Part shown: positions 1 to 64,000 of the stretch, in pieces | How the letters are laid out: every line of letters begins with the position of its first letter | Position numbering within the stretch: position 1 is the stretch's first letter | Assembly: GCF_003073375.1 (NCBI RefSeq) | Contig: NZ_CP029002.1 | Coordinates: forward strand, 730,001-794,000 | Source: Lysinibacillus sp. 2017 | GTDB lineage: Bacteria > Bacillota > Bacilli > Bacillales_A > Planococcaceae | DNA: 64,000 nt | Reading direction: 5' to 3' | Translations under genes and position numbers: made by a program | Notes under the pieces: generated by a model | Seen by the model: the letters and a program-made list of their open reading frames with translations, nothing else | Databases searched by the model: none | What the model was told of the DNA's origin: nothing

Positions 1-1
1 A

Positions 2-1801
2 CGTTTAAAAGGTGTTTTAAAACAGGTGAAAGAATCGGAAGGAAACATTATTTTATTTATCGATGAAATTCATACGATCGTTGGCGCTGGTAAAACAGAA
101 GGCGCGATGGATGCTGGTAATATGTTAAAGCCAATGCTTGCACGTGGTGAGCTCCACTGTATTGGTGCAACAACACTAGACGAATATCGCATGAATATTG
201 AAAAGGACCCAGCATTAGAGCGCAGATTCCAACAAGTACTTGTGCGCGAACCTTCGATTGAAGATACCGTATCGATTTTACGCGGGATTAAAGATCGCTT
301 TGAAGAACATCACCGTGGTGTTCGTATTCATGACCGCGCGATTATCGCTGCTGCACAATTAGCGGATCGTTATATTACCGACCGTTTCTTGCCAGATAAA
401 GCCATCGATTTAATCGATGAAGCGTGTGCAATGATTCGTATTGAAATTGATTCAATGCCTCAAGAGCTTGATCAATTAACACGCCGCTTAACCCAATTAA
501 AAATCGAACAGCAGGCACTAAAAAAAGAAAAAGATGATGCAAGTAAAAAACGTCTTGACCTAATTAGTGAGGAAGTTGAAAAGCTAGAAATTTCCATTAA
601 AACGATGAAAGAGCAATGGGAACTTGAAAAAAGTGGACTTCAAGTTGTTCGTGATAAAAAAGACCAATTGAAAAAATATCAAGCAGAAGCAGAGTATTTG
701 ATTAATACAGGCAGTAACTTTGCTCGAGCAAGTGAGCTTCAATATAGTCAAATTCCAAAGCTTGAAAAAGAAGTAACAGAGCTTGAACAACAACTTAAGG
801 CAACAGAAGGCAATCGTATGTTACGTGAAGAAGTAACGGAGGAAGAAATCGCAAAAATTATTTCTCGGTGGACAGGCATTCCAGTGACGAAGCTTGTAGA
901 AGGGGAACGTGAAAAATTACTTCGTTTAAAAGATACACTTCAAGAACGTGTTGTCGGTCAAGACGATGCAGTCACATATGTAACTGAAGCAGTATGGCGT
1001 GCTCGTTCGGGTATTAAAGATCCGAACAAACCGATTGGAAGCTTTTTATTCTTAGGGCCAACAGGTGTCGGTAAAACAGAATTAGCCAAAGCATTAGCCG
1101 CACAGCTATTCGATTCAGAGGATCATTTCGTTCGTATTGATATGAGTGAATATATGGAGAAACATTCTGTATCACGACTTGTCGGAGCGCCTCCAGGATA
1201 CATTGGCTATGAAGAAGGTGGCCAATTAACAGAAGCCGTTCGTCGTAACCCGTATTCAGTTGTGCTACTAGATGAAATCGAAAAAGCACATCCAGATGTC
1301 GCAAATATTTTATTGCAAGTTTTGGATGACGGTCGTATTACCGATAGCCAAGGTAGAATGGTGAACTTCACGAATACGGTCATCATCTTAACGTCTAACA
1401 TCGGATCGCATTACTTATTGGAAGAAAACGAAGAGTCAGAAGCGTTAGTGCAAGCTGCGCTACGTCAGCACTTCAAGCCAGAGCTACTAAACCGTATGGA
1501 CGATATTATAATGTTCCATGCTTTATCAAATGAACACTTCCATGCTATCGCTTGGAAATATGTCCATCAATTACAAGACCGTGTGGCAGAACAAGAAATT
1601 ACTTTACATGTTTCAGATGAAGTAGTAAATTGGGTTGTTGAAAACGGTGTTGATCCACAGTTTGGGGCACGTCCGTTAAAACGATTTGTACAACGCCATT
1701 TAGAAACGATGGTAGCCCGTGAATTATTAAAAGGGGAAGTAACCGCAGGACAAACCATGTCGATTACATTAGATAATGGTGAATTAAAAATTATGAACTA
1801 A
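2..1801 (+). CDS. clpB: ATP-dependent chaperone ClpB, C-terminal part (5' end outside window)
   Basis: This is the Hsp100 disaggregase that works with DnaK to rescue aggregated proteins in the cytosol. The frame is open from base 2, so the true start lies upstream. The visible part begins in the first AAA+ module at its Walker B ([17 protein letters not shown]). It continues through the coiled-coil M domain (about residues 130-260 of the visible part), which marks ClpB rather than ClpA or ClpX. The second AAA+ module has Walker [13 protein letters not shown] and Walker [15 protein letters not shown]. About 600 of the usual 860 residues are present. The C-terminal D2 small domain looks intact and the gene ends just before a terminator. 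Upstream control (CtsR/HrcA/sigma-B) cannot be seen. Confidence 0.97.
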
Positions 1802-1803
1802 AA

Positions 1804-1846
1804 CAAAAAAACACAACCTATGCATATTGCATGAGTTGTGTTTTTT
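1804..1846. terminator. Terminator between clpB and the yjzD-like gene
   Basis: Arms AACACAAC and GTTGTGTT, with further pairing TATGCA/TGCAT, are flanked by an A-run on the left and a T-run on the right. The hairpin can therefore end both convergent genes. Confidence 0.85.
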
Positions 1847-1850
1847 AATA

Positions 1851-2048
1851 TTAGTGATGTTCAGCTTCTGCGTCTGGAGTTGATTCGTTTGGAATCACTG
1901 CAGCGATGATGATTACTAATACACTGAATACTAATGAAACGATAACGCCATTCGTGAAGTTAAAGTCTACGCCATTAACTGAGCTTACTACGTAGTTTAA
2001 CATAGTTACTAATAGGAATGACCAGAAGAAAGTAATAATATATTGCAT
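1851..2048 (-). CDS. YjzD-like (DUF2929) small membrane protein
   Basis: A 65-residue protein with two predicted membrane helices (roughly residues 4-20 and 34-52) and an acidic, His-ending tail. Length, the FFWSFLL start and position beside fabH fit the DUF2929/YjzD family, whose function is unknown. The frame runs upstream to a GTG at 2057, but that GTG is inside the GAGGTG ribosome binding site. The ATG at 2048, seven bases behind the site, is the better start. It is transcribed convergently with clpB and divergently from fabH. The family call is from memory of sequence pattern and synteny. Confidence 0.65.
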   Translation of the reverse strand: MQYIITFFWSFLLVTMLNYVVSSVNGVDFNFTNGVIVSLVFSVLVIIIAAVIPNESTPDAEAEHH

Positions 2049-2225
2049 CAATTTCACCTCAATTGAACTTATTTATAACGGTAGTATGAAATTACATCTA
2101 CAATATCATAACATAAGCCTTCATAAAAAAAAACAATCTATGAAATTTTTCGCCAAGTTGTCACGAAATTAAATAAAACTTCAATCATTTCGGTTATTGA
2201 CACACGTTGATAAATCAAAAAATAC

Positions 2226-2271
2226 TTGTATTCAGAAAACTTATTATCTATAATTAGTACCAACTACTAAT
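2226..2271 (+). promoter_or_regulatory. Sigma-A promoter overlapped by a FapR-type operator, upstream of fabH
   Basis: A -35 TTGTAT at 2226-2231 and a perfect -10 TATAAT at 2249-2254 are 17 bases apart. Overlapping the -10 and the likely start of transcription is TTAGTA-CCAAC-TACTAA (2254-2270), which matches the known FapR consensus (TTAGTA, five bases, TACTAA). FapR represses fatty-acid genes and is released by malonyl-CoA. A further short palindrome ACTAATAATTAGT follows. Control of fabH-fabF by FapR is inferred from this match. Confidence 0.85.
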
Positions 2272-2320
2272 AATTAGTGTTGATTTACAGGGGATGTTTT
2301 TAAACAAGGGGGTTTTTTAT

Positions 2321-3256
2321 ATGAATGCAGGGATTATCGGAATCGGGAAGTATGTTCCGGAAAAGGTAATGACAAATTTTGATTTCGAGAAAATTTTAGA
2401 TACATCAGATGAATGGATTCGTTCGCGTACAGGAATCGAGCAACGACGCTATGCTGAAGGGGAAGAAACATCTGATTTAGCCTTTAAGGCAGCGCAGAAT
2501 GCACTTGAAAATGCGGGGATTACAGCGGATCAGCTTGGGTTAATCATTGTAGCTACCGTAACGCCGGATCGAGGTTTTCCAAGTGTAGCTTGTCAAATTC
2601 AAGAGCGACTAGGGGCTTCTGGATGTGGCGCAATGGACATTTCAGCAGCCTGTTCGGGTTTTATTTACGGAACTACAATTGCAAAACAGTTTATTGAAAC
2701 AAATAGCTATGACTATATATTAGTAGTAGGTGTAGAAAAGTTAACGAAAATTACGGATTGGGAAGATCGAAATACGGCCGTTTTATTTGGTGATGGCGCT
2801 TGTGCTGCAATCATCAGTAAAGTGTCTGAAGGGCGCGGTATTTTATCGTTTGAGCTTGGGGCAGATGGAACAGGTGGCAAAAACCTCTATTTAAATGATG
2901 AAAGAAAAATTTATATGAATGGCCGTGAAGTATTTAAATTTGCTGTGCGTCAAATGGGAGAATCGGCTATTAACGTACTTGAAAAAGCCGGATTAACGAA
3001 GGATGATGTCGATTACTTAGTACCACATCAAGCGAATATTCGAATTATGGAATCCGCGCGTGAACGCCTCGGCTTACCCGAAGAAAAAATGTCGAAAACG
3101 ATTCAAAATTACGGTAACACTTCAGCTGCTTCTATTGGTATTTCGATTGTCGATGATTTAGCGGCAGGAAAAATCAAAGATGACGATATCATTGTATTAG
3201 TTGGATTTGGTGGCGGTTTAACATGGGGTGCATTAGCAATTAAATGGGGAAAATAG
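2321..3256 (+). CDS. fabH: 3-oxoacyl-ACP synthase III (KAS III)
   Basis: Starts type II fatty-acid synthesis by condensing an acyl-CoA primer with malonyl-ACP. The 311-residue length is standard. The catalytic triad is visible: Cys111 in ISAACSGF, His236 in VPHQANI and Asn266 in NYGNTS. The ATG at 2321 follows AAGGGGG at the right distance and matches the usual MNAGIIG-type N-terminus; an upstream in-frame ATG at 2294 has no such support. It lies 51 bases before fabF, behind a FapR-type operator. Bacillus relatives use branched-chain primers; substrate choice cannot be read here. Confidence 0.96.
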
Positions 3257-3307
3257 GAACACTATTTATTGCGGGAGAAATTGATTGAAGCAAAGGGAGA
3301 ATGAAAC

Positions 3308-4549
3308 ATGGAAAAAAGAAGAGTAGTAGTAACAGGTATTGGCGCAGTTTCACCAATTGGGAATACTGCAGAACTGTCTTGGAAAAATGTTGTTGCTGGT
3401 AAATCAGGAATTGGTCCGTTAACACGTGTTGATACAAGTAAATTTCCAGTATCGGTAGCGGCTGAAATAAACGATTTTAATATAGAAGATTATATTGAGA
3501 AAAAGGAAGCACGTAAAATGGACCGCTTTACCCATTATGCGCTGGCTGCTTCAATGATGGCCGCGAAGGATGCCGACCTTACGATTACCGAAGAAATGGC
3601 ACCGCGCGTAGGGGTATGGATTGGTTCGGGAATTGGCGGAATGGAAACACATGAACAACAATTTCTAACATTCCAAGAGCGCGGGGTTCGTCGTGTTAGC
3701 CCATTCTTTGTACCGATGATGATTCCAGATATGGCAGCAGGGCAAGTATCGATTTATTTAGGGGCAAAAGGCGTGAACTCTTGCTCGGTTACAGCTTGTG
3801 CATCAGGTACGAACTCGATTGGGGATGCGTTTAAAGTGATTGAGCGCGGCGATGCAGATGTGATGATAACAGGGGGAGCAGAAGCACCGATTGTGACAAT
3901 GGCTGTTGCTGGATTTTGTTCGAATACGGCACTATCATTAAATCCTGATAGGAATACCGCTTCTCGTCCGTTTGATAAAAATCGCGACGGTTTTGTTATT
4001 GGGGAAGGCGCTGGTATTTTAATATTAGAAGACTTAGAGCATGCAAAGTCGCGCGGGGCAAAAATTTATGGTGAAGTTGTTGGATATGGTTCAACAGGGG
4101 ATGCTCACCATATTACTGCGCCGGCTCCAAACGGTGAAGGGGCAGCGCGTGCCATGTCAATGGCGTTAAATGATGCAGGTGTCGTACCAGAGCAAGTTGG
4201 TTATATTAATGCGCACGGTACAAGTACACCATACAATGATTTATTTGAAACACAAGCAGTTAAAACTGTGTTTGGTGACCATGCTTATAAACTAGCGATG
4301 AGCTCAACGAAAAGTGTGACGGGGCATTTATTAGGAGCGGCTGGTGGTGTTGAAGCCATCTTTACGGTGCTTGCATTAAAAGAAGGAATTTTACCCCCAA
4401 CAATGAATTTACATGATCCAGACCCAGAATGTGATTTAGATTATGTACCAAATGAAGCACGTAAAGCGGATATTGACTATGCGCTAAGTAATTCACTAGG
4501 CTTTGGCGGGCATAACGCATGTTTATTATTTAAAAAATATACTGATTAA
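3308..4549 (+). CDS. fabF: 3-oxoacyl-ACP synthase II (KAS II)
   Basis: Elongating condensing enzyme of type II fatty-acid synthesis, using acyl-ACP and malonyl-ACP. It has 413 residues, the standard length. Catalytic residues are Cys164 in VTACASGT, His303 in NAHGTSTP and His340 in SVTGHLLG. The start is the ATG behind AAGGGAGA. It is co-transcribed with fabH and the pair ends at a terminator, so both should follow the FapR-type operator. Confidence 0.96.
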
Positions 4550-4563
4550 TTTATAGAAATACA

Positions 4564-4601
4564 AAAAACCAACGCGTTACGCATGTAGCACGTTGGTTTT
4601 T
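4564..4601 (+). terminator. fabHF terminator
   Basis: AAAACCAACG pairs with CGTTGGTTTT around a short loop, followed by T residues. Confidence 0.85.
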
Positions 4602-4629
4602 CGTATAGATGTACAAAGGGGGCCATTTG

Positions 4630-6105
<1,476 letters not shown>

Positions 6106-6111
6106 AAAGTG

Positions 6112-6141
6112 ATTATAACGCACTTTGTAAAATAAAAGCAA
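6112..6141 (-). promoter_or_regulatory. Sigma-A promoter of the T-box-trpS transcript
   Basis: On the minus strand TTGCTT (complement 6136-6141) and TATAAT (complement 6112-6117) are 18 bases apart, directly upstream of the T-box leader. Confidence 0.7.
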
Positions 6142-6408
6142 TTGTTTCACCAAAAAATATTTTTAATTGTATAAAGTGAAGGGAAAATAGAAAGACTAAG
6201 CTTAATAATTGTAAATTCACGAATAATTAGCATTTTTCTTATTACTATTTTCTCAATTGGTGCTATTAATTGAGAACTAAAATTAGTTTTTATGGAAGTT
6301 TATAACTAAAAAATTCTGGGTAAATCTACTGTGTGATTCACTTTAGAATAAATAAGCTTATTCGAGAATATTTATGACCAAAAAATCTCTTCTTCTATGA
6401 CCTTTTTG

Positions 6409-6448
6409 TTGACAATGTGTATTCAAATATGAAATTTTCTTGTATAAT
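6409..6448 (+). promoter_or_regulatory. Candidate promoter region of spx
   Basis: A perfect TATAAT at 6443-6448 is preceded by a perfect TTGACA at 6409-6414, but 28 bases apart, too far for one sigma-A promoter. Either the -10 works with a weaker -35 near 6420 or a regulator bridges the gap. In B. subtilis spx has several promoters under repressor control, so a complex arrangement would not be surprising. Confidence 0.4.
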
Positions 6449-6617
6449 AAGAAGAGAATCTTAAATTAAATTAATTCTAAATTAAGGATTTTGATGTATA
6501 AATTCACTTCATTTTAATGAATGATTTTTACTTAATTGAATGAAGATATAGTGTCCAGGTGAGTCTAGAACTGGAGACACATAGTAGTTGAAATGAATAA
6601 GAGAGGAAGTGACACAA

Positions 6618-7016
6618 ATGTTAGTAACATTATTTACTTCACCAAGTTGTACTTCATGTCGAAAAGCAAAAGCATGGTTAGAGGAACATGATATTCCATA
6701 TACAGAGCGCAATATTTTTTCTGAACCTCTTACAATTAGTGAGATTAAAGAAATTTTACGTATGACAGAAGATGGAACAGATGAGATTATCTCCACTCGC
6801 TCAAAAATCTTCCAAAAATTAAATGTCGATGTTGAGACATTACCTTTACAACGTTTGTACGAGCTTATCCAAGAGCACCCAGGCTTATTACGCCGCCCAA
6901 TTATTTTGGATGAAAAACGTTTACAAGTAGGCTATAACGAAGATGAGATTCGCCGATTCCTACCTCGTAAAGTTCGCGCATATCAATTACAAGAAGCACA
7001 ACGTATGGTTAACTAA
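6618..7016 (+). CDS. spx: Transcriptional regulator Spx
   Basis: An ArsC-fold regulator that binds the RNA polymerase alpha C-terminal domain and redirects transcription under disulfide stress. Its level is set by ClpXP proteolysis through the adaptor SpxH, which is also encoded here (19198-20040). The redox switch CTSC is at residues 11-14, and the conserved stretches [23 protein letters not shown] and GLLRRPII fit closely. It has 132 residues. The ATG at 6618 was chosen over a GTG at 6609 because GAGGAAG precedes it at suitable distance. It ends at its own terminator. Confidence 0.96.
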
Positions 7017-7032
7017 ATATATAAGTAAGTAT

Positions 7033-7074
7033 GATGTTACGGATGCAGATTTGCGATTGTAACATCTTTTTTTT
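7033..7074 (+). terminator. spx terminator
   Basis: GATGTTAC pairs with GTAACATC around an 18-base loop and is followed by a run of T. Confidence 0.85.
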
Positions 7075-7113
7075 ATGGTTTTATATTATTTGTAATCCTT
7101 TCGATATATTGGG

Positions 7114-8607
7114 TTGAAGGGATTGTCAGAGCTAGTCATCTTTTAATAGAGATGTTATGAAAGTGTATTGTGTATTGGCAGGCTGGGCGCCCAGAGTCGC
7201 AAAGATATGTTGCACATATCTGTACGACTCTTCTTTGCGTCTTGCGCTAGGCCTGCCAAATCAAAGTGTAATCCATTATGCCTTTACAAGTATTCGGGGG
7301 CGGCGGCGCTGTTGACGAGCAAAGGCGCCGTTTACTTTTATAGCGAGTCCGTTGAATTTTGTGAGTTGAAGGGATTGTCAAAGCTAGTCATCTTCTAATA
7401 GAGATGTTATGAAAGTGTATTGGGTTTTGGCAGGCAACCGCATATCAGCAGCAGGGTCACGTGGTACGTGTCCCTACTACTGATACTGTTGCGGTATGCT
7501 AGGCCTGCCAAATCATAGGCTAATCCATTCTACTTTTGCATGTGTTCAGGGGCGGCGCTGTTGACGAGCAAAGGCGCCGTTTACTTTTAAAGCGAGTCCG
7601 TTGAATTTTATGGGTTGAAGGGATTGTCAGAGCTAGTCATCTTCTAATAGAGATGTAATTAAAGTGTATCGGGTTTTGGCAGGCTGGGCGCCCAGAGTCG
7701 CAAAGATATGTTGCACATATCTGTACGACTCTTCTTTGCGTCTTGTGCTAGGCCTGCCAAATCAAAGTGTAATCCATTATGCCTTTGCATGTATTCAGGA
7801 GCGGCGCTGTTGACGAGCAAAGGCGCCGTTTACTTTTAAAGCGAGTCCGTTGAATTTTGTGGGTTGAAGGGATTGTCAGAGCTAGTCATCTTCTAATAGA
7901 GATGTTATGAAAGTGTATTGGGTTTTGGCAGGCAACCGCATATCAGCAGCAGGGTCACGTGGTACGTGTCCCTACTACTGATACTGTTGCGGTATGCTAG
8001 GCCTGCCAAATCGAAGGCTAATCCATTCTACTTTTGCATGTATTCAGGGGCGGCGCTGTTGACGAGCAAAGGCGCCGTTTACTTTTAAAGCGAGTCCGTT
8101 GAATTTGGTAGGTTGAAGGGATTGTCAGAGCTAGTCATCTTCTAATAGAGATGTTATGAAAGTGTATTGGGTTTTGGCAGGCAACCGCATATCAGCAGCA
8201 GGGTCACGTGGTACGTGTCCCTACTACTGATACTGTTGCGGTATGCTAGGCCTGCCAAATCATAGGCTAATCCATTCTACTTTTGCATGTATTCAGGGGC
8301 GGCGCTGTTGACGAGCAAAGGCGCCGTTTACTTTTAAAGTGAGTCCGTCGAATTTTGTGAGTTGAAGGGATTGTCAGAGCTAGTCATCTTCTAATAGAGA
8401 TGCTTTGAAAGTGTATCGTTTTTTGGCAGGCGACCGCATATCAGCAGCAGGGTCACGTGGTACGTGTCCCTACTACTGATACTGTTGCGGTATGCTAGGC
8501 CAGCAAAATCATAGGCTAATCCATTCTACTTTTGCATGTATTCGGGGGCGGCGCTGTTGACGAGCAAAGGCGCCGTTTACTTTTATAGCGAGTCCGTTGA
8601 ATTAAGT
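7114..8607 (+). repeat. Repeat array A, six forward units of about 249 bp
   Basis: Six head-to-tail units begin at 7114, 7366, 7615, 7864, 8113 and 8362 (TTGAAGGGATTGTCAGAG). Each has a conserved leader of about 60 bases, then TTGGCAGGC, a nested-hairpin insert, GCCTGCCAA, about 45 conserved bases, and a second hairpin GGCGCTG...AAAGGCGCC. Two insert types alternate between identical flanks. Type I (units 1 and 3) contains AAGATATGTTGCACATATCT inside GAGTCG/CGACTC. Type II (units 2, 4, 5 and 6) contains CCGCATATCAG...CACGTGGTACGTG. In unit 6 the right arm is altered to GGCCAGCAA. No gene or CRISPR-like spacer is present. Confidence 0.9.
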
Positions 8608-8791
8608 GTGAAAGGGACTGTCACAGATTCTCTTTTTGTAAAGGGATGAATATATGGATAGATAAGGTTCAATAGTTGTCAAAGCCTTATATTCTATAAT
8701 GGCAGGATTGCCTTTTCTACTAAAACTCTACATAAATGAGTTCACAGTATTTAGATGATAAATAAATACATTGTGATTTTACCTATTTTAT
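8608..8791. other. Central spacer of array A
   Basis: This stretch separates forward from reverse units. It begins with a degenerate unit start (GTGAAAGGGACTGTCACAG). It is closely matched by 44594-44754 in array C, sharing TGTAAAGGGATGAATATATG, GTTCAATAGTTGTCAA and TGAGTTCACAGTATTTAGAT. No open frame or RNA gene is recognisable. Confidence 0.7.
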
Positions 8792-9890
8792 AAAAAGATT
8801 CGCCTAATAAAAAGACTGGCGCCTACCACTGTAAGCGCCAGCACGTGAATACAAGTAAAGGGAAAATGGATACACCTTGAATGGGCGGGCCTTACACACA
8901 GCACAAAGAACATTCGCAGAGACTCTTGCAAAGAGGCTTTGTGAATGTGTGCTGCGCCAGCCCAAACGAAACACCCGAATCACCCCTATAACAAAGGATG
9001 AATTCACTATGATAAACCCTACTGTATAAAAAGATTCACCCAATAAAAAGACTGGCGCCTACCACAGTAAGCGCCAGCACGAGAATGCAAGCAAAAGGAA
9101 AATGGATGCACCCTCTATTGGCAGGTCTTTTAAACTCCTTCTATATAGTCTATTAAATTGTGACTGTCGCTTCGCTTTCGTCACAAAGATAATGTCACAA
9201 CAAACGGATTGTGACATTATCTTGACTGTGCGGCTTGCGTGCGAAGAACCTGCCAAATGACTATGCTTGAATAACCACTTTAATAAAAGGCAGATCCACT
9301 TAAACTTTCTCTACTGTATAAAAGATTCGCCTAATAAAAAGACTGGCGCCTACCACTGTAAGCGCCAGCACGTGAATACAAGTAAAGGGAAAATGGATAC
9401 ACCTTGAATGGGCGGGCCTTACACACAGCACAAAGAACATTCGCAGAGACTCTTGCAAAGAGGCTTTGTGAATGTGTGCTGCGCCAGCCCAAACGAAACA
9501 CCCGAATCACCCCTATAACAAAGGATGAATTCACTATGATAAACCCTACTGTATAAAAAGATTCACCCAATAAAAAGACTGGCGCCTACCACAGTAAGCG
9601 CCAGCACGTGAATACAAGCAAAAGGAAAATGGATACACCAAGTATTGGCGGGTCTTTTAAACTCCTTCTATATAGTCTATTAAATTGTGACTGTCGCTTC
9701 GCTTTCGTCACAAAGATAATGTCACAACAAACGGATTGTGACATTATCTTGACTGTGCGGCTTGCGTGCGAAGAACCCGCCAAATGACTACACCTGAATA
9801 ACCTTTTCATTAGAAGACCGAAAGAGGCTTTGTGAATGTGTGCTGCGCCCGCCCAATTGGTACACCCGAATGACCACTTTATTTGAAGAA
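8792..9890 (-). repeat. Repeat array A, reverse units including a 527-bp tandem duplication
   Basis: Four complete inverted units (about 8792, 9026, 9319 and 9553) plus a partial fifth (about 9820-9890). Read on the minus strand they share the order and flanks of the forward units (GTGTATCCATT, TGTATTCACG, then TGGCGC...GGCGCCA). Units 1+2 and 3+4 form a 527-bp tandem duplication: features at 8804, 9059, 9120 and 9248 recur exactly 527 bases later. Inserts are of two kinds. One nests TTCGCAGAGACTCTTGCAAAGAG; see also the one with the perfect palindrome AAGATAATGTCACAA/TTGTGACATTATCTT. Confidence 0.88.
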
Positions 9891-9969
9891 TTAAACACTA
9901 TGCCTACAGCTCTCTTTGTTTATGTGTGAAAGTACCATTTTTCATAAATGATGAAAGGGCAATTGCCAC

Positions 9970-9998
9970 TTGATTTCGTTAATAAGGCGCAATACAAT
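9970..9998 (+). promoter_or_regulatory. Candidate sigma-A promoter upstream of mecA
   Basis: TTGATT (9970-9975) and TACAAT (9993-9998) are 17 bases apart, about 220 bases before the mecA start. Confidence 0.5.
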
Positions 9999-10079
9999 TT
10001 CAAGTATTCAAATAATTTTATTTCTACAATGTTTTTCCTTTTCATTTTAATGCAATCCATCATACAATAGAGTTATAGA

Positions 10080-10104
10080 TACGTTTCTAGAATTTCGAAA
10101 CGTA
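10080..10104. promoter_or_regulatory. Inverted repeat upstream of mecA
   Basis: Perfect 8-base arms TACGTTTC and GAAACGTA are separated by nine bases, between the candidate promoter and mecA. It could be an operator or a leader hairpin; no known regulator site is matched. Confidence 0.45.
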
Positions 10105-10216
10105 CTTAGTTCAGATGTTATAGAGCAACATGAAGTGAAGCATACTTTAAGTGAAATACTATTTTTTTAAAATAGCACGTAGCTCTATGAATGACTGTGA
10201 AGGGAGTTGAGGTCAA

Positions 10217-10864
10217 ATGGACATCGAACGCATTAATGAAAATACGTTAAAACTTTTTATAACGTATAGTGATATCGAAGACCGCGGTTATAGTCGTGAA
10301 GAGATTTGGTACAATCGCGCTAAAGGTGAAGAGCTTTTCTGGGATGTCATTGGTGATGTGAATACAGACGATTATTTCGATTTAGATGGTCCGATTTGGA
10401 TTCATATCAATGCATCAGAAGTTGGCTTAGAGGTCGTTGTCACACGTGCATCTGTCAATAATGATTCCGAAACTTCATCTATGGTAGGCGCTTTCGAAGA
10501 CGACTTCCATATAGCAGACCAATTAAACGAAATGGAAGAGTCGATTTTTAACTCGCTCGGCAAAGCAATAAAAGAAGATGAGCCAATTGAAAATGCGCGA
10601 TTCCGCTTTAAAGATATTGATGATTTAGTTCCATTAGCAACACGTGCAGTACAATTAGATGTAAAATCGACACTTTATAAATGGGAAGATGACTACTATT
10701 TATTCGTTGATTTAAAAGAGATGGACTTAAATGAAGCCAAAAATGTGATCGCATTATGCAGTGAATATTTACCGGCTTCAAAAGTGACACTTCATCGTTT
10801 AGAAGAATATGCACAAGTCATTATTGCTGAAAATTGCTTTGAAACTATTGTTAATTATTTTTAA
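10217..10864 (+). CDS. mecA: Adaptor protein MecA
   Basis: Adaptor that delivers ComK, and in some species ComS or Spx, to ClpC/ClpP and helps assemble the ClpC hexamer. The 215 residues show the MecA N-terminal target-binding domain (MDIERINENTLKLFITYSDIE), an acidic linker (about 85-115) and a C-terminal ClpC-binding domain ending FETIVNYF. The start is the ATG behind GGGAGTTGAGG. Its B. subtilis neighbours coiA and pepF follow. The yjbE slot between spx and mecA is here filled by repeat array A. Confidence 0.95.
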   Translation: MDIERINENTLKLFITYSDIEDRGYSREEIWYNRAKGEELFWDVIGDVNTDDYFDLDGPIWIHINASEVGLEVVVTRASVNNDSETSSMVGAFEDDFHIADQLNEMEESIFNSLGKAIKEDEPIENARFRFKDIDDLVPLATRAVQLDVKSTLYKWEDDYYLFVDLKEMDLNEAKNVIALCSEYLPASKVTLHRLEEYAQVIIAENCFETIVNYF

Positions 10865-10868
10865 ATGA

Positions 10869-10902
10869 TGAAAAGGCTGTCCGAAATGGGCAGTCTTTTT
10901 TT
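10869..10902 (+). terminator. mecA terminator
   Basis: AAAAGGCTGTCC pairs imperfectly with GGGCAGTCTTTT across a GAAAT loop, followed by T residues. Confidence 0.75.
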
Positions 10903-11016
10903 CTGCAAAAAGTTCAAGTTATTCTGTCGTCAAAAAGAAAGTTTCGCAGTAGTTATTTTACGTAAGTTGAAAGCGATTGGCATTGTCGTTACCATAAAGT
11001 AAAAAGGGGGATGACG

Positions 11017-12144
11017 TTGTTAGTAGCTATAACAAAAGAGCAAAAACTTTTTCAGCTTCAGCGCGAAATGTCACACGATGATTTAAGACAACTAAAAGAA
11101 ACGAATCCATTTTTTTGCCCGCAATGTAAAGAACCTCTACTATTAAAAATAGGGACGATTAAAATTCCTCATTTTGCCCATTTGAAGAATAATGCCTGTG
11201 ATTCCTTTTTTTCAGAAGGAGAATCCGCAGCCCACCTACTCGGAAAGCAGCAACTGTATTCGCTTTTTACAAGGCTTCAACTTCCAACAGTTGTAGAGCC
11301 CTATTTACCGCAAATTCAACAACGCCCTGACTTGCTTGTGACAAAAGATGACGAGCAATATGCTATCGAGTTTCAATGCAGTAAAATTGCTGGGCCGCTA
11401 TTTCAAAATCGTACAAATGGCTATCAAGTTGTCAATATAAACCCCGTTTGGCTCCTCCATACTCCAAATGCCCACTTTAAAACTGTAGGTATAACGAAAA
11501 TTTCCATCAATCATACAAACGCACAATTTATTCAAACGTATAAAAAGCAGCACTATTTAATAACCTATGATGTCCAACGTGAAATGTTTTACTATGTCAG
11601 TAATTTAATACCGATTCAAGGTCTGCAATATTTTGGCGTCATTCAAGAGTTACCATTAACGCAGCAAAACTTCCCATTTTTTATTCCGAAAGTAATGTCA
11701 AAACAAACATTTCAAATGATTTTTACAAAAGTACTGATGATTCGTAATACAACGCTTCGTTCTCGGTTATTCTTAAGTAAGAAGGGTGTAAATGATTCAT
11801 TTTTACGAGCCATTTATGAAATGCAGTGTACCATTTTTAAACTCCCTCATTTTATCGGCATTCCTGTTGAGTGTTCTGCACCACTTCCAGTACCCAATGT
11901 AGAGTGGCAACTATTATTATTTTATTTTCTACAATGTCACGAGTTAACGCCGCAATCGATGCATCTAAAGTCCATTCCTTATTTTTTAAAGTGGGCGAAA
12001 TTAGATGAAGGAAAACAAATGGTACAAGCGGTCGATAACTATTTAGAACTTCTAAAAAAACTGGCTATTGAAAATGTGCATAGTGATATACTGGAAGAGC
12101 AATTAATTCATTTACTTTACGACCAATTGGTTGCATTTGGTTAA
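11017..12144 (+). CDS. coiA: Competence protein CoiA
   Basis: Nuclease-like protein linked to processing of incoming single-stranded DNA in natural transformation. The N-terminal zinc ribbon is CPQC...HFAH...C, followed by a restriction-enzyme-like core (RPDLLVT...YAIEFQCSKI) with the D and E-x-Q residues in place. Length is about 375 residues. An ATG at 11011 directly abuts AAAAAGGGGG, leaving no spacer. The in-frame TTG at 11017 (start MLVAITKEQ) has a proper spacing and is preferred. It lies between mecA and pepF as in B. subtilis. Whether this organism becomes competent is not shown here. Confidence 0.9.
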   Translation: MLVAITKEQKLFQLQREMSHDDLRQLKETNPFFCPQCKEPLLLKIGTIKIPHFAHLKNNACDSFFSEGESAAHLLGKQQLYSLFTRLQLPTVVEPYLPQIQQRPDLLVTKDDEQYAIEFQCSKIAGPLFQNRTNGYQVVNINPVWLLHTPNAHFKTVGITKISINHTNAQFIQTYKKQHYLITYDVQREMFYYVSNLIPIQGLQYFGVIQELPLTQQNFPFFIPKVMSKQTFQMIFTKVLMIRNTTLRSRLFLSKKGVNDSFLRAIYEMQCTIFKLPHFIGIPVECSAPLPVPNVEWQLLLFYFLQCHELTPQSMHLKSIPYFLKWAKLDEGKQMVQAVDNYLELLKKLAIENVHSDILEEQLIHLLYDQLVAFG

Positions 12145-12164
12145 TGGAATTGTTTAAATAGACT

Positions 12165-12185
12165 TATAATTCCGAACTTCGGAAT
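12165..12185 (+). promoter_or_regulatory. TATAAT element with a perfect 17-base palindrome upstream of pepF
   Basis: ATTCCGAA-C-TTCGGAAT (12169-12185) directly follows a TATAAT at 12165-12170 in the coiA-pepF gap. Its position at a transcription start suggests an operator. A good -35 is not evident, so the promoter itself is uncertain. Confidence 0.45.
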
Positions 12186-12203
12186 AATTAGGAGGCATAT
12201 AAA

Positions 12204-14012
12204 ATGGCGAAAAAAGTAATAACGCGTAATGAAGTTCCAGAGCAATTAACATGGGACTTAACACCGATTTTTGAATCAGATGAAGCTTGGGAAGTAGAGT
12301 TAAAAGAAGTTGAAAAACTATCTGAACAGGCAGCAAACTTCAAAGGCAAAGTAGCGGATAGCGCGGAAAGCTTATATAACACATTACAATATAGTGATGC
12401 AATGTATGAGCGTTTAAACAAATTATACGTATACTCTCATTTAAAACATGATCAAGATACAGCGGATGGAAAATACCAAGATTTAGACGGCCGCGTTCGT
12501 TCAATAGCAGCAAAAGTTGGTGCAGCATGGTCATTCATTACTCCAGAAATTCTAGCTTTAGATGAAGCGACTTTAAATAGCTACGCAGCAAGTTATGAAC
12601 CACTAGCACTTTACAAACAAAGCTTAAAAGAAGTGAACTTAGGTCGTCCGCATATATTATCTGCTGACAAAGAAGAGCTACTTGCACAAATGGCTGAAGT
12701 ATCAGGTGCATCTGGTTCAACATTCAGCGCTTTAAACAATGCTGACTTAGAATTCCCGAAAATTAAAGGGGAAGACGGCGAAGAAATCCAATTAACACAT
12801 GGTAACTACATCATGCAATTAGAAAGTGATAACCGTGAAGTACGTGAAGCTGCGTTTAAAGCGGTTTACAAAACATACGGTCAATTTAAAAATACATTTG
12901 CTTCTACGTTAGCTGGTAATGTAAAAGCACATAACGCATCAGCAAAAATTCGTAACTACGATTCAGCGCGTCATGCAGCACTTAGCAACAACTTCATCCC
13001 TGAAAAAGTGTATGATCAATTGATTTCAACAGTTCATGATTATTTACCAGCCTTACACCGTTACGTAGAGCTACGTAAAAAAGTGTTAGGCGTGGATGAA
13101 TTGCATATGTACGATCTATTCACACCACTTGTTAAAGAAGTGAAAATGGAAGTAGCGTATGAAGATGCGAAGAAAACAATGGTAGAAAGTTTCGCACCAC
13201 TTGGTAAAGAATATCAAGAAACCGTACAAAAAGGGTTGGATAGCCGTTGGGTAGACGTGCTTGAGAACAAAGGAAAACGTAGCGGGGCATACTCTTCAGG
13301 TACATTTGGTACAAACCCATATGTATTAATGAACTGGCATGATAACATTAACAACCTATACACATTAGCACATGAATTTGGTCACTCGATGCACAGCTAT
13401 TACTCTCGTGCCAACCAACCATACCAATATGCAGATTACTCAATTTTCGTTGCAGAAGTAGCTTCTACATGTAACGAAGAGTTATTATTCGATCACTTAA
13501 TGAAAACATTAGATGACGATAAGAAGAAAATCTACTTATTAAATCAATGGTTAGACGGCTTCCGCGGTACAGTATTCCGTCAAACAATGTTCGCTGAATT
13601 TGAGCATATCATTCATGAAATGGACGCAAAAGGCGAAGCATTAACTGCAGAAAAATTAACGTCAATTTACTACGACTTAAACAAACAATACTTTGGCGAC
13701 GCAGTAACAGTAGATGAAGAAATCGGGCTTGAATGGGCACGTATTCCACACTTCTATTACAACTACTACGTGTACCAATATGCAACAGGTCAATCTGCTG
13801 CAACAGCGTTAAGCAAACAAATTTTAGAAGAAGGCAAACCAGCTGTAGATCGTTACATTAACAATTTCTTAAAAGCAGGTTGCTCGAACTTCCCAATCGA
13901 AGTACTAAAAGCAGCTGGTGTAGATATGGAATCTCCAGAGCCAATTGCACTTGCATGCCAAGTATTCGAAGAAAAATTAAATGAGCTTGAAAAATTATTA
14001 TTAAATAATTAA
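12204..14012 (+). CDS. pepF: Oligoendopeptidase F
   Basis: Cytosolic zinc metallopeptidase of family M3 that cleaves medium-length peptides. The gluzincin motif HEFGH is at residues 390-394, with the downstream Glu in FVAEVAST serving as third zinc ligand. It has 602 residues, typical for PepF. The ATG follows TAGGAGG at ideal spacing. It is third in the conserved mecA-coiA-pepF order. Beyond its terminator the B. subtilis order resumes only at spxH, 5.2 kb away. Confidence 0.96.
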   Translation: MAKKVITRNEVPEQLTWDLTPIFESDEAWEVELKEVEKLSEQAANFKGKVADSAESLYNTLQYSDAMYERLNKLYVYSHLKHDQDTADGKYQDLDGRVRSIAAKVGAAWSFITPEILALDEATLNSYAASYEPLALYKQSLKEVNLGRPHILSADKEELLAQMAEVSGASGSTFSALNNADLEFPKIKGEDGEEIQLTHGNYIMQLESDNREVREAAFKAVYKTYGQFKNTFASTLAGNVKAHNASAKIRNYDSARHAALSNNFIPEKVYDQLISTVHDYLPALHRYVELRKKVLGVDELHMYDLFTPLVKEVKMEVAYEDAKKTMVESFAPLGKEYQETVQKGLDSRWVDVLENKGKRSGAYSSGTFGTNPYVLMNWHDNINNLYTLAHEFGHSMHSYYSRANQPYQYADYSIFVAEVASTCNEELLFDHLMKTLDDDKKKIYLLNQWLDGFRGTVFRQTMFAEFEHIIHEMDAKGEALTAEKLTSIYYDLNKQYFGDAVTVDEEIGLEWARIPHFYYNYYVYQYATGQSAATALSKQILEEGKPAVDRYINNFLKAGCSNFPIEVLKAAGVDMESPEPIALACQVFEEKLNELEKLLLNN

Positions 14013-14021
14013 TTGATAATG

Positions 14022-14052
14022 AAAACGCATCTAGCTTAGGTGCGTTTTTTTC
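14022..14052 (+). terminator. pepF terminator
   Basis: AAAACGCA pairs with TGCGTTTT over an 11-base loop followed by T residues. Confidence 0.85.
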
Positions 14053-14376
14053 TCGTTAACCATGAATTTCTGGAGAATGGTGGCTATTTATGGTAGTGGA
14101 TATTTGATTTATGAAAGTTTTTGAAAAAATTTGGATGTATTATGAAGTGTTGTGTATCAATGGTTTTGAAGGTTTTTTTCGTTTATAAGAATGTTAAACC
14201 TTATTAAAACGCTTTCATTTCTATGGAAACGCTTACTATATGTCGAATTTGTGAAACAATGCTCGATTCGTTGCAACAATTATTATTCCGTGATAGAGTA
14301 ATAAACGTGAAATAAATCACATAACAAACATACACCCCTTTGTTTGAACGTGAACATTTCTCCCATCCCCTTTGTG
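14053..14376. other. Gene-free stretch after pepF with a cre-like site
   Basis: No convincing open frame is seen. TGGAAACGCTTACT (about 14223-14236) differs at one position from the CcpA cre consensus TGNAANCGNTNNCA, but no gene starts nearby. A weak promoter-like TTGCAA/TAGAGT pair (17-base spacer, near 14272-14300) precedes the strong hairpin at 14377, leaving room for a small RNA of about 100 bases. Confidence 0.3.
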
Positions 14377-14427
14377 AAAAAAGAGGCGTCCTATCTGATG
14401 AAGATAGGGGCGCCTCTTTTGTTTTTC
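14377..14427 (+). terminator. Strong orphan terminator hairpin
   Basis: AAAAGAGGCG and CCTATCT pair with AGATAGG and CGCCTCTTTT around a four-base loop, followed by GTTTTTC. No annotated gene ends at it, so it may close an unseen short transcript. Confidence 0.7.
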
Positions 14428-14429
14428 TA

Positions 14430-14535
14430 GGGATTTATCATAGCTAGTTATTTTTCTAATATAGAGTTCGTAAAATAAAAGTGAATGTGGATTTGGCAGG
14501 CTAGGCTTGCCAAATCAATATGTAACCCATTAAAC
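14430..14535 (+). repeat. Solo forward repeat unit without hairpin insert
   Basis: It resembles the start of the array A and C units (GGGATTTATCATAGCTAGT, then AAAGTGAATGTGG). The arms TTTGGCAGGC and GCTTGCCAAATC meet with only TAG between them, so the nested hairpin is missing. The downstream GTAACCCATTAAAC matches the post-stem flank. The second GGCGCC hairpin is not recognisable. Confidence 0.7.
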
Positions 14536-14767
14536 ATAGCAAAAAAGGATTATCAATAGTTTGTTTTAGTATTGGTAAGTAAATTTGGATAACTGCATTC
14601 ATTTAATCTTGGGGAGTCAAGTATCAGTTTTTTAGGAGAAGGTGAAAAAATATCCAAGAATTTATGCAAGATCCATAATTTAAAGCTTGGCAAAAAATGC
14701 GGGAAATGGTGCTATATCAATGCTTTATGTGTCATGTATAAAATCATGCATAATCGTTATATCAAAA

Positions 14768-14840
14768 TAAAAGCTCAAAATACTGATTTAACAGTATTTT
14801 GAGCTTTTATTGGTATTCCCAAACTTTTATTTGGGAACGT
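14768..14840. repeat. Two adjacent hairpins in the accessory block
   Basis: The first has perfect 17-base arms (14768-14784 and 14790-14806) around a five-base loop, and could end transcription in either direction. The second, TTCCCAAA-CTTTTA-TTTGGGAA, belongs to a short motif that recurs near 15580, 15870 and 16710. Just upstream (about 14650-14745) a possible coding remnant reads KAWQKMREMVLYQ in one frame, interrupted by stops. Confidence 0.5.
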
Positions 14841-14901
14841 TATTTTGTATAGAAGTGCATTTAAATATATGATTAGGTAAAATACAATGAAGGGGGAATG
14901 C

Positions 14902-15381
14902 ATGATGAAAAAATTAACTTTATTATTGTTGATGGTCATTTCGGTTATTGGATTGAGTGCCTGTCAAAAAGATAAAAGTGTAAGTGAAGATGATATAAAA
15001 GCTTTTTTAAAAGAGTATAAAACTATAATTTATACAGCAGATTCACAGAACCCGACAGACTATTCAAAGCTTTTAGAGGACGTAAAACCTTACGTAAATG
15101 AAGAAGTATATGAAAAACATGTAAAGAACGGAATCTTTAATTTTCCAAATCACTTTGCCACTGAAAACCAAACTGATGTGAAGTTAAACGATGTCAAAAT
15201 TGATACTATCAAAGAAAAAGATAATAATTTCGAAATCGCATATACAATGTTTGTGACAATTGGTAAGCGCAATGTTGAAAAAACAGGTAAAATGACCATT
15301 TTTAATGAAGAAGATAACAAGTTCATTGTTACTTATGATTGGGAAAATCCTGTTACAGTAGATAATAAAAAATTTAAGTAA
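14902..15381 (+). CDS. Putative lipoprotein of unknown function
   Basis: About 159 residues with a lipoprotein signal: MMKK, a hydrophobic core, and the lipobox GLSAC around residue 21. After cleavage the protein would be anchored by a diacylglyceryl Cys on the outer face of the membrane. The mature part is charged, with no catalytic motif I recognise. The tandem ATGs at 14902/14905 lie just behind AGGGGG; an ATG at 14887 precedes that site. It stands alone in the accessory block. A NTF2-like or DUF-type fold is possible but not shown. Confidence 0.7.
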   Translation: MMKKLTLLLLMVISVIGLSACQKDKSVSEDDIKAFLKEYKTIIYTADSQNPTDYSKLLEDVKPYVNEEVYEKHVKNGIFNFPNHFATENQTDVKLNDVKIDTIKEKDNNFEIAYTMFVTIGKRNVEKTGKMTIFNEEDNKFIVTYDWENPVTVDNKKFK

Positions 15382-15524
15382 GCAAAGTGGATGAATTAAA
15401 TGTGCAAAAAAATCCATTGAAAATTCAATAGTCACTACAATCCCAAACCCTCTAGAAAATCTCGAAGAATTACCAATATTCTGCAACGATAGTTGAAGTA
15501 TACCCTAGTTACCAAAGCGCCCTT

Positions 15525-15572
15525 GAACTGCACCCCAATTGTTAGACACTACTAACAATTGGGGTGCAGTTC
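15525..15572. repeat. Near-perfect palindrome resembling paired IS ends
   Basis: Two perfect 21-base arms (GAACTGCACCCC... at 15525-15545; complement at 15552-15572) flank six bases. The sequence resembles terminal sequences of IS150-group IS3 elements as I remember them. No transposase is nearby, so it may be a MITE or two abutted ends. It could also act as a terminator for the gene ending at 15381. Confidence 0.5.
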
Positions 15573-15593
15573 AGCTTTCATTTGGGAACGTTT

Positions 15594-15806
15594 TTAGAAT
15601 GACTTATAAATACTATATACAATAAAAATAACAAGAATGATTAGAATTAATACACCGATTTCTTTAATACTCATTCCAGTAGTATTAGGCATACCTGCTT
15701 GTGTGCGATTAAGATTGTCATTAAAATTTCCAGCAGGATTCTTTTTTTGTTCTTCTCGATATAAACGCTCTCTTGTCTGTTCTGGTGTTTCTTTTCTTTT
15801 AGACAT
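15594..15806 (-). CDS. Small C-terminally anchored protein (DUF6366-like)
   Basis: 70 residues. A hydrophilic, Arg/Lys/Glu-rich N-terminus (KRKETPEQTRERLYREEQ) and a KNPAGNFNDNLNR segment precede a single membrane helix near the C-terminus (about residues 47-66). The pattern and length resemble the DUF6366 family of spore-formers, whose role is unknown. The ATG follows AGGAGGTG. The family call is by pattern only. Confidence 0.65.
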   Translation of the reverse strand: MSKRKETPEQTRERLYREEQKKNPAGNFNDNLNRTQAGMPNTTGMSIKEIGVLILIILVIFIVYSIYKSF

Positions 15807-15867
15807 TTAAACACCTCCTAAGTTGTTATATTAATATTTCTAGAAGAGGTCAATAGATTCCTTTAAT

Positions 15868-15932
15868 GGTTCCCAAAGCGAGATTTGGGGACATTTCGAA
15901 ATGCTGTTACACTAAAGCCCCCGTTAGTTGAA
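15868..15932 (+). repeat. Short intergenic repeat, copy 1
   Basis: Contains TTCCCAAAGCGAGATTTGGG followed by ACTAAAGCCCCCGTTAGTTGAA. The same parts recur in other order at 16678-16735 (ACTAAACTGCTGCGTTAG then TTCCCAAACCGACGTTTGG) and partly at 15490-15520 and 14817-14838. It looks like a small dispersed palindromic repeat. Confidence 0.45.
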
Positions 15933-15938
15933 TATCAC

Positions 15939-16637
15939 TTAATGTTTCACTGGACCATAAAAAGGGTTTTTACTATTGTCGGTTATAAACTCAATTGCTT
16001 TCGCTTGATACATTTTATCACGGTATTCATAAGTAATGATAATATCTCCAACAAACATCGCTGGTGAAATTTGACCACTTACTCTGACCATAAGATTTTT
16101 GTTAATTACTTCATAATCAATAATATTGCCGAAACTTATATCCTCAAATAAATGCGACGGTTCTATTGACTTAGTTTCAATAATGGTTACTTTGTCTCCC
16201 AAAATGATTTCTGCTTTTTCAATAGTTAATTTTGTTTTTACGTTTTTATTGATAATTGCTAAAGGATTATCGACAATGATATCAAATAATCCATTCTTAT
16301 TTTTATAGACATACACTTCTTCATCTAGTACACCAGTACCATATCCTTTTGTTAAAGTTATGATTAATTCCTTGGTTCCATCTTTGTTTATATCTTCGTA
16401 AAAAAGTTTTGGGGCATAGGTAGGATTCGTAACATTTATCCAAAAAGGTCTGAAGTAAGTATCTCCTTTGAAATCAAGTTTAAATTCCCGATATAAACCG
16501 TTCATTTTCTTAGCGTACAATTCTATATTCTCGTTGGGTAGCTTCGTAACCAGTTCATATCCTTCATTTGTTGCACTATTACTTTTTGGAACTACAAAGA
16601 AAATAAACACTAACAATAAGAACACGTATTTTTTCAT
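15939..16637 (-). CDS. Secreted protein of unknown function
   Basis: 232 residues with an N-terminal signal peptide (MKKYVFLLLVFIFFVV, ending near SNSA). A calcium-loop-like segment DINKDGTKELIIT resembles FG-GAP/VCBS or EF-hand-like loops of exported bacterial proteins. The rest is beta-rich with no enzyme motif. The start at 16637 follows GAGGTG; an upstream GTG at 16646 is inside that site. It is isolated between short palindromic repeats in the accessory block. The function cannot be named. Confidence 0.65.
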   Translation of the reverse strand: MKKYVFLLLVFIFFVVPKSNSATNEGYELVTKLPNENIELYAKKMNGLYREFKLDFKGDTYFRPFWINVTNPTYAPKLFYEDINKDGTKELIITLTKGYGTGVLDEEVYVYKNKNGLFDIIVDNPLAIINKNVKTKLTIEKAEIILGDKVTIIETKSIEPSHLFEDISFGNIIDYEVINKNLMVRVSGQISPAMFVGDIIITYEYRDKMYQAKAIEFITDNSKNPFYGPVKH

Positions 16638-16941
16638 TGAATACACCTCATTTTAGTGTTCCCTGAAATGATTTCTTATTCCACTAAACTGCTGCGTTAG
16701 TTGAAGTATAACCTTCCCAAACCGACGTTTGGTAACTTTTGAATGAGATTTATTTATACGTTACAGCCACTCAGAACAAGTGAATCGAACAGTCCTCTTT
16801 AAAATTATTTTTCGCAGTACAACTTCACTTATGATTTGGTTCTCCGTAACATAGTTAAAGGCGGTTTTAAACTACGCTCAAATATAAATTTTATTTAGGC
16901 TTATACTCCTTTACTAAGAAAAAATTACTTAGTTGTTACAC
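16638..16941. other. Gene-free stretch with a short repeat copy
   Basis: Holds copy 2 of the short intergenic repeat (16678-16735). The remaining bases to 16941 show no gene, RNA or clear terminator. Confidence 0.4.
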
Positions 16942-17811
16942 TCAATTATTTGGTAAATATTTTTTATATCGTTCCCATGCATCCATATATTCTGGCAAAT
17001 CATGTGGATGCACTTTAATACATATTCCTATACGTGTATATAATTGAAAAATTACCTCATCTAAAAGTCTTTCCTCGGTATAGCTAACATCACTGTTCCA
17101 CATTGCAAATAATGTAAGCAACGTATTCAAATCTAGATTGTCTGGTGATGAACAAAATGCATATGTAAAATCATAAATTTTTGGTCCAATTAATGGTGAG
17201 GGATCAATCACACCTTTTAATTGCTTATTTAAATAAACAAAATTATGTACGCCAGTATCTCCATGTAAATAATATTTTTCTTCCAATTGGCTATATCCCT
17301 TTAACTTATTTACTAAAAGTTCTACCCTTTTATGATCTTCTACTGAAAGAACATTTCCTATATTTTGCTGCGCATATTCTAGACTACTTTGATTAAAATC
17401 AGACCAACTGCTTCTAGAAGTACCGTTTATTCTTCCCCAAGGAGTAGCTTCATCTACCTTAGTGTATTTATCAAATAGTTGCTTTATTAAAATTGTCATC
17501 CAGTCTATTTTAGAACTTCGATTAAAATGTGTTTCTCCAGCAATGTAGTCATACACAATAAATTGTTCTTCTGGATCTGTGTAAATAATATTAGGTAGTA
17601 GGCTCGTATCACTATAAGCAGTAAGAAATTGTTGCGTCGGCTTTATTATATTTGCTATATCCATTTTTACTACATATGTTGGTTTGTTATCGACAAGTAG
17701 TAAATATAAAACACCATTTGTAGTACCACTATTTAGATTTTCTGCTTTTAAATCTGTGCTGATTAAAGAATTATTTTTTAATAAATCAATAATTGTATTT
17801 ATTTTTTCCAC
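16942..17811 (-). CDS. Aminoglycoside phosphotransferase (APH/ChoK)-family protein
   Basis: About 289 residues with the kinase-like fold of the APH family. The catalytic loop is LHGDTGVHNFVYL and the metal-binding segment is GVIDPSPLIGPKIYDFTYA. The substrate may be an antibiotic, choline or another small molecule; nothing here decides. The open frame extends to 18033, but upstream residues do not look conserved. The GTG at 17811 behind AAAGAGG gives an N-terminus (VEKINTIIDLL) suited to the family. An AGGAGGG about 40 bases further upstream leads only to an ATG with an early stop, so the start has some doubt. Confidence 0.75.
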   Translation of the reverse strand: MEKINTIIDLLKNNSLISTDLKAENLNSGTTNGVLYLLLVDNKPTYVVKMDIANIIKPTQQFLTAYSDTSLLPNIIYTDPEEQFIVYDYIAGETHFNRSSKIDWMTILIKQLFDKYTKVDEATPWGRINGTSRSSWSDFNQSSLEYAQQNIGNVLSVEDHKRVELLVNKLKGYSQLEEKYYLHGDTGVHNFVYLNKQLKGVIDPSPLIGPKIYDFTYAFCSSPDNLDLNTLLTLFAMWNSDVSYTEERLLDEVIFQLYTRIGICIKVHPHDLPEYMDAWERYKKYLPNN

Positions 17812-18066
17812 GTATGAGCCTCTTTTGCTAATTATTATCGTGCCATAATAGTTATATTCCCTCCTAAATATTGAAACCCTTTTATTTTTATATATGAATT
17901 TTTGGAGTAAAACGGCTTTAATGGAGGTCATTTTATTTATAAAGTGAAAGACAGGTACATAAGCTTTTTTACAATCCGCACTTATATTAGGTAATGTCTG
18001 TAAATAAGCACTCAAAGCGGCGTTTAGGGACATTTTTCTCTTAAGTTTTTAAATTCTCCTAAATTG

Positions 18067-18294
18067 CTATTTAAGTGGTAGAGGATATTCTGGTCTGTTA
18101 GGACAATATTTACAATGAGAGTCACTACATTTTGATTCAGTCCAACTATTACATTTAGGACAGAAATATGTATCAAATTTTTCATAATAAACTAAGTTAG
18201 ATTTGCATTGTGAACAAAATTTATTTTCCTCAAGTTGACCGTAAAACTCGAAGCCATCTATAATTACTTTTCCATATGCTTCTGATATTTTCAT
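18067..18294 (-). CDS. Small zinc-ribbon protein
   Basis: 75 residues from an ATG behind AAAGAGGTG. Three cysteine groups are visible: CSQC, CPKC and CSDSHCKYC, consistent with one or two zinc sites. The short protein has no other recognisable domain. It lies upstream of the phosphotransferase-like gene on the same strand with a 255-base gap, so they may not share a transcript. Zinc binding is inferred from spacing; the role is unknown. Confidence 0.65.
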   Translation of the reverse strand: MKISEAYGKVIIDGFEFYGQLEENKFCSQCKSNLVYYEKFDTYFCPKCNSWTESKCSDSHCKYCPNRPEYPLPLK

Positions 18295-18389
18295 AAATAG
18301 CACCTCTTTTTCTTTTTCCAATGATACCAAATTTAATATTAAGTAAGAACGTCCAAAAAGCATTGTTGATAACATTATTTTCGCTTAAC

Positions 18390-18943
18390 GTTGTAAATCC
18401 GTATAAATCTGGCGGCCCCATGCTTTATGTGTTTGTAGCTATTGTCGTTAACAGGTTTGCTAGTTTAAGCGAAGAAAAAGATGCCTTTTTCCAGCTCTAT
18501 TCACTGCCAAGCTGGCTTGAGAAAAAATGGTAACAGAGTTTGATGGGTGGGAAAGTCGTTATGATGAAATTGTCGCTACGAACGAATATAAGCAATGAAT
18601 TTTCTTAAGTAATTATAGAATGCATTCAGAGCTTTTTCGTACGAATATGAAAACACTGGCAGTTGAAGGGGTATTGCTTGTTGTTCTGTTGACAGCGTTC
18701 ATTACAAATTATGAGTTCGAACAGAGCACACAATTAGTCATATATCCAACTAAAAAGGGTCGAAAACTTTTATTAAATAAAGGTCTAGCGAGTTTACTAG
18801 CAAGCTTCATTGTGATAGCAATTTTATTTGGAGTGACATTATCGGCTTACTTTACCGTCTATGATTACTCGGCTGTTTGGCAAGCTTCGATTAGTAGCGG
18901 CTTCAATTGGGAATATCGGTTACATACGAGTAAGCGTAGCTAG
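18390..18943 (+). pseudogene. Decayed ABC-2-type transporter permease
   Basis: Pieces of one membrane protein lie in different frames. SGGPMLYVFVAIVV and LPSWLEKKW stop at 18531. VTEFDGWESRYDEIVATNEYK continues in another frame. After two stops a 100-residue piece (18620-18943) carries two hydrophobic segments and an ABC-2-permease-like stretch (TQLVIYPTKKGRKLLLNKG). The 3' end runs into a repeat unit at 18950. No partner ATPase is seen, so the transporter is not functional here. Confidence 0.65.
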
Positions 18944-18949
18944 ATAGAC

Positions 18950-19060
18950 TTTCTTTGTATTGACGGGCCTTCTACAGAGCACAGAGAATAGCCCCAGAGA
19001 TACGTGAAATATGTCTCTATGACTTTGTGCTTTGCCTGCCAAACAGATCCCACTTTAATC
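18950..19060 (-). repeat. Solo reverse repeat unit
   Basis: TTGACGGGCC...GCCTGCCAA flanks an insert with AGCACAGAG, AGATACGTGAAATATGTCT and CTTTGTGCTTT, the nested form seen in array B reverse units. One A-C mismatch and G-T pairs weaken the outer stem. It directly follows the decayed permease. Confidence 0.7.
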
Positions 19061-19197
19061 TCACTTTATTAGAAAAAGGGGGACACCACGACAATCCTAA
19101 AATCCCCATTAAAAAAGCCCCTTCATTCATGAAGGGACCAAAGTAATAGATTATATGATTACAACTGCGTATGATTGTGTTGCTTATGAAGCAGGAA

Positions 19198-20040
19198 TTA
19201 AACACTCATGTTACTTGCTCGGTTGGTTTCAGTTGATTTTGCACGCCATAGTGTCAAATCGTCTGTCATAACACGTTCCACCTTTTGTTGCAGCATACGT
19301 TTTTTTAGTTCGCGCTCTGCGGCTTGCTCATTGATTGAATAGATCTCGGCCACTTCTGCTGTTGTCATTGTCGAAAAACGATCAAATAGTTCATCCAGTC
19401 CAGGAAGGGGTTGGCGAATCAATTCTTCATCGAGAAGTTCTCTTAAAATATGCTCATACACCTCGTAATTGTAAGAGCCACCTACTTTTAACCCCTCATC
19501 TTCAATACATTCATTAAAGAAGACAATACTTGGAATTTGTTCGACTTCCATTTCGCGAGTTAAATATAAATCACCTTGGAACGCACGTGCTGCTTCTTTC
19601 GAGCCAAAATCTGTTGTAAATTCATTCATATCTAAGTTAACGTGCTGTGCAATGGCAAGCAATGTTGCATGTGAATTAATGTTGCGTGTTTTGAGCGCCG
19701 CTACTTCTTGTACTTTGTTTAAATAGCGGAATCCTGCACGTTTCCCTTGTAGTTCAGCTGCCTTAATCGCGATAGAAGGTAATGCTGGATGCGTAATATC
19801 CAATTCTGCTCCTGTAACACAGCCCTTCATACGGTTCGTCATGCAGTTTAGTGCAGAAAGTTCCGTACTCAGTACATATCGACATGTAAAATAATGACCA
19901 TATTCGATTTGAAGCTTACGTAATGTCATTTGCATTGCATAGGCTTCTGGGCAAAGGGGGTCAATAAAAATATATAACTCAATCGGTTTATTACATGCAG
20001 AAGGTGTTATTGGTTGCTGTAAAAGTTGGACATTATTCAC
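19198..20040 (-). CDS. spxH: ClpXP adaptor protein SpxH (YjbH), DsbA-like fold
   Basis: Adaptor that presents Spx to ClpXP, so controlling the Spx stress response. The 280-residue protein has the DsbA/FrnE-like start IELYIFIDPLCPEAYAM and a helical middle. The site corresponding to CPEC in B. subtilis, as remembered, reads CPEA here (Cys30, Ala33), so no CxxC disulfide can form. Its start overlaps the stop of the globin gene by four bases, as in B. subtilis yjbI-yjbH, implying translational coupling. Its target Spx is encoded at 6618-7016. Confidence 0.92.
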   Translation of the reverse strand: MNNVQLLQQPITPSACNKPIELYIFIDPLCPEAYAMQMTLRKLQIEYGHYFTCRYVLSTELSALNCMTNRMKGCVTGAELDITHPALPSIAIKAAELQGKRAGFRYLNKVQEVAALKTRNINSHATLLAIAQHVNLDMNEFTTDFGSKEAARAFQGDLYLTREMEVEQIPSIVFFNECIEDEGLKVGGSYNYEVYEHILRELLDEELIRQPLPGLDELFDRFSTMTTAEVAEIYSINEQAAERELKKRMLQQKVERVMTDDLTLWRAKSTETNRASNMSV

Positions 20041-20435
20041 TCAAATCCCTCCTCATCATTGGGGGCATTGACCATATGGTGAGCAGTCATTAAAAGACGT
20101 TTGTAGTACACTTCACGGAATTTGCCGTCTAGGCCTACTTCGTCCATTGCTTCTGCCATACATTCAAGCCATGCTTGGGCACGGTCGGGTGTAATTTTAA
20201 AATGCATATGTCTAGCGCGCATCATCGGATGACCATGTTCTTCTGTAAAAAGGTCTGGTCCGCCAAGATACTGCGTTTGGAATTGAATTTGTTTACGGAT
20301 GGTTTCCGTTAAATCTTTAGGGAAAATAGGAATTAATAAAGGGTGCTTCGCCACTCGAGAGTAGAACGCGTTAATTAATTCAGAAAGCTTTTCAGCGCCG
20401 AGTTCCTCATACGGAATCGTATATTTTCGATTCAT
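20037..20435 (-). CDS. Truncated (group II) hemoglobin, YjbI-like
   Basis: 132-residue 2-over-2 globin of the trHbO type. Conserved features include FYSRVAKHPLL, QTQYLGGP and the proximal histidine in RARHMHF (His76). Family members bind oxygen or NO and may protect the partner SpxH from redox stress. The gene precedes and overlaps spxH in one operon. A possible promoter (minus strand TTGCTA, 16 bases, TATAAA) lies in the gap to the transglycosylase gene. Confidence 0.93.
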   Translation of the reverse strand: MNRKYTIPYEELGAEKLSELINAFYSRVAKHPLLIPIFPKDLTETIRKQIQFQTQYLGGPDLFTEEHGHPMMRARHMHFKITPDRAQAWLECMAEAMDEVGLDGKFREVYYKRLLMTAHHMVNAPNDEEGFE

Positions 20436-20552
20436 TTGTTTTACCCCTTTGTGTCTTACTTCGTCTATAAGTTAACTAGTTTTTTCACTGTATGTAATGA
20501 AACATTTTTATAGGCGATACAATTATTCTAGCAACGTAGCGTAATTTTAACA

Positions 20553-20594
20553 AATAAAGTGCCCTGCAAAAAATTTTTGAAGGGCATTTTATTT
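20553..20594 (-). terminator. Terminator after the transglycosylase gene
   Basis: AAATAAAGTGCCCT pairs with AGGGCATTTTATTT around an A/T-rich loop and separates the transglycosylase gene from the globin-spxH operon. Confidence 0.7.
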
Positions 20595-21375
20595 AGGCGT
20601 TATAGTAATTTAAAATGTTTTTAACGTAGTTTTGTGTTTCTTTAAATGGTGGAATGCCATCATATTTTTTGACGTTTCCTGGACCTGCGTTATAGGCTGC
20701 AAGTGCGGTTTCAATATTATTGTCAAATTGATTTAACATTTGACGTAAATATTTGGCCCCGCCCATAATATTTTGCTCTGGATTGAAACTGTCATTAACC
20801 CCTAAATAGCGTGCAGTAGAAGGCATTAATTGCATTAAGCCTGATGCCCCAGCACCACTTTTGGCATCTGTATTAAAGTTCGATTCTTGTTTCATAACAG
20901 AAGCGATTAGCTTTTCAGGAATATTATACGTCTTCGCGGCTTTTGCGATTTCAGCGCTGTATTGTTCAGCCCCAGCTAAAAGGTTTGTGTACGCGGTTTT
21001 ACCTGTGTAATCCTTCGCATATTGTTCTAAGTTGGGTGTTTCCTCAACCTCGCTTGTCGTAGTAACATTTGATGTTAACAAAGAATTGCCAGAGTTGTTT
21101 AACAAGAATGATGCGATGTAACTATTTGCAGAATTTGAATTTGTTTCAGAACCGTTCGATTGGATTGAATCCATTAATTGTTGTAATGTGCCGACATCAC
21201 CTAAGCCGTTTAAAGTGCTTGATGTGCCTGTCGTTTGTTCATTCATTAAATCATTAATTAGTTCAGAAAAAAGTGTTGAGTTTGAAGAAAGCGTGCTTGA
21301 ATTTGAATCATTTGAAGTTCCTAAATTTTGCATCGCTTGTAACTCTAACAACGTTTTCATTGATGTGATATCCAT
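20593..21375 (-). CDS. Lytic transglycosylase, SLT domain (YjbJ-like)
   Basis: 260 residues. A long Ser/Thr/Asn-rich N-terminal half (about 1-120) is followed by a C-terminal SLT domain that cleaves peptidoglycan glycan strands. The catalytic Glu is in VMKQESNFN, followed by SGASGLMQLMPSTA and AAYNAGPGNVKKY. No classical signal peptide is visible, as in YjbJ of B. subtilis, so export would need another route. It lies nine bases after the CYTH gene on the same strand, matching yjbK-yjbJ order. Confidence 0.9.
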   Translation of the reverse strand: MDITSMKTLLELQAMQNLGTSNDSNSSTLSSNSTLFSELINDLMNEQTTGTSSTLNGLGDVGTLQQLMDSIQSNGSETNSNSANSYIASFLLNNSGNSLLTSNVTTTSEVEETPNLEQYAKDYTGKTAYTNLLAGAEQYSAEIAKAAKTYNIPEKLIASVMKQESNFNTDAKSGAGASGLMQLMPSTARYLGVNDSFNPEQNIMGGAKYLRQMLNQFDNNIETALAAYNAGPGNVKKYDGIPPFKETQNYVKNILNYYNA

Positions 21376-21383
21376 GAAAGCAC

Positions 21384-21971
21384 CTAGCCTTTCTGGTTTT
21401 TTAAGGCCGTTATGAAGCGCACAACTTTTTTTGGTGCTGCTTTCGGCTCAATATTATGCTGGTTTAAAAATTGTAAGAAAACATTTTTTCCAAATGTTTC
21501 ATCATTTGTTTCATATTCTACCTCATAATCGTCACACTGCAAATAAAAAGAATGATCAAAAACAAGTAACCCCCCTTGAAAAGGGATTTCTACACGGTCT
21601 GTTGTCAATGTTCCGTAACAATGTAACGCATCAAGTGGGACTGCATAATGTTCTAGTCTTGCTTTTACAGAGGGCGACATTACTTCACCGCCGTTAAGCA
21701 TGGCTTTTGCTTGTTCTTTTGAAATCAAATCAGTCGTTTCTAAATGCTGGTGCTCGGCCGTTTTTTCTTTTAATGTACATTGGATCGAATCACGTAACTC
21801 ACGAATGCGTAAAGCGCTCGCTAGTTTTTGTAAATGATTTTGGGGTGTATCAAAATAATGGTTCGTTTGACGATGAATTTGAGCAGCATCGATTGAAAAA
21901 ACTTGTAGTAAATGCTCATATTGCTCTTTTGTTAATAAATTTTTAAATTCAATTTCAATTTCTTGACTCAA
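21384..21971 (-). CDS. CYTH-domain protein (YjbK-like)
   Basis: 195-residue triphosphate tunnel metalloenzyme. The signature EIEIEFK is at the N-terminus, and alternating Lys/Arg/Glu strands follow (RIRELRDSIQCTLKEK, VEIPFQGGLLVFDHS, YEVEYET). Members act on triphosphorylated substrates; the substrate here is unknown. The TTG at 21971 follows AAGGGTG and gives MSQEIEIEFK; the open frame upstream to 22025 lacks family similarity. It is divergent from the yjbL-like gene, as in B. subtilis. Confidence 0.88.
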   Translation of the reverse strand: MSQEIEIEFKNLLTKEQYEHLLQVFSIDAAQIHRQTNHYFDTPQNHLQKLASALRIRELRDSIQCTLKEKTAEHQHLETTDLISKEQAKAMLNGGEVMSPSVKARLEHYAVPLDALHCYGTLTTDRVEIPFQGGLLVFDHSFYLQCDDYEVEYETNDETFGKNVFLQFLNQHNIEPKAAPKKVVRFITALKNQKG

Positions 21972-22084
21972 CTTAATCACCCTTACTATTTTTTGTTGTA
22001 TCATTTCCATAAAACCATTCTGCATCCAAAGCTTTCATATGGTAAAATGTGAAGAGAATGTTTTTAAAAAAGGAGTTCTATTCA

Positions 22085-22480
22085 GTGCGAAATGTCTATA
22101 CAGTTGATCAGTTTGAGATCATACATAATGCAGTACATTTTATTTTAAATGAAAAGAAACAACTTAGCCAATTACAGTCAACAGGTCAAGTTATTGTTGA
22201 CTCGGATAATGAAGGGTTTCTTTATATCATAGAAGAGAATAATGCGTATAGTTACGTAAGTTTCACGAAACAAAATTGGTCACAGTTGCAACAGATGATT
22301 TTATCAAAACAACAACCATTTTTACGACTAGAAGATGGTCAATTTGAATTAACTAATTTTGCAGAAGAATTAACAACGCTTTTATTTAACATCGAGGGAA
22401 ATGGGAATTACGGGGATTCCTTCGTTCAGGGTGTAGAAGAGGCATTTGCTGATTTTTTTGCAGTGAATGAAGTAAAATAG
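22085..22480 (+). CDS. UPF0738 family protein (YjbL-like)
   Basis: 131 residues with the conserved-looking VIVDSDNEGFLYIIEE and a C-terminal NIEGNGNYGDSFVQGVEE. Position between the CYTH and relQ genes matches yjbL. The function is unknown. The GTG at 22085 has AAAGGAG ten bases upstream. An ATG at 22049 lies before that site and is unlikely. Family call rests on synteny and motif memory. Confidence 0.75.
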   Translation: MRNVYTVDQFEIIHNAVHFILNEKKQLSQLQSTGQVIVDSDNEGFLYIIEENNAYSYVSFTKQNWSQLQQMILSKQQPFLRLEDGQFELTNFAEELTTLLFNIEGNGNYGDSFVQGVEEAFADFFAVNEVK

Positions 22481-22501
22481 ATGAGAGTATAAAATGTACG
22501 T

Positions 22502-22532
22502 CGATAAAATAATCGAGTATTTTATCGTTTTT
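22502..22532 (+). terminator. yjbL-like gene terminator
   Basis: CGATAAAATA pairs with TATTTTATCG, followed by TTTTT. Confidence 0.8.
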
Positions 22533-22627
22533 GGAAAGATATTGTTCTTTTATTTTAAATAGTAAGATATGTCTTTCTAAGAAATAGCAGGGGAACACCT
22601 ACTATTTCATGTTGGGAGGTTTTGTAG

Positions 22628-23305
22628 ATGGGACAATGGGAAATCTTTTTAAGTCCATATAAACAAGCAGTGGACGAATTAAAAATTAAATTAAAGGGTA
22701 TGCGTTCACAATTTGGAATAATGAGTGCCAACTCGCCAATTGAATTTGTAACAGGACGGGTAAAACCGTTGGCGAGCATTTACGATAAATCGCTTGCTAA
22801 AGAAATTCCGTTTGAACCTACTACTCATTTAGGCAATGAACTACAAGATATTGCAGGTGTACGTATTATGTGTCAGTTCGTTGATGATATTGCGACGGTT
22901 TCTGAACTAATTCGTCAACGAGATGATATGAAAGTCATTGAAGAAAAAGATTATATTACACATAGTAAACCGAGTGGCTATCGTTCACACCATATGATTA
23001 TTGAATATCCAGTAGAAACGATTCAAGGACGTATAGTGATTGTGGGAGAAATTCAAATTCGCACATTAGCGATGAATTTCTGGGCATCGATTGAACACTC
23101 GCTTAATTATAAATATAAAGGGATTTTCCCTGAAGAAATTAAAAATCGCTTACAAAGTGCAGCAGAAGCAGCGTTCCGATTAGATGAAGAAATGTCATTA
23201 ATTCGTAGTGAAATTCAAGATGCACAAGCATACTTCAGTGAAATAAAAGAAGCACCAAATCCGGCTATCCATAAGTCAACTGACAAAAAGGAGCGTGAAA
23301 GGTAA
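22628..23305 (+). CDS. relQ: Small alarmone synthetase RelQ (YjbM)
   Basis: Single-domain (p)ppGpp synthetase that transfers pyrophosphate from ATP to GDP/GTP. The 225-residue protein has the RelA/SpoT synthetase core without hydrolase or regulatory domains: [30 protein letters not shown] and [13 protein letters not shown]. The B. subtilis homologue is a tetramer regulated by pppGpp. The ATG follows GGGAGG. The stop codon overlaps the start of the NAD kinase gene by one base (TAATG), giving tight coupling. Confidence 0.94.
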
Positions 23306-24099
23306 TGAAGTTTTCAATTCAATCACGCAGAGATGACCAATCAAATGAGCTAATGGGCCTTGCAAAATCGTATTTAATTGATTTTGGTTTACAATACGAT
23401 GAAGAAGACCCTGAAATTGTTTTATCAATCGGTGGTGATGGTACACTTTTACATGCGTTTCACCGCCATTCGCATCGTTTAGACAAAGTAGCATTCGTTG
23501 GGATTCATACAGGGCATTTAGGATTTTATGCAGATTGGAAACCTTCTGAACTTGAAAAATTAGTATTATCGATTGCCAAAAAGGAATTCAATGTTGTAGA
23601 GTACCCGCTTTTAGAAATCCAGGTTCATCGTCATCAGTCGCAATCAAGCACGTATTTAGCGCTAAATGAGACAACGATTAAATCACCAGATGTGACACTC
23701 GTTATGGATGTTGAATTAAATGGAGAACATTTTGAACGATTCCGTGGAGATGGTTTATGTATTTCCACACCATCGGGAAGTACGGCTTACAATAAAGCGC
23801 TAGGCGGCGCGATTATTCATCCGACATTACAAGCCTTGCAAATTACCGAAATGGCATCGATTAATAACCGTGTATTCCGTACAGTTGGTTCGTCACTTGT
23901 ATTACCAGCACATCATAACTGTGTATTAAAGCCAGTAAATGAGCAGCAATTTAACATGACGGTGGACCATTTAAGCATGACGGAAACCGATGTGAAGTCA
24001 ATGACATTTAATGTAGCAAATGAAAAGGTACGATTTGCACGTTTTAGACCATTTCCATTTTGGGAGCGTGTACACGATTCATTTATTTCTAATGAATAG
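23305..24099 (+). CDS. nadK: NAD kinase
   Basis: Phosphorylates NAD to NADP. The 264-residue protein carries the GGDGTLLH motif (residues 43-50), [11 protein letters not shown] and the glycine-rich [14 protein letters not shown]. It sits in the relQ-nadK-rlu order as yjbM-yjbN-yjbO in B. subtilis. Its start is coupled to the relQ stop. Confidence 0.95.
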
Positions 24100-24110
24100 A
24101 ATGAGGAATT

Positions 24111-24998
24111 ATGGATAAACGATATCAATTACAATTTACTGTTGAAATAGAGGGACAATTCCTGCGAGAAGCGATTGCAGCGTGGGGAATATCAAAACGA
24201 GCATTAACCGCAATCAAATTCGATGGTGGTGCACTTTTAGTAAATGGTAAGGAACAAAATGTTCGTCATAAGCTTCAAATAGGCGATGTTGTGACGATTT
24301 TATTTCCTTTAGAAGAAGTGAGTGAAGGACTGATTGCACAAAATGCGCCACTTTCGATTGTGTATGAGGATGAGGCGGTATTAGTGCTTGATAAGCCAGC
24401 GTATATGAGTACAATTCCATCACGTGAGCATCCATCAGGGAGTGTGGCCAATTTTTTACGGGGTTATTTCGAGCAACAACAACTTGCTTCTACTGTGCAT
24501 ATTGTGACACGCTTAGATCGTGATACGTCAGGTCTTATGTTAATTGCAAAGCATCGTCATATTCACCATTTAATGAGCCAACAACAAAAAGAGGGCATGG
24601 TACATCGAGAATATGAAGCGCTTGTAGAAGGGTTGCTTGTAGAAGATCAACAATCGATTATTGCCCCAATTGGTCGCAAAGACACGAGTATTATTGAGCG
24701 AGAAGTACGTGCGGATGGTCAGTTTGCACATACCGATGTGTTCGTTTTGACACGAGGTGAAACGATTTCACATATACGCCTGAAATTACACACAGGAAGA
24801 ACACATCAAATTCGTGTTCATATGGCATCAATCGGACATCCGTTAGTAGGGGACGAATTGTATGGGGGAAGTAGAATGTTATTAGATCGACAAGCATTGC
24901 ATTGTCGATATATTCACTTCAAGCATCCATTAACGGGAAAAATGATGGACTTTGAAAGTCTGTTACCCGAACAATTTATTAAAATACTGACTAAGTAA
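24111..24998 (+). CDS. RluD-type pseudouridine synthase (YjbO-like)
   Basis: 295 residues: an N-terminal S4-like part (KFDGGALLVNGKEQNVRHKL) and the RluA/RluD catalytic domain with RLDRDTSGLMLIAK (catalytic Asp136). LHTGRTHQIRVHMASIGHPLVGD follows. It should isomerise uridines in rRNA or tRNA; the exact site is unknown. Only 11 bases separate it from nadK, and it closes the operon at a terminator. Confidence 0.92.
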   Translation: MDKRYQLQFTVEIEGQFLREAIAAWGISKRALTAIKFDGGALLVNGKEQNVRHKLQIGDVVTILFPLEEVSEGLIAQNAPLSIVYEDEAVLVLDKPAYMSTIPSREHPSGSVANFLRGYFEQQQLASTVHIVTRLDRDTSGLMLIAKHRHIHHLMSQQQKEGMVHREYEALVEGLLVEDQQSIIAPIGRKDTSIIEREVRADGQFAHTDVFVLTRGETISHIRLKLHTGRTHQIRVHMASIGHPLVGDELYGGSRMLLDRQALHCRYIHFKHPLTGKMMDFESLLPEQFIKILTK

Positions 24999-25028
24999 GA
25001 GATGCCTGTTATTATAGGCATCTCTTTC
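24998..25028 (+). terminator. Terminator of the relQ-nadK-rlu operon
   Basis: AGAGATGCCT pairs with AGGCATCTCT over an eight-base loop followed by TTTCT. Confidence 0.85.
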
Positions 25029-25237
25029 TGATTTTATCCTCATTAACCGGCAGTAAGACTCCATCTCAAGGCTTAGGGAAATTGAAAAGAGTAGGCGTGG
25101 ATTCCACTAATTGAAGGTTCACATTATGCGAATCATGACTTTTTTATTGAAATTAGGGAAATAAAATTACATAATGATGAATCTACTAAGTCATTATTTT
25201 TACGTTAATTTCCTATGATAAGTTTTGGATAGTCTAC
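25029..25237. other. Gene-free stretch upstream of mgtE
   Basis: No gene, M-box (magnesium riboswitch) or strong hairpin is recognised between the operon terminator and the mgtE promoter. Confidence 0.4.
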
Positions 25238-25267
25238 TTGACTTTATGATAATTTCAAGACTAAAAT
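25238..25267 (+). promoter_or_regulatory. Candidate mgtE promoter
   Basis: TTGACT (25238-25243) and TAAAAT (25262-25267) are 18 bases apart, about 40 bases before the start codon. Confidence 0.55.
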
Positions 25268-25305
25268 AATGCGTTATTAGCAAAAGTTGAAAGGAGGGGA
25301 CCAGC

Positions 25306-26682
25306 GTGATAGAAGAAAAAGATTCAACTAATGAAGTGCAATATGATGAAGATTTTTTACGAATGCTACTCGATGAAGAAAACATTGAATCATTCCGTGA
25401 ACATTTTTTAGTACTGCATCCTTATGATCAGGCACAGTTTTATGAAGAGGTGGGCCCTGATATACGAAAAATCATCTATCATTACTTGTCTCCTCAAGAA
25501 ATGTCGATGATTTTCGAGGTAATCGAGCTCGAGGACGATGAATACGAAAGCTATTTAAATGAGATGGATACGTCTTACGGTGCAGCAATGCTGAGCTTCA
25601 TGTATACCGATGATGCCGTTGATATTTTAAATGAATTAGATAATGAACAACGTGAAAATTATTTAGATATGATGGATGACGAAACTGTCGAAGAAATTAA
25701 TGAGTTACTTGGCTACGAAGAATATACTGCCGGGGCCATTATGACGACGGAGTTTGTATCTGTTTTTGAAAATTCGAATGTACGTGAAGCAATGCGTACA
25801 CTTCGCAAGGAAGCACCGACTGCAGAAACAATTTACTACATTTTCGTAGTCAATGAAAAACACCGTCTAAAAGGCGTGATTTCATTGCGTGATTTAATTA
25901 TTGCAGAAGGAGATATGCTCATTCGTGATGTGATGAGTGAGCGTGTCGTTTCCGTAAAAGTAACGGATGACCAAGAAAATGTCGCGAATATTATGAAGGA
26001 CTATAACTTTTTAGCGATTCCCGTTATTAATGAAGAGCGCGAATTACAAGGGATTATTACCGTCGATGATATTATCGACGTTATCGATGAAGAGGCAGAG
26101 GACGACTACTCGAAATTAGCTGGTATCATCGATATGGATGACAATGATTCAGGTCCGATTAAAGCGGCAGCCAAACGTTTACCATGGCTAATTATTTTAC
26201 TGTTTTTAGGAATGATTACATCAGGATTAATGGGTATTTTTGAAGCAACCCTCGACAAAGTTGCGTTACTTGCAACGTTTATTCCACTTATTTCAGGGAC
26301 ATCTGGTAATAGTGGTACGCAGGCGTTAGCCGTGGCAATTCGCGGTATTGCAACAGGGGACATCGGAGGAAAAGATAAATTAAAACTGGTCATTCGCGAG
26401 TTGAGTACAGGACTTATTATGGGACTTGTCAGTGGCGCGATTGTCGTTGGAATAATTTTCGTCTGGAAAGGTACATTAGTTATTGGATTACTTGTAGGCG
26501 CGGCAATATGTTGTTCGATTATTGTGGCAACATTAGCGGGCTCATTTATTCCAATTTTAATGAACAAAGTCGGTGTTGACCCTGCAGTTGCATCGGGTCC
26601 ATTTATCACAACATTAAATGACGTAACGAGTATTATCATTTACTTAGGACTTGCTTCTACATTCATTACGAAAATTATGTAA
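25306..26682 (+). CDS. mgtE: Magnesium transporter MgtE
   Basis: Mg2+ channel/transporter of 458 residues. An acidic N-terminal helical domain (about 1-130) with EEY and DDD clusters is followed by two CBS domains (about 135-255; GAIMTTEFVSV, IRDVMSERVVSV). A five-helix membrane domain (about 280-458) carries the conserved PLISGTSGNSGTQALA and PFITTLNDVTS. The cytosolic domains close the pore when Mg2+ is bound. The GTG start has AAAGGAGGGG. No Mg riboswitch is seen upstream. Confidence 0.95.
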   Translation: MIEEKDSTNEVQYDEDFLRMLLDEENIESFREHFLVLHPYDQAQFYEEVGPDIRKIIYHYLSPQEMSMIFEVIELEDDEYESYLNEMDTSYGAAMLSFMYTDDAVDILNELDNEQRENYLDMMDDETVEEINELLGYEEYTAGAIMTTEFVSVFENSNVREAMRTLRKEAPTAETIYYIFVVNEKHRLKGVISLRDLIIAEGDMLIRDVMSERVVSVKVTDDQENVANIMKDYNFLAIPVINEERELQGIITVDDIIDVIDEEAEDDYSKLAGIIDMDDNDSGPIKAAAKRLPWLIILLFLGMITSGLMGIFEATLDKVALLATFIPLISGTSGNSGTQALAVAIRGIATGDIGGKDKLKLVIRELSTGLIMGLVSGAIVVGIIFVWKGTLVIGLLVGAAICCSIIVATLAGSFIPILMNKVGVDPAVASGPFITTLNDVTSIIIYLGLASTFITKIM

Positions 26683-26731
26683 GTAACTTGTTTGGGTGTT
26701 CGTGCATATCGTATGAAAAAGGATGTGCAAA

Positions 26732-27055
26732 ATGGAAATTCATCCGCTGCTGTATATTGTTTCACCTAGCTATTTTGAAGCAGATAAAAGCCTAACTCAA
26801 AGTCAATTGGAGGAAAGTACATCAATTTATGAAAGACAGCCTCCTGAAACGATTCGTAATACGTTAATCGCACGTCAGCTTCACTATTTTTCAAAGCCAT
26901 TGAAAGAACCGAGAATGCTACTGTTTGTGTTAGCATCAGGTGAAAAAGTTTGGGCTTCAATTGATCAAATTGACGGTTGTGAAGTGAAATTAAATAGCTA
27001 TGACACGAAACGAATCATTCATGCAAATGATATTCAAGCAATTTATTCGAGTTAA
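26732..27055 (+). CDS. Conserved-type hypothetical protein, 107 residues
   Basis: A small soluble protein with no membrane helix. Start MEIHPLLYIVSPSYF and C-terminal part LLFVLASGEKVWASIDQIDG are the most structured-looking stretches. I do not recognise the family. The ATG at 26732 follows AAAAAGGATG at good spacing; the ATG at 26723 lies inside that site. It lies 49 bases after mgtE and before a strong terminator, so it is probably read through from mgtE. Confidence 0.6.
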   Translation: MEIHPLLYIVSPSYFEADKSLTQSQLEESTSIYERQPPETIRNTLIARQLHYFSKPLKEPRMLLFVLASGEKVWASIDQIDGCEVKLNSYDTKRIIHANDIQAIYSS

Positions 27056-27060
27056 CTAGA

Positions 27061-27096
27061 AATGGGAAGCCTACATGACGAGGCTTCCCATTTTTT
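27061..27096 (+). terminator. Terminator after the mgtE-associated gene
   Basis: AATGGGAAGCCT pairs perfectly with AGGCTTCCCATT over an eight-base loop, followed by T residues. Confidence 0.9.
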
Positions 27097-27156
27097 AGTC
27101 GATAAGTAAGAAAAACATGTTGCACTATTTGGTACAACATGTATCTTTCTAGTGAA

Positions 27157-27675
27157 TTAGTTACAAATGCCAAGGTCTACGTCGTCAATACATTGAACAG
27201 CGCAGAAGCAATCTAAGTCTACTGTTACACAGCTTTCTGAAGTAGCGAATTGTGTTACTTTACAAACTTCGCGTAACGAAATTTTTGTACCATCATCGTT
27301 TAATAAATCTACTGGATCCTCATTCTCATCTAATGGCACGAGTACTCGTAATGTTGCACAGCAGCCATCAAATACATCCTCAACCCGGAAATAGATTGAT
27401 ACACAAGGTTCACAGTCACCGTCGCTTGTACTAAATTGTGCGAAGAATGGAGAGCCATCCTTTGTTAATAATGTAAATACGCGTGTATCCACAGAAGAAC
27501 GTGCAGGGTTTACAATTCCTCCAAGTGGCTCTAAGAAACAGTTTGTCGTACAATTCGAACATTCATCCTGAACAGCCGCATTTTGAATTTCTAAGATTGC
27601 ACGTACGACTTCACATACACAGCCACGATTAGAAGTTTGACCGCCTACTTCATTATCTCCTCTTCCACATCCCAT
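27157..27675 (-). CDS. Spore coat protein, CotY/CotZ family
   Basis: 172-residue Cys-rich protein of the spore coat crust or exosporium (CotZ/CotY/ExsY family), which self-assembles through disulfides. N-terminal MGCGRGDNEVG, central CVCEVVRAILEIQNAA, CSNCTTNCF and the C-terminal VDLDCFCAVQCIDDVDL fit. The ATG at 27675 follows GGAGGTG. Its position upstream of yjcZ-like and spoVIF genes mirrors the B. subtilis cot-yjc region. Late mother-cell expression is expected. Confidence 0.88.
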   Translation of the reverse strand: MGCGRGDNEVGGQTSNRGCVCEVVRAILEIQNAAVQDECSNCTTNCFLEPLGGIVNPARSSVDTRVFTLLTKDGSPFFAQFSTSDGDCEPCVSIYFRVEDVFDGCCATLRVLVPLDENEDPVDLLNDDGTKISLREVCKVTQFATSESCVTVDLDCFCAVQCIDDVDLGICN

Positions 27676-27707
27676 GAAATTCACCTCCAATCTCCTTAAA
27701 CTCTCTC

Positions 27708-27716
27708 TACAATATG
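27708..27716 (-). promoter_or_regulatory. Possible sigma-K -10 element of the coat gene
   Basis: On the minus strand CATATTGTA matches the sigma-K -10 pattern CATANNNTA 33 bases before the start codon. The matching -35 AC is not clear at the expected distance. Confidence 0.4.
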
Positions 27717-27836
27717 CCTACGTTACCGCATGAATCGGGCGAATGAAACGGGTAGGGTAACTTCTCTTTTTATTCGTGAATACTTTGGAAATCGAAGGGC
27801 TATACTTTGAGAAAACTTGAGTAAGGAGGGGTCTCC

Positions 27837-28244
27837 ATTTTTATAAAAAAAAGCATCTGGCTATTGGGTGTTGTACTTTTATTAGTCGGTTGTAATGACC
27901 AGGAAAAAGTCGTCATGTATCCAGAGACCAATGATGAACAAATGTCTAAAGAAATTCAGAAATTGTTAGAGGAGGCCAAAGAGATTGAAGAGGCAAATGT
28001 CGTGTTTATGCAAAATGAGTTATTTGTGGCGATGCAGTTAAAACCTTTCGACAAATGGAAAAAGCAAAAGTACGAAAAGGATTGGAAGAAAAAGCTAGAA
28101 AAAAAATTCCCAGATGAAACGGTCCATGTGTCAACCGATTTTAAATTATTTTGGGAGTCAACAAAGTTAATGGATGAGAAAAATCATGAAAAAGTATTGG
28201 AAAAAATACAGAAACTAAAGAAGCTTGCCAAGGAGGAAACATAA
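27837..28244 (+). CDS. YhcN/YlaJ-like sporulation lipoprotein with probable ATT start
   Basis: The frame encodes a lipoprotein: MFIKKSIW, a hydrophobic core and lipobox LLVGC, then a Lys/Glu-rich helical tail. No ATG, GTG or TTG lies at the right place. The first TTG (27864) would cut the signal peptide in half and has no binding site. An ATT at 27837 lies seven bases after AAGGAGG and restores a complete signal peptide with two lysines. The 135-residue product precedes spoVAC by one base, as YhcN/YlaJ-type lipoproteins do in some spoVA clusters. It would sit on the outer face of the forespore membrane. Confidence 0.7.
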   Translation: MFIKKSIWLLGVVLLLVGCNDQEKVVMYPETNDEQMSKEIQKLLEEAKEIEEANVVFMQNELFVAMQLKPFDKWKKQKYEKDWKKKLEKKFPDETVHVSTDFKLFWESTKLMDEKNHEKVLEKIQKLKKLAKEET

Positions 28245-28245
28245 G

Positions 28246-28701
28246 ATGAAAGAAGCGCAATATAACAAGCTGAAAGAGCAATTGACACCGCCAACACCAT
28301 ACGGATTGAATGTATTAAAAGCATTTGTTGTAGGCGGAATTATTTGCTGTGTTGGACAAGCCATTTCATTTTTTTTCATGATCTTTTTTGATTTTACAGA
28401 GCAAACTGTAGGAAATCCGACAGTAGCGACAATGGTGTTCATCGCGATGCTTTTGACGGGGTTTGGCTATTATCGTAAACTTGGACAGTTTGCGGGAGCA
28501 GGAAGCGCGGTGCCAGTTACTGGCTTCGGAAACGCCGTTATCTCAGCTGCCATCGAATATAAATCAGAAGGCTTTGTACTAGGGGTTGGCGGTAATATGT
28601 TTAAACTTGCCGGCTCAGTCATTTTATTTGGAGTTGTTTCAGCATTTTTCGTCGCGTTAATTAAACTAATTTTAGTATCGGTAGGTGTCGCTTCTTGGTA
28701 A
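28246..28701 (+). CDS. spoVAC: Stage V sporulation protein AC
   Basis: Inner-membrane channel component needed for uptake of Ca-dipicolinate into spores and its release at germination. 151 residues with several membrane helices; conserved PYGLNVLKAFVVGGIICCVGQ, GFGYYRKLGQFAGAGSAVPVTGFGN. The ATG follows AAGGAGG inside the end of the preceding lipoprotein gene. Its stop overlaps the spoVAD start. Confidence 0.94.
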   Translation: MKEAQYNKLKEQLTPPTPYGLNVLKAFVVGGIICCVGQAISFFFMIFFDFTEQTVGNPTVATMVFIAMLLTGFGYYRKLGQFAGAGSAVPVTGFGNAVISAAIEYKSEGFVLGVGGNMFKLAGSVILFGVVSAFFVALIKLILVSVGVASW

Positions 28702-29690
28702 TTGTATTTCAATCAAAGCCTTCGTTATTAGCGGCAGCTACGGTTGTAGGACCACTAGAAAAACGTAGTGTCTTTCATTCGTATTTCGATAAAGTGCTCG
28801 ATGATGAACGATTGCATCAAACGACAAATGAGCAAGGGAATGCAATGCTCATATCCGAAGCATGCCAAATGATTTTAAAGAAAACCAATCTTAATAATCT
28901 AGATATCGATTATTTTTTAGGTGGGGATTTAATTAATCAAATGACGCCGACGAACTTTGCGGCAAAAGAATTAGCGATATCTTTTATTGGAATGTTTTCA
29001 GCATGTGCCACTTCCATTTCTTCTATTATTATTGCGGCATTATTAACAGAACTAGGCGCAAGTGAATTTGCCATTGCGGGTGCTTCGAGTCAGCATAATT
29101 CGGTTGAACGTCAATTTCGTTATCCCGTCAATTACGGTGGTCAAAAACCAGCAACTGCTCAATGGACGGTAACTGCAGCAGGCTTTGCACTAGTGGGCAA
29201 GCATCAAGACAAGGCACCAACTATCGAAGCAGCAACGATTGGGAAAGTGGTTGACTATGGTGCAACCGACCCTTTTCATATGGGAGGTGCGATGGCGCCA
29301 GCTGCATTTGCAACTATTCAAGCGCATTTGGAGAAGCGTCAGCAAAAACTACAAGATTATGATGTGATTATGACGGGAGATTTAGGGAAAATTGGTTTGA
29401 AACTTTTGATCGCCATGTTTGCACAAAATGGCACATCTAAGGAAGATTTAGCAAGGTTTCGCGATGCAGGAGCAGAATATTTTGGCGAAGACTCAGCATT
29501 TCAAGCAGGGGCAAGTGGGGCAGGTTGTTCGGCCTCGGTCTATTGTAGCTATATGCTTGAACAATTTAAAACGGGTCGTTATAAAAAGGCGTTACTTGTT
29601 GCAACGGGTGCCCTACTTTCACCGCTTTCTTTTCAACAAGGGCAAACCATACCTTGTACCGCTCATGCAATTGAAATAGGAATGAGGTGA
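28695..29690 (+). CDS. spoVAD: Stage V sporulation protein AD
   Basis: Thiolase-fold protein on the outer face of the spore inner membrane that binds dipicolinic acid. 331 residues: [48 protein letters not shown] and [13 protein letters not shown]. The likely start is TTG at 28695, overlapping the last codons of spoVAC; an ATT at 28701 is an alternative. Between spoVAC and spoVAEb as in all spoVA clusters. Confidence 0.94.
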
Positions 29691-29695
29691 GCACG

Positions 29696-30061
29696 ATGGG
29701 ATTTACTTTTTTAATTGCCTTTTTAGTTGGAGGAATCATTTGCGTCATTGGTCAATTAATTATGGACTTTGGTAAATTGACACCTGGCCATACCTTATCC
29801 ATTCTTGTAGTTGCCGGAGCTATTTTAGATGGTTTTGGATTGTATGAACCTTTAATTGATTTTGCCGGTGCTGGTGCGACCATTCCAATTACTTCATTTG
29901 GTAACTCCTTAACGCATGGTGCAATGGCAGAAGCAGAGAAACACGGATGGATCGGCGTATTAACGGGAATGTTTGAAGTAACTAGTTCTGGGATTAGCGC
30001 GGCTATTCTATTTGGCTTTATTGCAGCGCTATTATTTAAACCGAAAGGAAAAGTGGATTAG
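29696..30061 (+). CDS. spoVAEb: Stage V sporulation protein AEb
   Basis: Small membrane component of the dipicolinate channel, 121 residues, related to Spo[45 protein letters not shown]. The ATG at 29696 lies seven bases after GAGGTG; a GTG at 29687 overlaps that site. It ends the lipoprotein-AC-AD-AEb unit. No spoVAA, AB, AEa or AF is present, so this is the shortened type of cluster. Confidence 0.93.
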
Positions 30062-30125
30062 ACCAATACCCCCCTTTTGTTTGTGGTGTGTGCATACACT
30101 ACAAAATAGAAAGGAGGGATTTTTT

Positions 30126-30290
30126 ATGTCTGGATACGGCTGGCAGCAAGGAAACAACTATGAATCTCCAGCTTATAGCTATTGCAATAACAATACCGGG
30201 GGCAATTACGGGAACAATAACGGTAGTACATTCGTACTGATTGTTGTATTGTTCATTTTATTAATCATTGTTGGTAGTGTATTTATTTAA
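30126..30290 (+). CDS. YjcZ-family sporulation peptide
   Basis: 54 residues, too short for routine detection. A Gly/Asn/Tyr-rich head (MSGYGWQQGNNYESPAYSY) is followed by a single helix VLIVVLFILLIIVGSVFI, the hallmark of the small YjcZ/YjcM sporulation membrane peptides. The ATG follows GAAAGGAGG. It stands directly before spoVIF, as yjcZ does in B. subtilis. Confidence 0.8.
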   Translation: MSGYGWQQGNNYESPAYSYCNNNTGGNYGNNNGSTFVLIVVLFILLIIVGSVFI

Positions 30291-30304
30291 AGGAGGCTTT
30301 TAAC

Positions 30305-30553
30305 GTGGATGGGTCTTTTTTTAAGAGAGTTGAGAAGAAAACAGGTGTAGATTTTGATGAAATCATGACACTTGCTAATGCATTATCTTACGCAAATTTT
30401 TCGGATGAAAAACAAGTTCGAAAAATTGTGAAAAAGGTAAGTCGCATTGCGAACAAACCGATTTCAAAAGAACTGGAAGATAACATCGTGAAATCTATTT
30501 TACAAGACGGGCAATCGCTTGATTTTAGTAAAATTGAGAAGATGTTGAAGTAG
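30305..30553 (+). CDS. spoVIF: Stage VI sporulation protein F
   Basis: 82-residue coat-assembly regulator (YjcC) expressed in the mother cell; in B. subtilis it stabilises GerE and so supports late coat genes. FFKRVEKKTGVDFDEIM, ANFSDEKQVRKIVKKVSRIANKPIS and the ending DFSKIEKMLK match the family. The GTG start has AAAGGAGG eight bases upstream. It follows the yjcZ-like gene by 14 bases and ends at a terminator before repeat array B. Confidence 0.9.
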   Translation: MDGSFFKRVEKKTGVDFDEIMTLANALSYANFSDEKQVRKIVKKVSRIANKPISKELEDNIVKSILQDGQSLDFSKIEKMLK

Positions 30554-30582
30554 TCATATGAGTCGTTTATATCGAGTAAGGG

Positions 30583-30614
30583 CGGTGCTTGCAATTGCGG
30601 GCACCGTTTTTTTA
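30583..30614 (+). terminator. spoVIF terminator
   Basis: CGGTGC pairs with GCACCG over a 12-base loop followed by seven T. Confidence 0.8.
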
Positions 30615-30634
30615 TTGAAGCGAATTGGTTAAAT

Positions 30635-32340
30635 AAAGGGATTGTCAGAGCGAGTCGTTTTCTACTATGGGGCTGTTGAAAGTGTATCGGGTTATGGCGT
30701 GCTAAGCGCATGAATCGCACAGCTTTGTTGCACAAATCTATACGACTCATCTGTGCGCTTTATACTAGGCACGCCAATCACAGCATAGTCCATTAAATGT
30801 CTTTTAAAAAGGTGAGGCGCTGTTGCAAGCAAAGGCGCCGTTCTTGTAATAAAGTGGATCCATTACATTTGATGGAGCAAAGGGGATAATCAGAGCGAGC
30901 CGTTTTTAATAAAGAGACTATGTAAGTGTATCCAGTTATGGCGTGCTAAGCGCATGAATCGCACAGCTTTGTTGCACAAATCTATACGACTCATCTGTGC
31001 GCTTTATGCTAGGCACGCCAATCACAGCATGGTCCATTAAATGTCTTTTAAAAAAGTAAGGCGCTGTTGCAAGCAAAGGCGCCGTTCTTGTAATAAAGTG
31101 GATCCATTACATTTGATGGAGCAAAGGGGATAATCAGAGCGAGCCGTTTTTAATAAAGAGACTATGTAAGTGTATCCAGTTATGGCGTGCTAAGCGCATG
31201 AATCGCACAGCTTTGTTGCACAAATCTATACGACTCATCTGTGCGCTTTATGCAAGGCACGCCAATCACAGCATAGTCCAATAAATGTCTTTTAAAAAAG
31301 TAAGGGCGCTATTGCAAGCAAAGGCGCCGTTCTTGTAATAAAGTGGATCCATTACATTTGATGGAGCAAAGGGGATAATCAGAGCGAGTCGCTTTTAATA
31401 AAGAGACTTTGAAAGTGTAACGATTATGGCGTGCTAAGCGCATGAATCGCACAGCTTTGTTGCACAAATCTATACGACTCATCTGTGCGCTTTATACTAG
31501 GCACGCCAATCACAGCAAAGTCCATTAAATGTCTTTTAAAAAAGTAAGGCGCTATTGCAAGCAAAGGCGCCATTCTTAGAATAAAGTGAATCCATTACAT
31601 TTGATGGAGCAAAGGAGATAATCAGAGCGAGCATTTTTAATAAAGAGACTTTGAAAGTGTAACGATTATGGCGTGCTAAGCGCATGAATCGCACAGCTTT
31701 GTTGCACAAATCTATACGACTCATCTGTGCGCTTTATGCAAGGTACGCCAATCACAGCAAAGTCCATTAAATGTCTTTTAAAAAAGTAAGGCGCTATTGC
31801 AAGCAAAGGCGCCGTTCTTGTAATAAAGTGGATCCATTACATTTGATAGAGCAAAGGGGATAATCAGAGCGAGTCGCTTTTAATAAAGAGCTATGTAAGT
31901 GTATCCAGTTATGGCGTGCTAAGCGCATGAATCGCACAGCTTTGTTGCACAAATCTATACGATTCATCTGTGCGCTTTATGCTAGGCACGCCAATCACAG
32001 CATAGTCCAATAAATGTCTTTTAAAAAAGTAAGGCGCTATTGCAAGCAAAGGCGCCATTTGTTTAATAAAGTGAATCCATTAGATTAGGTGGAGCAAAGG
32101 GAATAATCAGAGCGAGTCGTTTTTAATAAAGTGACTATGTAAGTGTATCCAGTTATGGCGTGCTAAGCGCATGAATCGCACAGCTTTGTTGCACAAATCT
32201 ATACGACTCATCTGTGCGCTTTATGCTAGGCACGCCAATCACAGCAAAGTCCATTAAATGTCTTTTAAAAAAGGTGAGGCGCTGTTGCAAGGAAAGGCGC
32301 CATTCTTGTAATAAAGTGGATCCATTACATTTGATGAGAA
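30635..32340 (+). repeat. Repeat array B, seven forward units of about 244 bp
   Basis: Outer left arms GGCGTGC start at 30696, 30940, 31184, 31428, 31670, 31913 and 32157, a spacing of 242-244. All units carry one insert type: TAAGCGCATGAATCGCACAG, then CTTTGTTGCACAAATCT, then ACGACTCATCTGTGCGC, closed by GCACGCC. The second hairpin is GGCGCTGTTGCAAGCAAAGG (then CGCC), whose TTGC and GCAA arms also pair. Near 31745 the right arm reads GTACGCC, which keeps a G-T pair. No spacer is unique to one unit. Confidence 0.9.
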
Positions 32341-32399
32341 AAAGAGATTATCACGGTTTTGCTTTTAATATAATAGAATGATTAAATCTATATAAAAAA
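32341..32399. other. Central spacer of array B
   Basis: About 60 A/T-rich bases between forward and reverse units, beginning with a degenerate unit start (GAAAAAGAGATTATCACGG). No gene. Confidence 0.5.
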
Positions 32400-33110
32400 C
32401 GAATTCTCCATATAAAAAAACCGGCGCCTTGAGTTAGCATAGCGCCTTAACGTATTTAAAAATATTTATAGAGATACACCTTGTATGGGCGGGCCTTACA
32501 CAAAGCACGAAGAAAAGTCGCATAGATACGTGCAACGGATCTAGGTGACTTTGTGCTTGCCCGCCCAACTGATACACCTGAATACTCTCTTTATTAGAAA
32601 AAGAAGCACTCTGACAGTAGCTTTACTAACCTTATATAAGGAATTCTCCATATAAAAAAACCGGCGCCTTGCGTTAGCATAGCGCCTTAACGTATTTAAA
32701 AATATTTATAGAGATACACCGTGTATGGGCGGGCCTTACACAAAGCACGAAGAAAAGTCGCATAGATACGTGCAACGGATCTAGGTGACTTTGTGCTTAG
32801 CCCGCCCAACTGATACACCTGAATACACTCTTTATTAGAAAAAGAAGTACTCTGACAGTAGCTTTACTAATCTTATATAAGGAATTCTCAATATAAAAAG
32901 ACCGGCGCCTTGCGTTAGCATAGCGCCTTAACGTATTTAAAAATATTTATAGAGATACACCTTGTATGGGCGGGCCTTACACAAAGCACGAAGAAAAGTC
33001 GCATAGATACGTGCAACGGATCTAGGTGGCTTTGTGCTTAGCCCGCTCAACTGATACACCTGAATACTCTCTTTATTAGAAAAAGAAGCACTCTGACAGT
33101 AGCTTTATTA
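32400..33110 (-). repeat. Repeat array B, three reverse units of about 240 bp
   Basis: Left arms GGGCGGGC occur at 32487, 32727 and 32968. Each unit, in plus orientation, starts with CCGGCGCC...TAGCGCC. Then come TATGGGCGGGCC, the insert (AAAGCACGAAG, AGATACGTGCAACGGATCT, GACTTTGTGCTT) and GCCCGCCC. In unit 3 the right arm reads GCCCGCTC, giving a G-T pair. The units point toward the forward units. Confidence 0.88.
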
Positions 33111-33128
33111 GAAATCCCTATAACCATC

Positions 33129-33162
33129 AAAAAACCCGCTGAGCCAAGGACTCAACGGGTTA
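33129..33162 (-). terminator. Terminator of the yjcH-yjcG-yjcF genes
   Basis: AACCCGCTGAG pairs with CTCAACGGGTT around a short loop; on the minus strand a T-run follows. Confidence 0.8.
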
Positions 33163-33172
33163 CATAAATAGA

Positions 33173-33601
33173 TTAGATGTACTTCTCCATTGCACGATGT
33201 GGAATACCCGCATCCATGAATTCTGGGGAAGTCACCATATAATTTAACTTCTCATAAAACGGCACGGCATAGAGCTGCGCATTAAGCTTTAATTTTTCAA
33301 ACTCAATTTCCTTTGCATAGTGCTCAACAGTTTCCATAATGAGCACACCAAGACGCTTGCCACGGAAGCTACTAAGTACGCAAACACGTTCTACCTTACC
33401 GATCTTTGGCTCGATTTCACGCAGGCGCGCCGTTGCAATTGTATCTGTACCATCATTAACGATGAAATGAATCGCTGTTTTGTCATGTTCATCTAATTCT
33501 AAACTTAAAGGAACACCTTGTTCTTTGACGAAAACCTCTTTACGAAGCGAAAATGCACGCTCGCGATCTTCGTCGGTTGTTACTAATTTAACATCAAACA
33601 C
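33173..33601 (-). CDS. GNAT-family N-acetyltransferase (YjcF-like)
   Basis: 142 residues with the GNAT acetyl-CoA-binding motif VCVLSSFRGKRLGVLIM (R/Q-x-x-G-x-G/A type) and NAQLYAVPFYEKLNY. The acceptor is unknown. It starts at a GTG just after the yjcG-like stop, with GGAG inside the upstream gene. Synteny with yjcF is clear. Confidence 0.88.
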   Translation of the reverse strand: MFDVKLVTTDEDRERAFSLRKEVFVKEQGVPLSLELDEHDKTAIHFIVNDGTDTIATARLREIEPKIGKVERVCVLSSFRGKRLGVLIMETVEHYAKEIEFEKLKLNAQLYAVPFYEKLNYMVTSPEFMDAGIPHRAMEKYI

Positions 33602-33604
33602 GTC

Positions 33605-34126
33605 TTACTCAGCTCCAGTCAATTTGTAGGTTTCATAAGTTGTCCATGAGCCATCTTCTAGTTGGTAAAGTATATGAATACGGTCAATCGTATCTTGCTC
33701 ATCAACGCCAACCATACGTAATTGACCTAAAATATCATCATGTTCAGAGGCTGACATTTTTTGTGCAATCGTAATATGCGGTACAAACACGTATTTCGGT
33801 GCCCCAATATTTAATGTTTGTTGTAGTGTGTTGTATAAATTCTCTAGTTGCTCAGTGGGTTCAACGCGGAAGTAAATGGCGTTTGTCGTTGGATAAAATG
33901 AACTGATTCGTGAAGCATGAATTTGTAACGGTGCAGTTTGCGTTGAAATTTCTGATAGCTTTTTAGAAATTTCATCAATCTGTGACGCGTCTGCATCAAA
34001 TGCATCCTTTAATGTAAGGTGAGGCGTAATTAATGCATAATGCGGGTCATAACGCTTACGATACGTGTTCGCTAAATCTTGTACTTTCTTTGATGGAAAT
34101 GCAACAATCCCAAATTTCAAATTCAT
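33605..34126 (-). CDS. 2H phosphoesterase / RNA 2',3'-cyclic phosphodiesterase-like (YjcG)
   Basis: 173 residues. The two catalytic signatures of the 2H superfamily are PHLTLKD and PHITIAQ. Such enzymes act on 2',5' or cyclic phosphodiester bonds in RNA or nucleotides; the natural substrate of YjcG is unknown. It is upstream of and nearly touching the GNAT gene. Confidence 0.9.
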   Translation of the reverse strand: MNLKFGIVAFPSKKVQDLANTYRKRYDPHYALITPHLTLKDAFDADASQIDEISKKLSEISTQTAPLQIHASRISSFYPTTNAIYFRVEPTEQLENLYNTLQQTLNIGAPKYVFVPHITIAQKMSASEHDDILGQLRMVGVDEQDTIDRIHILYQLEDGSWTTYETYKLTGAE

Positions 34127-34204
34127 TACCCCCTAAAGAATTAATCAAATTTTATATAAGTATAACAGAAAATTTTGTCAATAAACATTTCAAGCCCTTA
34201 GTAA

Positions 34205-34933
34205 TTATCCTAAAATTCCAATTAATGCACGTTTTAAATCAGGCTTCCAGGAAATCCAAGTATGATTCCCGTCGATTTCCTCGTAAAATGTTTCAATCCC
34301 TTTTTCAACAAATAAGGCATGCAGTTCTCGGTTCGGTGTTAAGAAATCTTTGATGGAATTGTCTTTTAAAACGACTTCTTTTTCCTGTTGACCGATAATA
34401 TGATACGTTGAAAGTAAGTCAGTATTTTTGGCTTCACGAACGGCCTGTAATACATGCTCATCTATATACGGAGATTGCAAGGCAGCCTTCCCAAAAATAT
34501 TTGGATAATGTAGTGTCGTTAAAAGTGAAATCGTTGCAGCCATAGAATCACCAATTAGGGCACGACCTTGACCCATCTGTGAAGTTGAAAATTCCTCATC
34601 TAAATAAGGAACAAGCTCATGTGCTAAAAAACGCATGTATGCTTCAAATTGATCACCAGTCGGAATATACTTACGGCGTCGATCCTCGTAATCCTTATAA
34701 GGAACACCAACAATAATAACATTTTCAATAATGTAGTCATCAATCAGCTGGTCTGCAAGTCGAGGAATCCCCCCTAATTGGAAGTAATCTCTACCATCCG
34801 ATGCGATTAAAATGTTATATTCATATAGTGGGGAATAATTTGCTGGAATGTATACAAGCAGCTCCAATTCCTCCTGAAGAGCATTACTATAAAATGTAAC
34901 GTCTTTTACTGAGCCCTTTTCCAAAGTTGTCAC
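34205..34933 (-). CDS. Alpha/beta-hydrolase, esterase D type (YjcH-like)
   Basis: 242 residues of the Esterase/enterochelin-esterase-like family. The nucleophile elbow is LIGDSMAATI and the catalytic His is likely in DGNHTWISWK. The N-terminal strand region (LEEELELLVYIPANYSP-like) suits an esterase of small acyl or siderophore-like substrates. It heads the yjcH-yjcG-yjcF group and is divergent from the pgpA-like gene. Confidence 0.87.
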   Translation of the reverse strand: MTTLEKGSVKDVTFYSNALQEELELLVYIPANYSPLYEYNILIASDGRDYFQLGGIPRLADQLIDDYIIENVIIVGVPYKDYEDRRRKYIPTGDQFEAYMRFLAHELVPYLDEEFSTSQMGQGRALIGDSMAATISLLTTLHYPNIFGKAALQSPYIDEHVLQAVREAKNTDLLSTYHIIGQQEKEVVLKDNSIKDFLTPNRELHALFVEKGIETFYEEIDGNHTWISWKPDLKRALIGILG

Positions 34934-35042
34934 TCCTATCTATCGTTGTACCGAAATTGTATCATAAAGAAAATTAAAGGTGTAATATAGAGAAAGGGTA
35001 ACAAAAAGCAGGTTGAAATCAAATTAAAGTGAGGATTTATCT

Positions 35043-35624
35043 ATGCATAATAAAAGTATTCGAGTGCACTCTGATGAAGTGACAAAGGCAACACACGACG
35101 CTTTAGTTCGTCGTAATGTACAAATTGAAGATATCGCTGAAATCGTTTATACAATGCAATCTCCTTATAATGAAGGATTAACAATTGAGCACTGTATTCA
35201 ATCGGTAGAGCGTGTACTTAATAAACGTGAAGTGCAGCATGCAGTTTTAGTTGGTATTGAACTGGATGAATTAGCTGAAAAGAAATTATTATCAGCGCCA
35301 TTACAAGCAATTATCGAATCCGATGAAGGATTGTTTGGTGTTGATGAAACATTAGCGCTAGGTTCCGTATTTACTTACGGAAGTATTGCTGTAACGACAT
35401 TCGGTCATTTGGACAAACAAAAAATCGGTATCATTAAAAAATTAGATACAAAAGCTGGCGAATCCGTAAATACATTTTTAGATGATCTTGTTGGTAGTAT
35501 CGCTGCTTGTGCGGCATCTCGTTTAGCTCACCGTATGCGCGATTTAGAAGAAGAAGGCGAAACATTTGCCGATATTCCACCAGTTGTTTTAGGACCTCTA
35601 CCAAAGCCCAAAACAGAAATTTAG
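35043..35624 (+). CDS. Phosphatidylglycerophosphatase A-type protein (YutG-like)
   Basis: 193 residues of the PgpA superfamily: VQIEDIAEIVYTMQSPY, EHCIQSVERVLNKREVQHAVLVG, GVDETLALGSVFTYGSI and FLDDLVGSIAACAASRLAHR. The family removes phosphate from phosphatidylglycerophosphate. Short YutG-like members lack obvious membrane helices and their role is less certain. It is followed 15 bases later by the nuclease gene. Confidence 0.85.
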   Translation: MHNKSIRVHSDEVTKATHDALVRRNVQIEDIAEIVYTMQSPYNEGLTIEHCIQSVERVLNKREVQHAVLVGIELDELAEKKLLSAPLQAIIESDEGLFGVDETLALGSVFTYGSIAVTTFGHLDKQKIGIIKKLDTKAGESVNTFLDDLVGSIAACAASRLAHRMRDLEEEGETFADIPPVVLGPLPKPKTEI

Positions 35625-35638
35625 GAAGGATTTAAATA

Positions 35639-36280
35639 ATGAAGTTAAGTGATGTGAAAACGCTCATTACGAGTGGAACAATAATTTTAGCAGTTGCCCT
35701 TTATCTGATTTTTAGTGATCCAAAAGAAGAGGCAACACCCGTAACAACAGATACGAATGTATCACTTGAAGAAACAAAAGAATATGTCATTACGCCAGAG
35801 TTTGCGATGGACAAAACAGGTAAACAATTAATCGATGTTAACTACTTATCAGCAAATGATGGGGATACAATAAATGTCGAGCTAAAAGGTGAAAAGAAAA
35901 AAGTCCGTTTCCTAATGATTGATACACCTGAAATGAATTACGACAAAGGGGATCCAATGCCTTATGCAGAACAAGCTAAAGCATTAACGATTCAAAAGCT
36001 AGAAGCGGCAAAGTCTGTTCAAGTATTATTTGATAAAGGTCCAGAAACAGATAAATACGGGCGTTTACTTGCCTACGTCTTTGTAGATGGAGTGAGTCTA
36101 CCTGAAATTTTATTGAATGAAGGGCTTGCGGCGGTTCGCTATGTGAACGCACCAAATAATACGCTTGAAAATGAACTTTTAGAAGTTCAAGATGTTGCTA
36201 AAAATGCGAAATTAAACATTTGGGAACATGAAAATTATTTACAGCGTGATGGATTCCACCCAGAGGAAGTAAGTAAATAA
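35639..36280 (+). CDS. Thermonuclease-family (SNase-like) secreted or membrane-anchored nuclease
   Basis: 213 residues. One N-terminal hydrophobic segment (about 8-26) serves as signal or anchor. The SNase domain follows with NDGDTINV, VRFLMIDTPEMNY, PYAEQAKALT and the conserved ETDKYGRLLAYVFVDG. The Asp, Arg and Glu positions for Ca2+-dependent cleavage are present. It would degrade extracellular DNA or RNA. The gene shares a transcript with the pgpA-like gene and ends at a hairpin. Confidence 0.9.
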   Translation: MKLSDVKTLITSGTIILAVALYLIFSDPKEEATPVTTDTNVSLEETKEYVITPEFAMDKTGKQLIDVNYLSANDGDTINVELKGEKKKVRFLMIDTPEMNYDKGDPMPYAEQAKALTIQKLEAAKSVQVLFDKGPETDKYGRLLAYVFVDGVSLPEILLNEGLAAVRYVNAPNNTLENELLEVQDVAKNAKLNIWEHENYLQRDGFHPEEVSK

Positions 36281-36292
36281 AAAAATATAAAA

Positions 36293-36332
36293 AAATGGGC
36301 ATAGCTGATATTAAGTGCAGTTATGTCCATTT
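36293..36332 (+). terminator. Terminator after the nuclease gene
   Basis: AAATGGGCATAGCTG pairs with CAGTTATGTCCATTT with two G-T or mismatched positions. Confidence 0.7.
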
Positions 36333-36465
36333 AATTATGAAATGTAATTTCCAAGTATTATTTCTGACAAAAATATGGATTTTGAGGTAAAATTACATTT
36401 ATATTAAAAAAAGAAACATGTTGATATTTGTACAACTTAGAATTTTGTGGCATGCTATAGATTGG

Positions 36466-36487
36466 TAATGAGAAATGTTCTCTATTA
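36466..36487 (+). promoter_or_regulatory. Fur-box-like inverted repeat upstream of the heme-uptake genes
   Basis: TAATGAGAA-ATG-TTCTCTATTA resembles the Fur 7-1-7 pattern (TGATAAT-N-ATTATCA) in spacing and A/T arms. It lies 38 bases before the first NEAT gene. Iron repression of the operon is inferred. Confidence 0.5.
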
Positions 36488-36524
36488 GACAATTTACAAT
36501 CTGCACGAAAGGGAGGAAATTGGA

Positions 36525-37331
36525 ATGAGAAAGTATCTCATATTAATGTTTGCAGCACTGTTATTTGTTGGATTTAGTTTTCCAATGAATTCAAAGGCTG
36601 CTATTGCAGATGGAACATATAGTGTTCAGTATCAGGTGAATAAGCCGGGAAGTAACTCTGCATCGATGGCGAATGATTATTTTTTAAAACCTGCCAAATT
36701 AATTGTAAATAATGGTAAGATGACTATGCAGCTTACAATCAAAAAAAGTGGATGGGTTACACAATTTAATCCTCCAGGTGGTGCCAAAGTGATTAGCGCA
36801 AACGAAGCCGCAGATCAACGTATGGTACAGTTTTCTATATCGAATGCACACTTAACAACGATTGCCATGAAAATTGATATTGAAGACATCGATTATCATC
36901 ATGCGTATAGTGTTGACTTTGTATTTAATACAGACGCTTTACCAGAGGCAAAAGCTGAAGAACCAAAGCAACAAACAACTCCAGCACCAGCGCAAACAAA
37001 GCCTGCTACAACACCATCGACAAGCGGAAAGACACCGACACAATCGTCAGGAAGTAATACTTCTTCAAATAAACCAGCAACACCCACAGAAAAAGTAACA
37101 ACGGAATCATCTAATGCACAATCAACACCTGTAACAACAAATGATGATTCGACAAAATCAGAAGAAATTGAGCAATCAACTTCAACTTCAACTGATATAG
37201 AGCAAGCTGAAGAATCTGAAGCAGTAGAAAATCCAGAGACGAGCGATGAATTACCAATCATGGCATTACTACTATTAATCGTAGCAACGATTGTATTCAT
37301 TCGCACCAAAAAAACAAAAACTTATGAATGA
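36525..37331 (+). CDS. Heme-binding NEAT protein with sortase-B-type anchor (IsdC-like)
   Basis: 268 residues: signal peptide (1-25) and one NEAT domain (about 28-138). The heme motif YHHAY (Tyr124, Tyr128) and the loop SMANDYFLKPAKL are present. A Pro/Thr/Ser-rich linker (about 142-230) leads to the sorting signal NPETSD (236-241), a hydrophobic span and a Lys-rich tail. NPxT-type signals are used by sortase B, encoded at 41993. The protein would hold heme within the wall and pass it to IsdE. First gene behind the Fur-like box; 17 bases before the SLH-NEAT gene. Confidence 0.92.
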   Translation: MRKYLILMFAALLFVGFSFPMNSKAAIADGTYSVQYQVNKPGSNSASMANDYFLKPAKLIVNNGKMTMQLTIKKSGWVTQFNPPGGAKVISANEAADQRMVQFSISNAHLTTIAMKIDIEDIDYHHAYSVDFVFNTDALPEAKAEEPKQQTTPAPAQTKPATTPSTSGKTPTQSSGSNTSSNKPATPTEKVTTESSNAQSTPVTTNDDSTKSEEIEQSTSTSTDIEQAEESEAVENPETSDELPIMALLLLIVATIVFIRTKKTKTYE

Positions 37332-37348
37332 ATTGGGAGGAATTTTGA

Positions 37349-39127
37349 ATGGCAAAGCAATCTAAAGCAACAAAAGCTGTAATCGCTTCATTATTAGCGA
37401 CATCAGCAATCGTACCAGCAATGGCAGTATCTGCTGCAGACGCGACTACACCTGCAACAGCAAAAACGATCGACTTCAAATTAGAAGATACTATGGGGGG
37501 GATTCTATCAAAATACATTACAAGTCCTGGGGCTTTGGTAGAGTTACAAGGTAAGCAATATATCCAAGTAACATTGCCAGATGCAGTATTATCATTGGTT
37601 AAAACGGTTACAGTAAATGGTACATCAATCATTAACGACAAAAAGCAAATTTCTGTACCATTAACAGCAGACTATGCTCCTGTAAAAATTGAATTAGAAA
37701 CATCCCTTGGTAATATTACAGCGACTGTAACTCCAGACAAATCGTCGATTAAAGGTGGCGAAGAAAAAACTGAGGAAGCTAAACCAGCAGTAGAAGGTAA
37801 ACCTTTTACACCTGGTAAAAAATTCGAATCTGTTGCAGATGGTACGTATGATGTAACAATTGATGCATATGATCCTGAAAAAAATGTGGGCGGTTATGCA
37901 GCAATTACTCCACATTTATCTACAAATGCTAAATTAGTAGTAAAAGAGGGTAAATATAAGTTACAAGTTTCTCCATCAGCGGCTTCAAACGCAATGATTG
38001 CAGGTTTTAAAATTAATGATAAAGAATTAACTGCCATTTCAGGTTCTCCAACAGGTGAAGTACAAGTATTTGAAATTGAACTCGATTCAATTAGTGAGTT
38101 ATATAAAGCAAGCGTTCATGTTGTTGTAAAAGCTGCAAATATGGATAAATGGTATCCATTTGGTATTGCAATCAACACGGCTGATCTAGAATTACCAAAA
38201 GCTGGAGTAAAAGAAGAAACTAAACCAGAACCAACTAGCAAAACTATGCCTGTATCTGTTTATAAAGACGGTACAAAAGAAACTTCAATCATGCAAGGCA
38301 AATACTTAGCTGATACAGTAACAGTAACTGCTACTGAAGGCGGCTATGATGTAGACGTAACTTTCCCAGAAGGTCAACATTTAAATGACTTTACTGTAGA
38401 AGGCGCAACAGTTGCATTAAAATCTGAAGAGGTTGTGGGTGCAAACACAGTAAAAATCTACACAGTTTCTGTAGCCGATTTATCAAAACTTTACACTGCT
38501 GCAGCTGACTTAACAGTTAAGCTAAACGGTGAAATCTTATATGAAGAAATTCATGAAGTTCAATTAGAATTTGGCAAAAAAGTAACTGAAAATCCATTCT
38601 CAGATATTGATAATGATATTCATAAAGACTATATCTTAAACTTATATGCAAAAGGTATTTTCAAAGCGGATGATAAATTCAATCCAAAAGGCCCATTAAA
38701 ACGTTACCAATTCGCTTTAATGTTAAATCGTGCATTAAACTTAGAAGTACCAACTTCAACAAAATTCACTGACATCTCTAAATTAGATGCAGAATCTCAA
38801 GGCGCAATTAAAGCATTAAATGCTTACGGTATCATCAACGGTACTTCTGCAACAACATTTGGTGCTGGAGATGGTATTAAACGTCAACACGCAGCATTAA
38901 TGATCTACCGTGTATTAGAGAAAAATGGCTTTAAAGCAACAGGCGCTACTGCTAACTTCACAGACTTACCAAAAGACGCTGAAACAGCAAAAGCAATCTC
39001 TGAATTAAATGCATTAGGTATCATGACTGGCTACAACGGTAAAGTTGATCCTAATGGTGTATTAACTCGCTCTCAAATGGCGAAAATCGTTAATAACGCA
39101 TTAACAGCATTAGCAGACTTAAAATAA
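37349..39127 (+). CDS. S-layer-homology protein with NEAT-like domains
   Basis: 592 residues: signal peptide (1-30), three NEAT-like regions (about 37-130, 159-282 and 296-408) and three C-terminal SLH domains (about 415-592; ENPFSDIDNDIHKDYI, GPLKRYQFALMLNRAL, LTRSQMAKIVNNAL). SLH domains bind pyruvylated wall polymer, so this is a non-covalently held surface receptor like BslK of B. anthracis. The YxxxY heme motif is not obvious in any of the NEAT-like regions, the first looks shortened, and hemoglobin or transfer roles remain open. It is in the operon between the IsdC-like protein and IsdE. Confidence 0.88.
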   Translation: MAKQSKATKAVIASLLATSAIVPAMAVSAADATTPATAKTIDFKLEDTMGGILSKYITSPGALVELQGKQYIQVTLPDAVLSLVKTVTVNGTSIINDKKQISVPLTADYAPVKIELETSLGNITATVTPDKSSIKGGEEKTEEAKPAVEGKPFTPGKKFESVADGTYDVTIDAYDPEKNVGGYAAITPHLSTNAKLVVKEGKYKLQVSPSAASNAMIAGFKINDKELTAISGSPTGEVQVFEIELDSISELYKASVHVVVKAANMDKWYPFGIAINTADLELPKAGVKEETKPEPTSKTMPVSVYKDGTKETSIMQGKYLADTVTVTATEGGYDVDVTFPEGQHLNDFTVEGATVALKSEEVVGANTVKIYTVSVADLSKLYTAAADLTVKLNGEILYEEIHEVQLEFGKKVTENPFSDIDNDIHKDYILNLYAKGIFKADDKFNPKGPLKRYQFALMLNRALNLEVPTSTKFTDISKLDAESQGAIKALNAYGIINGTSATTFGAGDGIKRQHAALMIYRVLEKNGFKATGATANFTDLPKDAETAKAISELNALGIMTGYNGKVDPNGVLTRSQMAKIVNNALTALADLK

Positions 39128-39139
39128 GCTAATTGAAAG

Positions 39140-39182
39140 TGCAGGACTTCCGCGGATAACAGCGGGAGTCGCTGCCTTTTTT
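39140..39182 (+). terminator. Hairpin terminator after the SLH-NEAT gene
   Basis: GCAG-GACTTCCGC pairs with GCGGGAGTC-CTGC, followed by TTTTTTC. The transporter genes follow in the same direction, so read-through may be partial. Confidence 0.75.
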
Positions 39183-39209
39183 CAAGCCAATGTAGACATA
39201 CTAGATTTG

Positions 39210-39263
39210 ATTAAATTGAAGTAAGCTTCCATGGGAAAGTATGAAATTTTACTTCAGTTTAAT
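39210..39263 (+). promoter_or_regulatory. Long inverted repeat in the leader of isdE
   Basis: Arms ATTAAATTGAAGTAA and TTACTTCAGTTTAAT match at 14 of 15 positions with a 24-base loop, ending 20 bases before the isdE start. It could regulate translation or stabilise the downstream mRNA. Confidence 0.45.
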
Positions 39264-39283
39264 GATTAAGGGGGACAAACAAC

Positions 39284-40186
39284 ATGAAAAAATGGCTAGC
39301 TGGCCTTGCGCTTACGATGGCAGTATTAGCAGGCTGTGGCGACGATCAAGCTGATCAAAATAAGGAAGCAAAAGTCAATGTTGAACAAACAGGACAAGCA
39401 ACTTCAGTAGAAGAGGATCACCGGATTATTGCGGGGACAGTTGTTATTGCACAAATTTTAGATCGATTGAACTTAGATGCTGTTGCCGTTCCGGATACAG
39501 CGAAGGATTTACCTGCACGGTTTGACGGGTTACCAGACATCGGCAATGCAATGGATCCAGATGCAGAAATTATTAAATCATTAAATCCGACAGAAGTATT
39601 ATCGGTATCGACATTAGAATATGATTTAAAGGATAAATTTGAAAAGTTAAAAATTCCAGTAGATTTTGTTGATTTATCTGGGATTGAGCCAATGATGTCA
39701 GAAATAACAGCACTTGGTGAACGTTATAACCGTGTTGAAGAAGCAAAAGCTTTGAATGCGGAACTTCAAGCAGAGATTGATGCAGTAGAAACAACAGCGA
39801 GTACGAAGGATAAACCACGTGTCTTAATTTTATTAGGTGTGCCTGGCAGTTATTTAGTAGCGACAGAAAATTCTTATGCGGGTGACTTAGTTCGTTTAGC
39901 GGGTGGGGAAAATGTGATGGCGGGTCAAGACGCTGAATATTTACCTTCGAACACGGAATATTTATATGAATCAAATCCAGACATTATTCTGCGTTTAGCA
40001 CATGGGATGCCTGATGAAGTCATTAAAATGTTCGATGAAGAATTTGTGACGAATGATGTATGGAAACACTTTAATGCCGTAAAAAACGACAAAGTTTATG
40101 ATTTACAAGAAGAACTATTTGGTACAACAGCAGCACTTAATGTACCACAAGCACTAAATCAGTTAGAAGCAATTTTTTATAAATAA
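39284..40186 (+). CDS. isdE: Heme ABC transporter substrate-binding lipoprotein
   Basis: 300 residues. Lipobox VLAGC gives a lipid-anchored binding protein. The TroA/BtuF-like fold starts at HRIIAGTVVIAQILDRL and includes VLILLGVPGSYLVATENSYAGDLVRLAGG and RLAHGMPDEVIKMF, where His is the likely axial heme ligand as in IsdE. It receives heme from wall proteins and hands it to the permease encoded next. The ATG follows AAGGGGG. Confidence 0.92.
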   Translation: MKKWLAGLALTMAVLAGCGDDQADQNKEAKVNVEQTGQATSVEEDHRIIAGTVVIAQILDRLNLDAVAVPDTAKDLPARFDGLPDIGNAMDPDAEIIKSLNPTEVLSVSTLEYDLKDKFEKLKIPVDFVDLSGIEPMMSEITALGERYNRVEEAKALNAELQAEIDAVETTASTKDKPRVLILLGVPGSYLVATENSYAGDLVRLAGGENVMAGQDAEYLPSNTEYLYESNPDIILRLAHGMPDEVIKMFDEEFVTNDVWKHFNAVKNDKVYDLQEELFGTTAALNVPQALNQLEAIFYK

Positions 40187-40195
40187 GAAACAAAC

Positions 40196-40230
40196 GAAAA
40201 AACAAAATCACTGGAGGGTTTTGTTTTTTC
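40196..40230 (+). promoter_or_regulatory. Perfect hairpin between isdE and isdF
   Basis: GAAAAAACAAAA and TTTTGTTTTTTC are perfect 12-base arms with an 11-base loop. The T-rich right arm suggests an attenuating terminator that would lower permease relative to binding-protein expression. Confidence 0.5.
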
Positions 40231-40258
40231 CATTACATAAAGATAAAGGGTGTTTGCT

Positions 40259-41212
40259 GTGACAAAAAAGATTATCAGCTTTGTAGCAATCGCAATTTTA
40301 CTGTTTGTAACAATTGTATATGCTTCAACGACAGGTAGTATTAAAATGTCATTTATTGAGTTTATTACAAGTTTGTTTGATGCGAATAATGATAAAATGG
40401 CAGCGATTAAGGATTTACGCTTTCCGAGAATCATTGTAGCCATTTTTGCAGGGGCTGCGCTATCGGTAGCGGGCGTATTGTTACAGGCAATTATGCGTAA
40501 CCCACTTGCAGATGCTGGATTTATCGGGATTTCAGCAGGGGCCGCATTTACAAAATTATTTATCATATCGTTCGTTCCGACAATGTTCTTTTTTTCTCCG
40601 ATTGCTGCGTTTATCGGGGGGGCCTTTGCCTGTTTCTTAGTATTTTTACTGTCATGGAAATCAGGCTTAAATCCGCTTAAATTAATTTTGGTCGGGATTG
40701 CGATTAATGCGATGTTCTCTGGTTTAACAGAGGCCATGATTAATTTTGGTGCTTCTTCGTCAGGTTCGATTACGTCAAATTTAACATTAAAAACATGGGA
40801 TGATGTTTCGCTTATTGCGACATACGGAACGATTGGTTTAGTACTCGCTTTCGTTTTATATTCATGGTGTAATGTGTTAGTGTTATCAGATAAGACAGCG
40901 AAAAGTGTCGGCTTTAATGTAATGTGGGCACGAATTTTGATTGCCATTGTAGCGGTCATGTTAGCGGCATCTTCTGTTGTCGTAGCGGGTGTGATTTCAT
41001 TCGTTGGTATTTTGGTACCACATATCGCACGTCGCTTAGTTGGTTATGATCATAAGGTGTTAATTCCGTTTACAGCACTATTAGGGGCCTTGCTTATTTT
41101 ATTAGCAGACACATTAGGTCGTACAATGTTTAGCCCAATGGAAATTCCTGCGTCTACGATTATGGCAATTATCGGTGGACCATTCTTAATATTTTTACTT
41201 AGAAAAGAGTGA
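40259..41212 (+). CDS. isdF: Heme ABC transporter permease (FecCD family)
   Basis: 317 residues with about nine or ten membrane helices. FecCD signatures: FPRIIVAIFAGAALSVAGVLLQAIMRNPLADAGFIGIS-type region, GIAINAMFSGLTEA and the ATPase-contact loop VGILVPHIARRLVG. The GTG at 40259 has AAAGGG eight bases upstream; an in-frame GTG at 40250 overlaps that site. It forms the membrane channel with the ATPase encoded nine bases downstream. Confidence 0.92.
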   Translation: MTKKIISFVAIAILLFVTIVYASTTGSIKMSFIEFITSLFDANNDKMAAIKDLRFPRIIVAIFAGAALSVAGVLLQAIMRNPLADAGFIGISAGAAFTKLFIISFVPTMFFFSPIAAFIGGAFACFLVFLLSWKSGLNPLKLILVGIAINAMFSGLTEAMINFGASSSGSITSNLTLKTWDDVSLIATYGTIGLVLAFVLYSWCNVLVLSDKTAKSVGFNVMWARILIAIVAVMLAASSVVVAGVISFVGILVPHIARRLVGYDHKVLIPFTALLGALLILLADTLGRTMFSPMEIPASTIMAIIGGPFLIFLLRKE

Positions 41213-41220
41213 CAAGCATA

Positions 41221-41991
41221 ATGGAAATTAAACAAGTAGTTGTTTCACATGATGGCAAGACGCTCCATTTAAATGGAGTGTCGACGCAAATTCCAAATGG
41301 AAAAGTTACGACAATCATTGGACCAAATGGCTGTGGGAAATCGACATTATTAAGTGTTATGTCACGCAATAACAAGCCACTTGAAGGACAGGCGACGCTA
41401 GAAAATCGCGATTTAGTGGACTACAAACCGAAGGAATTTGCGAAGAAGTTTGCAATCGTCTATCAGCAAAATGATATTCCGACTGATTTGACCGTAGAAA
41501 AATTAGTTATGTATGGACGCATGCCACATACGTCAATGTTCAAAAAAAGCTCACCTGAAGATAAGGAAGCTGTGACTTGGGCATTAACGTGCACGAATCT
41601 ACTCGGTAAACGACATAATGATTTGTCAGCATTATCTGGTGGGGAACGTCAGCGTGTTTGGATTGCGATGGCACTTGCACAAAAGACGGATATACTTTGC
41701 CTAGACGAACCAACGACCTATTTAGACATTTACTATCAATTAGAATTACTAGAGCTTGTGAAGCGGTTGAATGTAGATCACGGTTTAACGATTGTCATGG
41801 TATTACATGATATTAACCAAGCAATCCGCTATAGCGACCATATACTTTTAATGAAAGCTGGCCAAATTATCGCTGAAGGTGCACCACGAGCAGTCATTAC
41901 AAAAGACGTGATTAAAGAAGTGTACGGCGTGAATTCAGTATTCCATGAAGATGATGAGCTAGGCCTTTACATGATGCCACTAGGAATTTAA
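41221..41991 (+). CDS. Heme/iron ABC transporter ATP-binding protein
   Basis: 256 residues of the FecE/FhuC type. Walker A is GPNGCGKSTLL, signature LSGGERQRVWIAMALAQ, Walker B ILCLDEPTTYLDI, H-loop VLHDINQA. The ATG at 41221 lies nine bases after the isdF stop. It completes the importer with IsdE and IsdF; its stop is one base from the sortase start. S. aureus isd lacks its own ATPase, whereas Bacillus and Listeria clusters have one. Confidence 0.93.
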   Translation: MEIKQVVVSHDGKTLHLNGVSTQIPNGKVTTIIGPNGCGKSTLLSVMSRNNKPLEGQATLENRDLVDYKPKEFAKKFAIVYQQNDIPTDLTVEKLVMYGRMPHTSMFKKSSPEDKEAVTWALTCTNLLGKRHNDLSALSGGERQRVWIAMALAQKTDILCLDEPTTYLDIYYQLELLELVKRLNVDHGLTIVMVLHDINQAIRYSDHILLMKAGQIIAEGAPRAVITKDVIKEVYGVNSVFHEDDELGLYMMPLGI

Positions 41992-41992
41992 C

Positions 41993-42682
41993 ATGCGAAA
42001 ATGGATCCGATTCGCAAGCGTCGTTGTCATGGTCATATGCACAGGTGTGCTCATCAATTATTTTTATAGCTATATAAAAGTAGAAAAAGAGCTTGAATCA
42101 GCGCAGCAAATTGTCGAAACGAGTAAGCTTGAAACATTACAACAGCAAAATAAAAAGATTATCGGCTGGTTATCTTTAGAAGACAGTCGATTAAATAATC
42201 CAGTATTACAAACGGATAATAATGAATTTTATTTAAAGCATAATTATTTAAACCAAAGTAGTCGTGGCGGTAGTATATTTGTAGATTATCGAAACGATGC
42301 GTTGTATGACCGCCATACGATTTTTTATGGGCATGTTTTACGCAACGGCTCGATGTTTGGCGAGCTTGCAAAGTTTTCAGACCAACAATATGCCACGGAG
42401 CATCCAGTTTTTATTTATGAAACGAATGATAAAACGTATACGTTAGAAGTATTTGCTGCTTATGAAACGACGACGGATTTTTATTATTTAGAAACTGATT
42501 TTACCGATGATACTTTCGGCCAATTTTTAACAACAATCCAAAGCCAATCGGTCATTGAGATGCCAGTAGAAGTAAGTGAGCAAGATCAAATTGTTACATT
42601 TTCAACTTGTACGACATCTGCAGACGATATCGAGCGCTTTGTTGTTCATGCAAAAGTTATCCCACAAGAGCCCACTGAGTGA
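41993..42682 (+). CDS. srtB: Class B sortase
   Basis: 229 residues with an N-terminal membrane anchor (about 5-25). Catalytic residues are His114 (YGHVLRNGSMF), Cys206 (VTFSTCTTSADD) and Arg215 (ERFVVHAKV), the class B set. It would attach the NPETSD protein at 36525-37331 to peptidoglycan. Last of the tightly packed isdE-isdF-ATPase-srtB run. Confidence 0.94.
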   Translation: MRKWIRFASVVVMVICTGVLINYFYSYIKVEKELESAQQIVETSKLETLQQQNKKIIGWLSLEDSRLNNPVLQTDNNEFYLKHNYLNQSSRGGSIFVDYRNDALYDRHTIFYGHVLRNGSMFGELAKFSDQQYATEHPVFIYETNDKTYTLEVFAAYETTTDFYYLETDFTDDTFGQFLTTIQSQSVIEMPVEVSEQDQIVTFSTCTTSADDIERFVVHAKVIPQEPTE

Positions 42683-42722
42683 AGGATCACTTTATAGAAC
42701 AAGAAAATGAAGAGGTGAGATC

Positions 42723-43556
42723 ATGAAAAATACAAAAAAATTAATGACCATTTTACTTGCTGCAAGCGTATTAACTGCTTGTGGTACGAAAGAAGACGAA
42801 ACAGTAGAGCCAATAGAACCTGTTGAACAACAAGAAGAAGTAAAGGTTGAAGTAGCCGCTGAAGCAAATGAATTTAAAGCATTTGTTGACGGTCAAATTG
42901 ATGATTTTGTGAAGGATACAGAACTACTTGCATCACTTGTAAAAGAAGGCAAGTTAGAAGAGGCACAAAAACTTTATCCACTTGTAACGATGTATTATGA
43001 GCGTATGCAACCAATTACGACTGATTTTGAAGAGCTTGATAAAAAAATCAACGCACCCCTTGAACAAGGGAAAGAAAATGAAGGAACAGGCTTTACTCGT
43101 TTAGCATACGGCTTGTTCAACGAAAAGAAAACTGCAGGTTATGAACAAGTTGCAGAGCAGTTAGTAACGGATATCAAAGAATTGAAAACACAATTATCGA
43201 CAATTGATGTTACGCAAAATAATGTATTAGCTTCATCGGTTAAGATGTTGGACCAATTCGCAAATGAGCGTTTAACAAAAGCGAGTGATGCGAACAATGA
43301 AGTGTACGCAGCAAAAGCGCAAACAGAGATAGCAGAAGAAGTTGTGAAAATCTTTATGAGCCGCACAACACCTGAAAGCTCGGCGAAAGCAACGGAACAA
43401 ATGGGTGTTTTAAACGAAACCATTGCGTATTACGAAGTTGGAAAAGAAGATTACGTGAATTACAGCTTCTTCACAAGCAAGCAAAAAGAAGAGCTGACAA
43501 CAGCTATCAACAACGTAAAAGATGCTTTACAACAAATGAATGACACATTGAAATAA
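42723..43556 (+). CDS. EfeO/imelysin-like lipoprotein lacking the HxxE metal motif
   Basis: 277 residues: lipobox VLTAC (Cys20), an acidic linker, then an all-helical EfeO (M75) domain (KLEEAQKLYPLVTMYYERMQPI). In EfeO proteins as I know them a GFHRxE-type motif carries a metal ligand pair. Here the stretch reads GTGFTRLAYGLF, with Thr125 and Ala128 replacing His and Glu. Iron binding through that site is thus doubtful. It follows srtB by 40 bases with AGAGGTGAG as binding site, so it joins the iron/heme operon. No efeU or efeB is seen. Confidence 0.85.
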   Translation: MKNTKKLMTILLAASVLTACGTKEDETVEPIEPVEQQEEVKVEVAAEANEFKAFVDGQIDDFVKDTELLASLVKEGKLEEAQKLYPLVTMYYERMQPITTDFEELDKKINAPLEQGKENEGTGFTRLAYGLFNEKKTAGYEQVAEQLVTDIKELKTQLSTIDVTQNNVLASSVKMLDQFANERLTKASDANNEVYAAKAQTEIAEEVVKIFMSRTTPESSAKATEQMGVLNETIAYYEVGKEDYVNYSFFTSKQKEELTTAINNVKDALQQMNDTLK

Positions 43557-43564
43557 AATGAATG

Positions 43565-43606
43565 ACAATGTATGAAGAATTTCTTCTTTGTGCATTGTCT
43601 TTTTTG
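43565..43606 (+). terminator. Terminator of the heme-uptake operon
   Basis: GACAATG, GAAGAA and their complements TTCTTC, CATTGTC form a hairpin followed by TTTTTTG. Confidence 0.8.
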
Positions 43607-43643
43607 TTGTTCATGAAATTACCGGTTTTTCGATCTTCTAATT

Positions 43644-44593
43644 CGAGTCCGTTGAATTTTGTGAGTTGAAGGGATTGTCATAGCTAGTCATCTTTTAATA
43701 GAGAGGTTATGAAAGTGTATCGTGTATTGGCAGGCTTGGCCTGCCAAATCAAAGGCTAGCCCATTCTACTTTTGCATATATTCAGGTGCGGCGCTGTTGA
43801 CAAGCAAAGGCGCCGTTTACTTTTAAAGCGAGTCCGTTGAATTTTGTGGGTTAAAGGGATTGTCAGAGCTAGTCACCTTTTAATAGAGATGTTATGAAAG
43901 TGTATCGTGTATTGGCAGGCTGGGCGCCCAGAGTCGCAAAGATATGTTGCACATATCTGTACGACTCTTCTTTGCGCCTTGGGCTAGGCCTGCCAAATCA
44001 AAGTGTAATCCATTATGCCTTTGCATATATTCAGGGGCGGCGCTGTTGACAAGCAAAGGCGCCGTTTACTTTTAAAGCGAGTCCGTTGAATTTGGTAGAT
44101 CAAAAGGGATTGTCAAAGCTAGTTATTTTCTAATGAAGATGTTATGAAAGTGTATCGTATTTTGGCAGGCTGGGCGCCCAGAGTCGCAAAGATATGTTGC
44201 ACATATCTGTACGACTCTTCTTTGCGCCTTGGGCTAGGCCTGCCAAATCAAAGTGTAATCCATTATGCCTTTGCATATATTCAGGTGCGGCGCTGTTGAC
44301 AAGCAAAGGCGCCGTTTACTTTTAAAGCGAGTCCGTTGAATTTTGTGGGTTAAAGGGATTGTCAGAGCTAGTCATCTTCTAATAGAGAGGTTATGAAAGT
44401 GTATTGGGTTTTGGCAGGCTACCGCATATCAGCAGCAGGGTCACGTGGTACGTGTCCCTACTACTGATACTGTTGCGGTATGCTAGGCCTGCCAAATCAA
44501 AGTGTAATCCATTATGCTTTTGCATGTATTCAGGGGCGGCGCTGTTGACGAGCAAAGGCGCCGTTTTTCTATAAAGCGAGTCCGTTGAGTTAA
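43644..44593 (+). repeat. Repeat array C, four forward units including one empty unit
   Basis: Units start near 43666, 43851, 44101 and 44348. The first has TTGGCAGGCTTGGCCTGCCAA, that is, both outer arms with no nested hairpin; it is about 65 bases shorter. Units 2 and 3 hold the type I insert, here with GCGCCTTGGGCTAGGCC at the right, and unit 4 holds type II. Flanks match array A closely. All keep the second hairpin GGCGCTGTTGAC...AAAGGCGCC. Confidence 0.9.
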
Positions 44594-44754
44594 GTGTGAA
44601 AGGGACTGTCACAGATTCTCTTTTTGTAAAGGGATGAATATATGAATAGGGTTCAATAGTTGTCAATGCCTTCATATTCTATAATGGCTAGATAAATGAG
44701 TTCACAGTATTTAGATGTTTTAAATAAATACATTGTGATTTCCCCTACTTTATA
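44594..44754. other. Central spacer of array C
   Basis: Counterpart of 8608-8791 in array A, with the same order of short conserved blocks and a few deletions. No gene is seen. Confidence 0.65.
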
Positions 44755-45523
44755 AAAAGGGTTCACCCTATTAGAAGACTGGCGCCTACCACTGTAAGCG
44801 CCAGAACGTGAATATAAGTAAAAGGAAAATGGATACACCTTATATTGGCAGGTCTTTCACGAAGCACAAAGGCGAGTCGTACAGACATGTGCAACATGGC
44901 TGTGCGGCTTGCGTGCGAAGAACCTGCCAAATGACTATGCCTGAATAACCGCTTTAATAAAGGATGAATTCACTGTGATTTCCCTGATTTTATAAAAAGA
45001 TTCGCCTAATAAACCGACTGGCGCCTTGCCCGCATAGCGCCAACACGTGAATACAAGTAAAGGAAACTTGGATACAACAAGTATTGGCAGGTCTTTCAAC
45101 ACCTTTTATATAGTCTGTTAAATTGTGACTGTCGCTTCGCTTTCGTCACAAAGATAATGTCACAACAAACGGATTGTGACATTATCTTGACTGTGCGGCT
45201 TGCGTGCGAATAACCTGCCAAGTGATTATGCCCGAATAACCACTTTAATAAAAGGCAGATTCACTTGAACTGTATCCTTCTCTACTTTAGAAGGAAGATT
45301 CGATAAATTTAGAAGACTGGCGCCTACCACAGTAAGCGCCAGCACGTGAATACAAGTAAAGGGAAAATGGATACACCAAGTATTGGCAGGTCTTTCACGA
45401 AGCACAAAGGCGAGTCGTACAGACATGTGCAACATGGCTGTGCGGCTTGCGTGCGAAGAACCTGCCAAATGACTATGCCTGAATAACCGTTTTAATAAAA
45501 GGCTACAAATGTCAATTAATCTA
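44755..45523 (-). repeat. Repeat array C, three reverse units, interrupted by IS21
   Basis: Outer arms GGCAGGTC...ACCTGCC at about 44848-44930, 45088-45223 and 45385-45470. Units 1 and 3 carry the insert with CGAGTCGTACAGACATGTGC and AACATGGCTGTGCGG. Unit 2 carries the insert with AAGATAATGTCACAA/TTGTGACATTATCTT, as in array A. The flank resumes after the IS at about 47694 (AAAGGCGGATTCACTTGAAC), so IS21 landed at the edge of the array. Confidence 0.88.
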
Positions 45524-45556
45524 TGTACAAAAACGCTCACTTAACTGTGTATAAAA

Positions 45557-46315
45557 TTACTCACTTTCTGGAGCTAAATGGTTTTTCAAACGATAAGAAT
45601 TACCGATGATTGTTACAACCGTTGCGTGATGTAAAATGCGATCTAAAATCGCATTGGCTAACTTAGGCTCCTGAAACACTTCGTCCCAAGATTTAAAGTT
45701 AGCGTTTGTTGTAAAGATTGTGCTTCGTTTTTCATAACGCATATCGATTAACTGGAAGAAGAGTTTTGCATCCTCCGGATCAATGGGTAAATAACCAATT
45801 TCATCGATAATAAGTAACCTATATTTTGTGTAATGCTTCAAGCGGCTCTCTAGACGATTCTCTAGGCGAGCCCTTTTTAAGTTCTGAATCAAATCATGAC
45901 ATTTTATAAAATACGTACTTGTACGTTTTTTTGCAGCCGCAATCCCGATAGCGGAGGCTAAATGGGTCTTACCCACACCACTAGGGCCTAAAAATACGAT
46001 GTTTTCATTACTCTCAATAAAACGTAATGTAAGAAAATCATGAATCTGTTGCGGGTTGATTGACGGTTGGAAGTCGAAATCATAGTCCTTTATCTCTTTT
46101 AGATTTGGGAAGGCACCCACTTTTACCATCGCATGAATCATATTGTGTTCACGTAAATCAATTTCATAATTTGTTAATTTAATCAACGTATCGATAAATG
46201 ACATTTGATTGTGGATGCCGAAGTCCACGACTTCATCTAAATGTGTAACCATTTGTTTTAATTTTAAATACTCTAAGTTCTTCAAAAGTTGCTGATAATT
46301 TGTTTGCTGTATCAT
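45557..46315 (-). CDS. istB: IS21 helper ATPase IstB
   Basis: 252-residue AAA+ ATPase (DnaC-like) that selects the target and activates IstA. Walker A is GPSGVGKTHLASAIG, Walker B RLLIIDEIGYLPI, sensor ITTNANFKSWDEVF-like region (TIFTTNANFKSWDEV), ending DRILHHATVVTIIGNSYRLK. The ATG overlaps the istA stop (ATGA), as is usual for IS21. Confidence 0.94.
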   Translation of the reverse strand: MIQQTNYQQLLKNLEYLKLKQMVTHLDEVVDFGIHNQMSFIDTLIKLTNYEIDLREHNMIHAMVKVGAFPNLKEIKDYDFDFQPSINPQQIHDFLTLRFIESNENIVFLGPSGVGKTHLASAIGIAAAKKRTSTYFIKCHDLIQNLKRARLENRLESRLKHYTKYRLLIIDEIGYLPIDPEDAKLFFQLIDMRYEKRSTIFTTNANFKSWDEVFQEPKLANAILDRILHHATVVTIIGNSYRLKNHLAPESE

Positions 46316-47598
46316 GTGTCATACACCTCTCCAATAGCTTTTAGATTGTTTTTCGCTAAAGTATCAATGTCTGGATAACGAGGTGCAGAAATTTGCAAGG
46401 TTTCTTTATAATCTGAAGGACGAATATTTAATTTTCGATTCGATATAAGATGCTGTGCAATACACTCCATGTTATAATAAATCCATAATTGATCATCATG
46501 TATTTGTATCCCAACTTTTTGGCCAATGTACTTAGTGGGGACTGAATACTGGTTGGCTTTGTAGGAGACCATACTTGATGTGTTTACTTGTACAAGCTGA
46601 TGCTTGATACGGTAAGAGTTCCTTATCTTTTCTGCGGGTAGCGGAAGTAGGGAGCTCTTTTCTTTTTCTAAAGCAAATACGGGTATTTTGCCTGACCCTT
46701 GATGGAAAGATTGATTCAATCGATTCATTAACTTTTCAATGAAATGATAGAGCTCTTCTAAGGTCAATTGACCTTGATATGCATGGATTTCATCAATAAA
46801 TTTCATCTGTGTTTCTACTTTACCTTTTGTACGAGGACGCCGTGCTATACATGGTCGTACCTTAAAGTCAAAATCCTTCGCAAAAGCGGCGAACCTGCTA
46901 TTTATTTTTCCTGAACACTGTTCTGTTCGTGCCACATCCATAATTGTTTTTGGGTTATCAGTTACGATCTCTTTTGGAACACCCCCAATTTTTTCGAATG
47001 CTTCGGTTAAAAATGAGAACAAAACATCTTGTGTTTTACTCAATGTCAGAGTAAATATACGGAATCTTGAATACCCTAGAACCAGCGCACCTACGTTTAC
47101 CTCTACTTTTTCACCATCACTTGTCTCAAAAGGAATGCTTTCCTTCCAATCAAACTGTGCCTGTTGACCTGGTGGTGTTTCAAATCTTGTCGTACCTTTC
47201 GGTGAGGGAATACGCATTTGATCTGTAAAATAAGCTGCGAATTCGGGTGTCTTTGCGATATAGCGACGGAATGTAGAAGCACCACATTCTAAACCGTGAT
47301 TGTCTTTTAAATATTGCCAAAGTATACGGCGGTAATAAAACACCTGCTTTGAATCCTCCGACAGTAGTGCAGCGATTACCTCATAATAATCATCTAAAAT
47401 AGATGCCTTTTCTTTTGTTTCTTTTGGTGTAAATCCATTTAGGTACTTATCAACTGTACGTCGATCCACACCCATTTCTCTAGCCAACTGGCTTTTGTTA
47501 ATTTTCATTTTTAAATTCTCCATTAACTGTTTGAATTTTGGTAAGTCTGAAAGACTATTAATTTCAAAATTCGTTTGAACATCTAGCGTTATGTACAT
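46312..47598 (-). CDS. istA: IS21 transposase IstA
   Basis: 428-residue DDE transposase. An N-terminal helix-turn-helix (KSQLAREMGVDRRTVDKYL) precedes the RNase H-like core with Asp in QAQFDWKES, Asp in IVTDNPKTI and Glu in TKGKVETQMKF. A C-terminal beta-barrel (SSMVSYKANQYSVPTKY) follows. The ATG at 47598 follows GAGGTG; the open frame begins at a GTG nine bases upstream. It appears intact, so the element may be active. Confidence 0.93.
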   Translation of the reverse strand: MYITLDVQTNFEINSLSDLPKFKQLMENLKMKINKSQLAREMGVDRRTVDKYLNGFTPKETKEKASILDDYYEVIAALLSEDSKQVFYYRRILWQYLKDNHGLECGASTFRRYIAKTPEFAAYFTDQMRIPSPKGTTRFETPPGQQAQFDWKESIPFETSDGEKVEVNVGALVLGYSRFRIFTLTLSKTQDVLFSFLTEAFEKIGGVPKEIVTDNPKTIMDVARTEQCSGKINSRFAAFAKDFDFKVRPCIARRPRTKGKVETQMKFIDEIHAYQGQLTLEELYHFIEKLMNRLNQSFHQGSGKIPVFALEKEKSSLLPLPAEKIRNSYRIKHQLVQVNTSSMVSYKANQYSVPTKYIGQKVGIQIHDDQLWIYYNMECIAQHLISNRKLNIRPSDYKETLQISAPRYPDIDTLAKNNLKAIGEVYDT

Positions 47599-47767
47599 AC
47601 TAATCACCTCATGATTAGTATGCTAGAAAGTGAGGCAAAAGTGTACATCTTTAAGTGAGTGCGATTGTACATGAACATCGTAGCATTTGTAAAAGGCGGA
47701 TTCACTTGAACTGCATACGTTTGCAAATATCCAATGACGGGAATGCATACAAGAAACTGATATAATT

Positions 47768-47806
47768 AAAATACTTCTATGCATTTTGAGCATAGAAGTA
47801 TTTTTT
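47768..47806. terminator. Strong hairpin terminator
   Basis: AAAATACTTCTATGC pairs perfectly with GCATAGAAGTATTTT over a seven-base loop. It lies between array C/IS21 and the next minus-strand gene. Confidence 0.8.
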
Positions 47807-47855
47807 AATCTCCTAATTTTTATATAATCATGCGATTTGTTTGGTTTACACAACA

Positions 47856-48362
47856 TCATTTAAATCGTTCATCTTTTTTATAAGTAGTCGCCAGTTGTTT
47901 TAAGTCGACAGATGTATAATTTTTCATCGTTGAAAGTGATTGCTGATCAAAGGAGAGTGCAAGCATTTCGGTATTTTTGTTTTTAACAGGCATGAACCAT
48001 TTTAATGTGAAATTTTCAAGATTTTGAACGCGGGACAATTCTTTTACTATGTTGTAGCTGTCTTTTAAAAGGGTATCTTCTGTTTGAAATTCACTCGCTT
48101 GCAATGAAAGAACCACATTTTGACTTTCTTGCGCTGGTGTAATTTCAATATGTAAAATGACATTTTCGATGAGCTGATTGACAACAATTTCAGAAATCTC
48201 GGTAATCGTTTGAACTTTCATCTCTTCAGGTGATAGCTGTGCCTGTACTTTCTCAATTTTTTTCGGCTCAGCAGAATCAGATGTTTTGACGTAGTAAACA
48301 CTAGCACAAACAGCGATTAGAAGTATGAATACAACAAGCATAATTTTAAGTAATTTATTCAA
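47856..48362 (-). CDS. Membrane-anchored extracytoplasmic protein of unknown function
   Basis: 168 residues. One N-terminal hydrophobic helix (about 4-25) with lysine before it predicts a signal anchor, with a soluble domain outside. The domain has alternating hydrophobic strands (NQLIENVILHIEIT, NVVLSLQASEF) but no motif I recognise. The ATG follows AGGAGGCG. It is a single gene ending at a strong terminator. Confidence 0.65.
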   Translation of the reverse strand: MNKLLKIMLVVFILLIAVCASVYYVKTSDSAEPKKIEKVQAQLSPEEMKVQTITEISEIVVNQLIENVILHIEITPAQESQNVVLSLQASEFQTEDTLLKDSYNIVKELSRVQNLENFTLKWFMPVKNKNTEMLALSFDQQSLSTMKNYTSVDLKQLATTYKKDERFK

Positions 48363-48436
48363 AATAAGGACGCCTCCTTTTGAATTTTTACGCGCAATAA
48401 ATTACTACTATTCGTCATTATGCCACAAAAATAAAT

Positions 48437-48467
48437 AAAAAAGACCGCCAATTGTGACAGTCCTTTT
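48437..48467 (-). terminator. Terminator of the 50-residue gene
   Basis: On the minus strand AAAGGACTG pairs with CGGTCTTT (one bulge) around CACAATTGG, followed by T residues. Confidence 0.7.
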
Positions 48468-48472
48468 ACGAG

Positions 48473-48625
48473 TTAAGTATTTTGTTCGTCATTAAGAGTT
48501 GTGGCTGTTAATTCGTCAAAGTATAAAAATGATTCATCCTCTAATTGTGCTAATTTTTGTTCATTTACTCCGATAGATAATGGTCCAGAAAAAATTTCGC
48601 CCCACCAAGTTTCAGTAATAATCAT
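48473..48625 (-). CDS. 50-residue acidic peptide of unknown function
   Basis: The frame encodes MIITETWWGEIFSGPL..., then NEQKLAQLEDESFLYFDEL and an acidic Asn/Thr tail. The ATG at 48625 is preceded by AAGGAGG at ideal spacing and a terminator follows the stop, so it looks like a self-contained small gene. Two adjacent Trp and the Gly-Pro centre are distinctive. I do not recognise a family. A modified-peptide precursor, a spore peptide or a regulator are all possible. Confidence 0.6.
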   Translation of the reverse strand: MIITETWWGEIFSGPLSIGVNEQKLAQLEDESFLYFDELTATTLNDEQNT

Positions 48626-48646
48626 GATTATAGCCTCCTTGTACGA

Positions 48647-48654
48647 ATAGTATG
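48647..48654 (-). promoter_or_regulatory. Possible forespore (sigma-G/F) -10 element
   Basis: On the minus strand CATACTAT matches the sigma-G -10 core CATNNTA, 22 bases before the small gene. The expected -35 is only partly matched (GTAAT). Confidence 0.35.
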
Positions 48655-48857
48655 TGTTAATTTTTCTCTGATTACTTGTTAATAAATAAATTCCCGTATG
48701 TTTAAATTTTTAAACCTTGCCTTAAAAGTAGTGCTTTAAAAATTGATTCCTCCTTTCGTGCAGGAATTCGTTATAAAAATGTAGTAGTTATTACTATAGT
48801 TAATATGTGTGAACAGTTATAATTTATGCATAGTTTTTCTAAGAAAGGATGAGAAAA

Positions 48858-50246
48858 ATGAATTTTTCTACACAAGACGTAGAGCAAATGATTTCCTTAC
48901 AACGATCGTTTTACTTTACTGGTGCAACAAAGGATGTTGAATTCCGTAAGCAACAATTAGTGTTATTAAAAGAAAATATAAAAAAATATGAGAACCAAGT
49001 TATCGAAGCATTAGCGTTAGATTTAAGAAAAAGTGAATTTGAAGCGTATTCAAATGAAATCGGTATTGTCTACGATAGCATTTCCAACTTTTTAAAAAAT
49101 ATAAATAGCTGGATGAAGCCAGAGTCGATTAAAACGCCACTCCACTTCCAACCAGCCAAAAGCTATATTGTACGTGAGCCATATGGGGTTGCGTTAATTA
49201 TTGGTCCATTTAATTATCCATTCCAATTAGTGATGGAGCCATTAATTGGGGCGATTATCGGTGGTAATACTGCCATTGTGAAACCTTCAGAAACAGCAGT
49301 CCATACCGCGGTTATTGTAAAAAAAATAATTGAAGATACCTTCCCACCGAACTATGTACGTGTCGTGGAAGGCGAGAAAGAAGAAGTAACAGCACTTATT
49401 CATGCGCCATTTGATTATATTTTCTTTACAGGTAGTGTAGCGGTCGGAAAAATCGTTGCCAAGGCTGCAGCAGAGCGCTTAACACCATTAGCGCTTGAAC
49501 TGGGAGGGAAAAGTCCTGTTATCGTCGATCAAACAGCTAACCTAGAAATCGCGGCAAAGCGTATTGCCTGGGGGAAATTTAATAATACGGGGCAAACTTG
49601 TGTAGCACCAGATTACGTGCTCGTGCATGAATCGGTTGCGAAAAAGTTTAATAAAATAATGAAAAAGACACTTCGAGAATTTTTCGGTGGAGATGCGCAA
49701 GCAAGTCCAGATTATGGGCGTATTATTAATACACGCCAATTTGACCGTCTGCAAAGTATTTTAGACCGCGAACGTGCCACTGTAACATTTGGTGGTGTGA
49801 CAGACCGCGAAGATTTATATATTGAACCAACAATCTTAGAAAATGTTTCATGGGATAGTCCATCAATGGAAGACGAGCTCTTCGGACCGATTTTACCTGT
49901 GATGACGTATCAACAATTACCACAAGCAATTCATGAAATTCGTCAGTTACCTAAGCCGTTAAGTGCGTATTTATTCTCTGAAAATGATAAAGCCATTGAC
50001 TACTTTTTACAAGAACTTCCATTTGGCGGAGGCTGTATCAATGATGTCATTACTCATGTGGCCAATGGATATTTACCATTTGGTGGTGTTGGACCTTCAG
50101 GGGTGAAGGCATATCACGGAAAGGCAAGCTTTGAAAACTTCACGCATGCCAAATCAGTTATGCAACGCTCGAATAAGTTAGAAATAGGTTTATTGTTCCC
50201 ACCGTATAAACAGAAAGTTAAACTTGTACGTACAATCATGAAATAA
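48858..50246 (+). CDS. Aldehyde dehydrogenase, class 3 type (YwdH-like)
   Basis: 462 residues of the NAD(P)-dependent aldehyde dehydrogenase family. The catalytic Cys248 lies in NTGQTCVAPDY and Glu214 in LELGGKSPVIV; the nucleotide site includes IIGPFNYP and FFTGSVAVGK. The C-terminal hydrophobic-basic tail (LLFPPYKQKVKLVRTIMK) resembles fatty-aldehyde dehydrogenases. The ATG at 48858 follows AAAGGATG; an ATG at 48849 is inside that site. It converges with the kinase gene. Confidence 0.93.
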   Translation: MNFSTQDVEQMISLQRSFYFTGATKDVEFRKQQLVLLKENIKKYENQVIEALALDLRKSEFEAYSNEIGIVYDSISNFLKNINSWMKPESIKTPLHFQPAKSYIVREPYGVALIIGPFNYPFQLVMEPLIGAIIGGNTAIVKPSETAVHTAVIVKKIIEDTFPPNYVRVVEGEKEEVTALIHAPFDYIFFTGSVAVGKIVAKAAAERLTPLALELGGKSPVIVDQTANLEIAAKRIAWGKFNNTGQTCVAPDYVLVHESVAKKFNKIMKKTLREFFGGDAQASPDYGRIINTRQFDRLQSILDRERATVTFGGVTDREDLYIEPTILENVSWDSPSMEDELFGPILPVMTYQQLPQAIHEIRQLPKPLSAYLFSENDKAIDYFLQELPFGGGCINDVITHVANGYLPFGGVGPSGVKAYHGKASFENFTHAKSVMQRSNKLEIGLLFPPYKQKVKLVRTIMK

Positions 50247-50247
50247 A

Positions 50248-50283
50248 AAAACTCCGTTGCGAATCTCATGCAACGGAGTTTTT
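50248..50283. terminator. Bidirectional terminator
   Basis: AAAAACTCCGTTGC pairs perfectly with GCAACGGAGTTTTT between convergent genes. Confidence 0.9.
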
Positions 50284-50285
50284 CG

Positions 50286-51860
50286 TTAATGTTGTTCAAC
50301 TGGAAAGCTTAGTAAAATTTCGGTACCCATATTTTGTTTACTCTTGATTTTAATTGTCCCTTGATGATCTTGAATCACCTTATTAATAATCATCATACCC
50401 AGCCCAGTTCCTTTAGACTTCGTCGTGTAGAAAGGCTCGAAAACTCTTTCTAACACATGCGGTGGAATGCCACATCCGGTATCTTTAATCGTAATGTAAA
50501 TCGATTTTTCATCACTGCTTTTACACATTTCTAGTTTAATCGTTCCTTTTTCACTAATCGCTTCAATAGCATTCTTAATTAAATTAATAAATACTTGTTT
50601 AATTTGATTTTCATTCCCCATAATGATGGTGTTTTTATATGGATTAATCATTTTTAACGTAATCGATTTTTGCTGGAATTCAAATTGGAATAGCTGTGTT
50701 ACTTCCGCTAATATTTCGGCTAAATTTATCGGTGTAAATTGTTTTACTTGCGGGCGCGATAAAACTAAAAACTCCGCTAAAATTAAATCGATTCGTTCCG
50801 TTTCGGTTTGAATCAGTTTTGTATATTCATAATAAGGAGAAGAGGCATCTTCATTCATCATCTGAACGAATCCAGAAATTACAGTCATAGGATTGCGAAT
50901 TTCATGTGCAACTCCCGCGGCAAGTTCCCCAACTAACTTCATTTTTTCCGATTGAACGATTAAATTTTCATTTTCTTTTATATAAGATATATCACGTGAA
51001 ATGACAGAGGATGCAATAATTTCACCGTGTGGATTCAAAATTGGTGATAAAGAGATTTGAGCATCGAAAACTGTACCATCTTTACGCATATCTTGTGTTT
51101 CAAAAAAAGTATAGCTCTTTCCTTCACGTAAGCGAGCACAACGAGTTTTCGCTCCTTTTAAATGAATTGGAGGAATCAGTGGTAATGCATTGCCGATTGC
51201 TTCTTCTTTTGTCCAACCATATAGTTTTTCAAAGGCGGGGTTTACGGCAATCACACGATCCTCCATATCAAATACGGCAATCGCATCTTCAGCATGTTCA
51301 AAAAATAAGTTTAAGTAGGCTTGCTTTGAATTCAAATCATATTCACGAGCCAACGTTTTTTGTTCCATCTTTGACCAGATTCTTTTAATCGATAAACTTT
51401 GAACTAAACTAATGATACATACGATTAATAAAAAAATTAGGAATAAATGATTTTCTTGTGTGTTCAGAATAGTAAGTGACATAATAGACGACTTAACCAA
51501 AATGATAATTTCGATGGTTACAAAAAGAATATTAATAAAATTTAAGAGTAACGAACGGTAAATTGTTAAAACACCAAATAAATAAATAAAACCGTAAAGG
51601 GTAATCGTATTTATACTTTGGCAATTATAAAGAAAGATAAGAATATGCCAACTAATAACTAAACTAATTTGAAAAGCCTTCGGAGGTATTTTAAAAAAAT
51701 AAAATGCGAGCAGTAAGAGCGTGCTAATCCCGCAAAAATATAAATAGGTATAGTTGTTTTGAAACTGCTGTGAAATTATCGCTAAAGTGACGACTAAATT
51801 TGAGAATAAATACGTGATTAAAGTAAATATATTTCGTTTTTGTAAAATTTCGTATTGCAT
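50286..51860 (-). CDS. Membrane PAS-domain histidine kinase, sporulation-kinase type
   Basis: 524 residues. Six or seven N-terminal membrane helices (about 12-170) precede a PAS domain (about 190-300; AVFDMEDRVIAVNPAFEKLYGWTKEE). The HisKA box has the phosphorylated His in AGVAHEIRNPMT, and HATPase motifs are QVFINLIKNAIEA, DTGCGIP and TKSKGTGLGM. Architecture resembles KinB/KinE-like phosphorelay kinases. No response regulator lies beside it, as expected for an orphan phosphorelay kinase. The ATG at 51860 follows GAGGTG. Confidence 0.88.
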   Translation of the reverse strand: MQYEILQKRNIFTLITYLFSNLVVTLAIISQQFQNNYTYLYFCGISTLLLLAFYFFKIPPKAFQISLVISWHILIFLYNCQSINTITLYGFIYLFGVLTIYRSLLLNFINILFVTIEIIILVKSSIMSLTILNTQENHLFLIFLLIVCIISLVQSLSIKRIWSKMEQKTLAREYDLNSKQAYLNLFFEHAEDAIAVFDMEDRVIAVNPAFEKLYGWTKEEAIGNALPLIPPIHLKGAKTRCARLREGKSYTFFETQDMRKDGTVFDAQISLSPILNPHGEIIASSVISRDISYIKENENLIVQSEKMKLVGELAAGVAHEIRNPMTVISGFVQMMNEDASSPYYEYTKLIQTETERIDLILAEFLVLSRPQVKQFTPINLAEILAEVTQLFQFEFQQKSITLKMINPYKNTIIMGNENQIKQVFINLIKNAIEAISEKGTIKLEMCKSSDEKSIYITIKDTGCGIPPHVLERVFEPFYTTKSKGTGLGMMIINKVIQDHQGTIKIKSKQNMGTEILLSFPVEQH

Positions 51861-52155
51861 GGAGCACCTCATTACATCATATTACCTATATCATACCGTA
51901 ATTCTTAATGTCGATATATGACGAATTTTGATATGATAGAGACAGACAATAAATGAATGAAATTTTTGAGTTAACACGAATTCTTCGTACATGAAAAAAG
52001 TATTATCTGCGAGTAAACGACGTTTTTTTAATTTGTCATCGTGAAAACATGGCATTTTTGAAGTCATCGCAGTATGATGAAGAGTAATAGATGAAGTAAT
52101 GTAGTAAATGAAAAAATTTGCATTCGCAAGTACATTGCAGTTGGGGGAACAAATT

Positions 52156-53625
52156 ATGTATGCACAAGAACTTTTTAGTACACTTATGCAAAAAAAAATC
52201 GTAGGACAATTACCAAAATTAATTAAAGATATTGCAATTGACTCTCGTAGTGTTCAGCCGAGCAGTCTGTTTATTTGTATAAAAGGTTATACGGTTGATG
52301 GGCATGACTATGCACAAAAAGCGGTAGATGCTGGAGCAACCGTAATTGTTACAGAACGTCAATTAGAGCTAGAAGGCGATGTTGCACAAGTTATTGTTAA
52401 CAATACGAATCGCACCCTTGGAATTTTAGCCGCAAAATTCTTCGATTACCCATCAAAAGACCTGACAATGATTGGTGTAACGGGCACGAATGGTAAAACA
52501 AGTGTATCAGGCATTATTCATAACATTTTAATTGGTCTTGGTGAAAAGTCAGCGTTATCTGGCACAATCGGCTTTAATTTAAATGGTGTACTTTATGAGT
52601 CAGCAAATACGACAAGTGATGCATTAAACACACAGCAAATGATTTTCCGTGCAAAAATGGAAGGCTGCCGCGCGATGGTGATGGAAGTATCTTCCCATGG
52701 TTTAGTATTAGGGCGTTTAGCTGGTGTCGATTATGACGTCGCTATTTTTACGAACTTAACACATGACCATTTAGATTTCCACGGTACGATGGAAAACTAC
52801 GGCAATGCAAAAGGCTTGCTGTTCTCTCAATTAGGACAAGACTTAGAAAAAAATAAGCATGTCGTATTAAATGCTGATGATCCTTGGTCAGAACGTTATG
52901 CAGCGATGACACCATTCCCAATTTGGACATATGGTTTAAAAAATGATGCATTATTCCGTGCAGAAAACTGCCGTTATGAAGATGGTATGACCTACTTTGA
53001 TATGATTACTCCAGAAGGTACATTCCCAGTAGCCATGCATCTTTTAGGGGAATTTAATGTTTATAATATCCTTGCTGCAACAGCCATGTTCTATGCACGT
53101 AATTTCCCAATTGAGGCCATTATTGAACAAATTGAAATGCTTTCACCTGTAAAAGGGCGTATGGAAAAAGTAATGACCGATTTACCAATTCAAATCTTTA
53201 TCGATTATGCACATACACCGGATGCAATTGAAAAAGCAATTAACGCAGCATTACCTTATAAAAAACCTGAAAATAAATTAATTTTCTTAGTCGGCACAGG
53301 TGGAAATCGTGATAAAACGAAACGTCCAACAATGGCTGAAAAAGCATCGGTAGCGGATTATGTTATTTTAACAACAGATGATCCACGCTATGAAGAATTT
53401 GATAGTATTACAGGTGATTTAGCTAAAGGGATGCTACATGATAATTATACATGTATCGGAGATCGTGCAGAAGCAGTGAGACATGCGGTCAGCATGGCAG
53501 AACCAGGAGATATTATTATTTTTGCTGGTAAAGGTCATGAGGATTATCAAATTATTGAAAATACAAAATACCCACATAGTGATGCAAAGATTGCCATCGA
53601 AGCAGGGAAATTAAAATTTGTATAG
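52156..53625 (+). CDS. murE: UDP-N-acetylmuramyl-tripeptide synthetase MurE
   Basis: Adds the third amino acid to UDP-MurNAc-L-Ala-D-Glu in peptidoglycan synthesis. 489 residues with GVTGTNGKTSV (ATP loop), SANTTSDALN, EVSSHGL, FTNLTHDHLDFH and DYAHTPDAIEKA. The specificity loop reads DDPR (408-411), whereas meso-DAP enzymes usually have DNPR and lysine enzymes lack this Arg pattern. The added residue therefore remains open. The ATG at 52156 follows TTGGGGGAAC; 16 upstream codons look like untranslated leader. It stands alone, outside a mur cluster. Confidence 0.92.
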   Translation: MYAQELFSTLMQKKIVGQLPKLIKDIAIDSRSVQPSSLFICIKGYTVDGHDYAQKAVDAGATVIVTERQLELEGDVAQVIVNNTNRTLGILAAKFFDYPSKDLTMIGVTGTNGKTSVSGIIHNILIGLGEKSALSGTIGFNLNGVLYESANTTSDALNTQQMIFRAKMEGCRAMVMEVSSHGLVLGRLAGVDYDVAIFTNLTHDHLDFHGTMENYGNAKGLLFSQLGQDLEKNKHVVLNADDPWSERYAAMTPFPIWTYGLKNDALFRAENCRYEDGMTYFDMITPEGTFPVAMHLLGEFNVYNILAATAMFYARNFPIEAIIEQIEMLSPVKGRMEKVMTDLPIQIFIDYAHTPDAIEKAINAALPYKKPENKLIFLVGTGGNRDKTKRPTMAEKASVADYVILTTDDPRYEEFDSITGDLAKGMLHDNYTCIGDRAEAVRHAVSMAEPGDIIIFAGKGHEDYQIIENTKYPHSDAKIAIEAGKLKFV

Positions 53626-53642
53626 TATCTAATCATTAATTT

Positions 53643-53686
53643 TGGGTCCACCGTATTGACGTGAAAACGCGAGCGGTGGATTTTTT
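53643..53686 (+). terminator. murE terminator
   Basis: GTCCACCG pairs with CGGTGGAT around a 20-base loop, followed by a T-run. Confidence 0.75.
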
Positions 53687-53775
53687 ATCGATAAAAAAGT
53701 ATAACTTTCTAAGGACATCAGGTTGCGCTATGTGGCACAACAGGTATCTTTCTAATTGGAGGTGGATATAACAAC

Positions 53776-54336
53776 GTGATTCTTTATTTTTTTAGGAGTA
53801 TGGCAATTTATTGTATAATCTGTCTCCCAATATATATTTTTTTCCGCGTTCTACATATGAGAAAAAAAGAAAAGAATTGGCTTCGTGAAGGAGTCATGCT
53901 ACTTTTTTTCCTCTATTGTGTTAGCATTTTTTCACAGACGATTATTCCAAACTTTACTATTATAAATTGGCGAATTGTATTGGATACCTCAACCGCCTAT
54001 TCTCGTAGTAATTTTACACCGCTCAATACGATTTTACTTTTTTATAATCAATTAAATGGGCCCCTTGCAAATATTGCCTTTTATAATTTAGCTGGTAATA
54101 TTGTACTGTTCATTCCATTTGGCTTCTTTATTCCATTAGTATGGCCAAAATTTAGAGGATGGGTCATCATGCATGTTGTCGCATTTTTAATTCCACTCTT
54201 TATTGAATGTACGCAATATTTTATCGGGCGTAGTATTGATGTGGATGATGTTTTACTAAATGCCATCGCGATTGTAATAGGCTTTGTTTTGTACAAAGTG
54301 TTGCAACGTGTTCGTAAAATGATAAAGGATAAGTAA
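53776..54336 (+). CDS. VanZ-like family membrane protein
   Basis: 186 residues with about five membrane helices. VanZ-family landmarks: SNFTPLNTILLFYNQL, NLAGNIVLFIPFGFFIPL and the polar ECTQYFIGRSIDVDDVLLNAIA near the C-terminus. VanZ confers low-level teicoplanin resistance in enterococci; most homologues have unknown roles. The GTG start has GGAGGTGG ten bases upstream. No vancomycin-resistance genes are nearby. Confidence 0.88.
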   Translation: MILYFFRSMAIYCIICLPIYIFFRVLHMRKKEKNWLREGVMLLFFLYCVSIFSQTIIPNFTIINWRIVLDTSTAYSRSNFTPLNTILLFYNQLNGPLANIAFYNLAGNIVLFIPFGFFIPLVWPKFRGWVIMHVVAFLIPLFIECTQYFIGRSIDVDDVLLNAIAIVIGFVLYKVLQRVRKMIKDK

Positions 54337-54402
54337 AAAAGGTTGTAACAAGGTAGCGATGTCTTTTAAAATAAGAAAGTATGAAAAGGAGACGAAATTA
54401 AA

Positions 54403-55974
54403 ATGACTTTAGAACAAGATATATTATCACGTCGTACCTTTGCCATCATCAGTCACCCGGATGCTGGTAAAACGACGATTACAGAAAAATTATTATTATT
54501 CGGTGGTGCCATCCGTGACGCAGGTACAGTAAAAGGGAAGAAATCAGGGAAATTCGCAACATCTGACTGGATGGAAATTGAGAAACAACGTGGGATCTCA
54601 GTTACTTCATCTGTTATGCAGTTCGATTATTCAGATTGCCGTGTGAACATTCTGGACACACCTGGACACCAAGATTTCTCCGAAGATACGTACCGTACAT
54701 TAATGGCGGTAGATAGTGCTGTCATGATCGTCGATGCAGCAAAAGGGATTGAAGCCCAAACATTAAAGCTATTTAAAGTATGTAAAATGCGCGGTATTCC
54801 AATCTTCACATTCATCAACAAATTAGACCGTCAAGGGAAAGAGCCGCTTGAGCTAATTGAAGAATTAGAAGAAGTACTTGGCATTTCAGCTTATCCAATG
54901 AACTGGCCAATCGGTATGGGGAAAGAGTTCCTTGGTATTTATGACCGTTACAACAATCGTATCGAGCAATTCCGTACGGATGAAAATGAGCGTTACTTAC
55001 CAGTAGATGAAAAAGGCCATTTAGCAGTTGAACATCCGATGAAAGTAACATCTTATTACACGCAAGCCATGGATGATATCGAATTATTAAACGAAGCAGG
55101 TAATGCGTATTCAGAAGAAAAAATCCGTCGTGGGGAATTAACACCCGTATTCTTCGGTTCTGCTTTAACAAACTTCGGGGTACAAACATTCCTTGATACG
55201 TACTTAAAATTCGCACCAACACCACAGCCTCGTATTACTGAAGATGAGCAATACATTGATCCTGTAGAGTATAATGAGTTCTCTGGTTTCATATTCAAAA
55301 TTCAAGCGAATATGAACCCAGCGCACCGTGACCGTATTGCGTTCGTTCGTATTGTTTCAGGTAAATTTGAGCGCGGTATGAATATGACACTAGCACGTAC
55401 AGGTAAATCATTTAAAGTAACTCAATCAACACAATTTTTAGCGGATGACCGTGAAATTGTCAATGAAGCCGTTGCAGGTGATATTATTGGTCTTTATGAT
55501 ACAGGTACGTACCAAATTGGTGATACAGTTGTTGGCGGTAAAAAAGGCTTCAACTTTGAAAAATTACCACAGTTCACACCAGAAATTTTCATGCGCGTAT
55601 CTGCGAAGAACGTCATGAAAGGGAAACAATTCCAAAAAGGTGTACTGCAATTAGTACAAGAGGGTGCAATTCAATACTTCAAAACATTGCATACAGAAGA
55701 AATTATTCTTGGTGCAGTAGGTCAACTACAGTTTGAAGTATTCCAACACCGTATGATCGGCGAATATAACGTTGAAGTAACGATGCAACCAATTGGTAGT
55801 AAAATAGCTCGTTGGGTTGAGAATGAAGAAGATGTGAAGGATTCAATGCATTCTCAACGTTCGATGTTAGTAAAAGACCGTTTTGATAAAAAGGTATTCT
55901 TGTTTGAAAATGAATTTGCGATGCGCTGGTTCGCTGATAAGAACGAGCATATTAAATTATATAGTTTATTATAA
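54403..55974 (+). CDS. prfC: Peptide chain release factor 3
   Basis: GTPase that recycles RF1/RF2 from the ribosome. 523 residues; G1 [17 protein letters not shown]2 region [15 protein letters not shown]3 [14 protein letters not shown] and G4 FINKLDR. The start [20 protein letters not shown] and length are typical of RF3 rather than EF-G. The ATG follows AAAAGGAGACG. It ends at a terminator just before repeat array D. Confidence 0.96.
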
Positions 55975-55985
55975 TTTTTCAAACT

Positions 55986-56022
55986 TCGACCGTTGGGCAA
56001 ATGCTCAGCGGTCTTTTTTGTT
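55986..56022 (+). terminator. prfC terminator
   Basis: GACCGTTG pairs with CAGCGGTC around a short loop, followed by TTTTTTG. Confidence 0.85.
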
Positions 56023-56025
56023 TTT

Positions 56026-56720
56026 TGGGGTTTGTCATAGCTAGGGCAGTGTATTTGGTTTGGCGGGCTAAGCGCATGAATCGCATAGCTTTGTTGCACA
56101 AATCTGTACGACTCATCTGTGCGCTTTATGCAAAGCCGCCAAATAAAGTGTAGTCTATTAAATTGTATTTAAAGAAGTAAGGCGCTGTTGCAAGCAAAGG
56201 CGCCATTTGTGAATAGAGCTTATCTGCTGAATACAATGGAAAAGGAGAGTATCATAGCTAATCTTATTTTAATAAAGTGTTATGAAAGTGTACGGGGTTT
56301 GGCGGGCTAAGCGCATGAATCGCACAGCTTTGTTGCACAAATCTGTACGACTCATCTGTGCGCTTTATGCAAAGCCCGCCAAATAAAGTGTAGTCTATTA
56401 AATTATATTTAAAGAAGTAAGGCGCTGTTGCAAGCAAAGGCGCCGTTCTTTTAAATAAAGCGGATTTGCTAAATAAGTAGACAAGGGAATTGTTATAGCT
56501 GTCATGTTTTAATTATAGAGTTAAGTATGTGTACGTGGTTTGGCGGGCTAAGCGCATGAATCGCACAGCTTTGTTGCACAAATCTGTACGACTCATCTGT
56601 GCGCTTTATGCAAGGCCCGCCAAATAAGGCATAGTCTATTAAATTATATTTAAAGAGGGAAGGCGCTGTTGCAAGCAAAGGCGCCGTTTGTTTAAATAAA
56701 GAGGATTTGCGGCAAGAAAA
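56026..56720 (+). repeat. Repeat array D, three forward units of about 240 bp
   Basis: Outer arms GGCGGGC at 56062, 56301 and 56542. The insert is the array B type (TAAGCGCATGAATCGCACAG, TTTGTTGCACAAATCT, ACGACTCATC) but the closing arms are GGCGGGC/GCCCGCC instead of GGCGTGC/GCACGCC. The first unit is truncated at its left and its right arm has lost one C (AGCCGCC). The second hairpin is GGCGCTGTTGC...AAAGGCGCC. No reverse units follow. Confidence 0.88.
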
Positions 56721-56850
56721 TTTTTATTCAATAACGTGCATGGATAATGTTCCATAGAAAAGCCAAGTGTTGGTAATGCATTTGTTTATTAGACTTATTT
56801 TGTCACGCCTGTTGATTATCTAGTTTCTTCCAATAAAATTGCATAAAAAA

Positions 56851-56911
56851 GAGAGATTCTCATGTAAAATGTTAGTTACGACACAAACAATTACGAAATG
56901 AGGAATCTCTC
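56851..56911 (+). promoter_or_regulatory. Fold-back hairpin covering the transposase start
   Basis: GAGAGATTCTCAT (56851-56863) pairs with ATGAGGAATCTCTC (56898-56911) with one bulge. The right arm contains the binding site GAGG and touches the TTG start, so RNA entering from outside would hide the start. Confidence 0.55.
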
Positions 56912-58042
56912 TTGAACAAACATACCACGATTTTCACGCTGATTCAAAACTTTCTTTCAGAAACAGAGCTAAAAGCGATTTTAGTAGAGTTTAATTATGT
57001 AGAAACGGCACGTAAATGTACGGTTTCCACACTCCTCAAGTATTTAATTGGTGCTGCGACAAATGAGTGGAAAAGTTTACGGCACGCAGCCGATGTTGGT
57101 TCGAGTAATGGACTTGTTTCGGTCGATCATTCTTTGCTTTCTAAACACTTAAAAACATTGAACTACGGCATTATCAAGCGTATTTTTGAAATCATCGTGA
57201 GCAAGTTGAATCGTGCTGCACGTCGCAGAATGAAACTCCCTAAAAAACAGCTACTTTCCATTGATTCAACAACGATTACAGTAGGAAAATCGCGCTTACC
57301 ATGGGCACTTTACCACGGTGAACGCTCAGGGATTAAACTGCATGTAAGCCTCACAAATGAAACCGCTATGCCCTTGAAGGTCGTTGAAACAACAGGCTTA
57401 AAGCACGATGGACCCATTGGTGAACAACTCGAAGACAAGCGTTTTATTCTCGTGTGCGACCGTGCTTATTTTTCAATTGATAAAGTGGATCGTTACCGAA
57501 AAGAGCACCAAGATTTTGTGCTCCGTATCAAAGAAAACGTGCAACTGAATCGAAAAAAATCACTCAAAGGCCGTCGTACCAATGATTCAAATATCACAGC
57601 TGATTTCACTTGTATCCTTGGAACACCTCAAAAACAAACCGAAAAGCGCCATCGTATTGTCGAGTTTACCGACCACGAAGGAAAAGAAATCCGTGTCGTA
57701 ACCAATTTGATGGACATTACGGCCGAAGAAATCGCAGGCATGTACAAATCTCGTTGGGCCATCGAATCATTTTTCCGCTGGATCAAGCAAAATTTAAATG
57801 TGCCAGTGTTATTTGGCACGACTAAAAATGCGGTATTTAATCAACTTTTCGCAGCATTAATTGCCTATGTTTTATTAAAATTTCTTCACGTACAAGGACA
57901 GAAGAAAGCTAACGTCAAACGCTTATCTTTCGCGGGTTTTACGCGCCTGTTTCTTTGTGATGACTTGCCAATTGAATGGCGAATTCGCGTGAAAGAAATA
58001 CTTGAGTTTCACAGAACGATGAATCAAGTAGATACTGTATAA
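56912..58042 (+). CDS. IS4-family transposase
   Basis: 376-residue DDE transposase. Asp118 (LLSIDSTTI), Asp183 (LVCDRAYFSID) and Glu285 in the IS4 signature YKSRWAIESFFRWIKQ. N-terminal domain (ILVEFNYVETARKCTVSTLL) and DUF4372-like start fit an IS4 subgroup. The TTG start follows GAGG. The frame is complete and looks active. Confidence 0.94.
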   Translation: MNKHTTIFTLIQNFLSETELKAILVEFNYVETARKCTVSTLLKYLIGAATNEWKSLRHAADVGSSNGLVSVDHSLLSKHLKTLNYGIIKRIFEIIVSKLNRAARRRMKLPKKQLLSIDSTTITVGKSRLPWALYHGERSGIKLHVSLTNETAMPLKVVETTGLKHDGPIGEQLEDKRFILVCDRAYFSIDKVDRYRKEHQDFVLRIKENVQLNRKKSLKGRRTNDSNITADFTCILGTPQKQTEKRHRIVEFTDHEGKEIRVVTNLMDITAEEIAGMYKSRWAIESFFRWIKQNLNVPVLFGTTKNAVFNQLFAALIAYVLLKFLHVQGQKKANVKRLSFAGFTRLFLCDDLPIEWRIRVKEILEFHRTMNQVDTV

Positions 58043-58100
58043 TTTTGGTTAATCAACACGCGTGTTATTTTGTATCTTTATAATGGATTGCAAAAAAAGA

Positions 58101-58535
58101 TTATTTTATTAATTCTTCTCCTGTTAATATTCCATATAATTCGGCAGAATCTTGCGTTGTTAGTTTTACAAATTCATCACTTTCGGTAATTATCTCTAGA
58201 TTTTGACCATTAGGGCTAATCCAAAGTAAATAAGATGCTATTTTATCTTCTTTACCGTTGCTATTCTTAGATGGAAATTGAAATTGGTAGTCTGCATAGC
58301 GTACCATTTCTACTTTCTTATTTTCCCATTTAGCGTTTTTAATTATATTTATCGCTTTTTCCACTTGTTTGTTTTCAGTGACTTCTCTGAAATCTTCAAA
58401 AATATTTTCTTCACTAGTTCGTTTCTGTACAGTTATTTTCTGTACAGTTATTTTTTGTCCATTCGTTTCATCCAAACAACCCGATGTAACTAACAAGACA
58501 CTCAGAATTAAAAAGAATAATACTGTTTTCTTCAA
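58101..58535 (-). CDS. Putative lipoprotein with a short internal repeat
   Basis: 144 residues. Lipobox VTSGC (Cys20) ends the signal peptide. The mature start holds a tandem KITVQKITVQK, from a 15-base duplication around 58430-58460. The C-terminal half has WISPNGQNLEII and AELYGILTGEEL, resembling small Bacillus lipoproteins of the YhfM type; that similarity is tentative. The IS4 element lies 36 bases downstream of the stop. Confidence 0.65.
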   Translation of the reverse strand: MKKTVLFFLILSVLLVTSGCLDETNGQKITVQKITVQKRTSEENIFEDFREVTENKQVEKAINIIKNAKWENKKVEMVRYADYQFQFPSKNSNGKEDKIASYLLWISPNGQNLEIITESDEFVKLTTQDSAELYGILTGEELIK

Positions 58536-58611
58536 TAGATACCTCCACTACTAATAATTAATATTATAATTCTTCCCGTACTAAATTTTAAAGTTTTTAA
58601 AAGTAAATCTT

Positions 58612-58773
58612 TTATTTCAGCCAAATAGACAATTCAAAAACGATGAGATTAAAAATAACAATTACTCCGAATATGATTAAAGTTTCATTCGGCAAATTGA
58701 AATAAACGATTATTGTTAAAATAATAATTGCTACAATAAGTATTTCTAAATAACCTTTTATTCGTTTACTCAT
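58612..58773 (-). CDS. 53-residue two-helix membrane protein
   Basis: Starts MSKRIKGYLEI and has two hydrophobic segments (about 8-26 and 31-50). The ATG at 58773 overlaps the stop of the upstream creatininase stub in an ATGAGTAA junction, with AGGGAG ahead of it, indicating coupled translation. The function is unknown. Confidence 0.5.
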   Translation of the reverse strand: MSKRIKGYLEILIVAIIILTIIVYFNLPNETLIIFGVIVIFNLIVFELSIWLK

Positions 58774-59035
58774 AAATCCACTCCCTAAATCCATTCGGAC
58801 TAACAGTAATAGTACCTTTACAGTTAGCGTGTTCTTCAGATGTGTTAAAAGGTATAGTTTGTAATACGTATGCATTTAATGCTTCTCCAAATGATTTTGC
58901 ATATATTTCTGCTATCAGAGTATCTAAATGCATTGGTAAGTTAGGACCAAATTGTTCCGTCGCCCCAACAGATAATACTGCTGTCTCCGTACCGCTTTCA
59001 TCAATCTCTCTTGTAGAACTCTTATAACTTAGCAT
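58766..59035 (-). pseudogene. Creatininase-family protein, N-terminal stub
   Basis: 89 residues matching only the first third of a creatininase-family amidohydrolase: AVLSVGATEQFGPNLPMHLDTLIAE. The family normally has EQHGPHLP and a following Asp for metal; both histidines are replaced here (Phe, Asn). The rest of the enzyme is absent. The start is sound (GGAGG five bases before ATG), so a product may be made but should not be an active enzyme. Confidence 0.65.
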
Positions 59036-59154
59036 AGTAACCTCCGCGTATATTTTAAAAATATCGTTCTATATATTTAGATTATTCTAACATTTATAAA
59101 ACCTTTTTAATATCTTCTTATTCAACTAAACTGCCAAGAACATGTGCAACATGA

Positions 59155-59245
59155 TTAGGTGTTGTACCGCTCTTGTTTTAAATAGCGATAAATTGCAGCC
59201 AGACTAATTCCGGTCATTTCGGCAAATCTATATTGTTCGGATTTG
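59155..59245 (-). pseudogene. C-terminal fragment of a serine recombinase
   Basis: On the minus strand a frame reads YKSEQYRFAEMTGISLAAIY then RYLKQE and a stop. This is the helix-turn-helix end typical of resolvase/invertase proteins. No catalytic domain precedes it. It marks a lost mobile element in this broken region. Confidence 0.6.
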
Positions 59246-59357
59246 TATAAGTACTCTAATGAAATGTAATTTATATACTATATTTACAGAATATTACCAA
59301 TAAAATATACTATTAGATAAACAGGAGTTGAATTCTTATAAACACAAAGGAATTTTT

Positions 59358-59390
59358 ATGGAAGAATTAGGGGGACATTTAAACACATGA
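59358..59390 (+). CDS. 10-residue leader peptide frame
   Basis: ATG behind AAAGG encodes MEELGGHLNT and stops in an ATGA overlap with the next small gene. It could couple translation, or be the tail of a lost gene. It is weakly supported. Confidence 0.3.
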   Translation: MEELGGHLNT

Positions 59391-59566
59391 ACAATAATTC
59401 TATTGCTAATCTATCATTTATTGTATGTGCTGTTATCTTATTGAATAACTTTACAGCCCTTTTAATAAATACAAAACTTTCCGAAATGACATTTAATATG
59501 TCTATAATATTGATGATTTTATTATTAATAAATGGTATTGTGCACAAAAGAAGAGTTAGAAAATAG
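59387..59566 (+). CDS. 59-residue two-helix membrane protein
   Basis: Starts MNNNSIANLSF, has two hydrophobic stretches (about 8-30 and 36-52) and ends with the basic HKRRVRK. Topology resembles small stress or holin-like membrane proteins, without a family match. The start overlaps the stop of the short upstream frame (ATGA). GGGGGA lies 12 bases upstream. Confidence 0.45.
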   Translation: MNNNSIANLSFIVCAVILLNNFTALLINTKLSEMTFNMSIILMILLLINGIVHKRRVRK

Positions 59567-59720
59567 GAATCTGAATGGTAATAGGAAAATATCATTAGTA
59601 ACATAAGTGGCAAATATTATTTGCTCATCTACAAGTGCAATAAAAGGATAACAAACAATTAGGCGAGATTATGTTGTTTCTTCAAGTATAAAAGTTGAAT
59701 AGGGATAGATGGAGGAAAAT

Positions 59721-60416
59721 ATGGTAAAAAAACAGAGTTCAAATAAAAAATTTATTTTATTAGAATTACTTTTTTATGCAGCATTACCTTATATCATATG
59801 GAAATTTGGGAGGGAGCCTTTTGGCGATTATGTAGCCATGCTGATTTCAACCATTCCGGGATTTATTTATACGATTTACCGCTTTATTTTGGATAAGCAA
59901 TTTAACATAACAGGCTTATTTATTTTAGGCTCATTAGTACTAGGGACTACGGTGAATCTGCTATCAGGTTCAGCAGAGCAAATGATTTGGAATGGGGTGT
60001 ATTTAAGTCTTTTTTATACATTTCTTTATTTTGTTACGCTAATCATTAAGCGTCCCTTTTCTTTATATTTTGCTGTTGATTTTGCCTATTTACAAGGTCA
60101 TGACAGAAAGCACAGCAGAGCATTATTTTATCAAAAAGGAATTTTTAAATGGTTTCAATGGATTCAGGTTGTTTTTATCATCAGAGGTCTTTTTATGGCT
60201 GGATTAACCGTATTCCTACTTAAAAAATATGGAATTGATGGTTATGGTGGAATGTTGATCTATAAGCAAATCGCAGGCTGGATTTTCTCAGTCTTAATTA
60301 TGGGGATGTTCTTTTATATAAATATCCCAGTACGAAATTTTTTTGCTAAGCAACAAAGTCAATTACAAGACAACAATAAAGAACCTATCCAACAATCAAA
60401 CGTAATTGTTGACTAA
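59721..60416 (+). CDS. VC0807-family integral membrane protein
   Basis: 231 residues with about six membrane helices. FYAALPYIIW, STIPGFIYTIYRF and LFILGSLVLGTTVNLLSG match the VC0807/septation-protein-A-like pattern; these proteins have no firm function. The ATG at 59721 follows GGAGG by five bases, better than an ATG at 59709. It ends at a clear terminator. Confidence 0.8.
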   Translation: MVKKQSSNKKFILLELLFYAALPYIIWKFGREPFGDYVAMLISTIPGFIYTIYRFILDKQFNITGLFILGSLVLGTTVNLLSGSAEQMIWNGVYLSLFYTFLYFVTLIIKRPFSLYFAVDFAYLQGHDRKHSRALFYQKGIFKWFQWIQVVFIIRGLFMAGLTVFLLKKYGIDGYGGMLIYKQIAGWIFSVLIMGMFFYINIPVRNFFAKQQSQLQDNNKEPIQQSNVIVD

Positions 60417-60462
60417 GCCACATTTCTTCTCGTAATTAATCTAATTAAACATGCAAACAAGT

Positions 60463-60500
60463 AAACCTCATATTGTGATCAAAATATGAGGTTTATTTTA
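60463..60500 (+). terminator. Terminator after the VC0807-type gene
   Basis: AAACCTCATATT pairs with AATATGAGGTTT, followed by ATTTT. Confidence 0.85.
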
Positions 60501-60631
60501 ATGCGGGAATTGGTCGTGAAGAATTTGATGAGATTCTTTTCTTATATGAAGATGTTGGAGTCGCTACATTTTTATTTGATGAAGAGCTTTACGATTTTCC
60601 CTTCATTAATTTTAAAATAAAAATCCAATAA
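60497..60631 (+). pseudogene. C-terminal coding remnant
   Basis: A 44-codon frame without a start reads GREEFDEILFLYEDVGVATF, then FDEELYDFPFINFKIKIQ and a stop. The composition looks coding but no family is recognised. It is probably the tail of a deleted gene. The rest of the gap to 60788 holds no gene. Confidence 0.4.
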
Positions 60632-60788
60632 GAGTGGATCGGGTAAACCTGTTTTGTCATAATCTCCATCAATCCTATAATAAAATAGTTTTTTGTTTAT
60701 TAGGAAAGGGGAAAGGGGAATCCTACACGAATAGTTGTAAGGGAAATCGTTTTATTTAAATAAGTATTTGAAAAAAAGGGGGGGAATC

Positions 60789-61862
60789 ATGGGTAGTCAC
60801 TTTTTCACCGGCTTTCCAGGATTTGTTGCAACAGAAATGATTCAACAATTATTTAAACAAGGCATAACAAAAGAAGTTTATGCAGTCGTATTACTAGAGG
60901 AGTTAGCTGGTGCGAAAGCGGCTGTTCAATTGATCGAACGACAATTTGAAGGGTGTCAAATTGTGTTGTTTGAAGGGGATATTACATTACCCAATCTAGA
61001 TATTGCCGATCGAGAGTTAGCAATCATTCAATCTAACGTTGAAGTTGTTTGGCATTTAGCGGTATTGCAAGATTTATCGGTAAAACGTGAACACGCATGG
61101 AGAGTAAATGTTCACGGGACAGTAAATGTGAACGATTTTGTTTGCCATTTACCTAATTTAAGACGCTATATGTATTTTAGTTCTACGTTTATAGCAGGTA
61201 AGAGAACTGGGAAAGTTTTGGAAATGGAACTAATTCGACCAGATGAGTTTCATAATTATTTAGAGGAGACAAAATTTGAATCGGAGTTACTTGTAGATGA
61301 TTTGAAGCTAGATGTACCCACGACAATCATTCGTCCAAGTATGATTTATGGCCACTCCGTTACAGGAAGCACAAAACGCTTCGATGGCATATATTATATG
61401 TTAAAAGGTATTTCCTTTTTCAATTCACGTCGAGTGATTCCGAAAATCGGCAGTAAGGAGCCGCTTCATGTTGTGTCAATCGATTATGTCGTGCAGGCGA
61501 GCATCGCGCTTAGTGAGCTGTCTGATGCGGAAGGGGAAACTGTTCATATAATGGATAGGAAGCAATATGATGTTTTGTCGATTTATTTGGAAATGGTCAA
61601 ACTGATGACGGGTAAATCCACATTTGGTCGATTGCCGTTAGGAATTGCAAAGGCGATGTTGGAACAACCAACGGTACATGAACGATTACGTATACCTCCA
61701 CAATTCATCGATTATTTAGATTATGCCGCTGAGTTTGATACGAAAGATTGTGAAGCGTTACTAGCTTCAATTGAACTACCAGCTTCAGATTTAATGCATT
61801 CATTGCCTGAAATTATCTATTTTTATGAAGAAAATAAGCATTTACAAAGTTTTTATAGGTAA
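60789..61862 (+). CDS. Extended SDR / NAD-dependent epimerase-reductase (NAD_binding_4 type)
   Basis: 357 residues with an N-terminal Rossmann fold (FFTGFPGFVATEMIQQL replaces the usual TGxxGxxG), VEVVWHLAVLQD, and the YMYFSSTFIAGKR and NYLEETKFESELLV region, where the usual YxxxK reads YLEETK. This relates to male-sterility/thioester-reductase-type SDRs acting on acyl groups or sugars. The substrate is unknown. The ATG at 60789 sits behind a long G-run; an in-frame ATG at 60768 lies before it. Confidence 0.8.
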   Translation: MGSHFFTGFPGFVATEMIQQLFKQGITKEVYAVVLLEELAGAKAAVQLIERQFEGCQIVLFEGDITLPNLDIADRELAIIQSNVEVVWHLAVLQDLSVKREHAWRVNVHGTVNVNDFVCHLPNLRRYMYFSSTFIAGKRTGKVLEMELIRPDEFHNYLEETKFESELLVDDLKLDVPTTIIRPSMIYGHSVTGSTKRFDGIYYMLKGISFFNSRRVIPKIGSKEPLHVVSIDYVVQASIALSELSDAEGETVHIMDRKQYDVLSIYLEMVKLMTGKSTFGRLPLGIAKAMLEQPTVHERLRIPPQFIDYLDYAAEFDTKDCEALLASIELPASDLMHSLPEIIYFYEENKHLQSFYR

Positions 61863-61952
61863 ATTGAATAAATATTATAAAATATATTTGATTTTTTGAA
61901 TGAATATCGTTACACTAAACAATATATTTGAAATGAATATCCGTTGACAGTT

Positions 61953-62134
61953 TGTCAAAGGGGAGTAGCTATAGGTGATTTAGTGGTAGAATGTCGAAAT
62001 AAAGCATCTGCCGATAGACTAATGAACTTACTTCACATTCGTCATTACATGGTTAGGAACCATCGGGTGTGATAGCATTAATTTGCTTAGCAAGACCTTT
62101 GCCTTTTAAAAAGGCAGAGGTCTTTTCTTTTTGG
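61953..62134 (+). promoter_or_regulatory. yybP-ykoY-type (Mn2+) riboswitch with terminator, upstream of terC
   Basis: The 5' signature TCAAAGGGGAGTAGCT (61955-61970) matches the yybP-ykoY consensus. A GGTTAGGAACC stem, GTGTGATAGCA and an intrinsic terminator (AAGACCTTTGCC / GGCAGAGGTCTT plus T-run, 62092-62134) follow. Mn2+ binding in this class prevents termination and turns on Mn exporters. The downstream gene is TerC, a known partner. Confidence 0.88.
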
Positions 62135-62219
62135 AAAAATTCGGATGTTTATTCAACTAAGTATAAGGTAATTTACCCGCAAATTTGGGTAATAGTACAT
62201 CATAAGGAGGAGAACTTTC

Positions 62220-62987
62220 ATGGAAGCAATTTTATTAGAATACGCATGGGTCTTACTGGTTTTAATTTTCCTTGAAGGACTTTTAGCTGCAGATAATGCG
62301 GTCGTAATGGCGGTAATGGTAAAACACTTACCGAAAGAACTACAAAAAAAGGCATTGTTTTATGGATTATTTGGAGCGTTTGTATTCCGCTTCATCGCAC
62401 TATTCCTAATTACGTATTTAGCGAAATATTGGGAAATTCAAGCTATCGGGGCTGCTTATCTATTATTCATTTCAATAAAACATTTATATGATAATCACTT
62501 TAAAAAAGAAGATGAACATGAGGAAGCGGAAACAGTGAAAAAGGGCTCTGGCTTCTGGATGACGGTATTTAAAGTTGAGTTAGCGGATATCGCATTTGCT
62601 ATTGACTCAATGCTTGCAGCAGTTGCGATTGCTATGACATTGCCACATTTAAGTGATATGCATATCGGCGGCATTAATGCAGGTCCATTCGCAGTTATGT
62701 TCTTAGGTGGATTTATCGGCCTTGTCATTATGCGATTTGCTGCACAAATGTTCGTAAAATTATTAAACGATTACCCAACATTAGAAACAGCTGCATTCTT
62801 AATCGTAGGTTGGGTTGGTGTGAAGTTAGCTGTATTAGCTTTAAGTCATGAAAACTTAGCAATTATTGATCCACACTTCCCACATTCGACTGTGTGGAAA
62901 GCAATCTTCTGGGTTGTCTTACTAGGCTTAGCAGTGGGCGGTTATGTAGTAAGTGTTGTTAAAAAGAAAAAAGAAAATGCGAATTAA
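62220..62987 (+). CDS. TerC-family membrane protein (YkoY-like manganese exporter)
   Basis: 255 residues with seven or more membrane helices. Conserved acidic sites LLAADNAVVMAVMV and ELADIAFAIDSMLAAVAIA are typical of TerC, followed by LGGFIGLVIMRFAAQMFVKLL. Recent work links TerC to Mn2+ export that metallates secreted proteins. The ATG follows AAGGAGGAG. The riboswitch upstream predicts induction by Mn2+. Confidence 0.92.
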   Translation: MEAILLEYAWVLLVLIFLEGLLAADNAVVMAVMVKHLPKELQKKALFYGLFGAFVFRFIALFLITYLAKYWEIQAIGAAYLLFISIKHLYDNHFKKEDEHEEAETVKKGSGFWMTVFKVELADIAFAIDSMLAAVAIAMTLPHLSDMHIGGINAGPFAVMFLGGFIGLVIMRFAAQMFVKLLNDYPTLETAAFLIVGWVGVKLAVLALSHENLAIIDPHFPHSTVWKAIFWVVLLGLAVGGYVVSVVKKKKENAN

Positions 62988-63107
62988 TGAAGCGTAATTC
63001 GTGAAAATTGGGGATTGCTACAAAGAGAACCTTTGAGCAGTTCCTTTTCTTTTAGTTAAAAATTCATTATACTAGGAAAAAATGTTATGAATTAGGGAGG
63101 CGAAGAG

Positions 63108-64000
63108 ATGCCTTTTAAACAGTTAGCGACTCGTAATATTACGCCTTTCCAAATATTACTAACCTTTTATTTTTTTGCGATTTTAATTTCTTACTTATTA
63201 CTTCGCATTCCAGGTGTCCACCTTGAAGGTGTAGAAGTATCACATTTAGACAGCTTATTTACGGCAGTAAGTGCGGTAAGTGTGACTGGTTTAACGACTG
63301 TGATTGTTTCAGAAACATACAGTGGCTTTGGACTTGCAATGATTTTATTGATTTTACAATTTGGCGCCATTGGAATTATGTCGATTGGTACGTTTTTGTG
63401 GCTGTTATTCGGAAAGAAAATTGGGATGCGCGAGCGCCAATTAATCATGATTGACCACAACCAATATAATCTTTCAGGCGTTGTTATGTTAATTAAACAA
63501 ATTGCAAGGTTATTGATTTTGATAGAAAGTATTGGTGCACTTATTTTGACAGTGCATTTTAAACGCTATTTTGATACGTGGGAAGAGTCGGCGATTCAGG
63601 GTGTGTTTGCCTCTGTTTCCGCTACAACGAATGGTGGATTTGATATTACGGGCTTAAGTTTACAGCCATTCCATCATGATTATTTTGTGCAGTTTGTGTG
63701 CATGATTTTAATTTTTTTAGGGGCAATTGGGTTTCCAGTGCTCATAGAAGTAAAAACGTATTTAATGAAAAAGGATTCTACATTTCGTTTTAGTTTGTTT
63801 ACGAAAATCACGACTGTTACGTATGCAGGACTTTTCGCTATCGGAACGTTAATCATTTTACTTTTGGAATCATTTCACTCATTTAAAGGAATGCGATGGC
63901 ATGAAGCGGTTTTTTCTGCGATGTTTCATTCGGCATCGACAAGATCTGCAGGATTGACGACGTATGATGTGACTACTTTTAGTGAAGCTACAGACTTATT
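63108..64000 (+). CDS. ktrB: Ktr potassium uptake protein B (3' end outside window)
   Basis: Ion-translocating subunit of a TrkH/KtrB K+ transporter. About 297 residues are visible of an expected 440-450. Selectivity-filter-like loops are SVTGLTTV, ATTNGGFDITG and STRSAGLTTYDV, between membrane helices. The ATG follows TAGGGAGG. A ktrA partner is not visible before it, though KtrD-type proteins pair with a distant KtrC; B versus D cannot be told here. Confidence 0.92.
   Translation, partial: MPFKQLATRNITPFQILLTFYFFAILISYLLLRIPGVHLEGVEVSHLDSLFTAVSAVSVTGLTTVIVSETYSGFGLAMILLILQFGAIGIMSIGTFLWLLFGKKIGMRERQLIMIDHNQYNLSGVVMLIKQIARLLILIESIGALILTVHFKRYFDTWEESAIQGVFASVSATTNGGFDITGLSLQPFHHDYFVQFVCMILIFLGAIGFPVLIEVKTYLMKKDSTFRFSLFTKITTVTYAGLFAIGTLIILLLESFHSFKGMRWHEAVFSAMFHSASTRSAGLTTYDVTTFSEATDL

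Follow-up and report, generated by a model that had tools for sequence, protein, structure and literature searches.

Convergent arrays of an intergenic structured repeat family in Solibacillus and its relatives, with a tip hairpin predicted to adopt two alternative folds

The BOX elements of Streptococcus pneumoniae are composites of the form boxA-(boxB)n-boxC which run in one direction (PMC3049150). The repeats described here resemble them, as far as layout alone is compared, in being dispersed intergenic composites with a variable number of tandem modules and stable predicted RNA folds (PMC3049150), but differ in the size of their units (~245 bp), in having two arrays which face each other around a spacer, and in a conserved two-state hairpin. 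In the Bacillus cereus group, the repeats bcr1-bcr18 are MITE-like and intergenic; about half of the copies are transcribed, within untranslated regions or in the gaps of operons, and some of the repeats have a conserved RNA structure (PMC3446304). By description, the present family likewise consists of MITE-like intergenic repeats in Bacillales, whereas the convergent tandem arrays and two-state folds found here are not reported for bcr1-bcr18 (PMC3446304).

REP/BIME sequences are similar in being intergenic palindromes in inverted arrangement; their palindromic unit measures 20-40 nt, however, and the units of ~240-250 bp found here are 6-10 times longer. Unlike REP/BIME with an associated RAYT, these units stand head to tail in each half of an array, and the genome is without a Y1 transposase. 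The solo copies of the family are like MITEs, with terminal inverted repeats of ~20-25 bp and 8-bp target duplications, but neither ends nor duplications could be detected for the arrays, and a search of this genome (G000) revealed no autonomous partner. Eukaryotic foldback elements are tandem repeat arrays of variable length, inverted about a centre. The arrays described here share this layout, and differ in that their halves are ~60-70% alike, their units are structured, their host is bacterial and no target duplications were seen.

The DNA analysed (the window, 64,000 nucleotides) comprises bases 730,001-794,000 of a Solibacillus genome of 3.74 Mb in one contig, which starts at dnaA, so that coordinate 1 lies near the origin. 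An earlier note, based on the letters of the window and their open reading frames, had recorded about 33 units in the arrays A, B, C and D and as solo copies at 14.4 and 18.95 kb, with forward units to the left and reverse units to the right of a central spacer in arrays A, B and C, all pointing inward. These units and their arrangement were re-found (Table 1); array D has forward units only. Genome-wide, ~29 array loci with the same composites as the window were identified, holding ~194 full or partial units. A profile HMM map of the genome stretches analysed gave 27 loci (82 F, 26 FB, 69 RA and 17 RB hits, of which 160 exceed 180 bp; 47 kb for the family in total), and a second query of the B type gave two more, at 316.8 and 615.9 kb. 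By profile HMM, each locus in the genome with both kinds of unit has the order forward, spacer, reverse, facing inward. The unit period is 241-252 bp for forward and 236-292 bp for reverse units.

Table 1. Repeat units and arrays of the window (positions counted from its first base)
Feature	Position	Strand	Remarks
Array A	7122..9907	.	Six forward and ~4.5 reverse units around central spacer; in spx-mecA gap
Array A forward units	7122..8607	+	Starts 7122, 7374, 7623, 7872, 8121, 8370; tip types in order a b a b b b; profile HMM
Outer stem and ~67-nt tip hairpin (predicted two-state)	7925..8009	+	Fourth forward unit of array A, type b
Terminal GGCGC/GCGCC stem-loop	8052..8076	+	Invariant T.G pair
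Central spacer C of array A	8605..8788	+	~180 bp; common to A-type composites, 16 hits
Array A reverse units	8795..9907	-	8795-9031, 9031-9322, 9322-9558, 9558-9818, 9821-9907 (partial); two with extra nested hairpin
Degenerate solo unit	14436..14530	+	Without tip insert; directly after RsaE/RoxS sRNA
Solo reverse-type unit	18924..19098	-	
Array B	30567..33065	.	Seven full forward (B type) and three reverse units; downstream of spoVA gene, convergent with GNAT gene
Array B forward units	30678..32370	+	Profile HMM
Array B reverse units	32393..33065	-	Profile HMM
Array C	43635..45506	.	Four forward (first without tip insert) and three reverse units
Central spacer C of array C	44593-44750		
Array D	56048..56707	+	Three forward units; between prfC and DDE transposase gene

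Other elements of the window were identified as well. The gene for the RsaE/RoxS sRNA (Rfam RF01820) and the degenerate tip-less unit that follows it occupy window positions 14307-14530, an IS21-type istB/istA pair (45557-47607) adjoins array C, and a T-box leader was located on the minus strand at 5884-6097.

Each unit is composed of an outer stem of ~10 bp, a tip hairpin of ~65 nt, a spacer of ~45 nt and a GC stem-loop. Forward, reverse and genus-wide solo (S) units could be aligned as one family on a shared design (outer stem TTGGCRGGC/GCCYGCCAA, tip of 64-68 nt, spacer, GC stem-loop). Forward and reverse units have diverged within it and are roughly 60-70% alike; the arrays are therefore not perfect inverted repeats. 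The tip insert is missing from some units (14.49 kb, 43.73 kb), and an extra nested hairpin is present in some reverse units. Predicted folds of the units are 3.3-5.3 sd more stable than those of dinucleotide shuffles. All 25 of the sequences compared have a U.G pair in the terminal stem-loop, where a different pair of the stem flips from G-C to C-G. In many relatives across genera (L189-L206) the core of this stem-loop, GCTTACAGTGGTAGGC, is nearly fixed and its lower stem variable; motifs resembling TTCTAATA recur in the same set immediately before and after the units.

A coding reading was set aside as unlikely, since the tip inserts (64-68 nt) show single-base variation and the ATG upstream of them is not conserved. 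A CRISPR array was also rejected, since whole units of 240-250 bp repeat head to tail and not short repeats with unique spacers. No family of Rfam 15 scored above its gathering score (best array match E = 0.38, 21.6 bits against 50), and the statement of the earlier note that no named family fits thus holds against Rfam.

On the inward strand, the tip hairpin is predicted to have two folds that exclude each other and differ little in energy, which is a new observation. Two competing registers were present in the tip of all 52 representatives; the type b tip listed in Table 1, for example, has folds of ~-47 and ~-44 kcal/mol with no inner pair in common. The presence of a second fold was assessed by penalising all inner pairs of the best fold, the null being sequences redrawn so as to keep only the first fold. 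For the inward strand of 16 representatives, the best alternative that shares no inner pair averaged 2.5 kcal/mol worse than the best fold, against 17.0 kcal/mol in the null. The corresponding gap was 3.6 versus 17.7 kcal/mol in 29 cross-species relatives which were found later and had not been used in discovery, and it lay below all 40 null draws in 28 of these 29 covariance-model relatives.

Covariation was determined for both folds, and in both it exceeds that of shuffled alignments and of slid controls. Fold 1 has 158 double-change cells (53 when shuffled) and fold 2 has 90 (42 when shuffled). In the new relatives alone, fold 1 is 91% paired with 71 double changes against 19; fold 2 is weaker at fixed columns, being 65% paired against 62% when shuffled, with 18 double changes against 5.5. 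From inspection of the predicted folds, one word of the 3' arm appears to pair with either of two words of the 5' arm, a layout which in our own reading resembles a terminator/antiterminator pair. The pairing words differ between subfamilies, and the two-fold design is conserved while the words change.

The two strands of the tip differ in their imperfect pairs, counted in sequences that are related and hence do not represent independent events. On the inward strand, the inner imperfect pairs of fold 1 comprise 36 A.C and 7 G.T, and those of fold 2 comprise 32 A.C and 69 G.T. From this bias, the two folds are in balance on the inward strand, and fold 1 is preferred on the outward strand. In 66 of 81 hairpins (sequences related here also) the inward strand has the smaller energy gap, and across the 81 the gap amounts to 8% of the minimum free energy with RNA parameters versus 24% with DNA parameters. 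The outward strand equals or exceeds the inward one in total stability, and an argument for plus-strand RNA from raw stability was consequently rejected. The informative asymmetry lies in which fold each strand favours; together with the invariant U.G pair, the predicted folds hint at an RNA made from the inward strand.

As proposed in the earlier note, a covariance model was built and searched, and the family was found in 26 of 250 genomes of the Planococcaceae. The carriers are 15 of 16 Solibacillus species and members of three other genera, mostly of one called g23 here; copy numbers from this search are lower bounds (best 12 candidates per genome). Neither a match in Rfam nor absence from relatives combined with a lack of covariation, the outcomes which the note had named as contrary to its view, was obtained. 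Convergent pairs or short convergent arrays occur also in G001, G006, G008, G012 and G103, and sister species have few copies or dispersed ones. Arrays on the scale of G000 were not found in 15 other Solibacillus genomes with the F and S DNA queries and the covariance model (best 12 candidates per genome).

One orthologous locus could be followed through five sister species; its neighbours are an S9 peptidase gene and a gene which we take to encode an acyl-CoA ligase. The reverse hairpin at this locus is 92-98% identical, the flanking fourfold sites 75-81%, and few copies were found that could serve as donors for gene conversion. Judged from this one locus in few species, the hairpin is probably under purifying selection. 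The forward tip is of one kind in two of the species and of another in three, having been exchanged within the outer stem, and the reverse units number one to three.

Within G000 the order of tip types recurs between loci; those at 412 and 509 kb, for instance, both read a a a a b b [C] r ~ r. This indicates that composites were copied as blocks of the form [forward]n-spacer-[reverse]m. Array A was inserted directly after the conserved spx terminator; in ten other Solibacillus species inspected, spx and mecA are kept with a gap of 313-719 bp and no array. A different GC-rich, repeat-like insert occupies the spx-mecA gap of G010 (L135, 3365-4083). Only one of 24 two-sided arrays lies in a gap between genes which both point away from it. 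The proposal that array orientation follows the upstream gene failed, with 9 same-direction gene pairs for and 8 against. Promoter-like sites showed no excess (5 found, 5.8 expected). A terminator-like T tail is present in some reverse units only and missing from forward units and from many relatives. The distance from the origin is 0.27-0.95 Mb for all 29 array loci, a departure from a uniform spread with KS p = 3e-8 in a post hoc test; the right arm has 24 of them and the left arm 5. The 28 loci of the solo-MITE family are spread differently from the arrays (p = 5e-6). Local spreading on one arm could account for the origin-flanking bias.

Several of the solo S copies are MITEs of ~240-620 bp, with terminal inverted repeats of ~20-25 bp (GGTTCATCACCRTAACATGGGG at one end and GGCTCATCACCATAAGTTGGGGATGAC at the other) and 8-bp target duplications. 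The duplication is perfect in L025, L090, L093, L023 and L033 (read as 9 in L033) and not clear in L031, L089 and L091. Since these solo relatives are MITEs, the units are not independent of mobile DNA. In the arrays of the window no shared ends were seen, the longest flank match averaging 6.58 at matched and 6.68 at mismatched loci, and transposition of an array as a unit was rejected, the array ends being without target duplications. Mobilisation of the ISL3 type, to which the 8-bp duplications had pointed, was rejected on the finding of no PF01610 protein in G000; nor was any pair of MITE ends 1-2.5 kb apart found in this genome. The genomes G000, G015 and G002, all rich in copies, encode no Y1 (RAYT) transposase, and a search for phage or plasmid carriage gave no match.

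The explanation we prefer, at about even chances, is that these sequences represent an unnamed Planococcaceae family of structured intergenic repeats, a MITE-borne element which probably acts as RNA and has spread as composite blocks. The solo copies lie inside MITEs and the arrays have spread as [forward]n-spacer-[reverse]m blocks, with unit numbers probably altered by unequal recombination. The inward strand would most likely be transcribed as untranslated-region or intergenic RNA, with the element acting as RNA, and a switch of this RNA between its two folds may affect how neighbouring transcripts are processed or terminated and how stable they are. The copies of G000 are a lineage-specific expansion, much of it possibly neutral. 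A structured non-coding RNA array was one of three suggestions made in the earlier note and is the best supported of them, by the covariation, by the balance specific to the inward strand and by the signs of selection at one locus.

The main competitor, less likely than not, is selfish or neutral repeat DNA, in which MITE-derived hairpins multiply as DNA with no host function; recombination and gene conversion would produce tandem growth and homogenisation, and hairpins would be kept for the mobilising or recombination machinery. The MITE ends with 8-bp duplications are consistent with this, as are the swapping of tip modules between orthologues and the lineage-specific expansion, which relatives lack at the orthologous site. 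The single two-sided array among 24 in a promoter-promoter gap is also as expected if harmful sites are purged. What argues for the RNA-acting element instead is the hairpin that is more conserved than fourfold sites where few gene-conversion donors were found, and the two-state balance specific to one strand. That balance, poorer with DNA parameters, bears also on the second suggestion of the note, a hairpin substrate of single-strand DNA for a recombinase, here extended to transposases and taken in the manner of REP/RAYT or attC. Nested hairpins, strand-asymmetric folding and the exchange of tip modules at the outer stem would suit such a substrate, but the 8-bp duplications of the MITEs are of a double-strand type and the three copy-rich genomes are without a Y1 transposase; given the latter, the RAYT/Y1-type version is not supported, and the reading as a whole is very unlikely.

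The note had lastly suggested a chromosome-structuring element, here taken as sites which flank the origin and, with a nucleoid or anchoring protein bound to them, would organise the chromosome or act like a centromere. The suggestion draws on the post hoc positional bias of the 29 loci, from which the MITE copies differ in distribution; 24 of the 29 loci are on one arm, the 15 other Solibacillus genomes searched yielded no arrays of this scale, and copies in sister species are few or dispersed, which makes this extremely unlikely. Bidirectional transcription barriers or terminators between genes would agree with the T tails of reverse units and with the intergenic, inward-pointing arrays, yet forward units and many relatives have no such tails, array orientation is not tied to gene direction, and upstream genes, where inspected, have their own terminator before the array. 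This function is accordingly rated as quite unlikely. Returning to the RNA-acting element, it is tentatively suggested, with some doubt, that the family could be a new class of switchable RNA element, a repeat-borne hairpin in which selection keeps two equally stable folds on a single strand, with tip modules that can be exchanged provided that the two-state design is preserved, and with deployment between genes in convergent pairs and arrays.

Repeats between genes are generally regarded as passive hairpins, and this family appears to keep two rival folds on one strand, a preservation which appears to span large sequence change and several genera. If real, it would allow selection on RNA switching in repeats to be tested cleanly. 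One species with an origin-flanking expansion, next to sisters with few-copy loci, also amounts to a natural experiment, which bears on how MITEs give rise to satellite-like arrays in bacteria and on whether such arrays do anything.

Two further observations concern the solo MITEs. The right half of the copy in L025 (3100-3305) contains a second, unrelated GC-rich palindromic repeat, which has 38 matches in the genome and none in Rfam. In two other copies an IS3/IS150-like element is apparently located inside the hairpin tip, as if this were a preferred target (L023 at ~2926 and L033 at ~1824, corresponding to 2.959 and 2.347 Mb of G000).
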